64,000 nt of DNA. Origin: an uncultured Lachnospiraceae bacterium. Lineage in GTDB: Bacteria; Bacillota; Clostridia; Lachnospirales; Lachnospiraceae. A program made the position numbers and the translations under genes. A model generated the notes under the pieces. It saw only the letters and a list, made by a program, of their open reading frames with translations, ran no database searches and was not told the DNA's origin. Location of the stretch: NCBI GenBank assembly GCA_902787715.1, contig CADAHQ010000001.1, positions 62,001-126,000 on the forward strand, read 5' to 3'. Shown here piece by piece: positions 1 through 64,000 of this stretch; position 1 is the stretch's first letter; each line of letters starts with the position of its first letter.

Positions 1-1851
1 GTATACACGGAAACCGAGGCAGTGGAGCGCAAGGAGAGTAACGTCGACATGACGGACCTGCCGCCCTTTGAGGGGACAGAGTACGGAAAGCTGTTCGGCT
101 TCAAATCCTCCGTTGTCAACGGTTACCGGCAGAATTACCGCTCCATGATGAAAAAGAAGAGCAAAAAGCGCCTCGGCTTTTGCCTCGGCTTGTTCGGTGC
201 CGTGATTGTATTCCTCACTGCGGTGTTCAGTCGCGGAATCAAGGAATTCTTCAAGGTGAAGGAAGAATTTAACGAGAATGTCATTTTGGTTGCGGCGACG
301 TCGGAAGATATTTCCGAGAAAATCATCGCTGCCTTAAACGACCCGGAGTCCGGAATCGATGATGTTTCGCTTCGGTACAACGGTGACGTCAACATGTCGG
401 ACGGCGAGCTTCGGGCGTATTTTGTGAGCTTTGAAACGGCAGGTTTTTACGATGTCGGATACGCCGAGGAAAACAGCATGAGTGTCAATGCTTCCGTGCT
501 GTCGGACAAACTTCTTTCCAACATGAAATGTCTGACCGGAAGAAAAGACGGGCTCACGGAGATGGAGGCGGTGATTACCAAGCACGTAGCCGACCTGTTC
601 CTCGAGAAGTCGCCCTATCCGTACATCAGTGACTATTCCGACCTTCTTTCCATGCGGTGCGGACTGCCGTACAACGCAGAATTAGTGAAGATCGTCGGTA
701 TCGTGGATTCCGATGAGATGGCAGTCTATATTTCGGATATGGATCTGGACCGTCTGAGTATGCGCTACGGAATGTTCCGAAGTGTTCTCTGCGATGAGAA
801 CGATGATTATCATCTTGCGCCGGGAGAGTGCATGGTAGTGCGCAACAGGCATCTCGAGCAGTATAACAACGACGATTTGGCCCACCTGGCAGAAACGGAA
901 CTGAAGGTCGGAGATCCTCTCATGCTGAACGGGCTTCCTCTTACAGTGGCAAAGTATTATGACATATCTCTTTACGATTTTTCGCAGAGACCCAGAAGTC
1001 AGGATGAAATGACGCCGGAGCAGAAGGAAGCGCTTCAGAAGCAAAACGAGGAACGCGAGCCGCTTCGGGATGAAATCTTCTCGAGAATCCGAAGAATCGA
1101 TACGGTGAAACCTAGCATTATTATCGTGAATGCGGAGGATTTCCACAAGGTGGCCCGTATCATCGGCGTGACGTCGTTGAACATTATCGATAGCGAAAAG
1201 TCGGCGGGCGAGATGAAGTTTGACGGGAAGGGAACGCAGAGTTCTTACAACGCACAGGGGTATTACACCTCCTTAGCCTATTACCAACTGCACTCCAATG
1301 ATTTGAAGAAAACTAAAGAGTATGTCAACCGGGTGTTCGGCGGGCTGGAAAATCCTGTGGAGGCGTCGGACGGCAGAATCACCTCCAGAGGCGAGGGCGC
1401 CATCATCACTCCGGAGTACCGCTTCCAGGAATTATTCAAATCCGTCCGGAGAACAGTTTGGAAACTGTTCATCGCTTGGGCCGTAGTTCTTGGTCTGATG
1501 TGTGTTTGCATGCTCTTTATCATGAAATCGAACATCATGAATCGCACCAGAGAAATCGGAATCTACCGCGCCATCGGCGTATCCGGGAAGAATATCCTGT
1601 TCCGGTTTGCCGTGGAAATCGGCGTTGTGGTGACCTTCAGCGTATTTATCGGGTATCTGCTTTCGTCCGTAATCGTGCGCTTCATCCTAAAGCACGGCGG
1701 GATGGCGGAGAGCCTGTTGTACTACCCGTGGTGGCTTGCTCTGCTGGTGCTGGGATTTTTGTATGCGGTTTGCATCGTATTCGGCATCTTCCCGGTTTGG
1801 CGCATCCTTCGCAAAACGCCCAGCGAGATTTTGGCGAAGTACGACATTTAA
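1..1851 (+). CDS. ABC transporter permease, FtsX/MacB type (5' partial)
   Basis: The reading frame is open from the first base, so the true start lies before the window; the GTG at 22 is only an internal codon. The visible part has one membrane segment near residues 50-70 (counting from base 22), a large extracytoplasmic domain of about 400 residues, and three membrane segments between about 480 and 600. The cytoplasmic stretch after the second membrane segment carries NRTREIGIYRAIG, the hallmark of FtsX/MacB-type permeases. Such permeases couple to an ATPase and do mechanical work on periplasmic or wall substrates or export peptides. The ATPase would be expected upstream, outside the window. 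Substrate is unknown. A strong hairpin terminator follows. Confidence 0.85.
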   Translation, partial: VYTETEAVERKESNVDMTDLPPFEGTEYGKLFGFKSSVVNGYRQNYRSMMKKKSKKRLGFCLGLFGAVIVFLTAVFSRGIKEFFKVKEEFNENVILVAATSEDISEKIIAALNDPESGIDDVSLRYNGDVNMSDGELRAYFVSFETAGFYDVGYAEENSMSVNASVLSDKLLSNMKCLTGRKDGLTEMEAVITKHVADLFLEKSPYPYISDYSDLLSMRCGLPYNAELVKIVGIVDSDEMAVYISDMDLDRLSMRYGMFRSVLCDENDDYHLAPGECMVVRNRHLEQYNNDDLAHLAETELKVGDPLMLNGLPLTVAKYYDISLYDFSQRPRSQDEMTPEQKEALQKQNEEREPLRDEIFSRIRRIDTVKPSIIIVNAEDFHKVARIIGVTSLNIIDSEKSAGEMKFDGKGTQSSYNAQGYYTSLAYYQLHSNDLKKTKEYVNRVFGGLENPVEASDGRITSRGEGAIITPEYRFQELFKSVRRTVWKLFIAWAVVLGLMCVCMLFIMKSNIMNRTREIGIYRAIGVSGKNILFRFAVEIGVVVTFSVFIGYLLSSVIVRFILKHGGMAESLLYYPWWLALLVLGFLYAVCIVFGIFPVWRILRKTPSEILAKYDI

Positions 1852-1901
1852 TTCGCCTTCGCGGCAAATCCACCCGGCATCGGAACAAACGTATTCTAAT
1901 C

Positions 1902-1945
1902 AAAAACAGCACGGAACCGTTGCGGCTTCGTGCTGTTTGTTTTTT
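1902..1945 (+). terminator. Bidirectional intrinsic terminator
   Basis: A 10-bp perfect stem, AAACAGCACG (1904-1913) with CGTGCTGTTT (1929-1938), is followed by GTTTTTT. On the opposite strand the stem is followed by a T-run as well. It sits between the convergent permease and isocitrate dehydrogenase genes and can serve both. Confidence 0.85.
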
Positions 1946-1988
1946 GTGATATCGTGTGTGTTTGATTGTTGCCGAGACAAAAGCGAAC

Positions 1989-3203
1989 TTACGCAAGCTT
2001 TGCGGTAAGTCTCTCGCGGATGGCAGCGATGAAATCGGCGGAGTTGACAGCCTTAGCGGTGTAGCCCTCCGAAACGAGACCCGCGAGGTCCTTCGTCATG
2101 ATGCCGTCGTTAAGAGTCTGCAGAACAGCGGCCTCAAGGCAGTCAGCGTAGCGGACGAGATCGGCAAGGCCGTCCTTTTCACCGCGCTTGCGGAGAGCGC
2201 CGGACCATGCGAAGATGGTTGCAACCGGGTTCGTGGAGGTTTCCTCACCCTTTAAGTAGCGGTAGTAGTGGCGAGTTACGGTGCCGTGTGCAGCCTCGTA
2301 TTCGAAATTGCCGTCCGGGCTTACCAGGACGCTGGTCATCATGGCAAGGGAGCCGAAAGCGGTGGAAACCATATCGCTCATGACATCGCCGTCGTAGTTC
2401 TTGCAGGCCCAGATAAATCCGCCCTCGGAACGAATCACGCGGGCAACGGCATCGTCAATCAGGGTGTAGAAGTAGGTGATGCCTGCGGCCTCGAACTTAG
2501 CCTTGTATTCCGCATCGTAGATCTCCTGGAAGATATCCTTGAAGCGGTGGTCATACTTTTTGCTGATCGTGTCCTTCGAGGAGAACCAGAGGTCCTGCTT
2601 CACGGATAGCGCATACTCAAAGCAGCTGCGGGCGAAGGACTCGATGGACGTGTCCTTGTTGTACATACCCTGTAAAACGCCGGGGCACTCGAAATCGTAG
2701 ACAGTCTCACGCATGGTGGTTCCGTCCTCGCCGGTGAAGAGCAGTTCAGCCTTGCCGGGGCCGGGGATGCGGAACTCCGTGTTCTTGTAAACATCGCCGT
2801 ATGCATGACGGGCGATGGTGATGGGCTTTTTCCAGGTGCGAACGTTAGGTTTGATGGAATCAATCATGATCGGTGCGCGGAAAACCGTACCGTCGAGAAT
2901 CGCACGGATGGTTCCGTTGGGGCTCTTCCACATCTGGGAGAGGTTGTACTCCGTGACGCGCTGCGCGTTCGGCGTGATGGTGGCGCATTTGACGGCAACG
3001 CCGTACTCCTTGGCGGCGTAGCTTGCGTCCAGCGTGATCTGGTCCTTGGTTTCCTCGCGCTTTACGAGGCCGAGGTCATAGTATTCGGTCTTGAGGTCGA
3101 CGAAGGGGAGAATGAGCTCATCCTTGATCATCTTCCAAAGAATCCGGGTCATTTCGTCGCCGTCCATCTCAACGAGCGGCGTGGTCATGGCAATCTTTTT
3201 CAT
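1989..3203 (-). CDS. icd: Isocitrate dehydrogenase (NADP-type, dimeric)
   Basis: Oxidatively decarboxylates isocitrate to 2-oxoglutarate, feeding glutamate synthesis. The 404-residue protein has the eukaryote-like short IDH sequence: an early [12 protein letters not shown] block, the substrate loop SPNGTIR near residue 95-100, a metal-binding DD in LIDDAVA, the YDGDVMSD block, and the cofactor motif [11 protein letters not shown] with [15 protein letters not shown]. The start at 3203 is chosen because GGAGG (3209-3213 on the top strand) lies five bases upstream; the earlier ATG at 3215 overlaps that ribosome site. It follows the aconitase gene by about 50 bp on the same strand, so the two consecutive reactions citrate to 2-oxoglutarate are co-transcribed. 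No citrate synthase is in the window. Confidence 0.95.
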
Positions 3204-3252
3204 GGGAACCTCCATTCGCGGCGGCGCCGCGGTTTATTCATCGGGATACTGC

Positions 3253-5514
3253 TTATGCGTTCTTGTGCTGTTCGGCATAGTAGTTAATCAGGCAGCCGTC
3301 GAGGATGATGGTGCGCTCCTCGTTGGTAAGGCCGGAGATTAAGAGCGTGATGTCGGAAACGGTGCCGTCCTTCTTGAGCACCTTTGCGGCAAATTCTTCC
3401 TCGCCCTTCGCAATCTTTGCTCTCACGTCGGGGATGAACACGTAATCGCCGTCTTCGTACGGGAACTCCGCGCCCTCGGGAAGAGTGAAGGGCAGGATGC
3501 CCCAGTTAATGCAGTTGCTTCTGTAGCGCTTGGTAGCGTACTCGTAGCAGATGTTTGCGTAGCCGCCGAGAACCTTCTGGCAGGAAGCTGCCTGCTCGCG
3601 GGCGGAACCGTCGCCGGGCTTGTTGGCGAAGACGCAGGAACCGAACTGCGTGTTGCGAAGAAGTGTGTTCGCATCGCCGAAGTTCGAGAGAACCTTTACA
3701 AGCTCCTCGGGAGCACCGCCGTCGCGACGCTCAAGGTCAAGGGCGTGGATGGCTTTGCTTCTTCCCACATATTCCGGAACACGGCGGGAGAGGGCAAACT
3801 CGGAAAGGCGAAGCGGGTTGCTTCGATAGGAGCTGGTCTCGCCGGAAGGAATCAATTCGTCGGTGGTGGTCACCGGGTCGCGGATGACAGCGGCAAGCTT
3901 AACAAGCATGTTGTCCGTGAGAGCTTCCATGGAAGGCCAGTCGGTGATGTTCGGTCCGAGAATGAGCTCGGCGTTCTTGTCCGCCTTGCCGTAGCCGTAG
4001 TAGATGCGGTTGCGGTAAACGGTCTTATCGAAATGGTAAGGATGGTTCGGAACCTCATAGTCGATATCGGTAGCTGCCGTAATGATGCCGCCGTTGGCTG
4101 CGGTAGCAGCGATGCTTCTTGCGTCCATCAGAGCCACACCGCAGAGCTGACCCTCCGCGGGCTTGCTGCCTTCGCGGTTCGGGAAGTTGCGGGTTGTATG
4201 GCGGATGGAGAGACCGTCGTTGGCCGGAACATCTCCGGCGCCGAAGCACGGGCCGCAGAAGGACGGCTTGATGATGGCGCCGGCCTTGAGAAGTTCGGAG
4301 GTTGCACCGATTTTCGTAAGTTCAAGGCTTACGGGAACGCTGGTGGGATAAACATTCAGCGAAAAATACCCGTTGCCGCAGTCCTTGCCTGCAAGAATCG
4401 CAGCAGCCTCGTCGATGTTGTCGAAGAGACCGCCGGAGCAGCCGGCGATGACGCCTTGGTCTGCATAGACCTTGCCGTCTTTAACCTTGCTTCGGAGGTC
4501 GTATTTGTGGCCTTTGAATTTGGCGGCTGCCTCTTCCTCGACCTTCGCGAGAATCTCGTCCGCATTGGCCACGAACTCGTGGATCGTGTAAGCGTTCGAG
4601 GGATGGAACGGAAGAGCGATCATGCTCTCCGCCTTATCGAGGTCGATGGTGATGAAGCGGTCGTAATATGCGCATGCGCCGGGAGCGAGTTTCTTGTAGC
4701 ACTCCGGACGCTCGTGAGCGATGTAGTGACCCTGCGTGATCTCGTCGGTCTCCCAGATGGAGGAGAGACACGTGGTCTCGGTGGTCATAACGTCGATACC
4801 GTTGCGGAAGTCGATGGGCAGGTTCGCAAGGCCGGGGCCGACGAACTCGAGAACGCGGTTCTTTACAAAACCGTTGCCGAAGGTTTCCTTTACAAGAGCA
4901 AGTGCGATGTCGTGAGGACCGATACCGCGCTTCGGCTTGCCGGTGACATATACCAAAACCACCTCGGGCATGTTGAGATCCCAGGTGTTCTTAAGAAGCT
5001 GTTTTACAAGCTCGGGGCCGCCTTCGCCGACGCCCATGGTGCCGAGAGCACCGTAGCGGGTGTGAGAGTCGGAGCCGAGAATCATATTGCCGCAGGCGGT
5101 GAGCTCCTCCCGGGCGTAGGAGTGGATGACGGACTGGTTTGCAGGAACATAGATACCGCCGAAGCGCTTGGCTGCGGACAGACCGAAGACATGGTCATCC
5201 TCGTTGATGGTGCCGCCCACAGCGCAGAGGCTGTTATGGCAGTTGGTCATGGCATAGGGCAGAGGGAACTCCGTGAGTCCGCTTGCGCGTGCCGTCTGGA
5301 TGATTCCTACGTAGGTGATGTCGTGGGAAACCATCGCGTCAAAACGTATCTTGAGCCGCGAGTTGTCGCCGGAGGTGTTATGGGATGCGAGAATACCGTA
5401 GGCAATGGTAGCCTTGCGGGCCTCGTCCGCAGCAATCGGTCCGGCTTCCTGCGGAACGCCGTTTACCAGGTAGATACCGCCCTCGTGGAGGGTTACACAA
5501 GTGTTGTTGCTCAT
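3253..5514 (-). CDS. acn: Aconitase-family hydratase
   Basis: Aconitate hydratase family, interconverting citrate and isocitrate with a 4Fe-4S cluster. The 753-residue protein shows the three cluster cysteines in CSGG and FCGPCFGAGD, the substrate-binding TTRNFPNREGSK block, and LGSDSHTRYGALGTMG near the N-terminus. The start MSNNT at 5514 has AGGAG at the right distance; the long upstream extension of the frame is not coding. Length and sequence look like the 750-residue hydratase subtype common in Clostridia and Bacteroidetes rather than the 890-residue AcnA. It is first in a two-gene operon with icd, which supports citrate as the substrate. A long open frame on the other strand is a shadow. 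Confidence 0.93.
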   Translation of the reverse strand: MSNNTCVTLHEGGIYLVNGVPQEAGPIAADEARKATIAYGILASHNTSGDNSRLKIRFDAMVSHDITYVGIIQTARASGLTEFPLPYAMTNCHNSLCAVGGTINEDDHVFGLSAAKRFGGIYVPANQSVIHSYAREELTACGNMILGSDSHTRYGALGTMGVGEGGPELVKQLLKNTWDLNMPEVVLVYVTGKPKRGIGPHDIALALVKETFGNGFVKNRVLEFVGPGLANLPIDFRNGIDVMTTETTCLSSIWETDEITQGHYIAHERPECYKKLAPGACAYYDRFITIDLDKAESMIALPFHPSNAYTIHEFVANADEILAKVEEEAAAKFKGHKYDLRSKVKDGKVYADQGVIAGCSGGLFDNIDEAAAILAGKDCGNGYFSLNVYPTSVPVSLELTKIGATSELLKAGAIIKPSFCGPCFGAGDVPANDGLSIRHTTRNFPNREGSKPAEGQLCGVALMDARSIAATAANGGIITAATDIDYEVPNHPYHFDKTVYRNRIYYGYGKADKNAELILGPNITDWPSMEALTDNMLVKLAAVIRDPVTTTDELIPSGETSSYRSNPLRLSEFALSRRVPEYVGRSKAIHALDLERRDGGAPEELVKVLSNFGDANTLLRNTQFGSCVFANKPGDGSAREQAASCQKVLGGYANICYEYATKRYRSNCINWGILPFTLPEGAEFPYEDGDYVFIPDVRAKIAKGEEEFAAKVLKKDGTVSDITLLISGLTNEERTIILDGCLINYYAEQHKNA

Positions 5515-5651
5515 AGGAAAATCTCCTTTGTTTCGTGTCGATGCACATACGAAAACATTGTACCTAAAGCACCGTTCCATGTCAACACTTTTTCGGGCTG
5601 CGAGGGGCAAAAGCGACTCCCGCGAAAAATGCATAAAATACGTTTTTTTTC

Positions 5652-5680
5652 TTGCATTTTCCGCTGTTAGAGGATAGAAT
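5652..5680 (+). promoter_or_regulatory. Promoter of the 5745 gene
   Basis: TTGCAT (5652-5657), 17 bp, TAGAAT (5675-5680). The -35 runs straight into TTTTCCGC, an element shared by several promoters in the window. Confidence 0.65.
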
Positions 5681-5744
5681 AGTAACATAGAGTAAATCGG
5701 CGAAATGCGATGTGTTTCGACCCGATTAGAGGAGAGTGGAAAAT

Positions 5745-6575
5745 ATGAGCGTTAAGGCAGTTATGGGACAGTGTGTCATGCCGAAGGAAATGTTTTTCGG
5801 TACAGCGTGGCCCCACGAGCAGTGCATCATCGGGGAGGATACCCTGGAGCTGGTTGTGAGTCCGCTTTCGCAGCGCAACAACGCTGTGCAGATTCATATG
5901 GCGGCGATGTGGAACAAAGAGGTTCTGACGTTCCATGACTTAAACGCCGGAATGAAAAAAGAAAATGTGAAACTGTATCTTCAGTCGCTGTCGGAGCGCC
6001 TCTGTGCGATTGTCGAGAAGTATTTCATGTGGCCGGATGACGATGTTCATAATATGACGATTTCCTTCGGAAGTCTCACCGAGCGGAAGGAAGACGATGA
6101 CCCGCTGGAGACCAATATGCGGTTTGTCCTTATGGTAAAGGATATTCTGCCGATTGAGGATCCCACGGAGCTGGATATGATTCACAAGAGCCTGAAGGGT
6201 GAGTTTTCCAACTGGCTTGAGGAAGTCATCAGCGATGTTCATCAAAAGAAGTCGGTGGAAGAGTTGAAGAAGGATCCTACGGTTGTGCTGGATGTGGATC
6301 TGATGAAGCATGAGCAGGAAGATCTTGGATTGGAGAGCACCTTCGCCATTTTCTCCCTTGTATTTGCCGGACTCGGTATTCTCTGGAAAGACTGGTTCAT
6401 CTTCCAGGTAATCGCCATCGTGATGGGCGGCTATGTCGCATACCGCTCCTATCAAAAGCAGCGCTGGGTATGTATGGTGCTCGGCCTGATTGCAAGCATT
6501 GTCGGAATCGTGTTCACGGGAATCGCCTACGGCGTGCTCCGCGAGCAGATGAAGAATGTGAAGCTGCCGAATTAG
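5745..6575 (+). CDS. Membrane protein of unknown function
   Basis: A 276-residue protein I do not recognise. Residues 1 to about 200 are soluble and acidic (phrases such as MWPDDDVHNM and HQKKSVEELKKDP). The last 70 residues hold two or three hydrophobic segments (IFSLVFAGLGILW, FQVIAIVMGGYVAY and MVLGLIASIVGIVFTGIAYG), resembling the small two-helix DUF4190-like membrane modules. So a cytoplasmic domain is tethered by C-terminal membrane helices. The start at 5745 is preceded by AGGAGAG with an 8-base spacer; the GTG at 5736 overlaps that site. It stands alone under its own promoter and is convergent with the acetyltransferase gene only 8 bp away. Confidence 0.7.
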   Translation: MSVKAVMGQCVMPKEMFFGTAWPHEQCIIGEDTLELVVSPLSQRNNAVQIHMAAMWNKEVLTFHDLNAGMKKENVKLYLQSLSERLCAIVEKYFMWPDDDVHNMTISFGSLTERKEDDDPLETNMRFVLMVKDILPIEDPTELDMIHKSLKGEFSNWLEEVISDVHQKKSVEELKKDPTVVLDVDLMKHEQEDLGLESTFAIFSLVFAGLGILWKDWFIFQVIAIVMGGYVAYRSYQKQRWVCMVLGLIASIVGIVFTGIAYGVLREQMKNVKLPN

Positions 6576-6583
6576 TTGACTTG

Positions 6584-7459
6584 TCAGGGTTTACAATGTA
6601 CCGGCTGTCGGGCGACCTTCAGCCGGTATTCTTTCGCCCTTTCCGAGGGAACATCCGCAAAGCCGAGGCGGTCAAGAACCGCTAAGGAGGGCGCATTTTC
6701 CGGATGGACTTTGGCGTATACCGGCTTGCCGGGAAGCATTTGATTCAAAGCGGAAAGCAGGGAGCCGACCATGGGGACAGCCAAGTGACGCCCGCGAAAC
6801 TCCGGGCGGATGTAATATTCTATCTTGAGAACGGGCTTTTCAAGCCCGTCAAAATGCTCGGCAAATGCTGCTGCGTATCCGATGGGCTCTGCCGTTTTGT
6901 CGGCCGCGGCAATATCGCTTTTCATGAAAACCTTCGCGGGGCCGAAGCCTTCCGAGAGAGCTGAGAGGACACGACGGTTCTCCCAGAGCAGGCGAATCGA
7001 AGACTCGCCGCGCTGTTTGTCTGTTTCGGTGAGGAAATAGGGCTCATCGCGGAATTGATCATAGTACCGGACGAAGGTCTCCTCGTCCATCGGGAGAAAG
7101 ACGAAGGCGTCGTCCGCATAAAGAGGTGCCCGCCCTGTCAATGAGTCATACAAAGAAACGCATTCGGCGAGAGTGAGAGAACGAAGTGAAAGAATAATCT
7201 CCGGGCAGGAAAGCCGGACACCGCCGTGCTCGTAACCCACGGTCGGAAGGTGCTTTCGGGAAGCAATGTTCGCAAAATTCGGAGAGTCCGTAAGAAACAG
7301 TGTTTCCTCGGCCGTAGTGCCTTCGGAAAGGCATGCCGAAACAGGCTCGCATCCTGTGAAGGTTCGAACCGAAACGCCGGATTCCGCCGCCTCTTTACAA
7401 AGGGAAGCCGGAAGGGCGGGGGAGGAATCCTCTCTTTTTATGTACCAAAGGTTCTTCAT
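6584..7459 (-). CDS. GNAT-family N-acetyltransferase
   Basis: About 291 residues. The C-terminal half carries a GNAT fold: a beta-4-like LKIEYYIRPEFRGR followed by HLAVPMVGSLL, which is the acetyl-CoA pyrophosphate-binding turn (R-x-x-G-R/H), then VYAKVHPENAPSLAVLDRLGF, the usual alpha-4/beta-5 region. The N-terminal half (about 150 residues) has no motif I recognise. Substrate unknown. The start is uncertain: MKNLWYI at 7459 is the most family-like, but no clear ribosome site precedes it, and an upstream ATG at 7537 would overlap the divergent CYTH gene. Confidence 0.75.
   Translation of the reverse strand: MKNLWYIKREDSSPALPASLCKEAAESGVSVRTFTGCEPVSACLSEGTTAEETLFLTDSPNFANIASRKHLPTVGYEHGGVRLSCPEIILSLRSLTLAECVSLYDSLTGRAPLYADDAFVFLPMDEETFVRYYDQFRDEPYFLTETDKQRGESSIRLLWENRRVLSALSEGFGPAKVFMKSDIAAADKTAEPIGYAAAFAEHFDGLEKPVLKIEYYIRPEFRGRHLAVPMVGSLLSALNQMLPGKPVYAKVHPENAPSLAVLDRLGFADVPSERAKEYRLKVARQPVHCKP
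6600..6632 (+). terminator. Possible weak terminator inside the convergent gene
   Basis: ACCGGCTG (6600-6607) pairs with CAGCCGGT (6620-6627), followed by ATTCTTTC. It would end the 5745 transcript but lies within the 3' end of the acetyltransferase gene. The T-tract is poor. Confidence 0.35.
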
Positions 7460-7493
7460 ACGAAAACCATACCATGGAAACGGAGAAACTGCA

Positions 7494-7988
7494 ATGGAAA
7501 TCGAACGCAAATTCTTAGTCAAATCCTTGCCGGACAATCTGGAAAGCTATCCTCACGCGGAGCTTTCCCAGGCATATATCGCAAGCCACGGCACCACGGT
7601 GCGGATCCGCAAAGCGGATGACCGCTACCTGCTTACCATTAAGAAAAAGCCGGCGCCCTCCGAGGATTCCAAAGCCGCCATAGTGAATGTGGAGATTGAG
7701 GAGGAAATTCCAAAGGATCTCTTCGAGCGCCTCGCAGCACATGTGGAAACGCCGTTTCTTACGAAGACCCGCTACAGGATTCCCTGCGGAAAGCATGTGG
7801 CGGAGCTCGACATTTATCACGGCGTTTTGGAAGGCCTCAAAACCGTGGAAATCGAGTACGCGAGTGTGGAGGAAGCGCAAGATACGCCCGTCCCGTCCTG
7901 GTTCGGAAGAGATGTGAGTAACGATCGCCGCTATCGGAATTCATCCCTGTCCGTGCTGACAACTCTCGAAGGGTTGCCGTTGCAATAA
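7494..7988 (+). CDS. CYTH-domain protein (triphosphate-binding tunnel fold)
   Basis: A 164-residue CYTH protein. It starts with MEIERKFLV, giving the diagnostic ExExK motif at residues 2-6. Further tunnel residues are in VRIRKADDRYLLTIKKK and VEIEEEI, and later RYRIPCGKHVAELDIY and LKTVEIEYAS. Bacterial stand-alone CYTH proteins usually hydrolyse tripolyphosphate or thiamine triphosphate; a few are class IV adenylate cyclases. The exact substrate cannot be read from sequence. GGAG lies nine bases before the ATG. It is divergent from the acetyltransferase gene. Confidence 0.88.
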   Translation: MEIERKFLVKSLPDNLESYPHAELSQAYIASHGTTVRIRKADDRYLLTIKKKPAPSEDSKAAIVNVEIEEEIPKDLFERLAAHVETPFLTKTRYRIPCGKHVAELDIYHGVLEGLKTVEIEYASVEEAQDTPVPSWFGRDVSNDRRYRNSSLSVLTTLEGLPLQ

Positions 7989-8236
7989 GGGCGAATTTGC
8001 AATTATGCAAAATATTCTTTCATTTTTGAAGCTCAAATGCAAAAGAATTCGGGACCGAAATCCGTCGGTGTGACGAAAATCGACGCCTGTTTTTGTGACA
8101 AACTGACAAATGCACCGTGTTTCTTACTGCGAATCCGGACCCGAAAGGGCATTCTGCAACAAGATCACGGTGCATTTTGTGCATATTTGACAAAGAACGT
8201 TGCAAAATCAGCACTTTCTACCCTCAGAAATGAGTA
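7989..8236. other. Non-coding, A+T-rich region with a long inverted repeat
   Basis: No convincing gene. AAATGCACCGTG (8108-8119) and CACGGTGCATTT (8166-8177) form a perfect 12-bp inverted repeat with a 46-nt loop. The region lies just upstream of the promoter of the ParA-like gene. Open frames here lack ribosome sites. Confidence 0.55.
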
Positions 8237-8266
8237 TTGCATTTCAAAATTATTCACTGTTATAAT
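8237..8266 (+). promoter_or_regulatory. Promoter of the ParA-like gene
   Basis: TTGCAT (8237-8242), 18 bp, TATAAT (8261-8266). The transcript would begin near 8273, giving a leader of about 100 nt. Confidence 0.65.
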
Positions 8267-8286
8267 CGTAACACTTAACCCGTGTG

Positions 8287-8354
8287 GGCGCGCGAAGCGC
8301 CTGCGTTTCGGGGCAAAACGCGTAATTATTTGTCCTCAGACGAAGGCGTCTGAG
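8287..8354 (+). promoter_or_regulatory. Structured 5' leader with three tandem hairpins
   Basis: Three successive stems: GGCGC/GCGCC (8287-8301), GCGTTT/AAACGC (8303-8321) and CTCAGACG/CGTCTGAG with an AAGG loop (8335-8354). The last ends a few bases before the ribosome site (GGAGG at 8361-8365). No T-run follows, so it is not a terminator. It matches no riboswitch class I recognise. Confidence 0.5.
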
Positions 8355-8371
8355 TGGAAAGGAGGAAAACT

Positions 8372-9460
8372 ATGTTAATCGCAGTTTGGTCACCGTCATA
8401 CCGTGTGGAGACCGCACCCCTCGCAGCGATGATTGCAGGAACGTGTTGCCGGTGTTTCCCCTGCAGCATCGCCATGACGGAGAACTTTATCCACACCGGG
8501 AACCTCGGTTATCACCTGCTCGGAACCCGTTACGACAGTATCCGGCGGACATTGGACCGCGATTTCAGCGGTTCTTACCTCCCCGGAGAATTGTTCCTTC
8601 GACACGTCGCCCATGAGATGGGGCGTGCGGTTTTATACAACTCGGTGATTCAGGTGGACGGCAACGGACTCCTGTTTTTACCGATGAACCAAAGCCTTTC
8701 GGAAGCGGCCTATCGCTATGGCATGCATTCCGTGATTGACACCAGAATCGACACGCTGTCCGATCAGGTGGATGACGTCTTCGTATATCTGGAAGCCAAT
8801 GGGAACGATACAACGGTGAGTCTATTGGACCGCGCGGACATTGTGCTTGTCTGCATGCCGGCGACAATCGCCGACTTTTCGTCATTTTACGACCGGTATC
8901 GCTCCATGCTCGGCAAATGCTTCTTCGTATTTTACGGTTCCCGTCAGTCGCCCGAGCCGACGCTTCGAAAGCTCCAGAAGCTTCTCCCGAGGCATACGAT
9001 GCGATGCTGTTATGTGGAGATTACCCGGTTGATGCGGCGCTACATGGAGGAGGGAAGAGTCCTTGACTACGTGGACCGGTTCGGGGAGTTTGAGCGAATC
9101 CGCGGATTGTCCGTCGTGGCGGAGGACGCGGCCCGGTACGGAAGCAGGAACGACACGAAAGCGCCGAAGAACGACTACCGCGAGTGGGAGGAAAACTTCT
9201 ATGCCCGGATGCAGCTTCATGAGGAGCGGGCAGAGAAAAGGAATAACAATGACACGGAGGAGCATCTTCACGAGAGGGAGAGCATGCATTCCATCCGCTA
9301 CGTCAGTGAATGGCTGATGCAGTCGGAGTATCCGGATGCCCACGGAGACTGCGTTTTGATTGCGGAGCGGATGCTTCGCAGGCGCGTGGTTCCGAAGGAA
9401 GTGAAGGAGTGGGAAATGATGCGCTTCGGCAAGACGGATTCGCCGGTTCAGGAGATGTAG
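8372..9460 (+). CDS. ParA/MinD-like protein lacking the P-loop
   Basis: A 362-residue protein. Its beginning MLIAVWSP matches the first strand of MinD/ParA-type ATPases such as the TadZ-like proteins of Clostridia, but where the deviant Walker A (KGGxGKT) should be it reads SYRVETAPLAAM, with no lysine-glycine-threonine core. Later LLDRADIVLVCMPATIADFSSF resembles the Walker B and 'V.v..p' strand of that fold. The C-terminal 120 residues are highly charged. Inference: a pseudo-ATPase or partner-binding relative. The assignment rests on resemblance and position of strands, so it is tentative. GGAGG precedes the ATG at 8372; the GTG at 8354 is inside the leader hairpin. No pilus or tad genes are nearby. 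Confidence 0.5.
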   Translation: MLIAVWSPSYRVETAPLAAMIAGTCCRCFPCSIAMTENFIHTGNLGYHLLGTRYDSIRRTLDRDFSGSYLPGELFLRHVAHEMGRAVLYNSVIQVDGNGLLFLPMNQSLSEAAYRYGMHSVIDTRIDTLSDQVDDVFVYLEANGNDTTVSLLDRADIVLVCMPATIADFSSFYDRYRSMLGKCFFVFYGSRQSPEPTLRKLQKLLPRHTMRCCYVEITRLMRRYMEEGRVLDYVDRFGEFERIRGLSVVAEDAARYGSRNDTKAPKNDYREWEENFYARMQLHEERAEKRNNNDTEEHLHERESMHSIRYVSEWLMQSEYPDAHGDCVLIAERMLRRRVVPKEVKEWEMMRFGKTDSPVQEM

Positions 9461-9462
9461 GC

Positions 9463-9491
9463 TTGAAAGAACGGCCTTTTTGTGGTAAACT
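9463..9491 (+). promoter_or_regulatory. Promoter of the 9531 gene
   Basis: TTGAAA (9463-9468), 17 bp, TAAACT (9486-9491), directly after the preceding stop codon. A small hairpin, GTATCC/GGATAC (9499-9513), lies just before the ribosome site. Confidence 0.55.
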
Positions 9492-9530
9492 TAACGTTGT
9501 ATCCAAAGGATACGAGGAAGGAGAATTGCC

Positions 9531-10112
9531 ATGGGTTTTTTTGATGACCTGAAGAAGACCGTTTCCAATGCTTTCAGTGGGGCTCAGACGCCTGCCAACG
9601 TATCGCAGGACATTGCATTTGCCGATATCCCCACAACGCTTGAAGCAATGCAGGCGCTGCCGTATGCAAACATGCAGAATCCTTACGCCGTAGCAGCAAT
9701 GTGCGTCTGCGCATTGAATGTGTATGTTGCGGACGAGAATACGGGAATCGCGATGATGAATTTCCTGAAGGGACCCGATTCGCTGACGCAGTCGGATATC
9801 CAGTTCATCCGCGACCGCTTCCGCGACAACAATACGTACAAGGTTCGCTCGTATTTCCACGGCGCAACGCCCGACAATGAGTATATGCCCAGTTCGCCGT
9901 ACACCGTAACGGTGTCCGAGACACCTTACAGCCGCGACAATTTCGCGGACGGATACCTCCAGGTATTCCTGCACTCCGGCGGAGCTGACACTCCGAGACC
10001 GCTTATGCTTCGTCAGAAGAAGTCCACCGGCGAGTGGTTCGTCTTCTCCGATTCGTTCCGCGGACTTCTTGCGGACATCCGTCCTCCGAAGTCACAGAAT
10101 CCCTGGGCATAA
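9531..10112 (+). CDS. Hypothetical protein (DUF6935-like)
   Basis: A 193-residue soluble protein, start set by GAAGGAG before the ATG. It contains an IPTTLEAMQALPYANMQ segment followed by NPYAVAAMCVCALNVY, then LTQSDIQFIRDRF and a beta-rich C-terminal half ending in EWFVFSDSFRGLLADIRPP. From memory this pattern matches the uncharacterised DUF6935 family of Clostridia; no function is known to me. It has its own promoter and a strong terminator, so it is a monocistronic gene. No signal peptide or membrane segment. Confidence 0.65.
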   Translation: MGFFDDLKKTVSNAFSGAQTPANVSQDIAFADIPTTLEAMQALPYANMQNPYAVAAMCVCALNVYVADENTGIAMMNFLKGPDSLTQSDIQFIRDRFRDNNTYKVRSYFHGATPDNEYMPSSPYTVTVSETPYSRDNFADGYLQVFLHSGGADTPRPLMLRQKKSTGEWFVFSDSFRGLLADIRPPKSQNPWA

Positions 10113-10147
10113 CAACCGAGAAGAAGACGCATCAGAGACTAATCAAA

Positions 10148-10187
10148 AACGGACAGGATTCCGAAAAGGTTTCCTGTCCGTATTTTT
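10148..10187 (+). terminator. Intrinsic terminator
   Basis: ACGGACAGGA (10148-10157) pairs with TCCTGTCCGT (10171-10180), then ATTTTTG. It closes the 9531 gene and may also serve the convergent DegV gene. Confidence 0.85.
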
Positions 10188-10233
10188 GTGCTTTTGTATT
10201 GTGAAATTACAACCCCAGCGCCCGACTTAAAGG

Positions 10234-11103
10234 TCAGCGCTTGTCGCCTAAGAAGAAGAGAGCGACGGTTCCGGGACCGCTGTGGGAGCCGATAACGGTA
10301 TTGATGTAGTTGTATACGATGTTAGTGATGCCGAAGCGCTCGGTCACGAGGTTTCCGACAAACTGTGCATCCTCAAGGCAATCCGCATGGGAGATGAGAA
10401 CAATCTCATTTTTGTCGCGGTAGCTTCCGATGGACTGCTCCATGTTGTCAACCAAAGAGATCAGCGACTTCTTTCTGCCGCGCACCTTTGCAAGCGGAAT
10501 CAAATGGCCTTCGTCGTCCACATGGAGAACCGGCTTGATGTTGATGAGGGTTCCGAGGAGCCAGGAAACCTTGCTCACGCGGCCGCCGCGCATCAGGTAC
10601 TTGAGGTCGTCCACCGTGAACTGATGGCAGGTGTGGAGAGCGTTTTCACGAACCCAGTCTGCAATCTCATCGAAGGAGGCGCCTTCACGCTTCAGCTTGC
10701 AGGCGTAATATACAATCAGGCCCTGTCCCATGGAAGCAGCGAGAGAGTCCACCGAGACAATCTTTCTTTCGGGAAATTCTTCCGAAAGGTCGTTTACGGC
10801 AAGCTGCGTGTTCGCGTAGGAACAGCTGAGGCCCGAGGAAAATGCAATGTGAAGAATGTCGATTCCTTTTTCAAGGAAAGGACGGAAAGAGTTGCTGACG
10901 TCAACCGGGTTCGAGGCGTTGGTTTTGTAGGTTACGCCGGAACGCATGTTGTCGTAGAATTTCTTAAGATCCGTGGTGGGACCGTCGTGAAAAATCTGGT
11001 CGCCGGTTGTGTACTGCAAGGGCTGTATTAAAACGTCGTTCTCCTTGATAAATTCATAGGGGAGATCGCACGTAGAGTCCGTGCTGATGATAAAACTGCT
11101 CAT
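10234..11103 (-). CDS. DegV-family fatty-acid-binding protein
   Basis: A 289-residue DegV protein. It opens with FIISTDSTCDLP, the family signature, and has the fatty-acid carboxylate contacts in TSNAS-like KTNASNPVDV, the HIAFSSGLSCSY block, VDSLAASMGQG and YLMRGGRVSK. DegV/FakB proteins bind a fatty acid and, with the kinase FakA, deliver acyl-phosphate to lipid synthesis. FakA is not in the window. The start at 11103 has GGAGG five bases upstream; the longer open frame overlaps the divergent secDF promoter region and is rejected. It ends with HSGPGTVALFFLGDKR as usual. Confidence 0.92.
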   Translation of the reverse strand: MSSFIISTDSTCDLPYEFIKENDVLIQPLQYTTGDQIFHDGPTTDLKKFYDNMRSGVTYKTNASNPVDVSNSFRPFLEKGIDILHIAFSSGLSCSYANTQLAVNDLSEEFPERKIVSVDSLAASMGQGLIVYYACKLKREGASFDEIADWVRENALHTCHQFTVDDLKYLMRGGRVSKVSWLLGTLINIKPVLHVDDEGHLIPLAKVRGRKKSLISLVDNMEQSIGSYRDKNEIVLISHADCLEDAQFVGNLVTERFGITNIVYNYINTVIGSHSGPGTVALFFLGDKR

Positions 11104-11164
11104 TGTTACCTCCGAGAAATAAAAGAAATAAAAAACGCGTAACATAGATTTCAAAACCACATTG

Positions 11165-11193
11165 ATTTTACCATAGAAGAAATGGAAACGCAA
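11165..11193 (-). promoter_or_regulatory. Promoter of the DegV gene
   Basis: Read on the reverse strand: TTGCGT, 17 bp, TAAAAT, followed by a leader of about 55 nt. Confidence 0.6.
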
Positions 11194-11228
11194 TATCATT
11201 TTTTCGTGCATTTTCCGCGCTTTTTTTG

Positions 11229-11257
11229 TTTTCAATTCGGAAAAGATGTGATATACT
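11229..11257 (+). promoter_or_regulatory. Promoter of secDF
   Basis: TTTTCA (11229-11234), 17 bp, TATACT (11252-11257). The -35 is weak. Confidence 0.45.
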
Positions 11258-11319
11258 TCTATGCAGTGTGTGCAGGAAGGTTTTATGCACATAATCCGAA
11301 GGTGTAAGGAAGGTTGACC

Positions 11320-13578
11320 ATGAAGGAAAGAACAAAAGGCGTTATCATGATTATCGTGCTTGCCCTCGTGCTGGCGGGAATCGGAGTATGGATGTATTTC
11401 GGCTCCTGGCATTCCAGTGTACCGGGCCCGAAGGACATCAGTCTCGGACTTGATCTGGCAGGCGGCGTAAGCGTTACGTACCAGACCGTGAAGGAGGATC
11501 CTTCCCGTGCGGAGATGGAGGACATCCAGACGAAGCTCGAGAAGAGAGCTACGGCTCTGAGCACGGAGTCGCATGTTTATATCGAAGGCAGCCGTCGTAT
11601 CAATGTGGATATCCCCGGTATCGACGACGCCGAGAAGGTATTCAACACGCTCGGCAATGCAGGTAACATTTATTTCATCTATACCCAGGACAGCGAGGGC
11701 AACTCGAACATTATCGAGGATACTTCCGCAGAGTCCGGATACCGTCTGGCACGCCCGATGGCGGACATCATCGCTGCAGGCTGCGTTGTTGTTGACGGTA
11801 AGAACGTAACGGATGCACAGGGCGTTGCAAGACAGAACAGTCAGACCAGCGCCATCGAGTATATGGTGCAGTTGACTCTGGATGCCGAAGGTGCGAAGAA
11901 GTTCGCCGAAGGCACCGAAAAATGCGCCGGCTATCCATACGGTTCGCTTCAGAGAAAGATTGCCATCATCTATGACGATGTGGTTTACAGCGCTCCCAAC
12001 GTAAACGAGAAGATTGAGGGCGGCGAGGCCGTGATCACCGGTTCCCGCACCATGGACGAGGCCAATGACCTTGCGACCATCATCCGTATCGGTGCGCTTC
12101 CGTTGGAGCTTTCCGTTCTTCGCTCGAACGTGGTAGGTGCTACCCTCGGTAGCCGTGCTTTGGAGACCGGCCTTATCGCAGGTCTGATCGGCTTCATTCT
12201 TGTCTGCATCTACATGATTATTTTCTACCGTGTTCCCGGTCTGGCAGCATGCCTGAGCCTTGTTACCTACCTTGGAATCGGTCTTGCATTACTTTTGATT
12301 TGCAACGTTACATTGACGCTTCCCGGTATCGCAGGTATCATCCTCTCCATCGGTATGGCTGTCGATGCCAACGTCATCATATTCACGCGTATCAAGGAAG
12401 AGCTTGCCACGGGCAAGACCGTGCGGTCTGCCGTGAAGATCGGTTACCGCAAGGCTTTGTCTGCAATCGTGGACGGCAACGTAACAACACTCATTGCCGC
12501 CATCGTTTTGTACTTCAAGGGCACGGGCGTTATCAAGGGCTTTGCCACGACGCTTGGTATCGGTATTCTGGTTTCCATGTTTACCGCTTTGGTTGTGACG
12601 AATCTGATCATGCGTGCGTTCTACTATATCGGTATCGATAACGAGAAGGCTTACGGCGTTGCAAAGAAGCCGAGAACCCTCCGCATCGTACAGAACTGGA
12701 AGAAGTATGTTGCAATCTCCGGCGCAGTGATCATCCTCTGCGTGACCATGCTGATTGTAAATTCGACCTCCACGGGCAATGCCCTGAATTACGGCCTTGA
12801 CTTCGTTGGCGGTTCCTCCATCCAGGTTACATTCGACAACACGGTTCCCTCCAACAGCGAGATGGAAGCATTTGTCAAGGATACCGTCGGTGAGAAGGCT
12901 ACGGTTGCCGCTGTAAAGGGCAGCAACGCTTTGGTATTGAAGACCGTTTCCCTCTCCGAGGACAACATCAACAAGTTAAAGAAAGAACTGAACACCAGAT
13001 ACGGTGTTGCAGAGTCCAACATCGAGACCGAGACCATCAGCGGTACGGTGTCCGGCGAAATGAAGACCAATGCTTTCGTGGCAGTCATCATCGCCACCGT
13101 ATGCATGCTTCTGTATATTTGGATTCGGTTTAAGAATGTGGCATTTGCCTCGAGCTCGGTGCTTGCCCTTGTGCATGACATCCTCGTAGTGCTGTGCGTC
13201 TACGCAGTGGCAAAACTTACGGTGGATACGAACTTCATCGCCTGCATGCTTACCATCGTCGGTTACAGTATCAACGCCACCATCGTTATCTTCGACCGCC
13301 TGCGTGAGAATATGGCGGAGATGAAGGGCAAGGACAGCCTTGCGGATGTGGTTAACCGCAGCATCAGCGAGACGTTGACGCGAAGCATTCACACTTCCAT
13401 AACGACCCTGATTACGGTTGTCATGCTGATTATCCTCGGCGTAGAGTCGATTCGCATCTTCGCAATCCCGATGGCAGTCGGTATCCTGTGCGGCGGTTAT
13501 TCTTCGGTATGCTTAGCCGGTACAATGTGGTACTTCATTAAGACGAAGCTGCAGAAGAAAGAAAAAGTAAGAGCGTAA
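11320..13578 (+). CDS. secDF: Protein translocase SecDF (fused SecD-SecF)
   Basis: A 752-residue fusion of SecD and SecF, the proton-driven partner of SecYEG that helps pull proteins across the membrane. SecD half: an N-terminal membrane helix, then LGLDLAGGVSVTYQ, the P1 domain, and helices 2-6 with IAGIILSIGMAVDANVIIF. SecF half from about residue 460: helix, GLDFVGGSSIQV, and TIVGYSINATIVIFDR. Fusion is common in Firmicutes. The ATG at 11320 follows AAGGAAGG; a TTG two codons earlier is less likely. It stands between its own promoter and a strong terminator. It is relevant here because two large secreted proteins are encoded in the window. Confidence 0.96.
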   Translation: MKERTKGVIMIIVLALVLAGIGVWMYFGSWHSSVPGPKDISLGLDLAGGVSVTYQTVKEDPSRAEMEDIQTKLEKRATALSTESHVYIEGSRRINVDIPGIDDAEKVFNTLGNAGNIYFIYTQDSEGNSNIIEDTSAESGYRLARPMADIIAAGCVVVDGKNVTDAQGVARQNSQTSAIEYMVQLTLDAEGAKKFAEGTEKCAGYPYGSLQRKIAIIYDDVVYSAPNVNEKIEGGEAVITGSRTMDEANDLATIIRIGALPLELSVLRSNVVGATLGSRALETGLIAGLIGFILVCIYMIIFYRVPGLAACLSLVTYLGIGLALLLICNVTLTLPGIAGIILSIGMAVDANVIIFTRIKEELATGKTVRSAVKIGYRKALSAIVDGNVTTLIAAIVLYFKGTGVIKGFATTLGIGILVSMFTALVVTNLIMRAFYYIGIDNEKAYGVAKKPRTLRIVQNWKKYVAISGAVIILCVTMLIVNSTSTGNALNYGLDFVGGSSIQVTFDNTVPSNSEMEAFVKDTVGEKATVAAVKGSNALVLKTVSLSEDNINKLKKELNTRYGVAESNIETETISGTVSGEMKTNAFVAVIIATVCMLLYIWIRFKNVAFASSSVLALVHDILVVLCVYAVAKLTVDTNFIACMLTIVGYSINATIVIFDRLRENMAEMKGKDSLADVVNRSISETLTRSIHTSITTLITVVMLIILGVESIRIFAIPMAVGILCGGYSSVCLAGTMWYFIKTKLQKKEKVRA

Positions 13579-13604
13579 TAACCCGAACGAACGGTTCGGA
13601 TGTG

Positions 13605-13636
13605 AGACTGCCGGGCCAAGCGTCCGGCAGTCTTTT
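13605..13636 (+). terminator. Intrinsic terminator after secDF
   Basis: AGACTGCCGG (13605-13614) pairs with CCGGCAGTCT (13624-13633), then TTTT. It lies directly before the recJ ribosome site, so recJ expression probably depends on read-through or a promoter I cannot see. Confidence 0.75.
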
Positions 13637-13656
13637 CAAAAACGGTGGGAGTCTGT

Positions 13657-15423
13657 ATGAAACGGTATCGCGAGACATGGACAGTCAAAAACCGTCCCGG
13701 CAATGTGTCCGGACTGATGCGGGAATTCGGCATCAGTGACGTTTGTGCGCGCATTCTCTGGAACCGCGGCTACACGACGACGGAGGATGTGAGCGATTTT
13801 TTGTGCGGACGCCCCGAGGAGAAAAGCCTTCCGGTTCTCGCTGGGACGGAAGAGTTTGTGAACGCCTGCGAGGAAGCGCTCTCGGCAAATGCCCGCTTCC
13901 GCGTTATCGGCGACTACGATGTGGACGGCGTCACCGCTACCTACCTGATGGTTTCCGCGCTGCGGCTTTTGGGCGTCGAAGCGGACTACCGCATTCCCGA
14001 CCGGGTGCAGGACGGCTACGGTATCTCTGAGGAGATGGTTCGGTCCGCGGCGGCAGACGGTGTGAAGGTTCTGATCACCGTGGACAACGGTATCGCCGCA
14101 GTTTCCCAGATTGCATTGGCGAAGGAACTGGGAATGCAGGTGTTGGTTACGGACCATCATGAGCCCCAGGCGGAGCTGCCTGTGGCGGATGTGATTGTGG
14201 ACCCGAAGCTTGCGAAGGCAGAAGAGCGCATTGATAATCTGTGCGGCGCTGTTGTTGCGGGAATTTTAGCGGACAGGCTACTCGCAAGGTCCGGACGGCC
14301 CGGATTTGCGAGGAGCATGATGGAAATCATGGCCCTTGCCACGGTTTGCGATGTAATGCCCCTTACGGGATTTGCCAGAGACATCGTAAGAAGAGGCCTT
14401 GCGAAGCCCAGAGATATGTGGAACCCGGGACTTCGGACACTCGCGGAAGCGAACCGCCTGGATGTGGTGAGCAGAAGCTATCATTTCGGCTTTGTGTTAG
14501 GCCCCTGCATCAATGCCTTGGGACGTTTGGAGACCGCTGATTACGGGGTGGAGCTCCTTCTTTCCTCGGATCCCGAAACTATGCGGACCTGTGCTTTTCG
14601 CATGGTGGAAGTCAACGAGACAAGAAAAGAACAGACCAAACATTACACCGAGGTTGCCATCCGCGAAGCGGAGCGCATGCTTACGGAGAACCCGGACACA
14701 ACGGTATTGATTCTGTGCCTTCCGGAATGCCACGAAAGCCTTGCGGGGATTGTAGCGGGAAAGGTTCGGGAGCACTTCTGCAGACCGACATTCGTCCTGA
14801 CGGAAGCCATCGGGCATCCCGACGAATGGAAAGGTTCCGGAAGAAGCACGGAAAGCTTTTCCATGTTTGAGGGCATGATGGATTGCCGCGACCTGTTCAC
14901 CAAATTCGGCGGCCACGCCATGGCTGCCGGCGTAACGATTCCGAAAGCAAATCTTGAGGCTTTCCGCAGCTCCATGGCGGAATCTTTCAAAAAGCAGGGT
15001 GCAACCACGGACAACCGTGTTACCATTGATCTGGTGATGCCGTTTCGCTATGTGACGGCAGCTTTAGTAGAGGAACTTGCGATGCTGGAGCCCTTCGGAA
15101 ACGGCAACAGCAAGCCGGTGTTTGCGCAAAAGAACGTTACGATTCTTTCCATGCGTTACATCGGAAAGAGCGGACAGTTCCTTTCCATGAAGCTTCGCGA
15201 TACGGAGGGGACAGAAATCTCCGGAGTGTATTTCGGGGATGCGGGTGAATTTCTCGCGGAGATGGAAAAAGCCTACGGCACGGGAACGGCAGACGAAGTG
15301 ATTGCGGGGCGGAAAACGGTTTCGTTTGACATTTGTTACTATCCCGATTTGAATCAATACAACGGAAGAGAGTATCTGCAGGTGCAGATTGGCGGATATC
15401 ATTTTCCGGAGGCGAAGGTATAA
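13657..15423 (+). CDS. recJ: Single-stranded-DNA exonuclease RecJ
   Basis: A 588-residue DHH/DHHA1 nuclease that degrades single-stranded DNA 5' to 3' in recombination and base-excision repair. Motifs: DYDVDGVTATYLM (metal-binding motif I), TVDNGI, VTDHHEPQ (the DHH motif), and the DHHA1 block GSGRSTESFSMFEGM with KFGGHAMAAGVTIP, followed by the C-terminal OB-like domain. Length is typical. The ATG at 13657 follows GGGAG; the in-frame GTG at 13645 overlaps that site. thiN follows 12 bp later and is probably co-transcribed. Confidence 0.95.
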   Translation: MKRYRETWTVKNRPGNVSGLMREFGISDVCARILWNRGYTTTEDVSDFLCGRPEEKSLPVLAGTEEFVNACEEALSANARFRVIGDYDVDGVTATYLMVSALRLLGVEADYRIPDRVQDGYGISEEMVRSAAADGVKVLITVDNGIAAVSQIALAKELGMQVLVTDHHEPQAELPVADVIVDPKLAKAEERIDNLCGAVVAGILADRLLARSGRPGFARSMMEIMALATVCDVMPLTGFARDIVRRGLAKPRDMWNPGLRTLAEANRLDVVSRSYHFGFVLGPCINALGRLETADYGVELLLSSDPETMRTCAFRMVEVNETRKEQTKHYTEVAIREAERMLTENPDTTVLILCLPECHESLAGIVAGKVREHFCRPTFVLTEAIGHPDEWKGSGRSTESFSMFEGMMDCRDLFTKFGGHAMAAGVTIPKANLEAFRSSMAESFKKQGATTDNRVTIDLVMPFRYVTAALVEELAMLEPFGNGNSKPVFAQKNVTILSMRYIGKSGQFLSMKLRDTEGTEISGVYFGDAGEFLAEMEKAYGTGTADEVIAGRKTVSFDICYYPDLNQYNGREYLQVQIGGYHFPEAKV

Positions 15424-15435
15424 GAAGGAGGGCGT

Positions 15436-16170
15436 ATGGGAGTTTGCAAAATCTTCGGCGCAGGTGAGCGAGTGCCGGAATCCCGCATCGGCAAGCCCGA
15501 AAACGGCGATTTGGTGATTGCCGCGGACGGCGGATACGCCTGGCTCTGCGCGTTGGCGGCCTCCGAGAAAGCGTTTCTCCCGAAGCTTTTCATCGGGGAT
15601 TTCGATTCCGCGGATGCGGTGCTCGATTCGCCTGAGGGAACCGAATCGGAACCTCTCGAGGAAGCGGCACAGAAGGCCCGAGAAGCCGTTTTTCGCAGCT
15701 GCGAGCGGACCGGAACGGAAGTTATCGAGCTTCCGATTGTGAAGGATGATACTGATACCGGTGTGTGCGTTCGGGAAGGACTTGCCCGCGGTTACCGGAT
15801 CTTTGAAATATACGGCGGCACCGGCGGACGGTGGGATCACACCCTTGCCAATTGCCAACTGCTTACCCATATCGCCAGAGAAGGCGGGCGTGGGTACCTT
15901 GTAGGTCCGACGCTGACAGCGTTTGCCCTGCATGAAGGGAGCGTTCGGATACGAGGGGTGAAAGGCGCAACTGTGAGTGCATTTTCCGCGGGAGGAGTCG
16001 TTTCGGGCGTGACAATAACCGGCGCGAAGTATGAAGTGAACGATGCATCCCTTGCGGACGATTATGCCCTCGGGGTGAGCAATTCCTTCACCGCAGAGGA
16101 AACCGTCTTTTCCTGCAAAAAAGGAACCCTCCTGATTGTGGGAGAGTTCCTTCCGAAAGACTGTGATTGA
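15436..16170 (+). CDS. thiN: Thiamine pyrophosphokinase
   Basis: Transfers pyrophosphate from ATP to thiamine, giving thiamine pyrophosphate. The 244-residue protein has AADGGYAWL, the metal-binding FIGDFDSAD, the KDDTDTGVCV block, YGGTGGRWDHTLAN, and the C-terminal thiamine-binding beta-sandwich ending in KKGTLLIVGE. The start is backed by AAGGAGGGC. It follows recJ closely and converges on thiT, the thiamine transporter, with a 5-bp gap; the pair gives uptake plus activation. The 3' end of the gene also holds the thiT terminator on the other strand. Confidence 0.95.
   Translation: MGVCKIFGAGERVPESRIGKPENGDLVIAADGGYAWLCALAASEKAFLPKLFIGDFDSADAVLDSPEGTESEPLEEAAQKAREAVFRSCERTGTEVIELPIVKDDTDTGVCVREGLARGYRIFEIYGGTGGRWDHTLANCQLLTHIAREGGRGYLVGPTLTAFALHEGSVRIRGVKGATVSAFSAGGVVSGVTITGAKYEVNDASLADDYALGVSNSFTAEETVFSCKKGTLLIVGEFLPKDCD
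16115..16150 (-). terminator. Terminator of thiT, lying inside thiN
   Basis: On the reverse strand the stem GGAAC-A-mismatch-CTCC type pairing (16123-16132 with 16141-16150) is followed by TTTTTT (16122-16117). So the thiT transcript should end within the thiN coding region. Confidence 0.6.
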
Positions 16171-16175
16171 TGTTT

Positions 16176-16907
16176 TTACTGCTCGTCGTTCTTTGCTTCG
16201 ACCTTGGCTCCGCGACGGTTGCGGGTTGCCTCGAAGGCGATCATGTTGATGGCCTTCTTCACCGGTGGCAGAAGCAGTACGATGATTGTCATGACCATCT
16301 CAATCAGAATGTAGCTGTAGTTGTAGCAAATCGGATACAGGAATGCGATGCTCTTCGGGAACGTTTCGGGCATGTAATCCATCCAGTAGAGATATCCTGC
16401 GATGGAAGCGAAAACGCCGCGGGCGATGCAGCCTGCGATGAAGCCGAGAAGCAGACCGTTCTTTTTCTTGAAGAAGAAGCCGGCGATACCGAGCGCGGTA
16501 AATGCAAAGATGTAATCAAACAGCGCCTGCGGAATCGAAAGCACGTAGCTGCCGCCGGACTGGAAGAACTGCAGAATGCTGTAGGAAAATGCAGCCGTCA
16601 GACCGGTTGCCGGTCCGTACAGGTAGCCGACGAAGCAGACGAAGAACATGCTGAAGAGCGTGACGGAACCGCCCCACGGAAGCTCAAAGAGCCGGAAGAA
16701 GGACGTTACAAACGCAAGCGCCAACGAAATCGCGGAGACCGTGATACGAATGGTGCGAAGATCGGTGTCCTTGTCCTTGCGGGTCATGGCCAGAATGGCG
16801 ACGATGACAAGAAGAGCAACGAGGGCGATCAGAACGACGTTACCGCTTTTGGTAAGCGCATAGTAGCCGTCTTCATGTGTGATGAGTTGAAGCAACATGG
16901 GAAACAT
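16176..16907 (-). CDS. thiT: Thiamine transporter substrate-binding subunit (ThiT family)
   Basis: A 243-residue protein with about six membrane helices. It is the S component of an energy-coupling-factor transporter for thiamine. The family marks are LPWGGSVTLFSMF, YGPATGL in the third helix, and a conserved aromatic C-terminal region (YWMDYMPETFP and PICYNYSYILIEM) that lines the thiamine pocket in ThiT. The shared ATPase/EcfT module is not in the window, as is usual for group II ECF systems. The start at 16907 follows GGAGG at 8 bases. The gene is controlled by a TPP riboswitch immediately upstream, which independently supports thiamine as the substrate. Confidence 0.94.
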   Translation of the reverse strand: MFPMLLQLITHEDGYYALTKSGNVVLIALVALLVIVAILAMTRKDKDTDLRTIRITVSAISLALAFVTSFFRLFELPWGGSVTLFSMFFVCFVGYLYGPATGLTAAFSYSILQFFQSGGSYVLSIPQALFDYIFAFTALGIAGFFFKKKNGLLLGFIAGCIARGVFASIAGYLYWMDYMPETFPKSIAFLYPICYNYSYILIEMVMTIIVLLLPPVKKAINMIAFEATRNRRGAKVEAKNDEQ

Positions 16908-16981
16908 AAAAAGAACCTCCTGGTGAAGTATTCTACCGGAGGGCTTTGGGCTGGCGCGTCAAATGCGCATAGATTTGTTCC

Positions 16982-17059
16982 GCTTCCTTACGCCGGTATT
17001 ACCCGGATCAAGTAGTGAGGGACTGAACACAAGGTTCATCTCAGCAAAGCACCCCTAGC
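16982..17059 (-). promoter_or_regulatory. TPP riboswitch (THI element)
   Basis: On the reverse strand the aptamer contains GGGGTGC, CTGAGATGA, ACTTGATCCGGGTAATACCG and GCGTAAGGAAGC, all conserved parts of the TPP aptamer. Downstream, CCTCCGGT (top strand 16935-16942) can pair with the thiT ribosome site AGGAGG (top strand 16916-16921), so ligand binding probably blocks translation initiation. There is no terminator hairpin with a T-run between aptamer and gene. Confidence 0.96.
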
Positions 17060-17071
17060 GATGTCAAACGT

Positions 17072-17100
17072 AATATACGAGATGCGCGTTGTTTTGTCAA
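17072..17100 (-). promoter_or_regulatory. Promoter of the TPP riboswitch-thiT transcript
   Basis: On the reverse strand: TTGACA, 17 bp, TATATT, ending 13 bp before the aptamer. Confidence 0.8.
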
Positions 17101-17137
17101 GACACTTTTTAACATAAATCAAAACGGAGGACGAACC

Positions 17138-18397
17138 ATGATTTTGAAAAACGGACATGTGGTTGATCCGGCCAATGCCATCGACGGTGTTTGCGATGTG
17201 CGCTTTTCGGACGGCATCATCACCGAGGTCGGCGAGTCGCTGGATTCGAACGGGGAAGCAGCGATCGACTGCACCGGTGCCTATGTGGTTCCGGGCTTTG
17301 TGGATCTGCATGTGCATCTACGGGACCCCGGGCAAACCGCAAAAGAGACCCTTACAACCGGCACGGAAGCCGCTGCAGCCGGCGGATACACAGCAGTAGC
17401 GCCGATGCCCAATACAACCCCGGCAACGGACAGCCCGGAGAAAATTGCAGAGCTTTTGCGGCGAGCAAAGGACGAGTGCCGCGTCAAACTTCTTCCCATT
17501 ACGGCGGTTACGCTTGGGCAGGAGGGAATCACCATCGCCGATCTGGAGGGTGCGAAGCAGGCAGGCGCGGTAGCGATGTCCGAGGACGGCAGGTCCGTCA
17601 TGGACATTTCGGTATACCGCGAGGCATTGCGGCAGGCTGCAAGAATCGGACTTCCGATGTTTGCCCATTGCGAGGATAAAAACCTTGTGGCCGGGGGAGT
17701 AATCAACGCCGGCATCGCTTCCGAAAAGCTGGGCCTTCCGGGGATTACCAACGCCGTGGAGGATGTGATTACCGCAAGAGATTTGATTTTGGCGGGAGAG
17801 ACCGGATGCCATGTGCATCTTTGCCATGTTTCCACCGCATTTGCCGCAAAATTGCTTGCGGCAGCGAAGGAAGAGGGGTATCCTGTTTCCGGAGAGGTTT
17901 GTCCGCACCATTTCGCAATGTTCGACGATGAGATTCCCTCGGACGATGCGAATTACAAGATGAACCCGCCGCTTCGAAGCCGAAAGGATATGGAAGCGCT
18001 TCGGGAAGCCATCCGCAACGGTGTGTTCGATTGCATTTCCACGGACCATGCACCCCATACGGCGGAGGAGAAAAGCCGCGGGTTTGCGAAGGCGCCCTTT
18101 GGAATCGTGGGTTCGGAGACCGCATTTGCCTTGTCTTACACGACCCTTGTGAAGGGCGGTTACCTGGATATGAGCGGGCTTATGCGGATGATGAGCACGA
18201 ATCCTTCGAAGATTGCCGGTCACACGGGCGGCACGCTCTCGGTTGGGGCTCCCGCAGACATCGCAGTGGTCACCGGAGAGGAGACGCGCATCGACGCAGC
18301 TGACTTCAAGAGCAAAGGCAAGAACACGCCGTTTGACGGCCGCAGGGTTTACGGAAAAGTGCTCGCCACATACGTGGACGGGAGAAGGGTATATTAA
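17138..18397 (+). CDS. pyrC: Dihydroorotase
   Basis: Cyclises carbamoyl-aspartate to dihydroorotate in pyrimidine synthesis. The 419-residue protein is the long (type I) bacterial form: DLHVHLRDPGQTAKE with the HxH zinc ligands, PMPNTTPATDS, FAHCED, HVHLCHVST, and STDHAPHT with the catalytic aspartate. GGAGG lies before the ATG at 17138. A tiny membrane protein and pyrF follow on the same strand. It is not next to aspartate carbamoyltransferase. Confidence 0.96.
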   Translation: MILKNGHVVDPANAIDGVCDVRFSDGIITEVGESLDSNGEAAIDCTGAYVVPGFVDLHVHLRDPGQTAKETLTTGTEAAAAGGYTAVAPMPNTTPATDSPEKIAELLRRAKDECRVKLLPITAVTLGQEGITIADLEGAKQAGAVAMSEDGRSVMDISVYREALRQAARIGLPMFAHCEDKNLVAGGVINAGIASEKLGLPGITNAVEDVITARDLILAGETGCHVHLCHVSTAFAAKLLAAAKEEGYPVSGEVCPHHFAMFDDEIPSDDANYKMNPPLRSRKDMEALREAIRNGVFDCISTDHAPHTAEEKSRGFAKAPFGIVGSETAFALSYTTLVKGGYLDMSGLMRMMSTNPSKIAGHTGGTLSVGAPADIAVVTGEETRIDAADFKSKGKNTPFDGRRVYGKVLATYVDGRRVY

Positions 18398-18426
18398 GAT
18401 TACTAAATGCAAAGGGAGGTAGCAAA

Positions 18427-18591
18427 ATGGATTTCATGGCGTTTTTAATGTTAATCGGGGTGTTTATTCTGTTCTTTATACTTTTGGATCTTAACGGAAT
18501 CGAGAAGGCTTTGAACAGGATTGCCAAGTCACTTGACAAAACAGAAAACACGAAAAATGAGGAAGTAAACAATGATCAGCAAGTTGATTGA
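18427..18591 (+). CDS. Small membrane protein between pyrC and pyrF
   Basis: A 54-codon gene: ATG at 18427, GGGAGGTAG ribosome site, TGA at 18589-18591. The product has one hydrophobic helix (residues 3-20, FMAFLMLIGVFILFFILL) followed by a polar amphipathic tail (KALNRIAKSLDKTENT). The stop overlaps the pyrF start by 20 bases, which suggests translational coupling. The organisation MDF-helix-charged tail fits a single-pass peptide anchored at the membrane. Function unknown. Confidence 0.7.
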   Translation: MDFMAFLMLIGVFILFFILLDLNGIEKALNRIAKSLDKTENTKNEEVNNDQQVD

Positions 18592-19501
18592 CAAGATTCA
18601 GAAGACAAATGCACCGATCGTAGTGGGCCTCGACCCGATGCTTAACTACATTCCGGAGCATATCACGAAGGCAGCGTTTGCGCAGTACGGCGAGACCCTC
18701 GAGGGCGCTGCGGAGGCCGTATGGCAGTACAACAAGGCGATCGTCGATGCGACGTACGACCTGATTCCCTGCGTAAAGCCACAGATTGCCATGTATGAGC
18801 AGTTCGGCGTGCCGGGATTGATCGCCTTTAAGAAGACCGTGGATTACTGCCACGAGAAAGGCCTTCTCGTCATCGGCGACGTAAAGCGCGGCGACATCGG
18901 CTCCACGTCGGCGGCGTACGCGGTGGCGCACCTCGGCAAGACGGCGGTAGGCGGCAAGAGTTATGCTGCATTTGACGAAGATTTTGCAACGGTCAATCCG
19001 TATCTCGGCTCGGACGGTGTGAAGCCCTTCCTTGAGGTTTGCAACAGCGATGACCGCGGAATCTTTCTTTTGGTGAAGACCTCGAACCCCTCCAGCGGCG
19101 AGTTCCAGGACCGCCTGATCGACGGAAGGCCTCTCTATGAGTGGGTCGGCGAGAAGGTTGCGGAGTGGGGCGAAGCCAGCATGGACGGCGCCTACAGCAA
19201 CGTGGGCTGCGTTGTGGGCGCAACGTACCCCGAGATGGGCAAAATCCTTCGCAAAATCATGCCGAAGGCGTATATCCTCGTGCCCGGCTACGGCGCGCAG
19301 GGCGGCACGGCGGAGGGCCTGAAACCGTACTTCAACGCGGACGGTCTCGGGGCCATCGTGAATTCCTCCCGCGGAATCATCGCTGCATACAAGCAGGCGA
19401 AGTATGCGGAGAAGTTCGGTCCAAAGAATTTTGCGGACGCTTCGCGGCAGGCAGTCATCGACATGCGCGAGGACATCAACGGCGCGGTTTTCCGCAAGTA
19501 A
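18572..19501 (+). CDS. pyrF: Orotidine-5'-phosphate decarboxylase (type 2)
   Basis: Makes UMP from OMP. At 309 residues it is the longer type-2 enzyme. The catalytic Lys-x-x-Asp network is in VIGDVKRGDIGSTS. The phosphate-binding end is VPGYGAQGG with NSSRGIIAAY. The start at 18572 has AGGAAG in front and lies inside the upstream small gene. It is the last gene of the pyrC group; a stand-alone leuS follows with its own promoter. Confidence 0.96.
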   Translation: MISKLIDKIQKTNAPIVVGLDPMLNYIPEHITKAAFAQYGETLEGAAEAVWQYNKAIVDATYDLIPCVKPQIAMYEQFGVPGLIAFKKTVDYCHEKGLLVIGDVKRGDIGSTSAAYAVAHLGKTAVGGKSYAAFDEDFATVNPYLGSDGVKPFLEVCNSDDRGIFLLVKTSNPSSGEFQDRLIDGRPLYEWVGEKVAEWGEASMDGAYSNVGCVVGATYPEMGKILRKIMPKAYILVPGYGAQGGTAEGLKPYFNADGLGAIVNSSRGIIAAYKQAKYAEKFGPKNFADASRQAVIDMREDINGAVFRK

Positions 19502-19566
19502 AAACGCGGGAAAACCGCGGAAAAACATACATCGCGGAGCCGGATGCGGCCATCTGCGGAAAATGG

Positions 19567-19595
19567 TTGACATTTTCCGCGCGCGGTGCTACATT
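19567..19595 (+). promoter_or_regulatory. leuS promoter
   Basis: TTGACA (19567-19572), 17 bp, TACATT (19590-19595). A perfect inverted repeat, GCGGAAAATG/CATTTTCCGC with a 5-base centre (about 19556-19580), overlaps the -35. Confidence 0.8.
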
Positions 19596-19676
19596 ATCTC
19601 CTATATTTTCGGGATAATACAAATCCAGTAACATTACAACAGTCGCCGGAGATTACGGCGGCGGAAGGAGTCAGCC

Positions 19677-22112
19677 ATGAAGAATTACGAGCCCGGGAAA
19701 ATCGAACCGAAGTGGCAGAAGTATTGGGAGGAACACGATACATTCCATACGGATGTGTGGGATTTTTCGAAGCCGAAGTACTATGTCCTAGACATGTTCC
19801 CCTATCCGTCGGGCGTCGGCCTTCATGCCGGACATCCAGAAGGCTACACCGCGACCGACATTATGTCCCGCATGAAGCGCATGCAGGGGTATAACGTATT
19901 GCATCCCATGGGCTACGATTCCTTCGGTCTGCCGGCGGAGCAGTATGCCGTGACCACGGGACATCACCCGAACGGCTTTACCCAAGAGAACATCAAAACC
20001 TTCGGAAAGCAGCTTCGTGAGCTGGGCTTCGACTATGACTGGTCGAAGATGGTTGCGACCTCCGATCCGAAGTACTACAAGTGGACGCAGTGGATCTTCA
20101 AGCAGCTCTATCTGGCAGGCTATGCGAAGTATATCGACATGCCCGTAAACTGGTGCGAGGAGCTGGGTACCGTGCTTTCGAACGACGAGGTCATCGACGG
20201 CAAGAGCGAGCGCGGCGGTTACCCTGTGGTCCGCAAAAATATGAAGCAGTGGGTTATCGATCAGCCGGCATTTGCCGAACAGCTGCTGGAGGGTTTGGAG
20301 ACCCTGGACTGGCCCGAGTCGACGAAGCTGATGCAGCAGAACTGGATCGGCAAGTCCACCGGTGTCGAGGTGAAGTTCGACATCGTGGGCGGCGGAGATT
20401 TCTCCATCTTCACGACGTGTATCGAGACCATATACGGTATCACCTTCATGGTGCTTGCGCCGGACGGAGACATCGTTAAGACGCTTCTTGACCGCGTACA
20501 GAACCGTGAGGAAGTGGAAGCGTATATCGCCGAGACCCTCAAGAAGAACGATATGGACCGCACCGAACTGAACAAGACGAAGTCCGGATGCGAACTTAAG
20601 GGCGTTACCTGCATCAACCCCGTAAACGGCAGAGAAGTGCGCATGTTCATCGGCGATTTCGTTCTGGCCAGCTACGGTACCGGTGCAGTTATGGCCGTTC
20701 CGTCTCACGATCAGCGTGACTTTGAGTACGCCATTGCCCACAATATCGATATGATTCAGGTTATTGACGGCACCGAGAAGCTCGGTCATGTGGATGTGAG
20801 CGAGCATGCCTTCGAGAAGGGTGATTATCTCGGAAAGGGCTATATCCTGGTGAACTCCGAGGAGTTTACGGGACTTACGGTTGAGGAGGCCAAGGAGGCC
20901 ATCACCGCGAAGCTGGAGAAGATGGGCGTTGCAAAGCGCACCGTCAACTACCATTTCCGCGAGTGGATCTTTGCACGCCAGAGATACTGGGGCGAACCTG
21001 TTCCGGTGGTTCACACCGAGGATGGCGGTATCTATGTTCTGGATGACGACGAGCTGCCTTTGGTTCTGCCTGAACTGGACGACTACAAGGGACACAACGG
21101 CAAGGCGCCTCTTGAAAATGCAACCGAGTGGAAGAAATACGACAAAAACGGAATCAAGGGTACCCGCGAAACTTCGACGATGCCCGGTTCCGCAGGATCG
21201 AGCTGGTATTTCCTGCGCTACATCGATCCGGACAACGATAAGCAGCTTGCGGATCCGGAGCTTCTCAAGCACTGGATGCCGGTTGACCTTTACATCGGCG
21301 GACCGGAGCATGCGGTAGGACATCTGATGTACAGCCGCATCTGGAACCGTTTCCTGTATGACAAGGGCATTGCACCCACCAAGGAGCCGTTCAAGAAGCT
21401 GGTTCACCAGGGTATGATTCTCGGTTCCAACGGCATCAAGATGGGCAAGCGTTTCCCTGAGTATGTGGTAAATCCCAGCGATATCGTTCGCGATTACGGC
21501 GCAGACACCCTTCGTCTGTACCTGATGTTCATGGGACCTCTCGAGGTCAGCAAGCCGTGGAGCAACTCCGGCGTTGAGGGCGCACGCAAGTTCTTAAACC
21601 GCGTCTGGAACTTCTTTACAAACCCGGAGAATCTCACCGAAGAGGAGATTCCGTCCCTTGAGAAGGTTTACCACCAGACCGTCAAGAAGGTGACGAGCGA
21701 CTTCGAGAAGCTTGCATTTAACACCGCCATCAGCCAGATGATGATCTTTGTCAACGCCTGCTACAAGGAAGGCCGTTGCACGAAATCCTACGCGGAAGGC
21801 CTTATAAAGATGCTTTCCTGTATCTGCCCGCACATCGGTGAGGAGATTTGGAGCGAGCTCGGACACGAGGACACGATCGCTTTTGCAGCTTGGCCGTCGT
21901 TTGAGGAGGACAAGACCAAAGAGGACACGATTGAGATTGCGGTTCAGGTAAACGGCAAGGTTCGCGGCAAGGTCAACGTCACCATGGAGGACGACGAGGA
22001 CAGTGTACTTGCGAAGGTTCAGGAGTCCGATGCAGCGAAGTTCTTAACAGGCACCATCGTAAAGAAGATTTATGTCAAGGGCAAGATCTTCACAATCGTT
22101 GTAAAGCCTTAA
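19677..22112 (+). CDS. leuS: Leucyl-tRNA synthetase
   Basis: An 811-residue class I synthetase charging tRNA-Leu. N-terminal catalytic start PYPSGVGLHAGHPEGYTATD holds the HIGH-type motif (HAGH). The editing domain spans about residues 220-420, with the discriminating threonine-rich block just before ESGARAVMAVPSHDQRD-type sequence (here GTGAVMAVPSHDQRD). The second signature reads KMGKR instead of KMSKS (near 21432). The anticodon-binding and C-terminal domains end in KKIYVKGKIFTIVVKP. GAAGGAG sits before the ATG. The 75-nt leader has a small hairpin but no T-box sequence. Confidence 0.96.
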   Translation: MKNYEPGKIEPKWQKYWEEHDTFHTDVWDFSKPKYYVLDMFPYPSGVGLHAGHPEGYTATDIMSRMKRMQGYNVLHPMGYDSFGLPAEQYAVTTGHHPNGFTQENIKTFGKQLRELGFDYDWSKMVATSDPKYYKWTQWIFKQLYLAGYAKYIDMPVNWCEELGTVLSNDEVIDGKSERGGYPVVRKNMKQWVIDQPAFAEQLLEGLETLDWPESTKLMQQNWIGKSTGVEVKFDIVGGGDFSIFTTCIETIYGITFMVLAPDGDIVKTLLDRVQNREEVEAYIAETLKKNDMDRTELNKTKSGCELKGVTCINPVNGREVRMFIGDFVLASYGTGAVMAVPSHDQRDFEYAIAHNIDMIQVIDGTEKLGHVDVSEHAFEKGDYLGKGYILVNSEEFTGLTVEEAKEAITAKLEKMGVAKRTVNYHFREWIFARQRYWGEPVPVVHTEDGGIYVLDDDELPLVLPELDDYKGHNGKAPLENATEWKKYDKNGIKGTRETSTMPGSAGSSWYFLRYIDPDNDKQLADPELLKHWMPVDLYIGGPEHAVGHLMYSRIWNRFLYDKGIAPTKEPFKKLVHQGMILGSNGIKMGKRFPEYVVNPSDIVRDYGADTLRLYLMFMGPLEVSKPWSNSGVEGARKFLNRVWNFFTNPENLTEEEIPSLEKVYHQTVKKVTSDFEKLAFNTAISQMMIFVNACYKEGRCTKSYAEGLIKMLSCICPHIGEEIWSELGHEDTIAFAAWPSFEEDKTKEDTIEIAVQVNGKVRGKVNVTMEDDEDSVLAKVQESDAAKFLTGTIVKKIYVKGKIFTIVVKP

Positions 22113-22126
22113 AAGAAAAAAGATTA

Positions 22127-22158
22127 GCGGGTCGCAACGAAAGCGGCCCGCATTTTTG
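22127..22158 (+). terminator. leuS terminator
   Basis: GCGGGTCG (22127-22134) pairs with CGGCCCGC (22144-22151, one G-T pair), then ATTTTTG. Confidence 0.8.
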
Positions 22159-22187
22159 TTGAGTTTATGTTATCGCAAAAACTAATA

Positions 22188-22673
22188 TTACGCCAGAGGC
22201 GTGTAGGTATACCGTTCCTCCGAAAAATGCATGAGAGCATCCTCGTAGAAGCGCTTCGCAAGGTAGTTTGCCATGGGAAGGTTCTGGTCTAAATAGTTGC
22301 CGCACTGTTCGGGAGCAGCGCCAGGAATCTCGCCGCGGTAGGATGCGATAAAGTTGAAACACTCGCGCATGAGCGGAAGAATATCGAGAGACGTGTAGTC
22401 GCCGGCAAGCAGAAGATAAAAGCCGGTGCGGCAGCCCATGGGTCCGAAATAGAGCACTTTGTCGGCCCATTTTGCGTGGTTGCGAAGGAATGTGGCGCCG
22501 AGGTGTTCGATGGTGTGAATCTCCGCGGTGTTCATGACGGGCTCGCGGTTCGGCGCGGTCATGCGGATGTCAAAGGTTGTAACCACCGTGTCACCTGCGG
22601 TATCCTTGCGAGAAACGTAGATGCCCGGCAGAAGCTTGTTGTGATCAACAGTAAAGCTGGCGATAGTTTTCAT
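22188..22673 (-). CDS. luxS: S-ribosylhomocysteine lyase
   Basis: Cleaves S-ribosylhomocysteine to homocysteine and the autoinducer-2 precursor in methyl-cycle recycling. The 161-residue protein has the metal site His53 and His57 (EIHTIEHL) with Cys124 (PEQCGNY) and the catalytic Cys81 in MGCRTGFYL. The start at 22673 follows AGGAG; the upstream extension of the frame covers the promoter. The gene is monocistronic, convergent with leuS. Pfs nucleosidase, its metabolic partner, is not in the window. Confidence 0.96.
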   Translation of the reverse strand: MKTIASFTVDHNKLLPGIYVSRKDTAGDTVVTTFDIRMTAPNREPVMNTAEIHTIEHLGATFLRNHAKWADKVLYFGPMGCRTGFYLLLAGDYTSLDILPLMRECFNFIASYRGEIPGAAPEQCGNYLDQNLPMANYLAKRFYEDALMHFSEERYTYTPLA

Positions 22674-22710
22674 AATGCTCTCCTCGTAATTGTATACTTG
22701 CGCTGTCGGT

Positions 22711-22739
22711 ATTATACCGCAAAAAAATCGGATGCGCAA
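22711..22739 (-). promoter_or_regulatory. luxS promoter
   Basis: On the reverse strand: TTGCGC, 17 bp, TATAAT. Confidence 0.75.
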
Positions 22740-22843
22740 CGCAAAAGAAGGTGCATTTGCCGCCTTTGAGTATACTTTTTCAACCGTGAATGATATAATG
22801 GGAACATGGCCGCGACGGTATGCGGCCGGAAAGCCGGTGCATT

Positions 22844-23824
22844 ATGGAAAATGCGAAGAAACCATTGAAAATCGTTGTGATGGAGCGAAACACCCTGGGG
22901 ACGGATGTGTCTGTGGACATGTTCTCGGAGTTCGGGGAGGTCGTTACGTACCCCCTTTCGGACGCGGCGGCCAATGCTTCCCGCATTCAGGACGCGGATA
23001 TTATCGTTGTCAACAAGATCCCTATGAACGAGGAACTTTTGGTCGGCGCAACGAAGCTTAAGCTTATATGCCTGACGGCCACAGGAACCAACAACGTTGA
23101 CTTTGCGTACACCAACGCCCGTGGCATCACAGTTTGCAATATCAAGGGCTATTCCACGGACAGCGTGGTGCAGCACACCTTTGCTTTGCTGTTTTACGTC
23201 TATGAGAAGCTCGCTTACTATGACCGTTTCGTAAAGAGCGGGGAGTACGCAAGAAACGATGTGTTCAGCCATTTTACGGTACCGTTTCATGAGCTCGCAG
23301 GAAAAACCTGGGGAATCATCGGCTTAGGCGCCATCGGCAGCAAGGTGGGCGAGATTGCGGAGCAGTTCGGATGCCGCGTTGTGTATTACAGCACATCGGG
23401 CGCCCATCACACGGACCGCTTTCCGGAGAAGAGTCTCCCCGAACTTCTCGCGGAGTCGGACATCGTCTCAATTCACTGCCCGTTAACGCCTGCCACCAAG
23501 GATTTGATAGGAGCGAAGGAGTTTCTGATGATGAAGCGGGACGCAATTCTTCTGAATCTCGGACGTGGGCCGATTCTGAACGAGGCAGCGCTTGCAGATG
23601 CCTTACAAAAGGGAATCATCGGCGGAGCGGGACTCGATGTGCTTTGCAAAGAGCCCATGGATTCGGCGAACCCCCTCGGAAAGATTGCGGATTCCAATAG
23701 ACTGATTATCACGCCGCACATCGCCTGGGCCACGGTGGAAGCGCGCACGCGCTGCGCTCTTGAAACTGCGGAAAATATCCGCGCATTCTTGGCGGGGGAG
23801 AAGCGTAATGTGGTTACGAAGTAG
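22844..23824 (+). CDS. D-2-hydroxyacid dehydrogenase (hydroxypyruvate reductase-like)
   Basis: A 326-residue NAD-dependent 2-hydroxyacid dehydrogenase. The Rossmann turn is GIIGLGAIGSKVGEIA near residue 150. Catalytic residues are the Arg in NLGRGPILNE, the Glu in the following GGAGLDVLCKEP region, and the His in ITPHIAWAT. The sequence is closest in feel to glycerate dehydrogenase/hydroxypyruvate reductase. Substrate remains inferred. The ATG at 22844 is preceded by GGAAAG; an ATG at 22820 in frame lies almost on the likely transcript start (TATAAT at about 22795) and lacks a ribosome site. Confidence 0.88.
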   Translation: MENAKKPLKIVVMERNTLGTDVSVDMFSEFGEVVTYPLSDAAANASRIQDADIIVVNKIPMNEELLVGATKLKLICLTATGTNNVDFAYTNARGITVCNIKGYSTDSVVQHTFALLFYVYEKLAYYDRFVKSGEYARNDVFSHFTVPFHELAGKTWGIIGLGAIGSKVGEIAEQFGCRVVYYSTSGAHHTDRFPEKSLPELLAESDIVSIHCPLTPATKDLIGAKEFLMMKRDAILLNLGRGPILNEAALADALQKGIIGGAGLDVLCKEPMDSANPLGKIADSNRLIITPHIAWATVEARTRCALETAENIRAFLAGEKRNVVTK

Positions 23825-23878
23825 AATGTAATTACAGCGTTTAAATTTAACATAGCGTGAGAAAGAGAGAGAAAGAGA

Positions 23879-25318
23879 ATGAGCGCCTATTGCATGTGTT
23901 GTAAAGCGGAGCTGGACGAGAACTACATCCCCAAATTCTGCCCGAATTGCGGGTCAAGACTGGAGGGGAGAATAGCCTCGAGCCTCGAGGAAGCGGAGGG
24001 GGCGTCCCTTTCGTCCGGTGAAGTAAGACCGTCGGTAACGATTCCCGGCACGCCGGCAAATCCTGCGCAGAATGGCTTTACCGGCCTCGGAATGCACGGA
24101 ATGTACGGTATGTTCGGAAACCCGGCGGTTAACGAACCGCATTTTACCTACTCCACAAACGGAATGATGATGTATTCCGGTGTGACGTATAAAGTGTTTG
24201 TGCGGGACGGACAATACTATGCGCAGGTTCGCCTGTCCGGCATGGCTCCCGATACCGCGTCCGTGTTCCCGGTGGAGCCGGAGTTCTTTGCGAAAATCTC
24301 CGACAGCATCACGGCAGCCGGCGGCGATTCCTGGGACGGCTTTAACAAATCTGCTTTGGGAGTCTTTGACGGCGAACACTACAACATGGAATATAACGAC
24401 GGAAACGGTCGCAAAATCGATGTCTCCGGTTACATGGCATGGCCGGAGAACTTCGGCGCCGCAAAGCAGGTGTGGAACGAGATGTTTTACGGGTTGTATG
24501 ATAAGCATTTTCCGAATTACGGAAAAAGGCTTTCGGAGTATATCACCGGGGAACTGGCGGAAAAATACGGCCGGCTTCGCAAGCAGGAGGCGGAGATCCG
24601 GTATATGAGCTGCGGCGATTTGATGTATAACTATTCGGACCTTTCCTTCCCGGATTGCATCGTCACATATTGCGGAGGAAATCTCACGGGGGAGGACCCG
24701 GAGTACGCGAAGGAGCACCCGTCCGCGGAGGCTTTGGTGGTGAGGATGGAGAAGTATCCTTATCAGGATGGCTCGGGTAACGGGACGGAGTTGATTCTGG
24801 AACTTTACAGGGCGGATGAACAAGGTATCCGAAAGGTCACGAAGATCACGGCGCTTGGCAATGCGGTGCTCGGCGATGCGGGAAATGCAGGCATCTTTTA
24901 TCTCGATAAGGACGGCAAGCGGAACATCGGCGTGTACCGGAAGCGCACCCACAGAAACGGGGAAATCTACAAGAAGTTTGCTGTATTTGCGGGTGAATTT
25001 GCCGGCGGAGAGTGGAAGGAAACACTGGCTGCCGAGTTGGTGATTCCCCGTGGACAGACGCAGGCGTCCGAGGAGGATGCAGAGAAATTTGCAGCGTCGT
25101 TGGAGGCCTTCGGCCTTGTCAAAACGGCGGAGACGGTCCGCGAGAGCCGGAATGATATGACCGTGTATTCCGACAACACAAAAGAGTTCTTCGGACTCTA
25201 CTGGTCCAACAATATCGATGACGGCTTCCACGACAAACTGGAACGGACGCCCGAGGGAAAGCCGGTGGGGAATTACAAGATTTCCGTGAGTGCAAGCATC
25301 ATGTATCCGATTCGGTGA
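23879..25318 (+). CDS. Zinc-ribbon protein of unknown function
   Basis: A 479-residue protein opening with a zinc ribbon: CMCCKAEL and FCPNCGSRL give two CxxC knuckles within the first 27 residues. A Met/Gly-rich linker (residues about 60-90, GMHGMYGMFG) follows, then a large domain of about 380 residues with no motif I recognise. No signal peptide or membrane helix, so probably cytoplasmic. Repeated acidic and aromatic stretches suggest a beta-rich fold. The ribosome site is a purine run GAGAAAGAGA. It is upstream of, but has its own unit separate from, the GntR-type regulator. Confidence 0.7.
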   Translation: MSAYCMCCKAELDENYIPKFCPNCGSRLEGRIASSLEEAEGASLSSGEVRPSVTIPGTPANPAQNGFTGLGMHGMYGMFGNPAVNEPHFTYSTNGMMMYSGVTYKVFVRDGQYYAQVRLSGMAPDTASVFPVEPEFFAKISDSITAAGGDSWDGFNKSALGVFDGEHYNMEYNDGNGRKIDVSGYMAWPENFGAAKQVWNEMFYGLYDKHFPNYGKRLSEYITGELAEKYGRLRKQEAEIRYMSCGDLMYNYSDLSFPDCIVTYCGGNLTGEDPEYAKEHPSAEALVVRMEKYPYQDGSGNGTELILELYRADEQGIRKVTKITALGNAVLGDAGNAGIFYLDKDGKRNIGVYRKRTHRNGEIYKKFAVFAGEFAGGEWKETLAAELVIPRGQTQASEEDAEKFAASLEAFGLVKTAETVRESRNDMTVYSDNTKEFFGLYWSNNIDDGFHDKLERTPEGKPVGNYKISVSASIMYPIR

Positions 25319-25343
25319 TTGTCATCCTGATGATTGCATGTTC

Positions 25344-25378
25344 TTGACATTTTCACTGTGATTGTATACAATTGTACA
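25344..25378 (+). promoter_or_regulatory. Promoter and operator of the GntR/FCD regulator
   Basis: TTGACA (25344-25349), 17 bp, TACAAT (25367-25372). The palindrome TTGTATACAA (25362-25371) overlaps the -10 and fits the GntR half-site pattern TnGTnnnACnA. A related copy, GTATACAATGTAC (25430-25442), lies just before the ribosome site. Confidence 0.7.
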
Positions 25379-25453
25379 TGTGCTTTTGAGAAGGCACGGT
25401 ATGGGTATTGTAGGGAAACCGCGCAGGCGGTATACAATGTACAGAGAGGAGCC

Positions 25454-26134
25454 ATGGATATCATGGAAGACAAGGTTTTTAACCAGGAGTCGACGGATAA
25501 ATATTCCCTCCGGGGGATGGTGTTCACCAAGATCCGCGAGGACATTCTGTCCGGCAAATACACCGAAAACGAGGAGCTCAAGGAAATCTCCATCGGTCAG
25601 GAGCTGGGCGTTTCCAGAACCCCTGTCCGCGAGGCATTGCGTCAGCTGGAGCTTGAGGGACTTGTAAAGATTATCCCGAACAAAGGCGCCTATGTCGCAG
25701 GCATCAGCAACAAGGATGTGCATGACATCTATATGATTCGTTCGTATCTCGAGGGTTTGTGCGCACGCTGGGCTTGCGAGAACATCACCCAGGAGCAGAT
25801 TGACGCCATCGAAGAGGTGATTTATCTCTCCGAATTCCATGTGAAGAAGCAGCATTTCGAGCAGATTGTGGAGCTGGACACGAAATTCCACGAGCTTCTG
25901 TACGCTTCCTGCGGCAGCAAGATCCTGGGGCACCTCCTTCGCGATTATCATCAGTATGTACACAGCATCCGAAAGATCACCTTGTCGGACCCGGCCCGCG
26001 CGCAGAACTCTAACGCAGAGCATAGCGCAATCCTCGAGGCGATTCGCAACCGCGATGCTGATAATGCCGAGAAATTAGCTCACGAGCATATTATACAGAC
26101 AATCTACAATATCAACAATCACAAACTGGTTTGA
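25454..26134 (+). CDS. GntR-family regulator with FCD ligand domain
   Basis: A 226-residue transcription factor. Residues about 15-80 form the winged helix-turn-helix: FTKIREDILSGKY, LGVSRTPVREALRQLELEGL and the wing NKGAYVAG. Residues 90-215 are the FCD ligand and metal domain, with the metal histidines in FHELLY (Asp/His from LDTKFHEL), EHSAILEAI and AHEHIIQT. Ligand unknown; the subfamily usually senses organic acids. The start at 25454 has GAGAGGAG. The duplicated GntR-like site in front suggests autoregulation. No obvious metabolic target lies next to it; the giant surface protein gene follows after a terminator. Confidence 0.92.
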   Translation: MDIMEDKVFNQESTDKYSLRGMVFTKIREDILSGKYTENEELKEISIGQELGVSRTPVREALRQLELEGLVKIIPNKGAYVAGISNKDVHDIYMIRSYLEGLCARWACENITQEQIDAIEEVIYLSEFHVKKQHFEQIVELDTKFHELLYASCGSKILGHLLRDYHQYVHSIRKITLSDPARAQNSNAEHSAILEAIRNRDADNAEKLAHEHIIQTIYNINNHKLV

Positions 26135-26173
26135 TAAAGCATTCCGAATCTGTTGGAAGTAGCATGTTACACG

Positions 26174-26207
26174 AAAGCCCTGCCGTTTTTTTGCGGCAGG
26201 GCTTTTT
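26174..26207 (+). terminator. Terminator of the GntR/FCD gene
   Basis: AGCCCTGCCG (26176-26185) pairs with CGGCAGGGCT (26194-26203), then TTTT. Confidence 0.9.
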
Positions 26208-26268
26208 GCTGTGAATCAAGGCTTTTTCGAGTCATGACTTTTAAATATATCCATCTCAATAAATGATT

Positions 26269-26322
26269 CTTACAAATTTGTAAGGATGCATAATAATAAG
26301 ATAAAACATAGTATACTATGTT
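26269..26322 (+). promoter_or_regulatory. Two palindromes upstream of the giant surface protein
   Basis: CTTACAAATTTGTAAG (26269-26284) and AACATAGTATACTATGTT (26305-26322) are perfect palindromes with centres 37 bp apart. The second contains TATACT, a possible -10. They look like two operators in the A+T-rich promoter region. Confidence 0.55.
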
Positions 26323-26412
26323 AAACTGCCCGACTTGGGGGTTGCGTTGTCTGTCAGTTGCTTTTCGCGCAACAACAGGACGGAGTCGAAAACACGTAAG
26401 GAGAAGTGAGAT

Positions 26413-29400
26413 ATGAAGGATGAAATGAAACATCGGAAGAGAAGGATCGTTTTGTCAACCCTTGCGATGCGGCGTTTTCTCGCCGTGTTGTTGTGTGTGG
26501 CCATGGTCGTCAGTCTGTTCGTCGACATCGCCGCAGACGCGAAAAGCGATCGGAGCAATCAGAGCACATTGTCCGTAACGGAACAGACCGCATCGGTGTC
26601 TGCAGCTACGGACAGCAGTCTGGTTTCCGTGCCGGTTGCCATAGAGCAAAGCGTTGCATCGGAACAACCCGCAGATTTGCTTTCGGAGAGCGGGATGTTA
26701 CAGGAGGGTTTGCTTCAGGGGACTCCTGTTAAGATCAGCAATGCTCTTGCTGCAAATACGGAGCCGTATATTCTCTACGGAGTACACACAGAATGCGGAA
26801 CGGTAGATAATGCCTACAATCCGTCTACCCGTGTAGCGACATTAACAGCACAGCCCTATTCCGGATGCAAGTTTTATTGCTGGGCTGAAAAGTATGTTGA
26901 CGATGAGGGAAAGGATAGAGCCCGACTGATTCAGGATTCAAATCCATATTACCCGATTTTCACGTGGACTGTAACTACACCCGGACGCGAACTCTATGCA
27001 TATTTCATTAAAGAGGGAGTGTATTATACCTGGGATAATAATGACTGCAGTGAAAAAGGTACAGTTTATTATAACAGCAATTCTGCCCCTAAGACGGGTT
27101 TTGTTCCCGGAACAACACTGACTATTACTGCCAAGGCAAAGAATGGATATAAGGTCGTCGGTATAGAATATGCCTATATTTCGCGTCTTGCCAACGAGAG
27201 AGAGGAGGACGTAGAGTGGCACCAATTTACCGGTGACAGCATAACATTGACGATGCCGGCAAGTGACGTTTGGGTCAGAGGTATTTTCCACTCCACCATC
27301 CCGCGTAGGGTAACTCTTAAGACCGACGGAAAAGGAAAAGTAACCTTTAAAGGGACTGAAAGCACCGAAAAGTATTTTAAAGAGGGTGATATTGTAGAGG
27401 TGACAGTTACCCCGAATGAGTATTACAGACTGAGTGAGATTATAGGCCTTCACTCTCCTTATGATGCTGCAACAAACTCGTTTAAAATGGAGGATATTGA
27501 TACAGAGCTTACGTTTAATTTTACGTTTAGCGCGACAGTGTATTCGATAGAGCTGAAATATAGTGGTTACCAAAAATATACTGACGAAAGCGTGGAAATT
27601 CTCGATAATGCTACTCAGTTAGTTCAGTATTCCTGCACTATAAAAAACGAGTACAAGGGATATTTTGTTTTTGAAGGCTGGTATGAGATTGTCGGAAACC
27701 AACAAATATTTGTTTCCGCAGATCCGGTATATACTTTTACGGCAACAAGAAACATTATGCTGACACCCAGGGTTACTCCGGGAAGTCGAGTTATTAATGA
27801 GTCTCCAAGTTATATCAATGTAGTGCCGAAAAAGGATTGTTATCTTCCCGGTGATGTTGTAAAACTAATTGCGGCACCGCCCGCCGGTTATTATCTTAAT
27901 ACCTTTAAGATTGCGATATATGATGACGAAGGAGGCGCTTGGGGAGCTTACAATAACCTCGAAGGCGATACCATTACTGTCGGAAAGAATCATATAGCCA
28001 TCAAAGGTGAGTTTTATAAATATTACATTGCGGAGGCAGAAGCCAACGATAGTAAAGCAGGAACAGTAACCGGAAGTGGATATTATAAACCCGGTGAAAC
28101 AGCGACGCTTTCGGCGATACCCAATGAAGGCTATGAGTTTGTCGAGTGGCAAAACACGAGCGGTTCAACCGCTTCAATCGATTCGACTCTTAGGTATACC
28201 TTTCCGAATAGTACAAGCGGCGGAAAAATCAGCTTGGTTGCCATATTCCGCGCGCTTCCCAAGTATGCGATTACTGCGAAGTCCGACAGTGAGTACGGTT
28301 CTGTAACCGGCGGTGGAGAGTATGCTAAAGGATCGACGGCTACGTTGATAGCAACACCGAAGGAAAACTGTTATTTTGAGGGCTGGACAGAAAACGGAAA
28401 GACAGTGAGTACGGAAGCAACATACTCGTTTGTTGTTGATAACGCCCGCACCTTAACTGCTGTGTTCAAGCAGGAGACAGTCACTGTTTCCGCATCGCCT
28501 AACAACACAGCGTACGGTAGCGTAACCGGTGCCTCTACATATACAAAGGGTTCACAGGTTAACCTGATTGCGACAGCTAATACCGGGTATCGATTCATCA
28601 ACTGGACCGAAGAAAACACTATTGTCAGCACCAATGCAAACTATTCGTTTATGGCGATGAGGGACATTACCCTGATTGCAAATTTTGTTGTCGATGAAGA
28701 TACGATTGATGTTTCGGCCAATAATGACAAGTACGGTTCGGTCAGCGGCGGCGGTACGTATCAAAAGGGCAGCACCGTTACTCTGACGGCGACGGCCAAC
28801 AATGGTTATGAGTTTGTCAGCTGGACAGAGAACGGACAAGTTGTAAGTTCGAATGCAACATATACGTTTACGATGGCAAATGCGAGAACGTTTGTTGCAA
28901 ATTTCAAACCGAAGACATTTAACGTAACAATATCCGCTTCGCCTTCGGAAGGCGGTAGCGTTGAAAAGAGCGGCAGCTACGAGTATGATACACAAGTGAC
29001 GGTAAAGGCAACTCCGGCGAATGGGTATCGCTTCCTTAACTGGTCGGAAAACGGAAATACAGTAAGTACGAACCCGTCGTATTCCTTTACGATTCAAAAG
29101 GATCGCAGTCTTGTGGCGATTTTTGAAAAGATTGTTTACTATAATATTGGCGTCTCCCCGGCACCTTTGAATTACGGAACGGTTACAGGTGGCGGACGAT
29201 ACGAAGCGAAGACTACTGTAGATGTAGAAGCAATACCGAAGGCGGGCTTCATTTTCACCAACTGGACCGAAAACGGTACGGTTGTAAGCGAGAAAGCAAA
29301 GTACACATTTACGGCTTCCGCAAACAGAACTCTGGTTGCAAATTTCGCTGTCGACTTACGTGAAATCAAAGTGTCTAGCTCGGATGCAACATTAGGTTCT

Positions 29401-32400
29401 GTCAGCGGTGGAGGCAAGATTCAGGTCGGTCAGGTGGCAACGGTGATTGCTACGGCCAATCAGAATTGCCACTTTGTCAACTGGACGGAAAATGGTGTAC
29501 CGGTAAGCACGGATGCAACTTATGAATTTAAAGTTGAAAAAGAGCGGAACCTTGTGGCTGTTTTCGAAGAAATCGGTAAGGTTACGATTAATGCGGTTTC
29601 TTCGGACGATACGCTCGGTTCTGTGTCCGGTGGCGGAACTCATTACGTTGACTCTACGGTAAAGCTTGTGGCTACGGCATCTGATAACTGCCGGTTTGTC
29701 AGTTGGACCGAGAACGGGGAGGTTGTTTCGAGTTCGGCGGAGTATTCCTTCAAAGCGTCGAAGACCAGAACTCTTGTAGCGAATTTCGAAAAAATAATGT
29801 ATACGATCTCGGCGGAGCCGAATAACAGTGCTTATGGTACGGTTGAAGGCGCCGGAAGCTATCAGCAGGGTTCGACGGTCAAATTAACCGCGAAGGCTAC
29901 CGATGGTTATCGTTTTGTAAAATGGACCGAAGACGGTAAGCTTGTTTACTCGAAAGCTTCGTATTCGTTTGAGTGTGCAAGCAAGAGAAATCTTGTCGCG
30001 GTATTCGAAGAGATTCCGACGTTTACAGTAACCGTGTCTTCCAATGATTCGACGCTTGGATCGGTTTCCGGAGGCGGAAAGGTTTATGAGGGTAATACTG
30101 CAACAGTAACAGCCACCGCGAAGGAATATTGTATTTTCGTTGAGTGGAAAATGAACGACAAGACCGTCAGTACGAATCCAACCTATAAGTTTGAGCCGAA
30201 TAGTAACTGCACCCTTGTAGCAGTATTTGCCGAGGATATGGCGAAAGTAAACGTCACATCCAATGATACGACGTTCGGCAGCGTGAGCGGCGGCGGAGAG
30301 TTCCCAAAGGGCTCGGACGTCACGGTGAATGCGACAGCGGCGGACGATGATCATCGTTTTGTCAGCTGGACAGTGGATGGTGTAGTTGTAAGTACTTCAG
30401 CGAAGTATACTTTCCAGCTGAAAGATAATATCACACTTGTTGCTAATTTCAAAAAGATTGAAAGATGTACCGTAGAAGCAGTTTCGAGCAATGATGCAGC
30501 AGGTTCTGTTACCGGCGGTGGTAGCTATGAAGTCGGCGCAACGGTCAATTTGATCGCAAAGACTGGAGACGAAGGAATATTTGAAAACTGGACTGAGAAC
30601 GGAACCGTAGTTTGTACTGAACCTACGTATTCGTTTAAGGTCGAGAACGACAGAAAACTTGTTGCGAACTTTAAACTGAAAACATACATAGTTCAGGTGC
30701 AGGCAAACTACGATTCCTACGGCAGCGTTTCCGGCGGAGGTGAGTTTACCAAGGGGCAAACTGCTACGGTAACTGCTACGCCTAACGAGGGATACCTTTT
30801 CGATCACTGGATTATGAATGGGAAAACTGTAAGCAATCAGTCAACTTATTCCTTTGAGGTGACCGGCATTGTTGCTTTAGCAGCCGTATTCAAAGAAGAT
30901 CCGAACCCGGTAGAGTATCCGCTGAAGGTAAACGGCATCCGGATTACCAACAAGAACAAGGACAACATCACGGGTACCGGTATCAGCGGTAGCAACCTAA
31001 CCACACCGGTTTCTTATGAAGGCGATTCGAAGAAGGGAACTTTGACTCTAAACAATGCAATACTCATATACAACAGGGATTGCATCGTTTGCGAAGGAGG
31101 ACTTGAATTAACAATTCGCCTTGTTGGTGTAAATAATATTATAATAAATACTTCCAAAGATAACAATCTCTCAGGAATATACAAGGAAATGAGAACCCTT
31201 GAACCACTGACGATAACAGGAAACGGAAACGGGAAACTGACAATTGCAGGTGCAAAATTCGGAGTTTGGACAGATGGACCGCTTACTGTAAATGGATCAA
31301 CCATAGAGATTTCTTCAGATATAAAGGATTCTTTCGGATTAAATATCGGTGGAGATACTCGAATTTCCGAGAAGAGCAATGTCACAATTTTGGCGGACTT
31401 TATTGCTGTATATTGTTTCTCGTCATTATTAGTTTCTGATGGAAGCAAATTGAACCTTACTACGACAGGTGAAAAAAGTGAATCGAAATATTGTTTGCAT
31501 ACTGGTGACGATTTGGTAGTAAATGATGGTTGTAAGCTTACGATAAAAGGCCATTCCGGGAACGGAATCGATACGGATAGAGAAGCGATGATTCTCAGTT
31601 CGGAAATGTCTGTTTCAGCCCTGAATTGCGCAATTGATGCGGAAGGCAAGATAACACTCGGCAATGGCATAGCGGTAGCTACACCTGCGGGAGGAAAAAT
31701 CTCGGATGATGGAGTACAAATTGTTGACGCAGACGGAAACGTTGCAAAAGAGGTCACTCTTACAAAGGGTATCACAATCAATGCAACTGCATCGTCCAAG
31801 GAGGCCGGAACCGTTGAGGGAGCCGGTTGCTACGCTCCGGGCGCCGGTACTACGGTAAAACTGAAGGCAATTCCGAACGAGGGATATGAGTTTGTGAATT
31901 GGACGGAGGGTACTCAGGTCGTCAGCGATAAGGCGGCATATGAGTTCTCGCTTCAGGATGAGCGTACGCTGGTAGCGAACTTCCGAAAGAAGAAGTTCAC
32001 AATTACGTTTGTGAACGAAGACGGAACGGTACTTCAGAGCGAAATGGTTGAATACGGTGTTAAGCCGGTTTATAACAAAGAGACACCTGCCAAGGAAGCG
32101 ACAAAGCAGTATACGTACACCTTCGCAGGGTGGGATAACGCGGTAGTCGAAGTCGCGGGTGACGCTACCTATACGGCGACGTACGACAAAAAGCTGAATT
32201 CGTACAGAATCCGGTTTGTCGATGGAGATGGCAAGGAACTTCAGAGCAGTATGGTGGAATACGGCGTTGTTCCTCAGTACACAGGGGAAGAACCGGCACG
32301 TCCGAAGACGGCACAGTACACCTGGATCTTTGCAGGCTGGGACAAGAGTGTCGTTGCGGTAACCGGAGAAGAAACTTACAAGGCTGTATTCTCAGACAAG

Positions 32401-33240
32401 CTGAATACATACAAGGTCCGTTTTGTCGATGAGGACGGCACGGAACTTCAGAGCGAAGTGCTTGACTTCGGTGCTAAGCCGGTTTATAACGGAAAGACGC
32501 CTGCCAAGGCGGCGACGAAGCAGTATACCTATACGTTCGCAGGTTGGGACAACGAGGTAATCGCAGTCGCGGGTGATGCTACCTATACGGCGAAGTACGA
32601 CAGCAAGCTCAATTCGTATCAGGTGGTATTTGACTCCAACGGAGGTTCCGAGGTCGGCGCGAAGACGGTAGAGTACGGCAGCAAGTTGGAAAATGTTGCT
32701 GAACCGGTGCGCAAGGGATTTGACTTTATCGGATGGTTCACCGATGCAGCATGCACGAAGAAGGCGGATCTCACTGCAGCGATCACGGATGACTGCAAGT
32801 TCTATGCCGGTTGGGAGGAAGTGTTCTTCACTGTTACCGGCGATACGTCCTGGGATGTGAAGAGCGGGAAGGATTTCCATATCCATGTGACACGCAGCCG
32901 CAACGATGATATTCTGTTCGGCATGTTCGGCGGAATCCTTCTCGACGGCAAGCCTGTTGACGGCAAATACTTCAAGGCAGTTAAGGGAAGTATTGACTTG
33001 ACGGTAAGCAGTGAGCTCTTTAAGACAATCGAGGACGGCAATCATGAGATTACCGTATTGATCGGCGATACTTCGGTGACAACGAAGGTTGCGATTTCCA
33101 ACGATACCGGAGCAAGTGCTGAGGTTCAGGCACCGAAGACCGGCGACACATTGCCGATGGTAATTCTGCTGTCCCTTGTTCTTGCAGCACTTCTGATGTC
33201 GGGAGTGGTTTTGTACCGCAGAAAGAATGCGAGAGCATAA
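26413..33240 (+). CDS. Giant repeat-rich surface protein with sortase-like signal
   Basis: A 2275-residue secreted protein. A basic N-terminus and one hydrophobic helix (about residues 20-38) form the signal peptide. Residues 537-619 and twelve further units from 620 to 1500, each 70-74 residues, are InlB B-repeat-like beta modules (GSVSGGG...G..V...A......F..WTENG..VS....Y.F......LVA.F). Residues 1502-1786 look like a right-handed beta-helix (carbohydrate-binding Cthe_2159-like). One more unit follows at 1787, then three 69-residue repeats (1862-2068), a Flg_new unit and a compact domain. The end has APKTGD at 2240-2245, a hydrophobic helix and RRKNARA, an LPxTG-type sorting signal with Ala for Leu. 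AAGGAGA precedes the start. Role: likely adhesin or glycan binder. Confidence 0.85.
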   Translation: MKDEMKHRKRRIVLSTLAMRRFLAVLLCVAMVVSLFVDIAADAKSDRSNQSTLSVTEQTASVSAATDSSLVSVPVAIEQSVASEQPADLLSESGMLQEGLLQGTPVKISNALAANTEPYILYGVHTECGTVDNAYNPSTRVATLTAQPYSGCKFYCWAEKYVDDEGKDRARLIQDSNPYYPIFTWTVTTPGRELYAYFIKEGVYYTWDNNDCSEKGTVYYNSNSAPKTGFVPGTTLTITAKAKNGYKVVGIEYAYISRLANEREEDVEWHQFTGDSITLTMPASDVWVRGIFHSTIPRRVTLKTDGKGKVTFKGTESTEKYFKEGDIVEVTVTPNEYYRLSEIIGLHSPYDAATNSFKMEDIDTELTFNFTFSATVYSIELKYSGYQKYTDESVEILDNATQLVQYSCTIKNEYKGYFVFEGWYEIVGNQQIFVSADPVYTFTATRNIMLTPRVTPGSRVINESPSYINVVPKKDCYLPGDVVKLIAAPPAGYYLNTFKIAIYDDEGGAWGAYNNLEGDTITVGKNHIAIKGEFYKYYIAEAEANDSKAGTVTGSGYYKPGETATLSAIPNEGYEFVEWQNTSGSTASIDSTLRYTFPNSTSGGKISLVAIFRALPKYAITAKSDSEYGSVTGGGEYAKGSTATLIATPKENCYFEGWTENGKTVSTEATYSFVVDNARTLTAVFKQETVTVSASPNNTAYGSVTGASTYTKGSQVNLIATANTGYRFINWTEENTIVSTNANYSFMAMRDITLIANFVVDEDTIDVSANNDKYGSVSGGGTYQKGSTVTLTATANNGYEFVSWTENGQVVSSNATYTFTMANARTFVANFKPKTFNVTISASPSEGGSVEKSGSYEYDTQVTVKATPANGYRFLNWSENGNTVSTNPSYSFTIQKDRSLVAIFEKIVYYNIGVSPAPLNYGTVTGGGRYEAKTTVDVEAIPKAGFIFTNWTENGTVVSEKAKYTFTASANRTLVANFAVDLREIKVSSSDATLGSVSGGGKIQVGQVATVIATANQNCHFVNWTENGVPVSTDATYEFKVEKERNLVAVFEEIGKVTINAVSSDDTLGSVSGGGTHYVDSTVKLVATASDNCRFVSWTENGEVVSSSAEYSFKASKTRTLVANFEKIMYTISAEPNNSAYGTVEGAGSYQQGSTVKLTAKATDGYRFVKWTEDGKLVYSKASYSFECASKRNLVAVFEEIPTFTVTVSSNDSTLGSVSGGGKVYEGNTATVTATAKEYCIFVEWKMNDKTVSTNPTYKFEPNSNCTLVAVFAEDMAKVNVTSNDTTFGSVSGGGEFPKGSDVTVNATAADDDHRFVSWTVDGVVVSTSAKYTFQLKDNITLVANFKKIERCTVEAVSSNDAAGSVTGGGSYEVGATVNLIAKTGDEGIFENWTENGTVVCTEPTYSFKVENDRKLVANFKLKTYIVQVQANYDSYGSVSGGGEFTKGQTATVTATPNEGYLFDHWIMNGKTVSNQSTYSFEVTGIVALAAVFKEDPNPVEYPLKVNGIRITNKNKDNITGTGISGSNLTTPVSYEGDSKKGTLTLNNAILIYNRDCIVCEGGLELTIRLVGVNNIIINTSKDNNLSGIYKEMRTLEPLTITGNGNGKLTIAGAKFGVWTDGPLTVNGSTIEISSDIKDSFGLNIGGDTRISEKSNVTILADFIAVYCFSSLLVSDGSKLNLTTTGEKSESKYCLHTGDDLVVNDGCKLTIKGHSGNGIDTDREAMILSSEMSVSALNCAIDAEGKITLGNGIAVATPAGGKISDDGVQIVDADGNVAKEVTLTKGITINATASSKEAGTVEGAGCYAPGAGTTVKLKAIPNEGYEFVNWTEGTQVVSDKAAYEFSLQDERTLVANFRKKKFTITFVNEDGTVLQSEMVEYGVKPVYNKETPAKEATKQYTYTFAGWDNAVVEVAGDATYTATYDKKLNSYRIRFVDGDGKELQSSMVEYGVVPQYTGEEPARPKTAQYTWIFAGWDKSVVAVTGEETYKAVFSDKLNTYKVRFVDEDGTELQSEVLDFGAKPVYNGKTPAKAATKQYTYTFAGWDNEVIAVAGDATYTAKYDSKLNSYQVVFDSNGGSEVGAKTVEYGSKLENVAEPVRKGFDFIGWFTDAACTKKADLTAAITDDCKFYAGWEEVFFTVTGDTSWDVKSGKDFHIHVTRSRNDDILFGMFGGILLDGKPVDGKYFKAVKGSIDLTVSSELFKTIEDGNHEITVLIGDTSVTTKVAISNDTGASAEVQAPKTGDTLPMVILLSLVLAALLMSGVVLYRRKNARA
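28270..30909 (+). repeat. Twelve tandem InlB B-like coding repeats
   Basis: Units begin at residues 620, 690, 764, 837, 910, 984, 1057, 1130, 1203, 1277, 1351 and 1425 of the giant protein. They are diverged at DNA and protein level, so they are old duplications rather than recent copies. Shared core residues are GSVSGGG, WTENG and LVANF. Confidence 0.85.
31996..32616 (+). repeat. Three 69-residue coding repeats
   Basis: Three units of exactly 207 bp (residues 1862, 1931 and 2000) share FVDEDGTELQSE, PVYN, QYTYTFAGWDN and GDATYTA. Units 1 and 3 are the closest pair. Confidence 0.85.
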
Positions 33241-33263
33241 CAAAAGACTTTAAGAAAAAAATG

Positions 33264-33302
33264 CCCCCGGGCCGCGATGCGGTTCCGGGGGTGTTTGTAT
33301 TT
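33264..33302. terminator. Bidirectional terminator
   Basis: CCCCCGG (33264-33270) pairs with CCGGGGG (33285-33291). On the reverse strand it is followed by a run of seven Ts, ideal for the ABC-F gene; on the forward strand by TGTTTGTATTT. Confidence 0.8.
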
Positions 33303-33328
33303 GCTTGCTTTGCGTTCCTGAAACGTGC

Positions 33329-35251
33329 TTATTCGCTCAATTCCTCCCACTCGGTCATAGCTGAGAGTAGTTCCTCCTCGAGAGCTTCGCGCTCCGTGCC
33401 CAGTTCGTTAAGGCGAAGGGAATTGGTGCAAACTTCAGGAGAGGCCATGAGGTCGTCGATTTCCGAGATGCGGGTCTCGCATTTCTCAATGGTTTGCTCC
33501 AAAGCTGTGATGCGGTTTTGAAGCTTTCGCTTCTGGGCCTGGGCTTCCTTTTGCTCCTTCCAGTCGAGCTTGCTTTCCGAATCGGGGACGGATTTGGCGG
33601 AAGCGGATGAATTGGCGGAAGGTTCGCCGAAGACGACGGCCTCCTTGCGCTCTTTGAAGTTCAGATAATCATCGTAATTGCCGTCGTAGGAGAGTATCTT
33701 CTCTCGAGTCAGCTCGAGTACGCGGGTGGCCGTGCGGTTTACGAAGTAACGGTCGTGAGAGACGTAGAAGACCGTGCCGGTGTAAGCGCGGATGGCGTCT
33801 TCGAGAATCTCTCGGCCGAGGATATCCAGGTGGTTTGTAGGCTCGTCCAAAAGCAACAGATTGGCTTCGCCGAGCATAAGTTTTGCAAGAGACAAACGAC
33901 CGCGCTCCCCGCCGCTTAATGAGGAGATGCGCTTCATCACATCGTCGCCCGTAAAGCAGAAGGCTGCGAGAGTGTTTCGAATCTCGGTGTTGCTCATGCC
34001 GGGATAGGCGTCGGAAATCTCCCCGAAGAGGGTATTCTCCTCGTTGAAATTCTGCTGCTCCTGGTCGTAGTAGCCGACGCATACCTTCGAGCCGTACCGG
34101 ACGCTGCCGGCGTCGGGCTCTACAAGGCCGCGGACAATCTTAAGAAGCGTCGTTTTGCCGGTACCGTTGTCCCCGAGAAGAGCCACCTTCTCGCCTTTTT
34201 TGATTAAAAGATCAATGTGGGAGAAGAGCTTCTGCTCGTTGTAAGCCTTAGCGATATCGGTAAGAATCAAGACGTCGTTTCCGCTCTCCATGCGGGGCGT
34301 GAGCGTAAGCGTCATGCCGCGGGCTTCCTCCGCGGGCTTCTCCAGACGGTCCATCTTCTCAAGGACCTTTTCGCGGCTTTCGGCGCGGCGAATCGACTTT
34401 TCGCGGTTGAAGGAGCGAAGCTTGGCGATGACTTCCTCTTGGTGGTGAATCTCCGCCTGCTGCTTCTCGTAAGCTTTTCGCTGCGCTTCCCGAACCATGG
34501 CTTTCTTTGCGGCAAATTCATCGTAATTTCCCGGGAAAACCATGGCTTTATTATTGTCAATCTCCACCACTTTGGAGACGATTTTGTTCAAGAAATAACG
34601 GTCGTGGGAGACAATCAGCACGGCGCCTTTGTAGTTGGAGAGGAAAGTCTCAAGCCACGCGACACTGTTTAAATCCAAATGGTTTGTGGGCTCGTCCAAA
34701 AGAAGAATGTCGGGCTCCTCTAAGAGAAGCTTGGCTAGGGCAACCCGTGTCTTCTGGCCGCCGGAGAGCACCGAGGTTTTCTTATCCCAGGTAGCCTCTG
34801 AGAAGCCCAGGCCGCGCAGAACGCCGATCACTTCGGAGCTTGCGGAGTAGCCGTTGGCCTGCTCGTAGGCGTGGGAGACCGAGCCGTACTCTTTGTACAT
34901 GGCAGCGAGAGAGTCTCCTTCCGCGTGCTTCATGGCCTCCTCGAGGTCCCGCATGCGGGCTTCCATATCCCAGATATGGCGCTTCACTTCGCGGACTTCT
35001 TCGTACACCGATAAATCTCCCGCAAGATCCTGATGTTGCGCGAGATAACCTAACGTTGCGTCCTTAGCGAGGGTGCAGAGGCCCTCATCCGCGGCCAATT
35101 CGCCGATGATGATCCGGAAGAGGGTGGATTTGCCGGCACCGTTTCTTCCGATGAGGGCCACCTTCTCGTGTTCATTCACAAGAAAGGACACATCGGAGAG
35201 AACCGCCTCTTCGCCGAACGCTTTCGAAATGTGGGAAACCGATAGTATCAT
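33329..35251 (-). CDS. ABC-F family ATPase
   Basis: A 640-residue soluble protein with two ABC domains and no membrane part, as in the ribosome-associated ABC-F proteins (YdiF/Uup-like). Domain 1: Walker A GRNGAGKSTLF, signature LSGGQKTRVALAK, Walker B LLLDEPTNHLD. A charged linker (residues about 240-300) precedes domain 2 with GDNGTGKTTLLK, LSGGERGRLSLAK and LLLDEPTNHLD. A coiled-coil tail (KEQKEAQAQKRKLQ onward) ends the protein. Such proteins act in the ribosomal E site. The start MILSVSHISKAFG is the family's usual one, yet no ribosome site precedes it; the -10 box ends only 7 bp upstream. Confidence 0.94.
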   Translation of the reverse strand: MILSVSHISKAFGEEAVLSDVSFLVNEHEKVALIGRNGAGKSTLFRIIIGELAADEGLCTLAKDATLGYLAQHQDLAGDLSVYEEVREVKRHIWDMEARMRDLEEAMKHAEGDSLAAMYKEYGSVSHAYEQANGYSASSEVIGVLRGLGFSEATWDKKTSVLSGGQKTRVALAKLLLEEPDILLLDEPTNHLDLNSVAWLETFLSNYKGAVLIVSHDRYFLNKIVSKVVEIDNNKAMVFPGNYDEFAAKKAMVREAQRKAYEKQQAEIHHQEEVIAKLRSFNREKSIRRAESREKVLEKMDRLEKPAEEARGMTLTLTPRMESGNDVLILTDIAKAYNEQKLFSHIDLLIKKGEKVALLGDNGTGKTTLLKIVRGLVEPDAGSVRYGSKVCVGYYDQEQQNFNEENTLFGEISDAYPGMSNTEIRNTLAAFCFTGDDVMKRISSLSGGERGRLSLAKLMLGEANLLLLDEPTNHLDILGREILEDAIRAYTGTVFYVSHDRYFVNRTATRVLELTREKILSYDGNYDDYLNFKERKEAVVFGEPSANSSASAKSVPDSESKLDWKEQKEAQAQKRKLQNRITALEQTIEKCETRISEIDDLMASPEVCTNSLRLNELGTEREALEEELLSAMTEWEELSE

Positions 35252-35257
35252 GGCACT

Positions 35258-35287
35258 AACTATACTATGTTTGCGCGGAAAATGCAA
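35258..35287 (-). promoter_or_regulatory. Promoter of the ABC-F gene (leaderless transcript)
   Basis: On the reverse strand: TTGCAT (35287-35282), 17 bp, TATAGT, then 7 bp and the ATG. It shares the TTGCATTTTCCGC form of the -35 region. Confidence 0.65.
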
Positions 35288-35298
35288 GCCGCTTTACA

Positions 35299-35327
35299 TT
35301 GACAGAAACCGACCTTTCGGGTATAAT
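35299..35327 (+). promoter_or_regulatory. Promoter of the nnr operon
   Basis: TTGACA (35299-35304), 17 bp, TATAAT (35322-35327): a perfect consensus sigma-A promoter, back to back with that of the ABC-F gene (11 bp between the -35 boxes). Confidence 0.92.
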
Positions 35328-35377
35328 TCAGTGTGAGTTTTTGTGACCGTCGAAAGCCGTCGAAAGGAGTCTTGTTC

Positions 35378-36880
35378 ATGGCATTTTGGAAAGACCGTTG
35401 CTTTACGCCGGAGCAGATTCGCGAGGCGGAGAGAATCGCGATGACGGAGCGCGGAATCAAAGAAAGCGAACTGATTGCGCAGGCTGCAAAGAATCTCGAG
35501 GAGTTCGTGGCTTCCCACTGTGAAAGCCCGGTGGCTGTGCTGGCCGGACGTGGCAACAACGGCGCGGACGCAAAGCAGGCCGCGGAGTATCTTGCAAAGC
35601 GCGGGATGGACGTGGAAATCTTTGATATCGCAGCATGCACGGAAGCTCCGGAGATTGTGTGGGAAAACTACAAAACCGTCCTGGACGGAATGTTCGGAAT
35701 CGGCTTAAACCGCGAAGTTACGGGCATTTATAAGGACGTGATCAACTCGTTAAATGCAGCCCGCAGGAACGACTTGTTTGTTGTCTCCGTGGACGTACCT
35801 TCCGGAATCGATGCAAAGACCGGCACGGTTTTGGGCACCGCTGTTCAAGCGGACATGACTATCACCTTTACCGCGAAGAAAACCGGACTTTCCCTGTATC
35901 CGGGAAGAATCCATGTCGGCCGATGCATCGTGGCGGACGCCGGTGTCCCGGCGGATACCTTTACCGGGGATGGCTACCGAATTCTATCTGGACCACAGAA
36001 ACTCCCGGAGAGAGACCCCATGGGCCACAAAGGGACGTTTGGGAAGATTATTTTGATTGCAGGTAGCGAGACCGGACCGGGAGCTGCAGTTTTGTGCGCC
36101 AAGGCATGCTACCGTAGCGGCGCAGGGCTTTGCAAGCTCGTGACACCTAAAGAGGTGCTGGCGGTTCTTCTTTCCGAAGCGCCGGAGACCGTATATTGCG
36201 AGCGAAAACGGTTCCTTGCGGACCCCGATAAGGAGATGCTAGGGTACGGCGTAAGGCTTATCGGGCCGGGCCTGGGAACCGATACGGAAGCGAAACAACT
36301 TCTGCATGCATTTTTCGAAAAAGCCCCGGATGATAAGGCTGTCAGCATCCTCGATGCAGACGCGCTCAACCTGCTTTCCGCAGAGCTTACGGAGACCACG
36401 GCAGAAGGTCGAATCCGGGAGCTTGCGAAGATACTTCCGAAGAGATGCATCGTGACGCCCCACATGATGGAGCTTTCGAGACTTCTCGGAATGCCTGTGT
36501 CGGAAATTGCAAAGGACCGCGTGAAGATCGGTCTTTTGTGGGCATCGCTTACGGATGTGGTTTTGGTGATGAAGGATGCGGCCACTGTGATTGCAGGAGA
36601 CGGAACGTTAGCCTTTAATGAGACCGGAAATAACGGCATGGGAACTGCAGGAAGCGGGGATGTGTTAGCGGGAATCCTCGCGGCACTTTCGAATGAAGCG
36701 TGCCGAAACAATCTAACGCCCGCTGAGTGTGCGAATGCCGCTGTGGCATTGCACGGAACCGCCGGAGACCTGGCGGCATCGGATCTCGGCTGCAGAAGCC
36801 TTACGGCAGGAGATCTGGTGCGATATATCCCGAGGGCGCTCGGGAAGTCGGCGGCACCAGAGAAAGGAACGGAATTATAA
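35378..36880 (+). CDS. nnr: Bifunctional NAD(P)H-hydrate epimerase/dehydratase
   Basis: Repairs hydrated NAD(P)H. The 500-residue protein has an N-terminal epimerase domain (YjeF_N, residues 1 to about 210; phosphate loop GRGNNGADAK, where most members have GGDG) with FGIGLNREVTG and VDVPSGIDA, and a C-terminal ADP/ATP-dependent dehydratase domain with KGTFGKIILIAGS, GPGLGTD, DADALN, VTPHMMELSRLLG and GNNGMGTAGSGDVLAGI. AAGGAG precedes the ATG at 35378. It is first in an operon with a CBS protein, rlmH and hisA. Confidence 0.95.
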   Translation: MAFWKDRCFTPEQIREAERIAMTERGIKESELIAQAAKNLEEFVASHCESPVAVLAGRGNNGADAKQAAEYLAKRGMDVEIFDIAACTEAPEIVWENYKTVLDGMFGIGLNREVTGIYKDVINSLNAARRNDLFVVSVDVPSGIDAKTGTVLGTAVQADMTITFTAKKTGLSLYPGRIHVGRCIVADAGVPADTFTGDGYRILSGPQKLPERDPMGHKGTFGKIILIAGSETGPGAAVLCAKACYRSGAGLCKLVTPKEVLAVLLSEAPETVYCERKRFLADPDKEMLGYGVRLIGPGLGTDTEAKQLLHAFFEKAPDDKAVSILDADALNLLSAELTETTAEGRIRELAKILPKRCIVTPHMMELSRLLGMPVSEIAKDRVKIGLLWASLTDVVLVMKDAATVIAGDGTLAFNETGNNGMGTAGSGDVLAGILAALSNEACRNNLTPAECANAAVALHGTAGDLAASDLGCRSLTAGDLVRYIPRALGKSAAPEKGTEL

Positions 36881-36882
36881 AA

Positions 36883-37755
36883 ATGGGGGAACCCGGAAAG
36901 CGCGGCCTCACCGGACTGTTGAAAAGTTGGTGGGGCAGAAAAAACGAAGAGGATTACGACGAGGAAATTCTGTCCCTCGTCAACGATTACAAGGACCAGG
37001 GCGCGATTGAGGAAGATGAGGCGGAGATGATCTCCAACATTATGGAATTTTCCGAGACCCAGGCCAAGGATATCATGACCAACCGCACGAAGATTGAGGC
37101 ATTTTCCACGGAAGATACCCTCGAGCACGTGCTTCACTGCATGTTGCACTCGAATTTTTCGAGATATCCGCTGTACGAGGAGAATCTCGACAACATCGTC
37201 GGCATTCTGTACTTAAAGGATGTGTTCCTGGAGTACCTGGAGGGCGATAAGAACGCGCCGCTTACGAAGGTCGCGCGGGAGCCTTTCAATGTGCCGGAGA
37301 CCATGCCGATTGATGCGTTGTTCGGTGAGATGCAGTCGAAGAAGATTCATATGGCCATCGTGATCGACGAATACGGACAGACCGCGGGCATCGTTGCCAT
37401 GGAGGATATCCTCGAAGAAATCGTCGGCGATATTCTGGACGAGTTCGACGAGGAGAGTGAGGAAGCAACCCAGTCCGGCGATGAGCTGATTGTCCAGGGA
37501 AGCATTCCCGTGGAGGAACTCAAGGAATTGATCGACATCGAGTTCTCCGAGGAGGACGAGGAAAACTTCGAGACGTTAAACGGCATTTTGGTTTCGAAGC
37601 TTGGGCATATTCCGGACGACGGGGAGGAAGGCGAGATTCGCTACGGCGACTGGATCTTCCGCATCGTAAACTGCGAGAACCGCCGGATCGCCAGCGTTGC
37701 GGTTCGAAAGGCCGATCCCGAAGCTGATGAAGCCGGGACCGAAACCGGGGAGTGA
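36883..37755 (+). CDS. CBS-pair and CorC domain protein
   Basis: A 290-residue cytoplasmic protein. An N-terminal linker leads to EAEMISNIMEFSETQAKDIMTNRTKI, the start of a CBS pair (residues about 60-180, ending IDEYGQTAGIVAMEDILEEIVGDI), and then a C-terminal CorC/HlyC domain of about 80 residues. It lacks the DUF21 membrane domain of full magnesium/cobalt efflux-type (hemolysin-family) proteins, so it resembles CorC. The start lies 2 bases after the nnr stop, with AAAGGAAC as a distant ribosome site, suggesting coupling. Its C-terminal tail is very acidic. Confidence 0.85.
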   Translation: MGEPGKRGLTGLLKSWWGRKNEEDYDEEILSLVNDYKDQGAIEEDEAEMISNIMEFSETQAKDIMTNRTKIEAFSTEDTLEHVLHCMLHSNFSRYPLYEENLDNIVGILYLKDVFLEYLEGDKNAPLTKVAREPFNVPETMPIDALFGEMQSKKIHMAIVIDEYGQTAGIVAMEDILEEIVGDILDEFDEESEEATQSGDELIVQGSIPVEELKELIDIEFSEEDEENFETLNGILVSKLGHIPDDGEEGEIRYGDWIFRIVNCENRRIASVAVRKADPEADEAGTETGE

Positions 37756-37760
37756 CCGGC

Positions 37761-38240
37761 ATGAAGATTACGATTTTATGTGTCGGCAAAGTGAAGGAAG
37801 CGTTCTTTCGGGACGCAATCGCGGAGTACAAAAAGCGACTGAGCCGCTACGCGGATGTACAGATCGTCGAAGTCGCCGATGAGAAGACGCCGGACGGTGC
37901 ATCCCCGGCGGAGGAGGCGAAGATCCTTGCCGTTGAAGGAGAACGCCTGCTGCACGCCATGAGCAAGGGCGCGTACACCATTGCGCTGGCCATTGAGGGA
38001 AAGAGCCTTTCGTCGGTTGCATTTGCCGAAAAGTTCGACGAGCTTACGGTTTCGGGCGTAAGCCACATTCAGTTCGTAATCGGCGGGTCCTTAGGGCTTG
38101 CCCCGGAGGTTCTTGCCGCCAGCGATTACAAACTGAGTTTCTCGGCCATGACATTTCCGCACCAGTTGATGCGGGTGATTCTGGCAGAGCAGATTTACCG
38201 GGCGTTTCGCATCCGCTCGGGGGAGCCGTACCACAAATAA
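37761..38240 (+). CDS. rlmH: 23S rRNA (pseudouridine1915-N3)-methyltransferase
   Basis: Methylates pseudouridine 1915 in helix 69 of 23S rRNA in the assembled 70S ribosome. At 159 residues it has the exact family length, the SPOUT-type SAM knot with FVIGGSLGLAPEV, and the C-terminal FSAMTFPHQLMR and RIRSGEPYHK, which are nearly invariant. The start ATG at 37761 follows GGGGAG within the upstream stop region. Confidence 0.96.
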   Translation: MKITILCVGKVKEAFFRDAIAEYKKRLSRYADVQIVEVADEKTPDGASPAEEAKILAVEGERLLHAMSKGAYTIALAIEGKSLSSVAFAEKFDELTVSGVSHIQFVIGGSLGLAPEVLAASDYKLSFSAMTFPHQLMRVILAEQIYRAFRIRSGEPYHK

Positions 38241-38280
38241 GAATGCGAATGAGAGAAGAGAAGAGACGGAGAAATTAACC

Positions 38281-39066
38281 ATGAGATTCAGACCTTGCAT
38301 TGACATTCACAACGGAAGTGTGAAGCAGATTGTCGGGGGGAGCCTTAAGGACGCAGGTAACACAGCAGAGGAGAACTATGTTTCGGGACAGCCCTCGTCA
38401 TATTTTGCGACGATGTATCAGGAGGACGGACTGACCGGCGGACATGTGATTCTTCTCAACAAAAAGGACAGCCCGTTTTATGAGCAGACATTAAAGCAGG
38501 GACTTGATGCGCTACACGCGTATCCCGGCGGACTGCAAATAGGCGGCGGCATCACTGCGAAAAATGCGCCCTTCTTTCTGGAAAACGGCGCTTCCCATGT
38601 CATTGTGACCACGTACCTGTTCAAGGACGGCGAGCTTTCCGTGGACCGGCTGTTCAAGCTTTCGGACACCGTCGGTAAGGACCGCATCGTTATCGATTTA
38701 AGCTGCAGACGGCAGCTGGACGGCTATGTGGTAGTCACGGACCGGTGGCAGCATTTTACGAATCTCGCGGTGACTCCGGAGCTTCTTGCCATGCTTGAGC
38801 CCTTCTGCGCGGAATTTTTGATTCACGGCGTGGATGCGGAGGGAAAGCGAAACGGCATGGAGGCCGACCTTGTGGCCATGCTCTCGCAGTATGACGGCAA
38901 TCCCGTCACGTACGCCGGCGGAATTCACAGCATGAAAGCCATCGAACGATTCCGCGAAGTAAGCGGCGGAAAGCTGGATTACACGGTGGGCAGCGCCCTG
39001 GATATCTTCGGCGGGAAACTGTCGTACCGCGAGCTCGCTGCGTGCAAGGGGGAAATCGGAATCTGA
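38281..39066 (+). CDS. hisA: Eukaryotic-type HisA isomerase
   Basis: A 261-residue TIM-barrel enzyme, phosphoribosylformimino-AICAR isomerase of histidine synthesis. The sequence resembles the fungal and plant HIS6 type rather than ordinary bacterial HisA: RPCIDIHNGSVKQIVGG (catalytic Asp near the start), PSSYFATMYQEDGLTGGHVI, LQIGGGI, and IHGVDAEGKRNG with the second acid. GGAG lies 11 bases before the ATG. No other histidine gene is in the window; it is last in the nnr-CBS-rlmH operon. Function in histidine synthesis is inferred from the family. Confidence 0.88.
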   Translation: MRFRPCIDIHNGSVKQIVGGSLKDAGNTAEENYVSGQPSSYFATMYQEDGLTGGHVILLNKKDSPFYEQTLKQGLDALHAYPGGLQIGGGITAKNAPFFLENGASHVIVTTYLFKDGELSVDRLFKLSDTVGKDRIVIDLSCRRQLDGYVVVTDRWQHFTNLAVTPELLAMLEPFCAEFLIHGVDAEGKRNGMEADLVAMLSQYDGNPVTYAGGIHSMKAIERFREVSGGKLDYTVGSALDIFGGKLSYRELAACKGEIGI

Positions 39067-39091
39067 TTTTTCGGGATTTTCGTGCGGTCAG

Positions 39092-39120
39092 TTGCGAAGG
39101 CGCGGGAAATATAGTATAAT
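39092..39120 (+). promoter_or_regulatory. Promoter of the 39163 gene
   Basis: TTGCGA (39092-39097), 17 bp, TATAAT (39115-39120). Confidence 0.75.
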
Positions 39121-39162
39121 AATTTAAGTTTTTTCAAACCCCACTGTGGGTGGAGGTATCAC

Positions 39163-40239
39163 TTGCCATCGATTTTCGCAATCATTGTGTTTTTTATGTT
39201 CCTGTCGTGGGCGCTTAAGTCACTGGGAAAGTCCAACTTCGGGAAGCAGGTCAAAAAGTCCGGCGGCACCGCCGTTGCGATTTTTATCCTGCTTTGCACG
39301 GGACTTCTTCCCATTGCGCTTTTGGTGTACGCACTTTCCGCCGCGTCCAAGAAGAACGGCAGCAGCAATCAAAATAACAGGTATCAACGTATGGGTAATC
39401 CGAACAACAACGTGAATCCGTACCAGTCGAATCCGCAGGGGACTTCCCCGGCCAGCGGAACCTCACCGTACGGTTCCTATGTCAACAATTACCGCGTCGG
39501 CATGTCGAACAATCCGGCGACCAACTACACAAAGAGGCCTGCCGGCTACGGTGCCCAGAACGGCGCTTACTACACCGGCTACACCACAAGGCCCATGGCC
39601 GGCACGAATTCCGCTTCCTATCAGGATCAGGCGCGGAACATGTCGAACGCTTACAACAATGCCATCAATTATTCCGGCATTTACAACAACCAGAAACCGA
39701 ACTCCTACGGGCTTCCGTCCGCGGAGAAGAAGCGTACCAAGATCGTCAAGAAGTTCAGCGAAAAATACGACCTCTACCTCACGGACCGCGAGATCAAGCG
39801 TATCGTGGATGCGTCATATCTCTCCTCCGGGTGGGCTCGTGAAATCTGCTACATGAACCAGAAGTACGACACCGTTTACGCGTGGTATGCTTCCATGAAT
39901 CCCTGGCTGAAGGTTTACTTGTACGCCTTCCAGCAGCAGGAGATTTCCTCCGACTTCGCAATGCAGGAGCGCATAGTATACGATGCGTTTAACACTGTAT
40001 TTTCCGATGTTTGCAACGAGTCTACGCTGACCATCGACCAGGCGATTCGCAAGATCAACGAAAAGTATCTCACGAACTTCGATGAGACAACCTTCATGAT
40101 TGCGTACCGCTACATGGAGTCGAAGGGCAAGAAATACTCCTTCGCATTCAACCAGGTGCTCAACACAAGAGAGGATATCGACGAACTCTTGCAGAAGTAC
40201 GAAAATGTGCAGCAGGGTACACCCACGCCGCTTCATTAA
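39163..40239 (+). CDS. Tyr/Asn/Gly-rich membrane protein of unknown function
   Basis: A 358-residue protein with a TTG start, supported by GGAGG six bases upstream. Two N-terminal hydrophobic helices (FAIIVFFMFLSWAL and AVAIFILLCTGLLPIALLVYALS) are followed by a low-complexity region rich in Asn, Tyr, Gly, Ser and Pro (residues about 65-185) and a soluble C-terminal domain (190-350) that starts at KIVKKFSEKYDLYLTDREIKRIV. I do not recognise a family. The low-complexity middle could be an extended linker. The gene has its own promoter and probably also transcribes serS, which starts 45 bp after its stop codon. Confidence 0.7.
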   Translation: MPSIFAIIVFFMFLSWALKSLGKSNFGKQVKKSGGTAVAIFILLCTGLLPIALLVYALSAASKKNGSSNQNNRYQRMGNPNNNVNPYQSNPQGTSPASGTSPYGSYVNNYRVGMSNNPATNYTKRPAGYGAQNGAYYTGYTTRPMAGTNSASYQDQARNMSNAYNNAINYSGIYNNQKPNSYGLPSAEKKRTKIVKKFSEKYDLYLTDREIKRIVDASYLSSGWAREICYMNQKYDTVYAWYASMNPWLKVYLYAFQQQEISSDFAMQERIVYDAFNTVFSDVCNESTLTIDQAIRKINEKYLTNFDETTFMIAYRYMESKGKKYSFAFNQVLNTREDIDELLQKYENVQQGTPTPLH

Positions 40240-40252
40240 TACGATATGATAT

Positions 40253-40266
40253 GGCGCATATGCGCC
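40253..40266. repeat. Short palindrome before serS
   Basis: GGCGCATATGCGCC is a perfect 14-bp palindrome in the 45-bp gap before serS. It could form a hairpin or bind a protein; no T-run follows. Confidence 0.35.
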
Positions 40267-40284
40267 GGAAAGAAGGCTATTACC

Positions 40285-41568
40285 ATGCTTGATCTCAGAT
40301 TTGTCCGGGAGAATCCGGAAATCGTAAAGCAGAACATTCGCAACAAATTCCAGGACCAGAAGCTTCCCCTTGTGGACGAGGTGATTGAACTCGACGCCAA
40401 GAGCCGTGCGGCCAAGCAGGAGGCCGATGACCTTCGCAACAAGCGTAACGTCATCAGCAAGCAGATCGGCGGCCTTATGGCAAAGGGCCAGAAGGCAGAG
40501 GCTGAAGAGCTGAAGAAGCAGGTTGCGGATTTCGGTGCGCATCTTGCCGAGCTTGAGGCAAAGGAGACGGAGTACGCGGAGGAGATTCGCAAGCGCATGA
40601 TGGTCATTCCGAACATCATCGATCCTTCCGTTCCCATCGGCAAGGATGACTCGGAAAATGTGGAGAACGAACGCTTCGGTGAGCCCGTTGTTCCGGATTT
40701 TGAGATTCCGTATCACACCGATATCATGGAGCGTCTGCACGGTATCGACCTCGATGCCGCAAGACGTGTTGCCGGCAACGGTTTCTATTACTTAAAGGGC
40801 AATATCGCACGTCTTCACAGCGCTGTTTTGTCCTACGCACGCGACTTTATGATCAACCGCGGCTTTACGTATTATGTGCCGCCGTTCATGATCCGCAGCG
40901 ACGTTGTGACGGGCGTTATGAGCTTCGCCGAGATGGAAGGTATGATGTACAAGATTGAGGGCGAGGATCTCTACCTCATCGGTACCAGCGAGCATTCCAT
41001 GATCGGCAGTTTCATCGACCAGATTATTCCGGAGGCTGAGCTTCCGTATACGCTTACGAGCTATTCCCCTTGCTTCCGCAAGGAGAAGGGCGCTCACGGC
41101 ATTGAGGAGCGCGGCGTGTACCGTATTCATCAGTTCGAGAAGCAGGAGATGATTGTTGTCTGCAAGCCCGAGGACAGCATGATGTGGTACGACAGATTGT
41201 GGAAGAACACCGTTGACTTCTTCCGTACCCTGGATATTCCGGTTCGCACCCTCGAGTGCTGCTCGGGCGACCTGGCAGACCTCAAGGTGAAGAGCTGTGA
41301 CGTTGAGGCATGGTCCCCTCGTCAGAAGAAGTATTTTGAGGTCGGAAGTTGCTCGAACTTGGGCGATGCTCAGGCGAGACGCCTTAAGATTCGTGTTGCC
41401 GGCGAAAACGGCAATAAGTATTTTGCGCATACCCTCAACAACACCGTGGTTGCGCCTCCGCGTATGCTGATTGCGTTCCTTGAGAACAATCTGCAGGCGG
41501 ACGGTTCCATTCGCATCCCTGAGGCTCTGCGTCCTTACATGGGCGGCATGGAGAAGATTACCGAATAG
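40285..41568 (+). CDS. serS: Seryl-tRNA synthetase
   Basis: A 427-residue class II synthetase charging tRNA-Ser and tRNA-Sec. The N-terminal long coiled coil that clasps the tRNA variable arm spans residues about 28-100 (KQEADDLRNKRN to LEAKETEYAEE). Catalytic motifs: LIGTSEH and SPCFRKEKGAHG (motif 2), and VGSCSNLGDAQARR (motif 3 region), then the end GRIRIP-like GSIRIPEALRPYMGG. The ATG at 40285 follows GGAAAGAAGG. No T-box leader is visible. A strong terminator closes the unit. Confidence 0.97.
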   Translation: MLDLRFVRENPEIVKQNIRNKFQDQKLPLVDEVIELDAKSRAAKQEADDLRNKRNVISKQIGGLMAKGQKAEAEELKKQVADFGAHLAELEAKETEYAEEIRKRMMVIPNIIDPSVPIGKDDSENVENERFGEPVVPDFEIPYHTDIMERLHGIDLDAARRVAGNGFYYLKGNIARLHSAVLSYARDFMINRGFTYYVPPFMIRSDVVTGVMSFAEMEGMMYKIEGEDLYLIGTSEHSMIGSFIDQIIPEAELPYTLTSYSPCFRKEKGAHGIEERGVYRIHQFEKQEMIVVCKPEDSMMWYDRLWKNTVDFFRTLDIPVRTLECCSGDLADLKVKSCDVEAWSPRQKKYFEVGSCSNLGDAQARRLKIRVAGENGNKYFAHTLNNTVVAPPRMLIAFLENNLQADGSIRIPEALRPYMGGMEKITE

Positions 41569-41576
41569 TCAAATTA

Positions 41577-41611
41577 ACGCGCCGTGAGACGTTTCCTTGC
41601 GGCGCGTTTTT
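41577..41611 (+). terminator. serS terminator
   Basis: ACGCGCCG (41577-41584) pairs with CGGCGCGT (41600-41607), then TTTTT. Confidence 0.85.
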
Positions 41612-41648
41612 GAGATATCGAAACAAAGGAAAGATAACGGAGGTTATT

Positions 41649-42320
41649 ATGGACATTACGATTAAAGCTTTGTATGAAGCACCGTATGCAACTCTTGCAA
41701 AGGATATGCTTGAGGGTTGCACGTACCCTTGGGAGGCGCTTGACAAGATTCATGATACGATCCTTGAGATCGGCGCAACCCTTTCCCTCGACGAATACGA
41801 CCATCCCGCAGAGGATGTCTGGATTGCAAAGGACGCCAAGGTGTATCCCACGGCTTCCATCACCGGTCCCTGCATCATCGGAAAGGGCACCGAGGTACGT
41901 CCGGGTGCATTTATCCGCGGCAACGTCCTTGTGGGTGACGGCGCGGTTGTAGGAAACTCCACCGAGCTTAAGAATGTCATTCTGTTTGATAAGGTTCAGG
42001 TTCCGCACTACAATTACGTGGGCGATTCCATCCTCGGCTTCAAGGCGCACATGGGCGCTCAGGCTCTCACCTCGAACGTACGCTCCGATAAGCAGCTTGT
42101 TGTAATCAAGAACGATGGCGAGCTTGTGGAGACCGGCCGCAAGAAAGTAGGCGCATTCCTCGGATCCCGCGTTGAGGTCGGCTGCAGCACCGTTCTTAAC
42201 CCCGGCACCATCATCGGACATGACACCAACGTCTATCCGGAGAGCAGTGTCCGCGGCGTGGTTCCTGCGGAGAGCATCTACAAGTCGAAGTATTTTGTGG
42301 AGATTGTAACCAAGAAGTGA
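41649..42320 (+). CDS. Left-handed beta-helix (hexapeptide-repeat) protein, GlmU-like
   Basis: A 223-residue protein. Residues about 60-200 carry imperfect hexapeptide repeats (VWIAKDAKVYPTASITGPCIIGKGTEVRPGAFI and VLVGDGAVVGNSTELKNVI), the left-handed beta-helix of acyltransferases; HYNYVGDSILG resembles the acetyl-CoA site of GlmU. The nucleotidyltransferase half of GlmU is absent, so it is a GlmU C-terminal-type stand-alone protein with unknown acceptor. GGAGG stands before the ATG at 41649. Confidence 0.8.
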   Translation: MDITIKALYEAPYATLAKDMLEGCTYPWEALDKIHDTILEIGATLSLDEYDHPAEDVWIAKDAKVYPTASITGPCIIGKGTEVRPGAFIRGNVLVGDGAVVGNSTELKNVILFDKVQVPHYNYVGDSILGFKAHMGAQALTSNVRSDKQLVVIKNDGELVETGRKKVGAFLGSRVEVGCSTVLNPGTIIGHDTNVYPESSVRGVVPAESIYKSKYFVEIVTKK

Positions 42321-42388
42321 TTGCGGCGTTGCCTTCAAAAGACAACGTTTGCAAGTGAATTATGGGCATTGTAATGGGGGGATTTACA

Positions 42389-42799
42389 ATGAGTGAAAAA
42401 AAGAAATCAGTGGTATTCTTTATCGTTTTTTTGGCGTGTCTGATTGTTGCGGCGGCGTGCTACTCGATTCTAACGCACTGGTACATCAGGTTGTTAGATG
42501 GGTGGAAGACCGTTTATGCGGTGGGTTCCCTGGCAGCAGCCGTATTGGCCGCACAATTCGGTTTCCGATTTGCGCTTAAGCCGAAATCCGGCGGAAAGAT
42601 GCTGGCAGTCTCGGGATTGTTTTTCATTGCCGTGCTTGTGATGCTGTGGGTTGTTTTTCAACACCCGGAGGCAGGCAGCTCGCATATTTCCACATCCCTG
42701 AGTCTCATGACGTTCTTCGGAATGATTGTGGCCGGATTGGTCGCGCTTGTTATGGGAATCAAAATGCTCGGCGGAAAAAGAACTGAAAAAAAGAATTGA
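42389..42799 (+). CDS. Small four-helix membrane protein, unknown
   Basis: A 136-residue protein with four predicted membrane helices (VVFFIVFLACLIVAAACYSI, VYAVGSLAAAVLAAQF, LAVSGLFFIAVLVMLWVVF and MTFFGMIVAGLVALVMGI). It begins MSEKKK and ends GGKRTEKKN, so both termini are basic and probably cytoplasmic. The start at 42389 has a GGGGGG ribosome site; an in-frame ATG at 42362 is upstream of it. No family recognised. A bidirectional terminator follows. Confidence 0.65.
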   Translation: MSEKKKSVVFFIVFLACLIVAAACYSILTHWYIRLLDGWKTVYAVGSLAAAVLAAQFGFRFALKPKSGGKMLAVSGLFFIAVLVMLWVVFQHPEAGSSHISTSLSLMTFFGMIVAGLVALVMGIKMLGGKRTEKKN

Positions 42800-42816
42800 A
42801 AATGCTATGTACGAAG

Positions 42817-42851
42817 AAAACGCCCTCGGCTGAGTGCCGAAGGCGTTTTTT
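42817..42851. terminator. Bidirectional terminator
   Basis: AACGCC-C-TCGGC pairs with GCCGA-A-GGCGTT (one mismatch), then TTTTT on the top strand; the reverse strand gives TTTTC. It separates the four-helix protein from the convergent GGGtGRT gene. Confidence 0.8.
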
Positions 42852-42875
42852 GCTGCTTGTAATTTACGGATGTAA

Positions 42876-43886
42876 TTAGAAGTTTCCTGCGGTAGCAGCT
42901 TCCTCGATAGCAACTGCAACGGCAACCGTTGCGCCTACCATCGGGTTGTTGCCCATACCGATCAGACCCATCATCTCAACGTGAGCCGGAACGGAAGAGG
43001 AGCCTGCGAACTGCGCGTCGCTGTGCATACGGCCGAGAGTATCGGTGAAACCGTAGGAAGCAGGACCTGCAGCCATGTTATCCGGGTGAAGGGTACGACC
43101 GGTACCGCCGCCGGATGCTACGGAGAAATACTTCTTGCCGGCCTCAGTGCGCTCCTTCTTGTAGGTGCCTGCAACCGGATGCTGGAAACGGGTCGGGTTC
43201 GTGGAGTTACCGGTGATGGAAACGTCTACGTTCTCCTTCCACATGATTGCTACGCCTTCCGGAACGGAGTCAGCGCCGTAGCAGTTAACCTTAGCGCGAA
43301 GACCGTCGGAGTAGGAGTGGCGGCTGATTTCCTTAACCGTGTTGGTGTAAGGATCGTACTCGGTCTCTACATGCGTGAAACCGTTGATACGGCTGATGAT
43401 CTTAGCGGCATCCTTGCCGAGACCGTTGAGGATAACGCGGAGAGGCTTCTTACGAACCTTGTTTGCCTTCTCGGCGATACCGATAGCACCCTCAGCAGCA
43501 GCGAAGGACTCGTGACCTGCGAGGAATGCGAAGCAGTCCGTCTCCTCCTCGAGGAGCATCTTGCCGAGGTTACCATGGCCGAGACCAACCTTGCGGGTGT
43601 CGGCAACGGAGCCCGGGATACAGAAAGCCTGAAGACCCTCGCCGATTGCAGCAGCAGCGTCAGCGGCCTTGCGGCAGTTCTTCTTGATTGCGATGGCAGC
43701 GCCTACGGTGTAAGCCCAGCAAGCGTTCTCAAAGCAGATCGGCTGAATCTTCTTAACCTGATCGTAAACGTTCAGGCCGGCGTCCTTGGTGATCTTCTCC
43801 GCCTCTTCGATGGAGGAGATGCCATAGCTGTTCAAAACGGAATTGATCTTGTCAATTCTTCTTTCATACGATTCAAATAATGCCAT
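42876..43886 (-). CDS. GGGtGRT protein, partner of the Fe-S scaffold
   Basis: A 336-residue protein named in databases only by its motif GGGTGRT, here at residues 259-265. Other striking blocks are GLGHGNLGKMLLEEETDCFAF (about 101-121), HESFAAAEGAIGIAEKANK and the C-terminal VEMMGLIGMGNNPMVGAT. Cysteines are at 51, 56, 71, 89, 118 and 202. No signal peptide or membrane helix; the C-terminal AVAVAIEEAATAG is only mildly hydrophobic. GGAGG lies before the ATG. It follows the scaffold gene by 12 bp on the same strand. A nucleotide- or cofactor-binding role is a guess from the glycine-rich loops; function is unknown to me. Confidence 0.85.
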   Translation of the reverse strand: MALFESYERRIDKINSVLNSYGISSIEEAEKITKDAGLNVYDQVKKIQPICFENACWAYTVGAAIAIKKNCRKAADAAAAIGEGLQAFCIPGSVADTRKVGLGHGNLGKMLLEEETDCFAFLAGHESFAAAEGAIGIAEKANKVRKKPLRVILNGLGKDAAKIISRINGFTHVETEYDPYTNTVKEISRHSYSDGLRAKVNCYGADSVPEGVAIMWKENVDVSITGNSTNPTRFQHPVAGTYKKERTEAGKKYFSVASGGGTGRTLHPDNMAAGPASYGFTDTLGRMHSDAQFAGSSSVPAHVEMMGLIGMGNNPMVGATVAVAVAIEEAATAGNF

Positions 43887-43898
43887 TGTCGTTTCCTC

Positions 43899-44609
43899 CT
43901 AGTTCAACTCTAACTCTTTGTCGGTTCTCGGGTCGATGATCTTAACCGCATCGGCAACGCGACCGTACTGACCGCAAGCCTTAGCGTATGCGGTGTTGGG
44001 ATCGTCACCCTTCTTGATGAAATCGGTCATCTTGCCGAGGGAAACGAACTTGTAACCGATGATCTGGTTGTCGGCATCAAGAGCGATACCGGTAACATAG
44101 CCCTCAGCCATCTCGAGGTAGCGGGGACCCTTCTTCAGAGTACCGTACATTGTACCAACCTGGCTGCGGAGACCCTTGCCGAGGTCCTCAAGACCTGCGC
44201 CGACCGGAAGACCGTCCTCGGAAAATGCACTCTGGGAACGACCGTAAACGATCTGAAGGAACAACTCGCGCATAGCGGTGTTGATAGCGTCACAAACAAG
44301 GTCTGTATTGAGAGCTTCCAAAACGGTAAGACCGGGAAGAATCTCGGATGCCATAGCTGCGGAATGGGTCATACCGGAGCAGCCGATGGTCTCAACCAAA
44401 GCTTCCTGAATGATACCTTCCTTGATGTTGAGGGAGAGCTTGCACGCGCCCTGCTGGGGAGCACACCAGCCGACACCGTGAGTGAAACCGGAAATATCCT
44501 TAACTTCCTTCGCCTGAATCCACTTGGCTTCTTCCGGAATCGGAGCACAGCCGTGATGAACGCCCTGTGCTACGGTGCACATGTTTTCTACTTCCTGAGA
44601 ATAAATCAT
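43899..44609 (-). CDS. NifU/IscU-like iron-sulfur scaffold protein
   Basis: A 236-residue protein with an IscU-type core: CKLSLNIKEGIIQEALVETIGCSGMTHSAAMASEIL (Cys56 and Cys77 match two of the scaffold's three ligands), followed by AINTAMRELFLQIVYG. Cysteines 11, 21, 49, 106 and 212 are additional. The N-terminal stretch with CAPIPEEA and the C-terminal domain (GYVTGIALDADNQIIGYKFVSLGKMTDF) are not in ordinary IscU, so it is a long variant. The ATG at 44609 has AAGGAG at 11 bases. It is the first gene of a two-gene operon with the GGGtGRT protein. No cysteine desulfurase is nearby. Confidence 0.82.
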   Translation of the reverse strand: MIYSQEVENMCTVAQGVHHGCAPIPEEAKWIQAKEVKDISGFTHGVGWCAPQQGACKLSLNIKEGIIQEALVETIGCSGMTHSAAMASEILPGLTVLEALNTDLVCDAINTAMRELFLQIVYGRSQSAFSEDGLPVGAGLEDLGKGLRSQVGTMYGTLKKGPRYLEMAEGYVTGIALDADNQIIGYKFVSLGKMTDFIKKGDDPNTAYAKACGQYGRVADAVKIIDPRTDKELELN

Positions 44610-44655
44610 ACGATGAAAAACTCCTTTCATTTGATGTGGAAAATACACCTTCCGT

Positions 44656-44684
44656 ATTGTACCATAAGGCCACGGAAAATACTA
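44656..44684 (-). promoter_or_regulatory. Possible promoter of the scaffold-GGGtGRT operon
   Basis: On the reverse strand TACAAT (top 44661-44656) with a weak -35 (TAGTAT) 17 bp upstream, running into TTTTCCG. Confidence 0.4.
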
Positions 44685-44842
44685 CACAAAATTTATGTAC
44701 GGGGGATGAATTTTACGTGAAAAATGCAAATGAGTATGGATATCCGACACTATCTGTGGTATGATAGGAGTGTTGAATACGTTGGTGAGCCCAATCGGTT
44801 GTGTTCGGCCCTTTGTGCGCGCCATATGGTGAGGGAGATTGT

Positions 44843-45847
44843 ATGAGTACTTCCACGGGAATTCTGCACCGCATTGCCGAGCGCAGAAAAGAAAAGGCGG
44901 ACGCCCGCAAGGCGCGGCTCGCCGAGCGCGATGCCAAGAGAGCGGCTGTGCTTCTCGAGTCCGAGGAGACGGCCCGCAGAAAGACGATTTCGCGCAAGAG
45001 CTCGGATGGTATTATGAATTTGATTCTGCTGATTTCCTCCGCAGTGCTTGTGGTCTGCGTGCTGGAGATCGGCTGGTACTACTACAAGAGTTATCGCTAC
45101 ACAAAGTCTCAGGAAGAAATTACCAACATGATGCAGGGCGGTATCGCCGATGATTCTTTCCTGACGGAAGTTACGGAGCCGGAGAAGCCGGTGACCTTCC
45201 CCGACGAAGGAGAGTATACCATTGTTGCCAATACGAAGAATTACCGCACGCAGGTTTCCGACCGCTGGAAGGAGCAGTACCGGTATCTGACGTCGGTGAA
45301 CCCGGACTGCTTCGGTTACATCGAGATTCCGGACACGAAGGTTCAGCTTCCCGTCATGTTTACACCGGAGGAGTACGATTACTATTTGTATCGCAACTTC
45401 AGCGGCAGCTATGAGACCCGCGGAACCCCGTTTATGGACAGCAAGACGCGCCTCGGGGAGAGCAAGAATTATATCATCTATGCCCACAATATGTACGACG
45501 GAAGTGCCTTCGGAACGCTTCCCCTGTACCTCAAGAAAGATTACTACAACGAGCACAAGTACATCTATTTCAACACCGCAGTCAGTGAGGGTGTCTATGA
45601 GATTATCTCCGTGTGTCTTACCGCAATTTACCCGGCGTCGTCGGGACAGTTCCGGTATCATATCTACGGCGGAATTCTCACAAAGAAAGAATTTGACAAT
45701 TACGTGAAGCAGGTCAAGCGCATGTCCCGCTATTCCATTCCCGCAACGGCGGAATGGGGTGACGAACTGATTACGCTGTCCACCTGCTACCACATGCAGC
45801 ATGACGACGACGGAAGACTGATCGTCGTTGCGAAACGGATTAAGTGA
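44843..45847 (+). CDS. srtB: Class B sortase
   Basis: A 334-residue membrane transpeptidase that cuts surface-protein signals and links them to the wall. An unusually long, basic N-terminal tail of about 55 residues (ARKARLAERDAKRAA) precedes one membrane helix (58-79). The extracellular catalytic domain has His215 in IIYAHNM, Cys315 in TLSTC and Arg325 in GRLIVVAKR, the class B triad. The start at 44843 follows GAGGGAGA. The degenerate phosphoesterase gene follows with one base between them. The giant surface protein at 26-33 kb has an LPxTG-like signal, but class B enzymes usually prefer NPxTN-like motifs, so the partnership is only possible. Confidence 0.92.
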   Translation: MSTSTGILHRIAERRKEKADARKARLAERDAKRAAVLLESEETARRKTISRKSSDGIMNLILLISSAVLVVCVLEIGWYYYKSYRYTKSQEEITNMMQGGIADDSFLTEVTEPEKPVTFPDEGEYTIVANTKNYRTQVSDRWKEQYRYLTSVNPDCFGYIEIPDTKVQLPVMFTPEEYDYYLYRNFSGSYETRGTPFMDSKTRLGESKNYIIYAHNMYDGSAFGTLPLYLKKDYYNEHKYIYFNTAVSEGVYEIISVCLTAIYPASSGQFRYHIYGGILTKKEFDNYVKQVKRMSRYSIPATAEWGDELITLSTCYHMQHDDDGRLIVVAKRIK

Positions 45848-45848
45848 T

Positions 45849-46925
45849 ATGGCAATACGAATCTTACGGCCGAACCTTGACGAGAATCGAAGGATTCTTG
45901 TCATCAGCGATATCTTCGGCAATTTCGATGCGCTGCAGCGTCTGCTGCAGAAAGCGTCTTACACCCACGAGGATTATCTGATTCTTCTCGGGAATCTTGT
46001 GGAGCGCGGACCGCAGAGTCTTCAGACCCTTCGGTACGTGATGGAATTAAGCCGCAGCAGGCGTGTCTTCTGCGTCACCGGCGATCTTGATCCGGTGTGC
46101 CGGGAGATCTTCCGGCCGGACCGGAACCGCGAGCTGCTGCAATATGTCCTTCGGAATCCGTCCCTGGTGCGCGATATGTGCACGGAGCTCGGAATCGCGT
46201 TAAATCCCGATATGAATATGCATCCCATCAAACTCGCTCTTCGCGATTACTACGCGGAAGAGCTTGCTTTCATGTCCGATCTTCCCCATGTGATTGAGAC
46301 GCCGAACTTCGTCTTTGCGCATGCGCAGATTCTTCCCGGGGACCTCGAGGAGATGAATCCTTCGGACGTGGTGAGAGCCAATGCATTCTTAAGCAAGGGA
46401 TTTTCCTTCGACCGGTATGTGGTAGTGGGGCATTGGCCGACGCAGCGCTATCCGGAATCGAAGCGAAACGCGAATCCGCTTATTCAGCGGACGCGGAAGA
46501 TTATCTGTGTGGACGGCGGCATGACCATGCTTCGGGACGGCCAGTTAAACGCCCTAATCATCCCGAATCTGAACTCGGAAGATTTCTCCTTCGTGAGTGT
46601 GGACAACTATCCGAAGAAGATTGCGCAGAACAGCCAGAACGCGGGACTTGAGCGGCATCTGATTCAGGAGCCGGACAACCGCGTAAAGATTTTGAAAATC
46701 TCCGGCGATATGTGTTATTGCCGGCAGGAGAAGACGGAGCAGAATTTCTGGATTCCGAAGGTGTTCCTTTCCCAGCGCGCGGACGGCTGCTACACCGAGG
46801 ATTACACCGACTACCAGTTGAAGGTGACCTACGGCGACGAGGTGTCCGTGGTTCTGGAAACATCCCGCGGCACCATCGTAAAACGCGACGGTGTCACCGG
46901 ATGGTATTACGGATTGCTGCAGTAA
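45849..46925 (+). CDS. Degenerate metallophosphoesterase
   Basis: A 358-residue calcineurin-like fold recognisable in ILVISDIFGNFDALQ (residues 16-30), LLGNLVERGP (47-55), GDLD (78-81), HAQ (158-160) and GHWPTQ (194-199), in the order and spacing of PPP phosphatases. Several metal ligands are changed: the His of GDxHG is Phe23, the Asp of GDxVDRG is Asn49, and the Asn-His of GNHD is Asp79-Leu80, while the later histidines remain. Activity is therefore doubtful. The gene overlaps nothing but starts one base after srtB, with only a weak ribosome site, so it is coupled to the sortase. The last 100 residues are an added, mostly beta domain. Confidence 0.72.
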   Translation: MAIRILRPNLDENRRILVISDIFGNFDALQRLLQKASYTHEDYLILLGNLVERGPQSLQTLRYVMELSRSRRVFCVTGDLDPVCREIFRPDRNRELLQYVLRNPSLVRDMCTELGIALNPDMNMHPIKLALRDYYAEELAFMSDLPHVIETPNFVFAHAQILPGDLEEMNPSDVVRANAFLSKGFSFDRYVVVGHWPTQRYPESKRNANPLIQRTRKIICVDGGMTMLRDGQLNALIIPNLNSEDFSFVSVDNYPKKIAQNSQNAGLERHLIQEPDNRVKILKISGDMCYCRQEKTEQNFWIPKVFLSQRADGCYTEDYTDYQLKVTYGDEVSVVLETSRGTIVKRDGVTGWYYGLLQ

Positions 46926-46955
46926 GCCGCCGAAGAATGGAAACGAAACCATACG

Positions 46956-46999
46956 AAAAATGCAGGCCCGACATCTAGTCGCAAGCCTGCATTGTTTTT
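46956..46999. terminator. Bidirectional terminator
   Basis: AATGCAGGC (46959-46967) pairs with GCCTGCATT (46985-46993), flanked by AAAAA and GTTTTTG. It separates the phosphoesterase gene from the convergent GLUG protein gene. Confidence 0.85.
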
Positions 47000-47015
47000 G
47001 TATAAAGGATTTCAA

Positions 47016-48455
47016 TTACTGTTCGCGGTTTTGCTTTGCGCGGTTTCTGCGGGCCTGTGCGGCACGCTTTTTGCGAATCTGCTTTTTGCGGTAAGCGCGG
47101 TACGCAAAGGCGGCGATGGCACCCAAAGGTACACCGATGATCACCGGAAGAAGATAGGGAAGGATGCTGCCCGAACTGCTGTCGTCCTTCTGCTTGTCCG
47201 TTTTGTCGGAGGAAGGAGCAACCGTAGGTGTTGCGGTGGGCTTTGGAGCAGGCATCGGTGTAGGTGTAAGAGCGGGAATCGCTTTGCGGACCTTGGCACC
47301 GCACTCGGTGCAGGTGAATTCGCCGAGGCCTTCCGCTTCCACGGTGGACGCCGTCAGTGTTTCATAGGTCTCCGATAATGTGTGAATCGGAAGAACATAA
47401 TTGTCGGAGTAGGTGTAACCGCAGGTGTGACAGACGTGCAGGGTATAGCCCGGGGTCTGGCACTGGGGCGCAACCGTGGATTCCGACATATCCGGATTCT
47501 TGCAGTCGCCGTGAGGCATAAGATTCACATTATAGGTCTTGCGTTCGTCGCGCTTGAAGGAGAATTTGTTGCCGCTTGTATGGAACTCCCAGTCCATAAC
47601 CTCGCCGCAATCTTCCTTACAGTATGCGCGACGGTTGGTGTTGTCCTCAAAGAACGTAATGAAGCCGTTCAGGACGGTGTTTTTGATAAAGCCGTTGCGA
47701 TCGAATTTCTTCGGGTAGACGATGTACATTCCGACAAGGCCGCCGCTGTGAACAAAACCGTGGTCGGAGAGGAAACCTGCAAGTTTAATCTCACATCCTT
47801 CGATGTCGGGATACCCGGCGGCACAGACACCGCCCAAGAATTCCTCGTCCCTGGTCGTGGCATCGAGGTCGATGTTAACCAATGTGACATCCGCATGACA
47901 GTTTCGGATAACGGCATTGCCGTAGCCGATGATGCCGCCGACACCGAACATCTTTCCCTTAACGTCAAGGCGGATGGTTCCGGTAATTTCACAGCCTTCG
48001 ATGGTACTGTCGGTGGCGTATCCGGCGATACCGCCCAAGAAGCAGTCGCACTCCACAGTGTGAAACAAAGAGAGGCCTAACAGGCGCACATTCTTTACGG
48101 TTGCATGGTCGAGAATCGCGAACAGACCCGCAAAATGCGTATCGTAGGTCTTGCGGTTTCCATCGTAGGTAACGCGGGTCTCCTCAGACACCTTCGGACA
48201 ATTCAGATTGATGATCATGTGTCCGTTTCCGTCGAAGGTCCCGTAAAATGCAAAGGACGGCCACTCAATCCCCGAGAGGTCGAGGTCGCACATCAGGCGG
48301 TAGCTGCCGTTAGGATTGGCCGGAATCTTAAGCATATCCTCGGCGGAGTAAATCTCCGTCACGGTTTCGGCAGTGGGCTCATCCGCGGATGCAACGCGAA
48401 CGGGCAGAAGAAGTACGGTCAGAAGCAACAGAAGCAATACACGAAACGTTTTCAT
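47016..48455 (-). CDS. Secreted GLUG-type surface protein with membrane anchor
   Basis: A 479-residue protein. Signal peptide MKTFRVLLLLLLTVLLLPVRVASA; then ADEPTAET. Residues 30-230 have the GLUG-like repeat pattern (GTFDGNGHMIINL, FAGLFAILDHATVKNVRLLG, FLGGIAGYATDSTIEGCEITG and GVGGIIGYGNAVIRNC), a right-handed beta-helix. A second region with CHTCGYTYSDNY and CTECGAKV holds two zinc-knuckle-like pairs, common in Clostridial wall proteins. A Pro/Thr linker (TPTPMPAPKPTATPT) leads to a membrane helix and a basic tail (RKKRAAQARRNRAKQ). There is no sorting motif, so it is membrane-anchored. It starts 21 bp after the activase/dehydratase gene on the same strand. Confidence 0.82.
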   Translation of the reverse strand: MKTFRVLLLLLLTVLLLPVRVASADEPTAETVTEIYSAEDMLKIPANPNGSYRLMCDLDLSGIEWPSFAFYGTFDGNGHMIINLNCPKVSEETRVTYDGNRKTYDTHFAGLFAILDHATVKNVRLLGLSLFHTVECDCFLGGIAGYATDSTIEGCEITGTIRLDVKGKMFGVGGIIGYGNAVIRNCHADVTLVNIDLDATTRDEEFLGGVCAAGYPDIEGCEIKLAGFLSDHGFVHSGGLVGMYIVYPKKFDRNGFIKNTVLNGFITFFEDNTNRRAYCKEDCGEVMDWEFHTSGNKFSFKRDERKTYNVNLMPHGDCKNPDMSESTVAPQCQTPGYTLHVCHTCGYTYSDNYVLPIHTLSETYETLTASTVEAEGLGEFTCTECGAKVRKAIPALTPTPMPAPKPTATPTVAPSSDKTDKQKDDSSSGSILPYLLPVIIGVPLGAIAAFAYRAYRKKQIRKKRAAQARRNRAKQNREQ

Positions 48456-48476
48456 CGGTTTCTCCTCGCTTTCGAA

Positions 48477-51400
48477 TTAGCTTTGAGCCTTGTTTTCCGC
48501 CGCATGCAGACGTTTCTGCGCGGTGGAGAGCATCAGCTTGATTCGATTTAACTGGTTGACTTCGCTGGCACCGGGATCGTAATCCACGGCGACAATATTG
48601 GACTCGGGATGGCGGAGACGAAGCTCCTTGATGACACCCTTGCCCACAATGTGGTTCGGGAGGCAGGCGAAAGGCTGCGTGCACACGATGTTCGGTGCGC
48701 CTTCCTCGATGAGCTCAAGCATCTCTGCGGTGAGGAACCAACCCTCGCCGGTCATGTTGCCCACCGAAACAATCGGAGCAGCCTTGTCCGCAAGTTCCTT
48801 GATTGTGGAAGGAGCGGAGAAACGCTTGCTTGCGCGGAACGCTTTCTTGGCGGGTTTCCGGAACCATTCAATGAGGCGGATAGCCAGATTGTTGTAACGG
48901 GCTTCTTTCTTGCTCTTCCCGAGATGCTCGGCCTTGAAGTTGCAGTCGTAGCAGCAGTAGAGGAAGAAGTCAAGAAGATCGGGACAGACCGCCTCGGCAC
49001 CTTCGGATTCCAGCAATTCCACGAGGTGATTGTTCGCCGTGGGGAGGAATTTGACGAGGATCTCGCCGACCACACCCACACGGGGCTTTACTACGTCCTC
49101 CTTGAGCGGAAGGTTGTCGAAATCGCGGATAATGTCGCGACAGTTTTTCTTAAACTTATGGAGATGTCCCTTCTCAACGTCCTTGGCGCAAACGGCATTC
49201 CACTTTTCGTAGAGGGCGTTGGCGGAACCCGGAACCTTTTCGTAGGGTCTCGTGCGGTAGAGAACCCGCATGAAGATATCACCGTAGATCAGGGCTTCCA
49301 AAGCGCTCATGATAAGCTTCGGCGTGTACTCAAGACCGGGATTTTTCTCAATGCCGCTGGTGCTTATGGAGATGACCGGGATATGGGAAAGACCGGCCTT
49401 CGCCAAAGCGCGGCGGATGAATCCGATGTAGTTTGTGGCACGACAGCCGCCGCCGGTCTGAGAAATCATGACTGCGACACGGTTGGTGTCATAACGGCCG
49501 GACTGCAGGGCGCTCATAATCTGGCCGACGACAATCAGGGACGGGTAGCAGGCGTCGTTGTTCACGTACTGCAGACCCACATCGATGGCATCGCGGTTGT
49601 CCTGGGAGTCCAGCACCTCGATGTTATAGCCGTGGGCGCGGAGCGCAGGCTCAATCAGCCGGAAGTGAATCGGCGACATCTGGGGCGCAAGAAGCGTATA
49701 ATTCTTCCGCATCTCCTCGGTGAAGATAACGCGGTTGTGAGCGGAAGAGTGAACGGGTGCCGTCACATGCTTTCTGGCGCGCTCGCGCACTGCGGAGAGA
49801 AGCGAACGCACACGGATGCGGGCAGCGCCCAGGTTGTTTACTTCGTCAATCTTGAGAACCGTATAAATCTTGCCGGCGCTCGTTAAGATATCGCTCACAC
49901 CGTCCGTGGTGACGGCGTCGAGACCGCAACCGAAGGAGTTGAGCTGGATGAGCTCCAGGTTCTCCTGGGTGCGGACAAATGCAGCCGCATTGTAGAGTCT
50001 GGTGTGGTACATCCACTGGTCCACGACGATCATCGGGCGGTCGACGCACCCAAGGTGAGACACGGAGTCCTCGGTGAGGACAGCGACACCGTAGGAGCAG
50101 ATCATATCCGGAATGCCGTGGTGAATCTCCGGGTCGATATGGTAAGGACGTCCTGCGAGAACGATACCCGTTCTGCCGGTTTCCTTCAGATATTCCAGAG
50201 TTTCCTCACCCTTTCTGCGAATCTCTTCCTTTACCGCCATGGCTTCCGCCCAGGCAGCGTGTACGGCTTCGCGAACCTCCTGCTTGGAGATGCCTTTCGC
50301 CGTAAAATGCTTCACAAGCCCATCGGTAATGATCGCCTCGGACTCGAAGGAGAAGAAAGGATTCTCGTAGACAATTTCGGTGGTCTTTAATTCATCCACA
50401 TTGTTCTTAATGTTCTCACCGTAGGAGGTGACGATCGGGCAGTTGTAATGGTTGCCCGCACCCTGGTCTTCCTTATGCTCGTAAGGAATGCAGGGGTAGA
50501 AGATATACGGTACTTTCTGGTTGATGAGCCAGCTGATGTGACCGTGTGCAAGCTTTGCGGGATAGCATTCGGACTCGCTGGGGATGGACTCGATACCGAG
50601 CTCGTAGATTCGGCGGTTCGAAGCCGGCGATACGATGACGCGGTAACCGAGTTTTGTGAAGAACGTAAACCAGAAAGGATAGTTTTCATACATGTTGAGA
50701 ACGCGCGGAATTCCGACGATGCCGCGCGGAGCCTGCGTCACGGGGAGAGGCTCATAGTCAAAGGTGCGCTTTAACTTGTATTCGAAGAGGTTCGGAATGT
50801 GATCTTTGTTCTTTTCCTTGCCGATACCGCGCTCGCAACGGTTGCCGGAGATGAACTGACGGCCGCCGGAGAAGCGGTTGATGGTGAGAAGGCAGGCGTT
50901 GGTACAGCCCTTGCAGCGCGCCATGGAAGTCTCAAAGCGAAGCTCGCCCAGTTCCTCACGGGAGATCATGGAAGTCGCAGTGCCTTCATAGTGGTCGCGT
51001 GCAATGAGAGCCGCACCGAAGGCGCCCATGATACCGGCGATATCGGGACGGATGACCTCGCAGTCGGCGATGCGCTCGAGGCTTCGAAGAACTGCATCGT
51101 TATAGAAGGTGCCGCCCTGAACTACGATTTTGGAACCGAGCTCCTTGGCGGAGGTCACCTTGATAACCTTGTAAAGGGCGTTCTTGATGACGGAGTACGC
51201 AAGACCTGCGGAGATATCCGCAACGGTAGCGCCTTCCTTCTGCGCCTGCTTTACTTTACTGTTCATAAAGACGGTACAACGGGAACCGAGGTCGATGGGA
51301 TTTTCCGCAAAAAGAGCAATCTTCGCAAAGTCGGCGACCTCATAATCGAGGCTCTTTGCAAAAGTCTCGATGAAGGAGCCGCAGCCCGAGGAGCAGGCTT

Positions 51401-52724
51401 CGTTGAGCTGCACCTTGTCGACAGTACCGTTCTTGATTTGGATGCATTTCATGTCCTGGCCGCCGATATCGAGAATGCAGTCGACGTCGGGGTTGAAAAA
51501 TGCCGCCGCATGGTAGTGGGCAACCGTCTCAACCTCGCCCTCGTCAAGCATGAGAGCAGCCTTGACCAAAAGCTCGCCGTAGCCGGTGGAGCAGGTGCGA
51601 ACGATGCGCGCGCTGTCCGGCAACAGCGAATAAACCTCTTTAAGAGCCTTGATTGTGGTCTTTAAGAGGCTTCCGTTATTGTTGCTGTAGAAGGAATACA
51701 GAAGAGAACCATCCTCACCCACAAGGGCAAGCTTCGTGGTGGTGGAGCCGGCGTCGATACCTAAGAAGCAGTCGCCTTCGTAGCTTGCGAGGTCACCCTT
51801 GCCGACGGTATGTCTGCTGTGGCGCTCAACGAAAGCATCATACTCCTCCTTCGAGGAGAAGAGCGGCTCCATACGGTTGACCTCAAAGGCCATTGCGATA
51901 CCGTGCGCAAGACGATCGTGAAGGGAGGACAAAAGAACCGGATTGTCCTTCTCCGAGGACATGGCCGAGCCGATGGCTGCAAAAAGATGTGAATGGTCCG
52001 GCGCATAGACCTGTTCGTCGGTCAGTTTCAAAGTGCGGATAAATGCAGCGCGAAGCTCCGTCAGGAAATGGAGTGGGCCGCCTAAGAATGCCACGTTGCC
52101 GCGGATGGGCTTGCCGCAGGCGAGACCGCTGATGGTCTGGTTGACGACAGCCTGGAAGATGGAAGCCGCAAGGTCGGGCTTCGTCGCACCTTCGTTGATC
52201 AGGGGCTGAATGTCCGTCTTGGCAAATACACCGCAGCGAGCGGCGATGGGATAGATTGCCTGATAAGATTTTGCGTACTCGTTCAGGCCGGAGGCATCGG
52301 TCTTTAAGAGACTTGCCATCTGGTCGATGAAGGAGCCGGTACCGCCTGCGCAGATACCGTTCATGCGCTGGTCAATGCCGTTGGTGAAGTAGATGATCTT
52401 CGCGTCCTCGCCGCCGAGCTCAATGGCGACGTCGGTCTTCGGGGAGTAGTATTCCAGGGCATTGGAAACCGCGACTACCTCCTGAATGAAGGGAACGTCC
52501 AGATGCTTCGAAATGGTGAGACCGCCGGAGCCGGTAATCATCGGACAAACCTCGCGGTCGCCGAGCTTCTCCATGGCGCGGCCGATCAAAAGTGCCAACG
52601 TCTGCTGGATATTCGCAAAATGCCGCTCGTAATCGGCGAAGAGGACTTCCCCGTTGTCATCACGAATCGCAATTTTGACAGTGGTGGAACCGATATCCAC
52701 ACCCATGCTTAACAACTCTGCCAT
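48477..52724 (-). CDS. 2-Hydroxyacyl-CoA dehydratase activase-dehydratase fusion
   Basis: A 1415-residue Fe-S protein. Two ASKHA ATPase domains of the HgdC/BadF type lie in tandem: the first (residues 1 to about 280) with [23 protein letters not shown] and the second cluster cysteine in [10 protein letters not shown]; the second (about 320-600) with [26 protein letters not shown] and [15 protein letters not shown]2229-type region follows (about 650-900; [28 protein letters not shown]). The last 450 residues resemble the dehydratase subunit HgdB. Activases inject one electron per ATP into the dehydratase. The start at 52724 has GAGGTG. It lacks neighbouring CoA-transferase or fermentation genes. 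Confidence 0.88.
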
Positions 52725-52872
52725 ATAACACCTCATCGTAAAGTTCTCGACGCCCCACATACGCGTCGTTTTCGTAACCGCACAATGCGGTTCATAATAA
52801 TACATAAACGGTATACGCACATACAAAATCAGTATACTTCATCTTTGCCTAAATGGCAACAGTTATTTATGC
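52725..52872 (-). promoter_or_regulatory. Promoter and leader of the activase-dehydratase gene
   Basis: On the reverse strand: TTGCCA (top 52859-52854), 17 bp, TATACT (top 52836-52831). The inverted repeat TTGCCTAAATGGCAA (52845-52859) overlaps the -35. The roughly 100-nt leader has one hairpin, AACCGCA/TGCGGTT (52776-52792). Confidence 0.65.
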
Positions 52873-52901
52873 TTGCGCAAGGCGCCGCGCTATGATAGAA
52901 T
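52873..52901 (+). promoter_or_regulatory. Promoter of the pyrK-pyrD-pyrE operon
   Basis: TTGCGC (52873-52878), 17 bp, TAGAAT (52896-52901). The leader of about 45 nt has no visible PyrR attenuator. Confidence 0.7.
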
Positions 52902-52951
52902 GAATCGACCCGGGAGGTAAAACAACAGCCCGGAAGTGTACGGAGGCATGT

Positions 52952-53758
52952 ATGAATCGATACCAGAATGCAGTTATCGTAAGCACGAAGAAGCTTGCGG
53001 AAGGCATCTTTCAAACGGTACTTTCGGCGGAGGAAATTGCGAAAGCATCCCTTCCCGGACAGTTTGTGTGCGTCTACAGCGACGACGGGGCACACCTTCT
53101 TCCGCGTCCCATCAGTATCTGTGATACGGACGTTGCGGAGGGCACGATTCGTCTTGTCTACCGCGTCGTCGGCTTCGGTACGGACGAACTGTCGAAGAAA
53201 CCGGCCGGTGCAACCGCGAAGATTCTGGGGCCCATCGGAACCGGATATGAGAGTGTTAAGGAAGGTGAAGAGAAGCCTTTGCGCATCGTGATCGGCGGCG
53301 GTATCGGAATTCCGCCCATGCTTTTACTTGCGAAGGAATGGTCGAAGGCCGGATACGAAGTGCATGCGGTTTTAGGCTACCGCAACAACGAGTTGTTCCT
53401 TTTAGAGGACCTTTCGAAGTATGCCAAGTGCCACATCGCAACGGATGACGGCAGCGTCGGAACCCACGGAACGGTTATAGACGCCATTGCGGCGGAAGGC
53501 CTTCTTGACGGAGATGCGGCATCCCGTGCAGTGCTTGCTGCCTGCGGTCCGATGCCCATGCTTCGGGGAATCGCGAAACTTGCGGAAGAAAAGGATATTC
53601 CCGCATACATTTCCCTGGAGGAGCGCATGGCCTGCGGCGTCGGCGCGTGCCTCGGCTGCATCGTAAAGAGCCGCGAGGTGGATGCCCATTCCCATGTGAA
53701 GAATAAGAGAATCTGTACCGAGGGACCGGTATTTGCCGTAAAGGACCTCTGCTTGTAA
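52952..53758 (+). CDS. pyrK: Dihydroorotate dehydrogenase electron-transfer subunit
   Basis: A 268-residue FAD and 2Fe-2S protein that lets PyrD pass electrons from dihydroorotate to NAD+. FAD site: LLPRPISICD; NAD site: VIGGGIGIPPMLLLAKEW and CGPMPMLRGI; four cluster cysteines: CGVGACLGCI and the final C of RICTEGPVF. GGAGG precedes the ATG at 52952. It is first in an operon with pyrD and pyrE. Confidence 0.96.
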   Translation: MNRYQNAVIVSTKKLAEGIFQTVLSAEEIAKASLPGQFVCVYSDDGAHLLPRPISICDTDVAEGTIRLVYRVVGFGTDELSKKPAGATAKILGPIGTGYESVKEGEEKPLRIVIGGGIGIPPMLLLAKEWSKAGYEVHAVLGYRNNELFLLEDLSKYAKCHIATDDGSVGTHGTVIDAIAAEGLLDGDAASRAVLAACGPMPMLRGIAKLAEEKDIPAYISLEERMACGVGACLGCIVKSREVDAHSHVKNKRICTEGPVFAVKDLCL

Positions 53759-53803
53759 AAATCTATACGCAGGGCGAGAACTCTGCAGCAGGAGGATGAA
53801 GCT

Positions 53804-54706
53804 ATGAATATGAGCGTTAATTTCGCCGGCGTAAACCTGAAGAATCCGGTGCTCACTGCATCGGGAACCTTCGGATCCGGCATGGAATACAGTGAATTTG
53901 TCGATTTGAATAAGCTCGGCGGCGTGGTGACCAAGGGTGTTGCCATAACGCCATGGGAAGGCAATCCGACGCCGCGCGTTGCGGAGACTACGGGCGGCAT
54001 GCTTAACGCCATCGGCCTGCAGAATCCGGGGCTGGATGTTTTTCTGCAACGGGACTTGCCGTTCCTTCAGCAGTTTGACACAAAGATTGTCGTAAACGTG
54101 TGCGGGCACTCCGAGGAGGAGTACGTGAAGGCTGTCGAACGACTGGCGGATTCCTGTGCGGACCTTCTGGAGATCAACATAAGCTGTCCGAACGTAAAGG
54201 AAGGCGGTATCGCTTTCGGAACCAATGCTTCCAAGATTGAGGAGATTACGAGAGCCGTAAAGCGGGTTGCAAAGCAGCCTGTGATCATGAAATTGAGCCC
54301 CAACGTTACCGATATTACCGAGATGGCTCTGGCTGCACAAAACGGCGGCGCGGATGCGGTGAGCCTTATCAATACCATCACGGGCATGAAGATTGATATA
54401 AACCGCAGAACTTTTGCCCTTGCCAACAAAACCGGCGGACTTTCCGGTCCGGCAATCAAGCCTGTGGCGGTTCGCATGGTGTATCAGGTGGCGCAGAAAG
54501 TGCAGATTCCGATTCTCGGTATGGGCGGAATCGCCTGCGCTGAGGATGCGATTGAGTTTCTGATGGCCGGGGCAACCGCTGTGAGTGTGGGAACCGCGAA
54601 TTTCCACAATCCCTACATCACGGAATCGATTGTTGCGGGAATTGAAGCGTATATGAAACGCAATCATGTGGAGGATATCGAGGAATTGATCGGCTGTGTA
54701 AGATAA
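53804..54706 (+). CDS. pyrD: Dihydroorotate dehydrogenase, class 1B
   Basis: A 300-residue FMN barrel enzyme. ASGTFGSGMEY near the start, the FMN/substrate block NISCPNVKEGG, KLSPNVTDI, the SLINTITGMKID loop, and GMGGIACAEDAIEFLMAGATAVSVG at the phosphate site. The class 1B assignment follows from adjacent pyrK. Base-catalytic cysteine is in NISCPN. GGAGG precedes the ATG. Confidence 0.97.
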   Translation: MNMSVNFAGVNLKNPVLTASGTFGSGMEYSEFVDLNKLGGVVTKGVAITPWEGNPTPRVAETTGGMLNAIGLQNPGLDVFLQRDLPFLQQFDTKIVVNVCGHSEEEYVKAVERLADSCADLLEINISCPNVKEGGIAFGTNASKIEEITRAVKRVAKQPVIMKLSPNVTDITEMALAAQNGGADAVSLINTITGMKIDINRRTFALANKTGGLSGPAIKPVAVRMVYQVAQKVQIPILGMGGIACAEDAIEFLMAGATAVSVGTANFHNPYITESIVAGIEAYMKRNHVEDIEELIGCVR

Positions 54707-54733
54707 GCGGGGAACCGCACAGGAGGTATAGAT

Positions 54734-55408
54734 ATGGAAAGTTACAAGAAGGAATTTATCGAGTTCATGGTGGACTGCGAAGTGCTGAAATTCGGTGATT
54801 TTACACTGAAGAGCGGCCGCAAATCCCCGTTCTTTATGAACGCCGGCGCCTACGTTACGGGAACGCAGCTCATGAAGCTCGGCGAGTACTACGCGAAGGC
54901 GATTCACGACACCTACGGCGATGACTTTGACGTTTTGTTCGGACCGTCATACAAGGGAATTCCGCTGGCGGTTGTGACGTCGGTTGCCTATGCAAAACTG
55001 TATGGCAAGGAGATCCGGTACTGCTCGAACCGAAAGGAAATCAAGGACCACGGCGATGTGGGCATCCTGCTCGGAAGCAAACTGAAGGACGGTGACCGCG
55101 TTGTCATGATCGAGGATGTGACCACCTCCGGCAAATCCATGGACGAGACCATCCCGATTGTCCGTGCCGCTGCCGATACGAAGCTGGTGGGATTGATGGT
55201 TTCCTTGAACCGCTGCGAGCGAGGCAAGGGCACCCAGAGCGCGCTTGATGAAATCCGCGAGGAGTACGGCATGCCCACGGCAGCCATTGTTTCCATGAAG
55301 GAAGTTGTGGAACATCTCTACAACCGCGAAGTCGGAGGCAAGGTTGTTATCGACGATGCGATGATGGAGAAGATTAACGCTTACTATGCGGAGTACGGTG
55401 TACAGTAA
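54734..55408 (+). CDS. pyrE: Orotate phosphoribosyltransferase
   Basis: A 224-residue enzyme joining orotate and PRPP to give OMP. PRPP-binding loop VVMIEDVTTSGKSM; the flexible-loop and Lys-rich region GPSYKGIPLAV and RYCSNRKEIKDHG. GGAGG stands before the ATG. OMP decarboxylase (pyrF) is about 33 kb away on the same strand. It is followed 18 bp later by queA. Confidence 0.97.
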   Translation: MESYKKEFIEFMVDCEVLKFGDFTLKSGRKSPFFMNAGAYVTGTQLMKLGEYYAKAIHDTYGDDFDVLFGPSYKGIPLAVVTSVAYAKLYGKEIRYCSNRKEIKDHGDVGILLGSKLKDGDRVVMIEDVTTSGKSMDETIPIVRAAADTKLVGLMVSLNRCERGKGTQSALDEIREEYGMPTAAIVSMKEVVEHLYNREVGGKVVIDDAMMEKINAYYAEYGVQ

Positions 55409-55426
55409 TTTGTACAAAAAGAGTGA

Positions 55427-56503
55427 ATGATGTTAAAGACCAGTGATTTTTACTATGATTTGCCGAAGGAACTGATTGCGCAGGATCCGCTTGCGGACCG
55501 GTCCTCCTCAAGGCTTTTGGTGATGAACAAAGAGACCGGAGAGCTGACGCACACGGTATTTTCCGAGGTTGTGAAATACCTTGAGCCCGGCGATTGCCTT
55601 GTGATTAATGATACGAAAGTCATTCCCGCAAGACTTCTCGGGGAGCGGCTTCCCAGAGAGGTTGCCGGCGGGCGCAACGAAAAGGCGCAGGCAGCACAGC
55701 CCCGGGCACATATGGAGCTGTTGCTTCTTAAAAGACTCGGTGATCGCACGTGGGAAACACTCGCCAAGCCCGGCAAAAGAGCTCAGGTGGGCGACCGCAT
55801 TTCCTTCGGGGAAGGGATGCTTTTGGCAATCGTGACCGAAGTGAAGGACGACGGTAACCGGATCGTGAGGTTTGATTTCGACGGAATCTTTGAGGAGATT
55901 CTCGATAAGCTCGGGCAGATGCCGCTTCCGCCGTATATCACCCACAAACTCCAGGACAAGAACCGCTACCAGACCGTGTACGCAAAGTATGAAGGGTCGG
56001 CGGCAGCACCTACGGCAGGGTTGCATTTTACGAAGGAACTTCTTGCGGAGATTGCCGCTAAGGGCGTAAGCATTGCTCATGTGACGCTCCATGTGGGCCT
56101 CGGAACTTTCCGGCCCGTGAAGGAGGAGAATATTCTCGACCACAAGATGCACACCGAGACGTACCGTATCCTGCAAAAGGACGCGGATCTCATCAACGAG
56201 GCCCATCGCACCGGTCACCGCGTCATCTGCGTCGGAACCACGAGCTGCCGGACCATTGAGACGGTTGCTGCGGAGGACGGAACCGTCGCGGCCTGCGAAG
56301 GCGACACGAGCATCTTCATCTATCCGGGCTACCGCTTCAAATGCATGGATGGCCTGATCACGAACTTCCACCTTCCGGAGTCGACGCTCATCATGCTGGT
56401 GTCCGCATTTGCCGGGAAAGAGCGCGTGATGCACGCCTACGAAGAGGCGGTAAAGGAACGGTATCGTTTCTTCAGCTTCGGCGATGCCTGCCTGTTTTTG
56501 TAA
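55427..56503 (+). CDS. queA: S-adenosylmethionine:tRNA ribosyltransferase-isomerase
   Basis: A 358-residue QueA that transfers and rearranges the ribose of SAM to make epoxyqueuosine in tRNA. Family marks: [53 protein letters not shown] and the end [12 protein letters not shown]. Two ATGs (55427 and 55430) are adjacent; the ribosome site is weak. A strong terminator closes the pyrK operon. Confidence 0.96.
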
Positions 56504-56507
56504 AACG

Positions 56508-56537
56508 AAAAAGCTCCCTTTGCGGGGAGCTTTTTTT
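56508..56537. terminator. Bidirectional terminator
   Basis: AAAAAGCTCCC (56508-56518) pairs with GGGAGCTTTTT (56525-56535), flanked by A and T tracts. It separates queA from the convergent argH. Confidence 0.9.
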
Positions 56538-56564
56538 GACGGCAAATTCAACCGAAATTGCTTT

Positions 56565-57959
56565 TTAGTATCTTACATTCGCGCCGATGGCCTTTAAGAA
56601 CAGTTCGTCGTCGTTGATTTCCGCCTGCATTGCGGACGGTCCCGGTGCACCCTTCGTGTTTCTCTTGGAAACGCAAGTCGCAAGGGAGATGGCCTCGTAG
56701 ATGTCCTTCTCGAAGGCAGGGCAGATGGCCTTGTATTCCTCAAGAGGAAGCGTGTCGAGAGCACAGCCGCGCTTTTCGCAGGCCAGCACAAGCGCGCCGA
56801 TAATGCCGTGGGCATCCCGGAAGGGAACGCCGTGCTTAACCAGATAGTCCGCTGCGTCGGTAGCGTTGGTGAAGCCGCCGGCAGCGCTTTTCTCCATGAT
56901 GTCCTTGCGGAACCGGGTGGTAGCAAGCATGTCGGCAAACAGGGTGAGGCAGCCCTTCACGGTATCGATTGCGTCGAAGGTGAGCTCCTTGTCCTCCTGC
57001 ATATCCTTGTTGTATGCAAGGGGAAGGCCCTTCATCGTCGTAAGCATCGAGGTGAGAGCGCCGTACACACGACCGGTCTTGCCGCGGATGAGCTCCGCGA
57101 TATCCGGATTTTTCTTCTGGGGCATAATGGAACTGCCGGTGGAGTAAGCGTCGTCCACGGAAATGAAACGGTATTCATCGGTGTTCCAGAGAATGTATTC
57201 CTCGCAGAAGCGGCTTAAGTGCATCATAATAAGCGCGCAGGCGTCCAGATATTCAATCACATAGTCGCGGTCGGAGACGGAGTCCATGCTGTTGGCTGTG
57301 GGGCCGTCGAAACCGAGAAGCTTCGCCACCAACGTACGGTCAAGCTCGTAGGTGGTTCCCGCCAATGCGCCGGAGCCAAGCGGGCAGTAGTTCATGCGCT
57401 TGCGGATATCCGTTAAGCGGTTGTAATCGCGCTTAAACATCTCCATGTAGGCGCCCAAGTGGTGCGCTAACGTGAGGGGTTGCGCCTTCTGCAGGTGCGT
57501 AAAGCCCGGCATAATCGTGTCGATATTTTCCTTCATTAAGCGATGGATGACCGTAAGAAGGGAGACGATGCGGGCCTTTGTCTCGTCCAACTCATCCCGG
57601 ACATAGAGGCGCATGTCCAAAGCCACCTGGTCGTTTCTCGATCGGCCGGTGTGCAGCTTCTTGCCGGCATCGCCGATGCGCTCGGTAAGGGTAGCCTCAA
57701 CGAAGCTGTGGATATCCTCTGCTTCCTCGTCGAACGCCAGTGTACCGCGGTCGAGATCGGCTAATATGCCGCGAAGACCGTCGCAGATTGTATTGCTTTC
57801 TTCCTTCGTGATGATTCCCTGCGCGCCGAGCATGGTGGCATGGGCAATGCTTCCGCGGATGTCCTGACGATAGAACCGGCGGTCGAAGCGAAGAGAAGCG
57901 TTAAACTCGTTAACGAGTGCGTTTTCCTCTTTGGTAAAGCGTCCTCCCCAGAGTTTCAT
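56565..57959 (-). CDS. argH: Argininosuccinate lyase
   Basis: Splits argininosuccinate into arginine and fumarate. The 464-residue protein starts KLWGGRF, has the HTGRSRNDQVALD block and the fumarase/aspartase-superfamily signature GSSIMPQKKNPD. GGGAGG precedes the ATG at 57959; a TTG two codons earlier is possible. argG is not in the window, so argH is orphaned from its pathway partner. It is divergent from the ior operon. Confidence 0.97.
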   Translation of the reverse strand: MKLWGGRFTKEENALVNEFNASLRFDRRFYRQDIRGSIAHATMLGAQGIITKEESNTICDGLRGILADLDRGTLAFDEEAEDIHSFVEATLTERIGDAGKKLHTGRSRNDQVALDMRLYVRDELDETKARIVSLLTVIHRLMKENIDTIMPGFTHLQKAQPLTLAHHLGAYMEMFKRDYNRLTDIRKRMNYCPLGSGALAGTTYELDRTLVAKLLGFDGPTANSMDSVSDRDYVIEYLDACALIMMHLSRFCEEYILWNTDEYRFISVDDAYSTGSSIMPQKKNPDIAELIRGKTGRVYGALTSMLTTMKGLPLAYNKDMQEDKELTFDAIDTVKGCLTLFADMLATTRFRKDIMEKSAAGGFTNATDAADYLVKHGVPFRDAHGIIGALVLACEKRGCALDTLPLEEYKAICPAFEKDIYEAISLATCVSKRNTKGAPGPSAMQAEINDDELFLKAIGANVRY

Positions 57960-58013
57960 GAGCAAAACCTCCCAAACATGTGCCGTAACGGCAATTCTTT
58001 CTTAGCTTTCCTA

Positions 58014-58042
58014 AATGTACCATGTAAGGCGGGTTTCGTCAA
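58014..58042 (-). promoter_or_regulatory. argH promoter
   Basis: On the reverse strand: TTGACG, 17 bp, TACATT; the leader has a small GCCGT/ACGGC hairpin. No ARG box is clear. Confidence 0.7.
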
Positions 58043-58063
58043 ATGAATTTTGGGGAGTTTACA

Positions 58064-58092
58064 TTGACAAGAACCGGAAAATGGCATATTAT
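58064..58092 (+). promoter_or_regulatory. Promoter of the ior operon
   Basis: TTGACA (58064-58069), 17 bp, TATTAT (58087-58092), with about 95 nt of leader before iorA. Confidence 0.85.
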
Positions 58093-58192
58093 TTATGGAT
58101 GGATGCCGCGCCTGCAGAAGACGGGACGGCAACAGCGTTCCTGACCGCGAAGGGCAGGACGGTATGGACTACAAAATAAAGGCGGATGAAAC

Positions 58193-59932
58193 ATGGCAGA
58201 GAAGAAAATCATGCTCGGTAACGAGGCCATTGCGCGGGGCGCATGGGAAGCCGGTGTTACCGTGAGTGCAGCGTACCCGGGAACTCCGAGTACCGAAATC
58301 AGTGAATCGATCGTCAAATACGATGAGATCTATGCAGAGTGGTCTCCCAATGAGAAGGTTGCGATGGAAGTTGCCATCGGTGCTTCCATGGCCGGCGCAA
58401 GAGCTCTTGCTTCCATGAAGCATGTGGGCGTAAACGTCGCTTCGGACCCGCTCTACACGGTATCCTATATCGGTGTAAACGGCGGCCTTGTGCTTGTGGC
58501 TGCGGATGACCCGGGGCTTTACTCGAGCCAGAACGAGCAGGACAGCCGCGCGGTTGCCAGAGCTTCCAAGGTTCCGGTGATTGAGCCTTCGGACAGCGGC
58601 GAGGCGAAGGACTTCGTCAAATTCGCTTACGATTTGAGCGAGAAGTACGACACCCCCGTTATGCTTCGCACCACCACAAGACTTTCCCATTCCCAAGGCT
58701 TTGTTAACCTGGAGGAGCGCAACAACGTAGAGCTCAAGCCCTACGTGAAGGATTTTAAGAAGAATGTCATGATGCCCGGCAATGCGAAGGCGCGTCATCT
58801 TCATGTGGAAGACCGCGAGAAGCGGATGGCTGCCGATGCAAGTACCTTCCCGATCAACCGCGTTGAGATGCGTGACACGAAGGTCGGTGTCATCACCTCC
58901 GGCATTCCGTATCAATATGTTCGCGAGGCTATGCCTGATGCGTCGGTTCTTAAGCTCGGTCTGGTAAACCCGCTTCCGAAGCAGTTGATTCTCGACTTTG
59001 CCAAGAAGGTTGATACTCTCTACATCGTTGAGGAACTTGATCCGATTATCGAGGAGCAGGTGAAATCCTGGGGCATTGCCTGCAAGGGCAAGGAGCTTCT
59101 CACCGTTCAGGGCGAGTACAGCGCAAATATGCTTCGCGAGAAGCTTCTCGGACAGACCCTTGAGCTTGAGCAGCCTGCGGTTGCTCCCCAGAGACCTCCG
59201 ATTCTCTGCCCCGGATGCCCGCACCGCTCGACGTTCTATGCAATTCAGCGGCTCGGCCTTCATGCTGCAGGTGACATCGGATGCTACACCTTAGGCGCCG
59301 TCGCTCCGCTTTCCGTCGTTGACACCACCGTTTGCATGGGCTCGAGCATCAGCACCCTGCACGGCATGGAGAAGGCCCGCGGCAAGGATTATGTGAAGAA
59401 CTGGGTTGCGACGATTGGTGATTCGACCTTCATGCACACCGGCGTCAACTCCCTTATGAATATGGTTTACAATCAGGCGACCGGTACGGTTCTTATCTTG
59501 GACAACAGCACCACCGGTATGACCGGCCATCAGGACCACGCCGGAACCGGTAAGACCCTTAAGGGCGATATCGTGAACGCCATTGACGTAACGAAGCTCT
59601 GCCAGGGCATGGGCGTTCCGAACGTCCGCACGGTCAGTGCATTTGACGTAAAGGCCCTCATGGCTGCCATCAAGGAGGAGGTTGCGAAGGACGAGCTCTC
59701 CGTCATTATCGTGAAGGCTCCGTGCGCACTCCTTAACAAGGCCAAGATTACGACCCAATACAAGGTAAATGCCGATGCCTGCCGCGCCTGCGGTTCCTGC
59801 ATGAAGCCGGGTTGCCCCGCGATGACCAGAGGCGAGGGCGGCAAGGTCGTCATCAACGATACGATGTGCAACGGTTGCGGACTGTGCGCTCAGCTCTGCC
59901 CGTTCGGTGCCATTGAGAAAGTCGAGGTGTAA
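58193..59932 (+). CDS. iorA: Indolepyruvate:ferredoxin oxidoreductase, alpha subunit
   Basis: A 579-residue thiamine-diphosphate enzyme that oxidatively decarboxylates arylpyruvates from aromatic amino acids with ferredoxin as acceptor. The N-terminal domain begins GNEAIARGAWEAGV with YPGTPSTEI; the TPP domain holds CPGCPHRSTFYAI, IGCYTLG, and GDSTFMHTG with LDNSTTGMTGHQDH. The C-terminal end has two 4Fe-4S motifs, CRACGSCMKPGCP and CNGCGLCAQLCP. It is sensitive to oxygen, fitting an anaerobe. The ribosome site AAAGGCGG is modest. TPP links this enzyme to the thiamine salvage genes at 15-17 kb. Confidence 0.96.
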   Translation: MAEKKIMLGNEAIARGAWEAGVTVSAAYPGTPSTEISESIVKYDEIYAEWSPNEKVAMEVAIGASMAGARALASMKHVGVNVASDPLYTVSYIGVNGGLVLVAADDPGLYSSQNEQDSRAVARASKVPVIEPSDSGEAKDFVKFAYDLSEKYDTPVMLRTTTRLSHSQGFVNLEERNNVELKPYVKDFKKNVMMPGNAKARHLHVEDREKRMAADASTFPINRVEMRDTKVGVITSGIPYQYVREAMPDASVLKLGLVNPLPKQLILDFAKKVDTLYIVEELDPIIEEQVKSWGIACKGKELLTVQGEYSANMLREKLLGQTLELEQPAVAPQRPPILCPGCPHRSTFYAIQRLGLHAAGDIGCYTLGAVAPLSVVDTTVCMGSSISTLHGMEKARGKDYVKNWVATIGDSTFMHTGVNSLMNMVYNQATGTVLILDNSTTGMTGHQDHAGTGKTLKGDIVNAIDVTKLCQGMGVPNVRTVSAFDVKALMAAIKEEVAKDELSVIIVKAPCALLNKAKITTQYKVNADACRACGSCMKPGCPAMTRGEGGKVVINDTMCNGCGLCAQLCPFGAIEKVEV

Positions 59933-59934
59933 GG

Positions 59935-60504
59935 ATGGAAACGAAGAATATTATGATCGTCGGTGTCGGCGGTCAGGGAACCTTGCTTACGTCCCGTATC
60001 CTCGGCGGTATCGCCCGTGAGGCGGGATATGACGTAAAGCTTTCGGAAGTACACGGTATGGCACAGCGAGGCGGAAGTGTTGTTACGTTTGTACGTTACG
60101 GCGAGAGCGTTGCGGAGCCCATCGTGGAAGAGGGTTGCGCTGATGTTTTGATTGCCTTCGAGAAGCTCGAGGCACTGCGCTATGCGCATTTTCTGAAGAA
60201 AGACGGCGTTCTTATTGCCAACGACCAGCGCATCGATCCGATGCCCGTTGTCATCGGCGCTGCAGAATATCCGGAGAATATCCTAGAGAACCTTGAGAAG
60301 AAGTACAAGGTCCTCAAGATTGATGCCATGAGCGAGGCGAAGAAGCTCGGCAACGCCAGAGCCTTCAACACCATCGTGCTCGGCATGGCAGCAAAGCATA
60401 TGGATTTTCCGAAGGAGGCATGGCTTTCGGTGATTGAGCACACGGTGCCGCCGAAGACCATTGAACTCAATATCAAGGCATTCCTCACGGGATACGAGAT
60501 GTAA
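59935..60504 (+). CDS. iorB: Indolepyruvate oxidoreductase, beta subunit
   Basis: A 189-residue gamma-type subunit, 2 bases after iorA. It has IVGVGGQGTLLTSRILG at the start, HGMAQRGGSVVTFVRYG, and EALRYAHFLKKDGVLI. It completes the two-subunit enzyme. The near-contiguity means translational coupling. Confidence 0.95.
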   Translation: METKNIMIVGVGGQGTLLTSRILGGIAREAGYDVKLSEVHGMAQRGGSVVTFVRYGESVAEPIVEEGCADVLIAFEKLEALRYAHFLKKDGVLIANDQRIDPMPVVIGAAEYPENILENLEKKYKVLKIDAMSEAKKLGNARAFNTIVLGMAAKHMDFPKEAWLSVIEHTVPPKTIELNIKAFLTGYEM

Positions 60505-60530
60505 TTTCGAGGAGTGCCAAAAGGAGTCTT

Positions 60531-61328
60531 ATGACGCAATACAAGATTGAAACGCATCTTCACACCGCAGAGGGAAGCAAATGCGGCTGGGCAACCGGCG
60601 CAGAGCAGGCCGAGGCAAGATTGTTCGAAGGGTATGATACGATTATCGTGACGGACCATTTCTTCCGCGGCAACACACGGCCTGAGCGGAGTCTTCCATG
60701 GGAGGAATATGTAGATCAGTTCTGCTCCGGCTACGAACATGCGAAAGCCCGGGGAGATGAAATCGGACTGACGGTTTTGTTCGGATTCGAAGATAACTAC
60801 CAGGGATCGGAGTTCTTAATCTACGGGCTCGATAAGGATTGGATTCGGAAGAATCCCGACCTTCGCGTATGGACGCCGTGGGAAGAGTATGAGCATGTCC
60901 ACGGAGACGGTGGTTATATGGTGCAGGCGCATCCTTTCCGCGAGAGAAACTATCTGCGCGGCTTCGGGCTGTATCCCATGTACACGGACGCCGTGGAGGG
61001 AATCAATTCTTCGCAGTCCCGCATCATGAACGAGCGTGCCATCTGGTATGCGAAGCAGTTCGACAAGCCCCTGACGGCAGGGTCGGACGTCCACGGAATA
61101 CCCAATGTGGGCGGCGGTATGCTGACGCAAAAACGCATCCGTACCATCGAGGATTACATCTCCATGGTGAAAAACCGCGAGCCCTATGAGCTCATTTCGA
61201 TTCATCAGGACGACAAGCCCCAGGGAGGACCTCCGGGGCCGGAGTTTTTCGAAAAGCTTGAGAAGCAGAAGGCGGACATGAAAGCTTTTGCGGACGAAGC
61301 TGCAAGAAAGCTTCGGGAAGGACGATAG
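60531..61328 (+). CDS. PHP-domain metal-dependent hydrolase
   Basis: A 265-residue PHP-type protein. Metal ligands are visible: HLHTAEGSK, TDHFF, GFEDNY, AHPF and AGSDVHG, in the order of PHP phosphoesterases such as histidinol phosphatase and polymerase-linked PHP domains. Substrate is unknown. AAAGGAG precedes the ATG. It is third in the ior operon. The last 50 residues form a charged helical tail. Confidence 0.85.
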   Translation: MTQYKIETHLHTAEGSKCGWATGAEQAEARLFEGYDTIIVTDHFFRGNTRPERSLPWEEYVDQFCSGYEHAKARGDEIGLTVLFGFEDNYQGSEFLIYGLDKDWIRKNPDLRVWTPWEEYEHVHGDGGYMVQAHPFRERNYLRGFGLYPMYTDAVEGINSSQSRIMNERAIWYAKQFDKPLTAGSDVHGIPNVGGGMLTQKRIRTIEDYISMVKNREPYELISIHQDDKPQGGPPGPEFFEKLEKQKADMKAFADEAARKLREGR

Positions 61329-61400
61329 TATAAGGTTTCCGGGCAGGAAGATACCCGGGAATGCCCAGGCAAAGGATAGACAGCAACGTCGGGAGCAGTT

Positions 61401-62870
61401 ATGGAAAACTATTTGGAAAACTTAAAAATCGGGCGCGAGGTTCGTGAGAGCCTCGCCGCCGCATGCGGGCTTCTGCGCACAAACGAAGGGACTGCGGTCT
61501 CTTCGGAAGTACGGGAGGCTCTTCTTTTATATGCAAGACACTATCTTTCTTCGGAGGAACCGAAGGTTCGGAAGAATGCCGCTAAACTTTTGTCACTCTT
61601 AAAGGATGACAGCGAGGAGTCGACCGAGCTTCTTGTCAGGGCATACCAATCGGAAAATACGCGTTTTGTTCGAAGCACCTACCTTGAAGCGCTTGAGAAT
61701 TGCGATATCACGAAGTGTCGCGAGTTTTTCTCGGAGACGCTTTCAGGCCTTTTACAGACAGAAGTCAATGAAGAAAACCGAAAACATGTAAACGAGGAGG
61801 TCGCTGCGCTTCGGAAGCTTCTCGGAGAAACTGCCGGCAAGCACCGTTTCACCGGGTATGACGCGGACAACACCGTGCTTTTCGTGGTCAACCCCTGTTA
61901 TTGCGAGATGTTTGCTCAGGCAATCGGCGTTGTCAGAAAAAAGGTTGTCAACGGCGGCGTTGTGGTGCGTACGACGAAACTTACCGAGATTTTGCAAAAC
62001 CGAATCTGGCGCGAGGCTGTGTTCCGTGTGCCGGAAGCGCTCACGGTGCCGTCGGACCCTTACGAGGCAGCGAAGGTACTTTCCGGAGAGACCGTGGGAG
62101 CGTATCTTGCCAGCCGATTAAGCGGAACCGGCGCCATCGCATACCGGGTTGATCTTCGATGCCGCGATGCGGCAGTAAAAGACCGCTTCCTAAAGCGCAT
62201 CTGCCCGGAAACCGACCGGCTTTCCGGTGGAAAGCTTGTGAATGTCCCCGGGGATTACGAAGTGACGTTCCGCATCTCGGAATCCGGAGATGATACGTAT
62301 CGGTTGGGGGTTGTATTTGCCGGAGTTTCGGACAACCGGTTTGCTTACCGCCGGGAAACTGTTGCAAGAAGCATCCATCCTACGGACGCCGCTGCCGTAA
62401 TCGCCGCCGCGAAACCGTATCTTGTGCCCGACGCTCAGGTTCTGGACCCGTTTTGCGGCGCCGGAACCATGATTGCCGAGCGCATGAAGGCCGGTCGAAT
62501 TCGCTCCGCCTTCGGTGTGGACACCTTCGGTCCTGCCATTGAGAAGGCGCGGGGGAATGTGCGTTCCGACCGCGTCTGGTTCGTGCACCGGGATTTCTTC
62601 GATTATCGCCAGGATCACCGATTCGACGAGATTATCACAAATATGCCCTTCGGGGATGCCGATGCAGAGCAGACGAAGATACTGTATCGCAGGTTTTTCC
62701 GTCGTCTTCCGGAGCATCTTCGGGAGAGCGGAACCCTTGTGATGGTTTCCCATGATCCGAAGATTACGGAAGCTTCCATCCCTTCGGAGATGACTGTTGT
62801 TTCGAAGATTCCCATGCGGGAGCGCGGTGAGATGGCTGCGTATATCGTTCGGTTTCGCCAGCGCGCATAA
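61401..62870 (+). CDS. RNA N2-guanine methyltransferase-like fused to a helical N-domain
   Basis: A 489-residue protein. Residues 1 to about 150 are an all-helical, HEAT-like region (LLRTNEGTAVSSEVREALLLYARHYLSSEEPKVRKNAAKLL). The rest resembles TrmN/Trm14-type methyltransferases: HPTDAAAVIAAAKPYL, the SAM loop VLDPFCGAGTMIAERM, and NMPFGDAD, the catalytic N-x-P-F motif. No THUMP domain is obvious in the middle. The probable role is N2-guanosine methylation of tRNA or rRNA; target not known. GGGAG precedes the ATG. Confidence 0.75.
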   Translation: MENYLENLKIGREVRESLAAACGLLRTNEGTAVSSEVREALLLYARHYLSSEEPKVRKNAAKLLSLLKDDSEESTELLVRAYQSENTRFVRSTYLEALENCDITKCREFFSETLSGLLQTEVNEENRKHVNEEVAALRKLLGETAGKHRFTGYDADNTVLFVVNPCYCEMFAQAIGVVRKKVVNGGVVVRTTKLTEILQNRIWREAVFRVPEALTVPSDPYEAAKVLSGETVGAYLASRLSGTGAIAYRVDLRCRDAAVKDRFLKRICPETDRLSGGKLVNVPGDYEVTFRISESGDDTYRLGVVFAGVSDNRFAYRRETVARSIHPTDAAAVIAAAKPYLVPDAQVLDPFCGAGTMIAERMKAGRIRSAFGVDTFGPAIEKARGNVRSDRVWFVHRDFFDYRQDHRFDEIITNMPFGDADAEQTKILYRRFFRRLPEHLRESGTLVMVSHDPKITEASIPSEMTVVSKIPMRERGEMAAYIVRFRQRA

Positions 62871-62911
62871 ACAGAAAACGTAAGCGGCAAATGCCGCAGA
62901 AAGGATATCCT

Positions 62912-63814
62912 ATGCTTGGTTCTCATGTCGGTTTGGGTGGAAAAGAACAATTCTTAGGGTCCGTGAAGGAGGCGCTTTCCTATAAGGCGGAAACCTTTAT
63001 GGTTTACACCGGCGCACCGCAAAATACACGCCGCAAGGACCTTTCGGAGATGCGAATCCCGGAGGCTGCCGCATTGATGGCAGAAAACGGCATTACGAAG
63101 TTTGTGGTTCACGCGCCTTACATTGTCAATCTCGGGAATACCGTAAAGCCCGATGCCTTTGATTTCGCTGTGGAGTTTCTTCGGGAGGAACTTCGCAGAA
63201 CCGCGGAGATGGGAAGCGACACCATGGTTCTGCACCCGGGCGCCCATGTGGGCGAGGGGGAAGATGCCGGAATCCAGTCCATCATCAAGGGAATCAACCA
63301 AATCCTCGACGCCGACACAAAGGCACATATCGCCTTGGAGACCATGGCCGGCAAGGGGAGCGAGCTCGGAACGAGTTTCGAGCAGCTCGCGCGCATCTAC
63401 GACGGCGTAGCGCATAACAATAAGATTCGGCTGTGTCTTGATACCTGCCACTTAAATGATGCGGGCTATCCTGTGAAGGACGATTTTGAGGGGGTTTTGC
63501 GGGAGCTGGAGCGTTATTTTCCTCTCAATCAAATTGCGTGCATTCACTTAAATGACTCGAAAAACGAGCAGGGCGCCCACAAGGACCGCCATGAGAACAT
63601 CGGCTTCGGAACCATCGGCTTTGACCGGCTCTGCGCCATTACGAAGATGACCGAGTTTGCGGACACGCCGATCATTTTGGAAACTCCGTACGTTCCGAAG
63701 GAAGGCGAGAAGGAGCGGGCTTTCTCCCCGTACCGGCAGGAGATTGCGATGCTTCGAAGCGGTGTATTTAACCCAGATCTTATCGAAATTATCCGCAGGG
63801 AAGCGGAAGCGTAA
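62912..63814 (+). CDS. nfo: Endonuclease IV
   Basis: A 300-residue three-zinc AP endonuclease of base-excision repair. Zinc ligands are spread over the barrel: HVG, HAPYIVNLGN, HPGAHVGEGEDAG, LETMAGKG, CLDTCHLNDAGYP, and HLNDSKNEQGAHKDRHENIGFG. The start at 62912 has AAAGGA; the earlier ATG at 62891 is inside a small palindrome. It lies in the tail of the ior operon. recJ at 13.6 kb also serves base-excision repair. Confidence 0.96.
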   Translation: MLGSHVGLGGKEQFLGSVKEALSYKAETFMVYTGAPQNTRRKDLSEMRIPEAAALMAENGITKFVVHAPYIVNLGNTVKPDAFDFAVEFLREELRRTAEMGSDTMVLHPGAHVGEGEDAGIQSIIKGINQILDADTKAHIALETMAGKGSELGTSFEQLARIYDGVAHNNKIRLCLDTCHLNDAGYPVKDDFEGVLRELERYFPLNQIACIHLNDSKNEQGAHKDRHENIGFGTIGFDRLCAITKMTEFADTPIILETPYVPKEGEKERAFSPYRQEIAMLRSGVFNPDLIEIIRREAEA

Positions 63815-63837
63815 TCAAGGTTTTGCAAGGAGTATCC

Positions 63838-64000
63838 ATGCGGCTGTATCTAACGACAATCAAACGGTTTTCCGATACGGACCCGGCGCTTTTGGACGCG
63901 CAACGGGCCGAGGAGTATGCCAAGGCGAAAAACGGCAGGCGGCGTCAGGAAATGCTGGCCGGCGGCGGGATTCTTCGCTATGCTCTGTCGGACTGCGGCT
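63838..64000 (+). CDS. Probable 4'-phosphopantetheinyl transferase (3' cut off)
   Basis: Only the first 54 codons are in the window. CAAGGAG precedes the ATG. The N-terminus (RLYLTTIKRF, AKAKNGRRRQEMLAGGGILRYAL) resembles Sfp-type enzymes, whose N-terminal half has KxxxRRQEfLAGR.LLR. The catalytic WxxKEA region lies beyond the end. Confident identification needs more sequence. Confidence 0.55.
   Translation, partial: MRLYLTTIKRFSDTDPALLDAQRAEEYAKAKNGRRRQEMLAGGGILRYALSDCG

Follow-up and report, generated by a model that had tools for sequence, protein, structure and literature searches.

A conserved gene pair encoding an IscU-fold protein and a GGGtGRT protein, a candidate iron-sulfur module of diverse, often anaerobic bacteria

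Iron-sulfur (Fe-S) assembly genes usually rise under iron shortage. The cluster ligands of IscU are cysteines 37, 63 and 106 together with Asp39, and LPPVK is the motif of that protein. MIS (minimal ISC) and SMS (SmsB-SmsC) are minimal Fe-S systems of few genes, SMS being found in anaerobes (PMC12192291). The gene pair described here likewise consists of few genes, but it comes without a cysteine desulfurase and without a SufB-like protein; genes of these two kinds sit elsewhere in the same genome, on contigs C19 and C3. Compared with the IscU/NifU/SufU family (PF01592), the first protein of the pair has a detectable core homology (E 2e-5), its structure model matches ISCU and it retains, as C77, the cysteine equivalent to C63 of E. 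coli IscU. It differs in being about 100 residues longer and in carrying C106 as a further invariant cysteine, while no counterpart of the third ligand region or of LPPVK was seen. A further difference from that family is that the window shows no desulfurase beside the IscU-like gene. The second protein is a full-length member of PF14057, and no difference from that family was seen.

Organization and conservation of the gene pair

The window, that is the whole stretch of 64,000 nucleotides analysed (C1:62001-126000), carries the pair on its minus strand. Two ORFs with a 12-bp gap had been noted in a sequence-only reading of this DNA, and both are present. The gene of the IscU-fold protein (43899..44609, minus strand, 236 aa, ATG at 44609) lies upstream, and that of the GGGtGRT protein (PF14057; 42876..43886, minus strand, 336 aa) lies downstream of the gap (43887-43898, minus strand). 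An alternative longer ORF of the IscU-like gene has a GTG start and reaches 44648. As judged by eye, a Shine-Dalgarno-like sequence precedes both ORFs, and the GGAGG-type ribosome site before the GGGtGRT gene overlaps the stop codon of the IscU-like gene. Promoter- and terminator-like sites around the pair were no more frequent than in shuffles.

The neighbours of the pair encode a SPOUT methyltransferase, a HisA-like protein, seryl-tRNA synthetase, a hexapeptide-repeat protein, a sortase, a metallophosphatase and a large BadF/DUF2229 protein, and a scan of ten neighbours found no Fe-S assembly gene among them. The class-V aminotransferase family that includes cysteine desulfurases (PF00266) gave no match within the window; it has 12 matches in the genome, the nearest on the same contig being at C1:155626. 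Matches to PF01592 and PF01458 lie on other contigs, in agreement with the earlier remark that no desulfurase, SUF or NIF gene is near. The BadF/DUF2229 protein (48477-52826, 1449 aa) combines BadF/BcrAD ATPase and DUF2229 domains and is of the CoA-enzyme activase type, a kind that is iron-sulfur dependent. Elsewhere in the window, a 2275-aa ORF at 26413-33240 stands out among the 42 ORFs measured by the lowest third-position G+C (0.48) and the weakest codon bias; it is possibly of foreign origin.

On contig C19 of the same genome, a canonical IscU gene adjoins an IscS-type class-V aminotransferase, which is the best PF00266 match of the genome, and an Rrf2/IscR-type regulator-like protein (by eye) is encoded close by. 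The single SUFBD match (PF01458) is a 307-aa open frame on contig C3, SmsB-like in size. The pair is additional to two other Fe-S systems in this genome, because the IscS-IscU-like pair and the SufB-like gene are found elsewhere in it.

In the class sample, the GGGtGRT gene was found in 66 of 148 genomes and the IscU-like gene in all 66. In 65 of them the IscU-like gene precedes GGGtGRT on one contig and in the same orientation; in the remaining one (G224) the two were on separate contigs. The distance between the profile matches in the 65 paired genomes had a median of 32 bp, the largest being 788 bp. The IscU-like profile matched 98 of the 148 genomes, 67 of them strongly (>300 bits). The other 31 matches covered the core region and were weak, none scoring above about 35 bits, which is what canonical IscU would be expected to give. 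The sole strong match beyond the 66 genomes was in G107, where the gene is cut by a contig end. Pairing was likewise complete in the first two genome samples (34/34 loci, the genome of the window included). It was found in 76 of 80 loci of a public genome collection, these being the best 80 of 584 matches and by title mostly Lachnospiraceae; in the four misses the GGGtGRT gene is at most 223 nt from a contig end. Three of 19 viral-contig loci hold a full GGGtGRT gene and all three are paired, the others being fragments. Ten records of a plasmid collection contain GGGtGRT, and the eight examined, from four phyla, are all paired: Parabacteroides, Phocaeicola, Bacteroides, two Persicobacter, Collinsella, Subdoligranulum and Vibrio.

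The family is patchy. It occurs in 4 of 101 genomes of the phylum sample. For G246, whose MAG carries the label Alistipes, the phylum gave 1 of 99, which is the central genome itself. The order sample of G246 gave GGGtGRT in 16 of 99 genomes, 14 of them paired. One of the two exceptions lies at a contig end. The other (L197, in G442) has pieces of both genes, remnants lying side by side as if the pair decays jointly. The survey thus found adjacency near-total wherever contig ends allow, and not homologues occurring mostly apart.

Distances measured within one protein are correlated with those within the other (r 0.87, a value reached in 0 of 1000 permutations; 120 rows, a few of them copies of one locus). 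In these alignments this points to joint inheritance rather than contact, because shared species history alone would produce such a correlation. The 971 neighbour ORFs of loci L036-L115 revealed no third conserved operon gene, and the next commonest neighbour families (31 and 27 loci) resemble vertical synteny. Upstream of 117 loci promoter-like AT-rich words are prominent, and no Fur-like box was seen there by eye. Single loci vary: an additional 166-aa ORF lies between the two genes at L179:1169-1669 (G241), and a 63-aa hypothetical protein is encoded between them at L138:5800-5991. In Collinsella (L140) the pair is preceded by a SUF cluster (sufB, sufD-like, sufS, sufU) whose end lies about 1.9 kb upstream; a transposase separates the two.

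Another NifU_N or SUFBD gene is present in 65 of the 66 pair genomes. In ten of the 66 the sole NifU_N match is weak (E ~1e-4) and presumably comes from the pair. SUFBD is present in nine of these genomes, the tenth (G205) being an 89% complete draft. The pair was associated neither with SUFBD (29/66 with the pair vs 30/82 without, p 0.40) nor with canonical NifU_N (56/66 vs 75/82, p 0.30). It is no replacement for the standard scaffold systems.

Features of the two proteins

The IscU-fold protein comprises an N-terminal extension (residues 1-42), an IscU-like core (about residues 43-125) and a C-terminal part (126-236). Its scores sit under the curated family cut-offs: 18 bits against 22 for PF01592, and, far lower, 21.9 against 187.9 for NifU_clost, 17.7 against 192.4 for iscU and 15.2 against 92.5 for SufU in NCBIfam. 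A profile of 30 relatives (A6) nevertheless found solved NifU/IscU chains in the PDB, the best being NifU-1 with the E value given above. Foldseek searches with the structure model placed human ISCU chains first (E 2e-4, TM-score 0.29 by query length); the model itself is weak (pLDDT 62.7, pTM 0.41). Based on the sub-cut-off family scores together with the profile and Foldseek matches, we regard the protein as a divergent member of the IscU fold; it had earlier been described as a long IscU-type scaffold with extra N- and C-terminal domains. An internal duplication of the fold was considered and rejected. In the model the beta-beta-alpha-alpha order recurs in the second half, and 21 columns of the two halves were paired by hhalign in an apparently right register, but its score was reached by 36 of 200 column shuffles.

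The protein contains seven cysteines, at positions 11, 21, 49, 56, 77, 106 and 212. All those listed in the sequence-only reading are present, and two that it had placed beyond the core pair, C49 and C106, proved invariant together with C77 (120/120 rows of the family alignment, which includes a few copies of the same locus, e.g. L117 and L135). C56 is kept in 118 of 120 rows and C11 mostly (104 of 119), while C21 and C212, also on that list, are poorly kept (22 and 8 of 120). In L141 and L144 (Vibrio, Persicobacter) Cys56 is replaced by Ala, and Cys49, 77 and 106 are retained. The three invariant cysteines are compatible with binding of an Fe-S cluster. In the alignment with 2kqk, which stops short of C106 of IscU, C77 is aligned with IscU C63, Gln53 with IscU C37 and Ala55 with IscU residue 39; Cys49 stands four residues ahead of Gln53. 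The LPPVK motif was not found by eye in the sequence. A cluster site in this protein, if present, would have been rebuilt relative to IscU, since only C77 is at an IscU ligand position and both the Asp and LPPVK are missing.

SufU chains occur among both the profile and the Foldseek matches, and the IscU cysteine that C77 matches is the one that also occurs in SufU/SufE-type sulfur carriers. The pair could on these grounds be a co-inherited operon that joins a clusterless, SufU-like carrier of sulfur or zinc (the IscU-like protein) to an unrelated enzyme (GGGtGRT). We consider this quite unlikely: the SufU model scores far under its cut-off, both genes respond to iron (see below), and the window lacks a desulfurase; the SUF cluster near the Collinsella pair includes one.

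The GGGtGRT protein matches PF14057 over its full length (631 bits against a cut-off of 27; profile positions 1-327 of 327) and is the single match to this family in the genome. Its identity to the 26 other rows of alignment A7 is 63-85%; for the seven whose labels place them in other phyla the range is 66-80%. It has invariant His, Asp and Gly-rich stretches. Six cysteines (51, 56, 71, 89, 118 and 202) had been counted earlier and are indeed there, and cluster binding by this protein had been suggested on their account. None is invariant, C118 (119/120), C89 (117/120) and C202 (115/120) being nearly so, and a cysteine-ligated cluster within the protein is, on this alignment, unlikely. The companion suggestion of nucleotide binding likewise found no backing: neither the fold searches nor the scans for further families gave anything significant for this protein.

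The GGGtGRT protein gave a good structure model (pLDDT 78.9, pTM 0.81), except in its most conserved part. No structure in the PDB or BFVD was matched by Foldseek at E 1e-3 or better. The top PDB match, 3ecs, is an eIF2B alpha of the family that also holds ribose-1,5-bisphosphate isomerase (IF-2B), with a non-significant E of 4.6e-3. In eIF2B a helical N-terminal part is followed by an alpha/beta part, and the same layout is seen in the GGGtGRT model. The order of motifs was a further hint at membership of the eIF2B/MtnA superfamily (IF-2B, PF01008), besides the first rank in Foldseek. This candidate was set aside as unsupported: the TM-score with eIF2B alpha is 0.23, and profile comparison was no better than with other families (hhalign probability 0.65%, beaten by four of 38 other families). 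The shallow GGGtGRT profile (Neff 1.6) limits the weight of this comparison.

The GGGTGRT loop (residues 259-299; window 42990-43112) is the most conserved part of the protein, and its pLDDT is <50 in the monomer model. Residues 124-161 of the IscU-fold protein are similarly conserved, yet modelled with pLDDT <50. Conserved but apparently unfolded loops in both models would be expected if their folding needs contact with a partner or cofactor; an alternative cause is the shallowness of the alignments, which comprise 31 and 38 sequences of close relatives.

Iron response and possible function of the pair

In C. pasteurianum the GGGtGRT protein (F502_05012) was 7.1-fold higher in iron-replete than in iron-limited cells in the early phase (PMC5395762, Table 2), and the NifU-related protein (F502_05017) was 2.4- and 3.7-fold (two spots) up in the iron-replete early phase (PMC5395762). 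In B. thetaiotaomicron, BT0173-74, annotated as GGGtGRT and NifU, went 11- to 12.8-fold down in iron depletion (PMC10434189, Table 6); rubrerythrin and ferritin genes were about threefold down, and PFOR and fumarate reductase also decreased (PMC10434189). The response was thus shown by others under these gene names, and the genes are equated with the pair by names and neighbouring locus tags. Metaproteomes of chicken caecum and rumen include proteins annotated as GGGtGRT and NifU, the latter matched by name (PMC11204068, PMC7035244). In the passages covered, neither iron study proposes a function for the pair (PMC5395762, PMC10434189), and the texts covered on GGGtGRT proteins assign none. Among the papers listed for the Pfam number PF14057 only unrelated ones appeared, and none of those listed in further literature searches deals with what the pair does or with a third system.

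Codon usage was compared among 42 window ORFs of at least 150 aa, a mechanically chosen set in which some are probably non-genes. The GGGtGRT gene has the lowest effective number of codons (33.8), that is the strongest bias, and the IscU-like ORF, taken from its longer GTG start, ranks 4 of 42 (39.9). The strong bias of the pair suggests high expression. Taken together, the pair is an iron-linked and probably abundant two-protein module, conserved in records from four phyla.

An assembly or transfer module dedicated to clusters had been proposed from the sequence. The published iron data support an iron-linked role, of which such a module is one possible form; the pair goes down, not up, in low iron, and this fits iron-using proteins at least as well.

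Our preferred reading, held tentatively, is that the two proteins form an obligate Fe-S complex serving as an accessory cluster-stocking or hand-over module in iron-replete cells. The observations behind it are the pairing, the fold family of the first protein, its invariant cysteines, the codon bias and the coexistence with other systems, to which published work under these gene names adds the iron response. It is likely that the pair forms one functional complex and probable that the IscU-like subunit carries a cluster. The cluster would be held by the IscU-fold subunit at a rebuilt site made of C49, C77 and C106. GGGtGRT would be the dedicated partner, its long conserved loop closing over the IscU-like subunit or its cluster. 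Such a complex, abundant when iron is plentiful, would supplement the housekeeping IscS-IscU and SmsB-type systems without replacing them. It would most likely stock clusters or pass them to the iron-sulfur-rich fermentation enzymes of anaerobes.

The same iron data run in the direction of iron-using enzymes (rubrerythrin, PFOR, fumarate reductase), which, with the strong conservation of GGGtGRT, its invariant His, Asp and Gly-rich stretches and the strongest codon bias among the window ORFs measured, would suit a two-subunit Fe-S enzyme. Here an IscU fold would have been recruited as cluster carrier, and GGGtGRT would be catalytic with a glycine-rich loop for substrate or cofactor. This alternative is possible, and we place it below the stocking or hand-over module: GGGtGRT has no significant fold match in the PDB or BFVD, and no third gene hinting at a pathway is kept beside the pair in L036-L115. 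As between supply and use of clusters, we lean towards supply, short of confidence in either.

A store of iron or iron sulfide in iron-replete cells would also explain why the pair is high in such cells. Fewer genomes with the pair than without it have a strong ferritin match, at E 1e-20 or better (21/66 vs 42/82, Fisher p 0.02), but the difference vanishes within families (5 observed and 5.5 expected in 25 genomes of 7 mixed families), and no IscU fold is known to act as an iron store. We rate a store as the least probable of the readings considered.

A third Fe-S module of gut and other anaerobes, standing beside ISC/MIS and SUF/SMS and made of an IscU-derived three-Cys scaffold with a partner of new fold, appears rather unlikely to us. 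On that reading the universally conserved GGGTGRT loop would fold only in the complex, and clusters would be supplied or trafficked under iron-replete conditions.

The pair is kept in very different bacteria, many of them anaerobes, and the proteins so named respond to iron in two phyla. If it supplies clusters, as we prefer, Fe-S biogenesis in common gut anaerobes has a component that is absent from current models. If it is an enzyme, these bacteria have an abundant iron-dependent reaction so far undescribed.

The 3′ end of the GGGtGRT gene

Tyrosine recombinase genes of mobile elements lie next to short copies of the terminal part of GGGtGRT (about 28 to 65 codons) and next to the terminus of the gene itself. 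All 11 recombinase candidates scanned (L122, L124-L129, L143, L174, L175 and L176) match integrase-type Pfam domains. Eight of them are in the seven viral contig loci (L122, L124-L129) and in Phocaeicola (L143). L122 begins inside GGGtGRT, so the end found there may be the gene itself, and at the L143:9134-9298 site the recombinase neighbour is a 132-aa piece with the arm-binding domain only. Four clostridial loci combine an intact GGGtGRT gene with a further copy of its end. A recombinase lies beside the intact gene in L174 and L175 and beside the copy in L176, whereas none was recognised in L173. Because end copies and gene end adjoin recombinase genes, the 3′ end of GGGtGRT is very likely an attachment site for tyrosine-recombinase elements in Bacteroidales-like and clostridial hosts. 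In the genome of the window, with its single match to the family, no second copy of the end was seen. One further locus, L146, is a phage record that carries a GGGtGRT gene.
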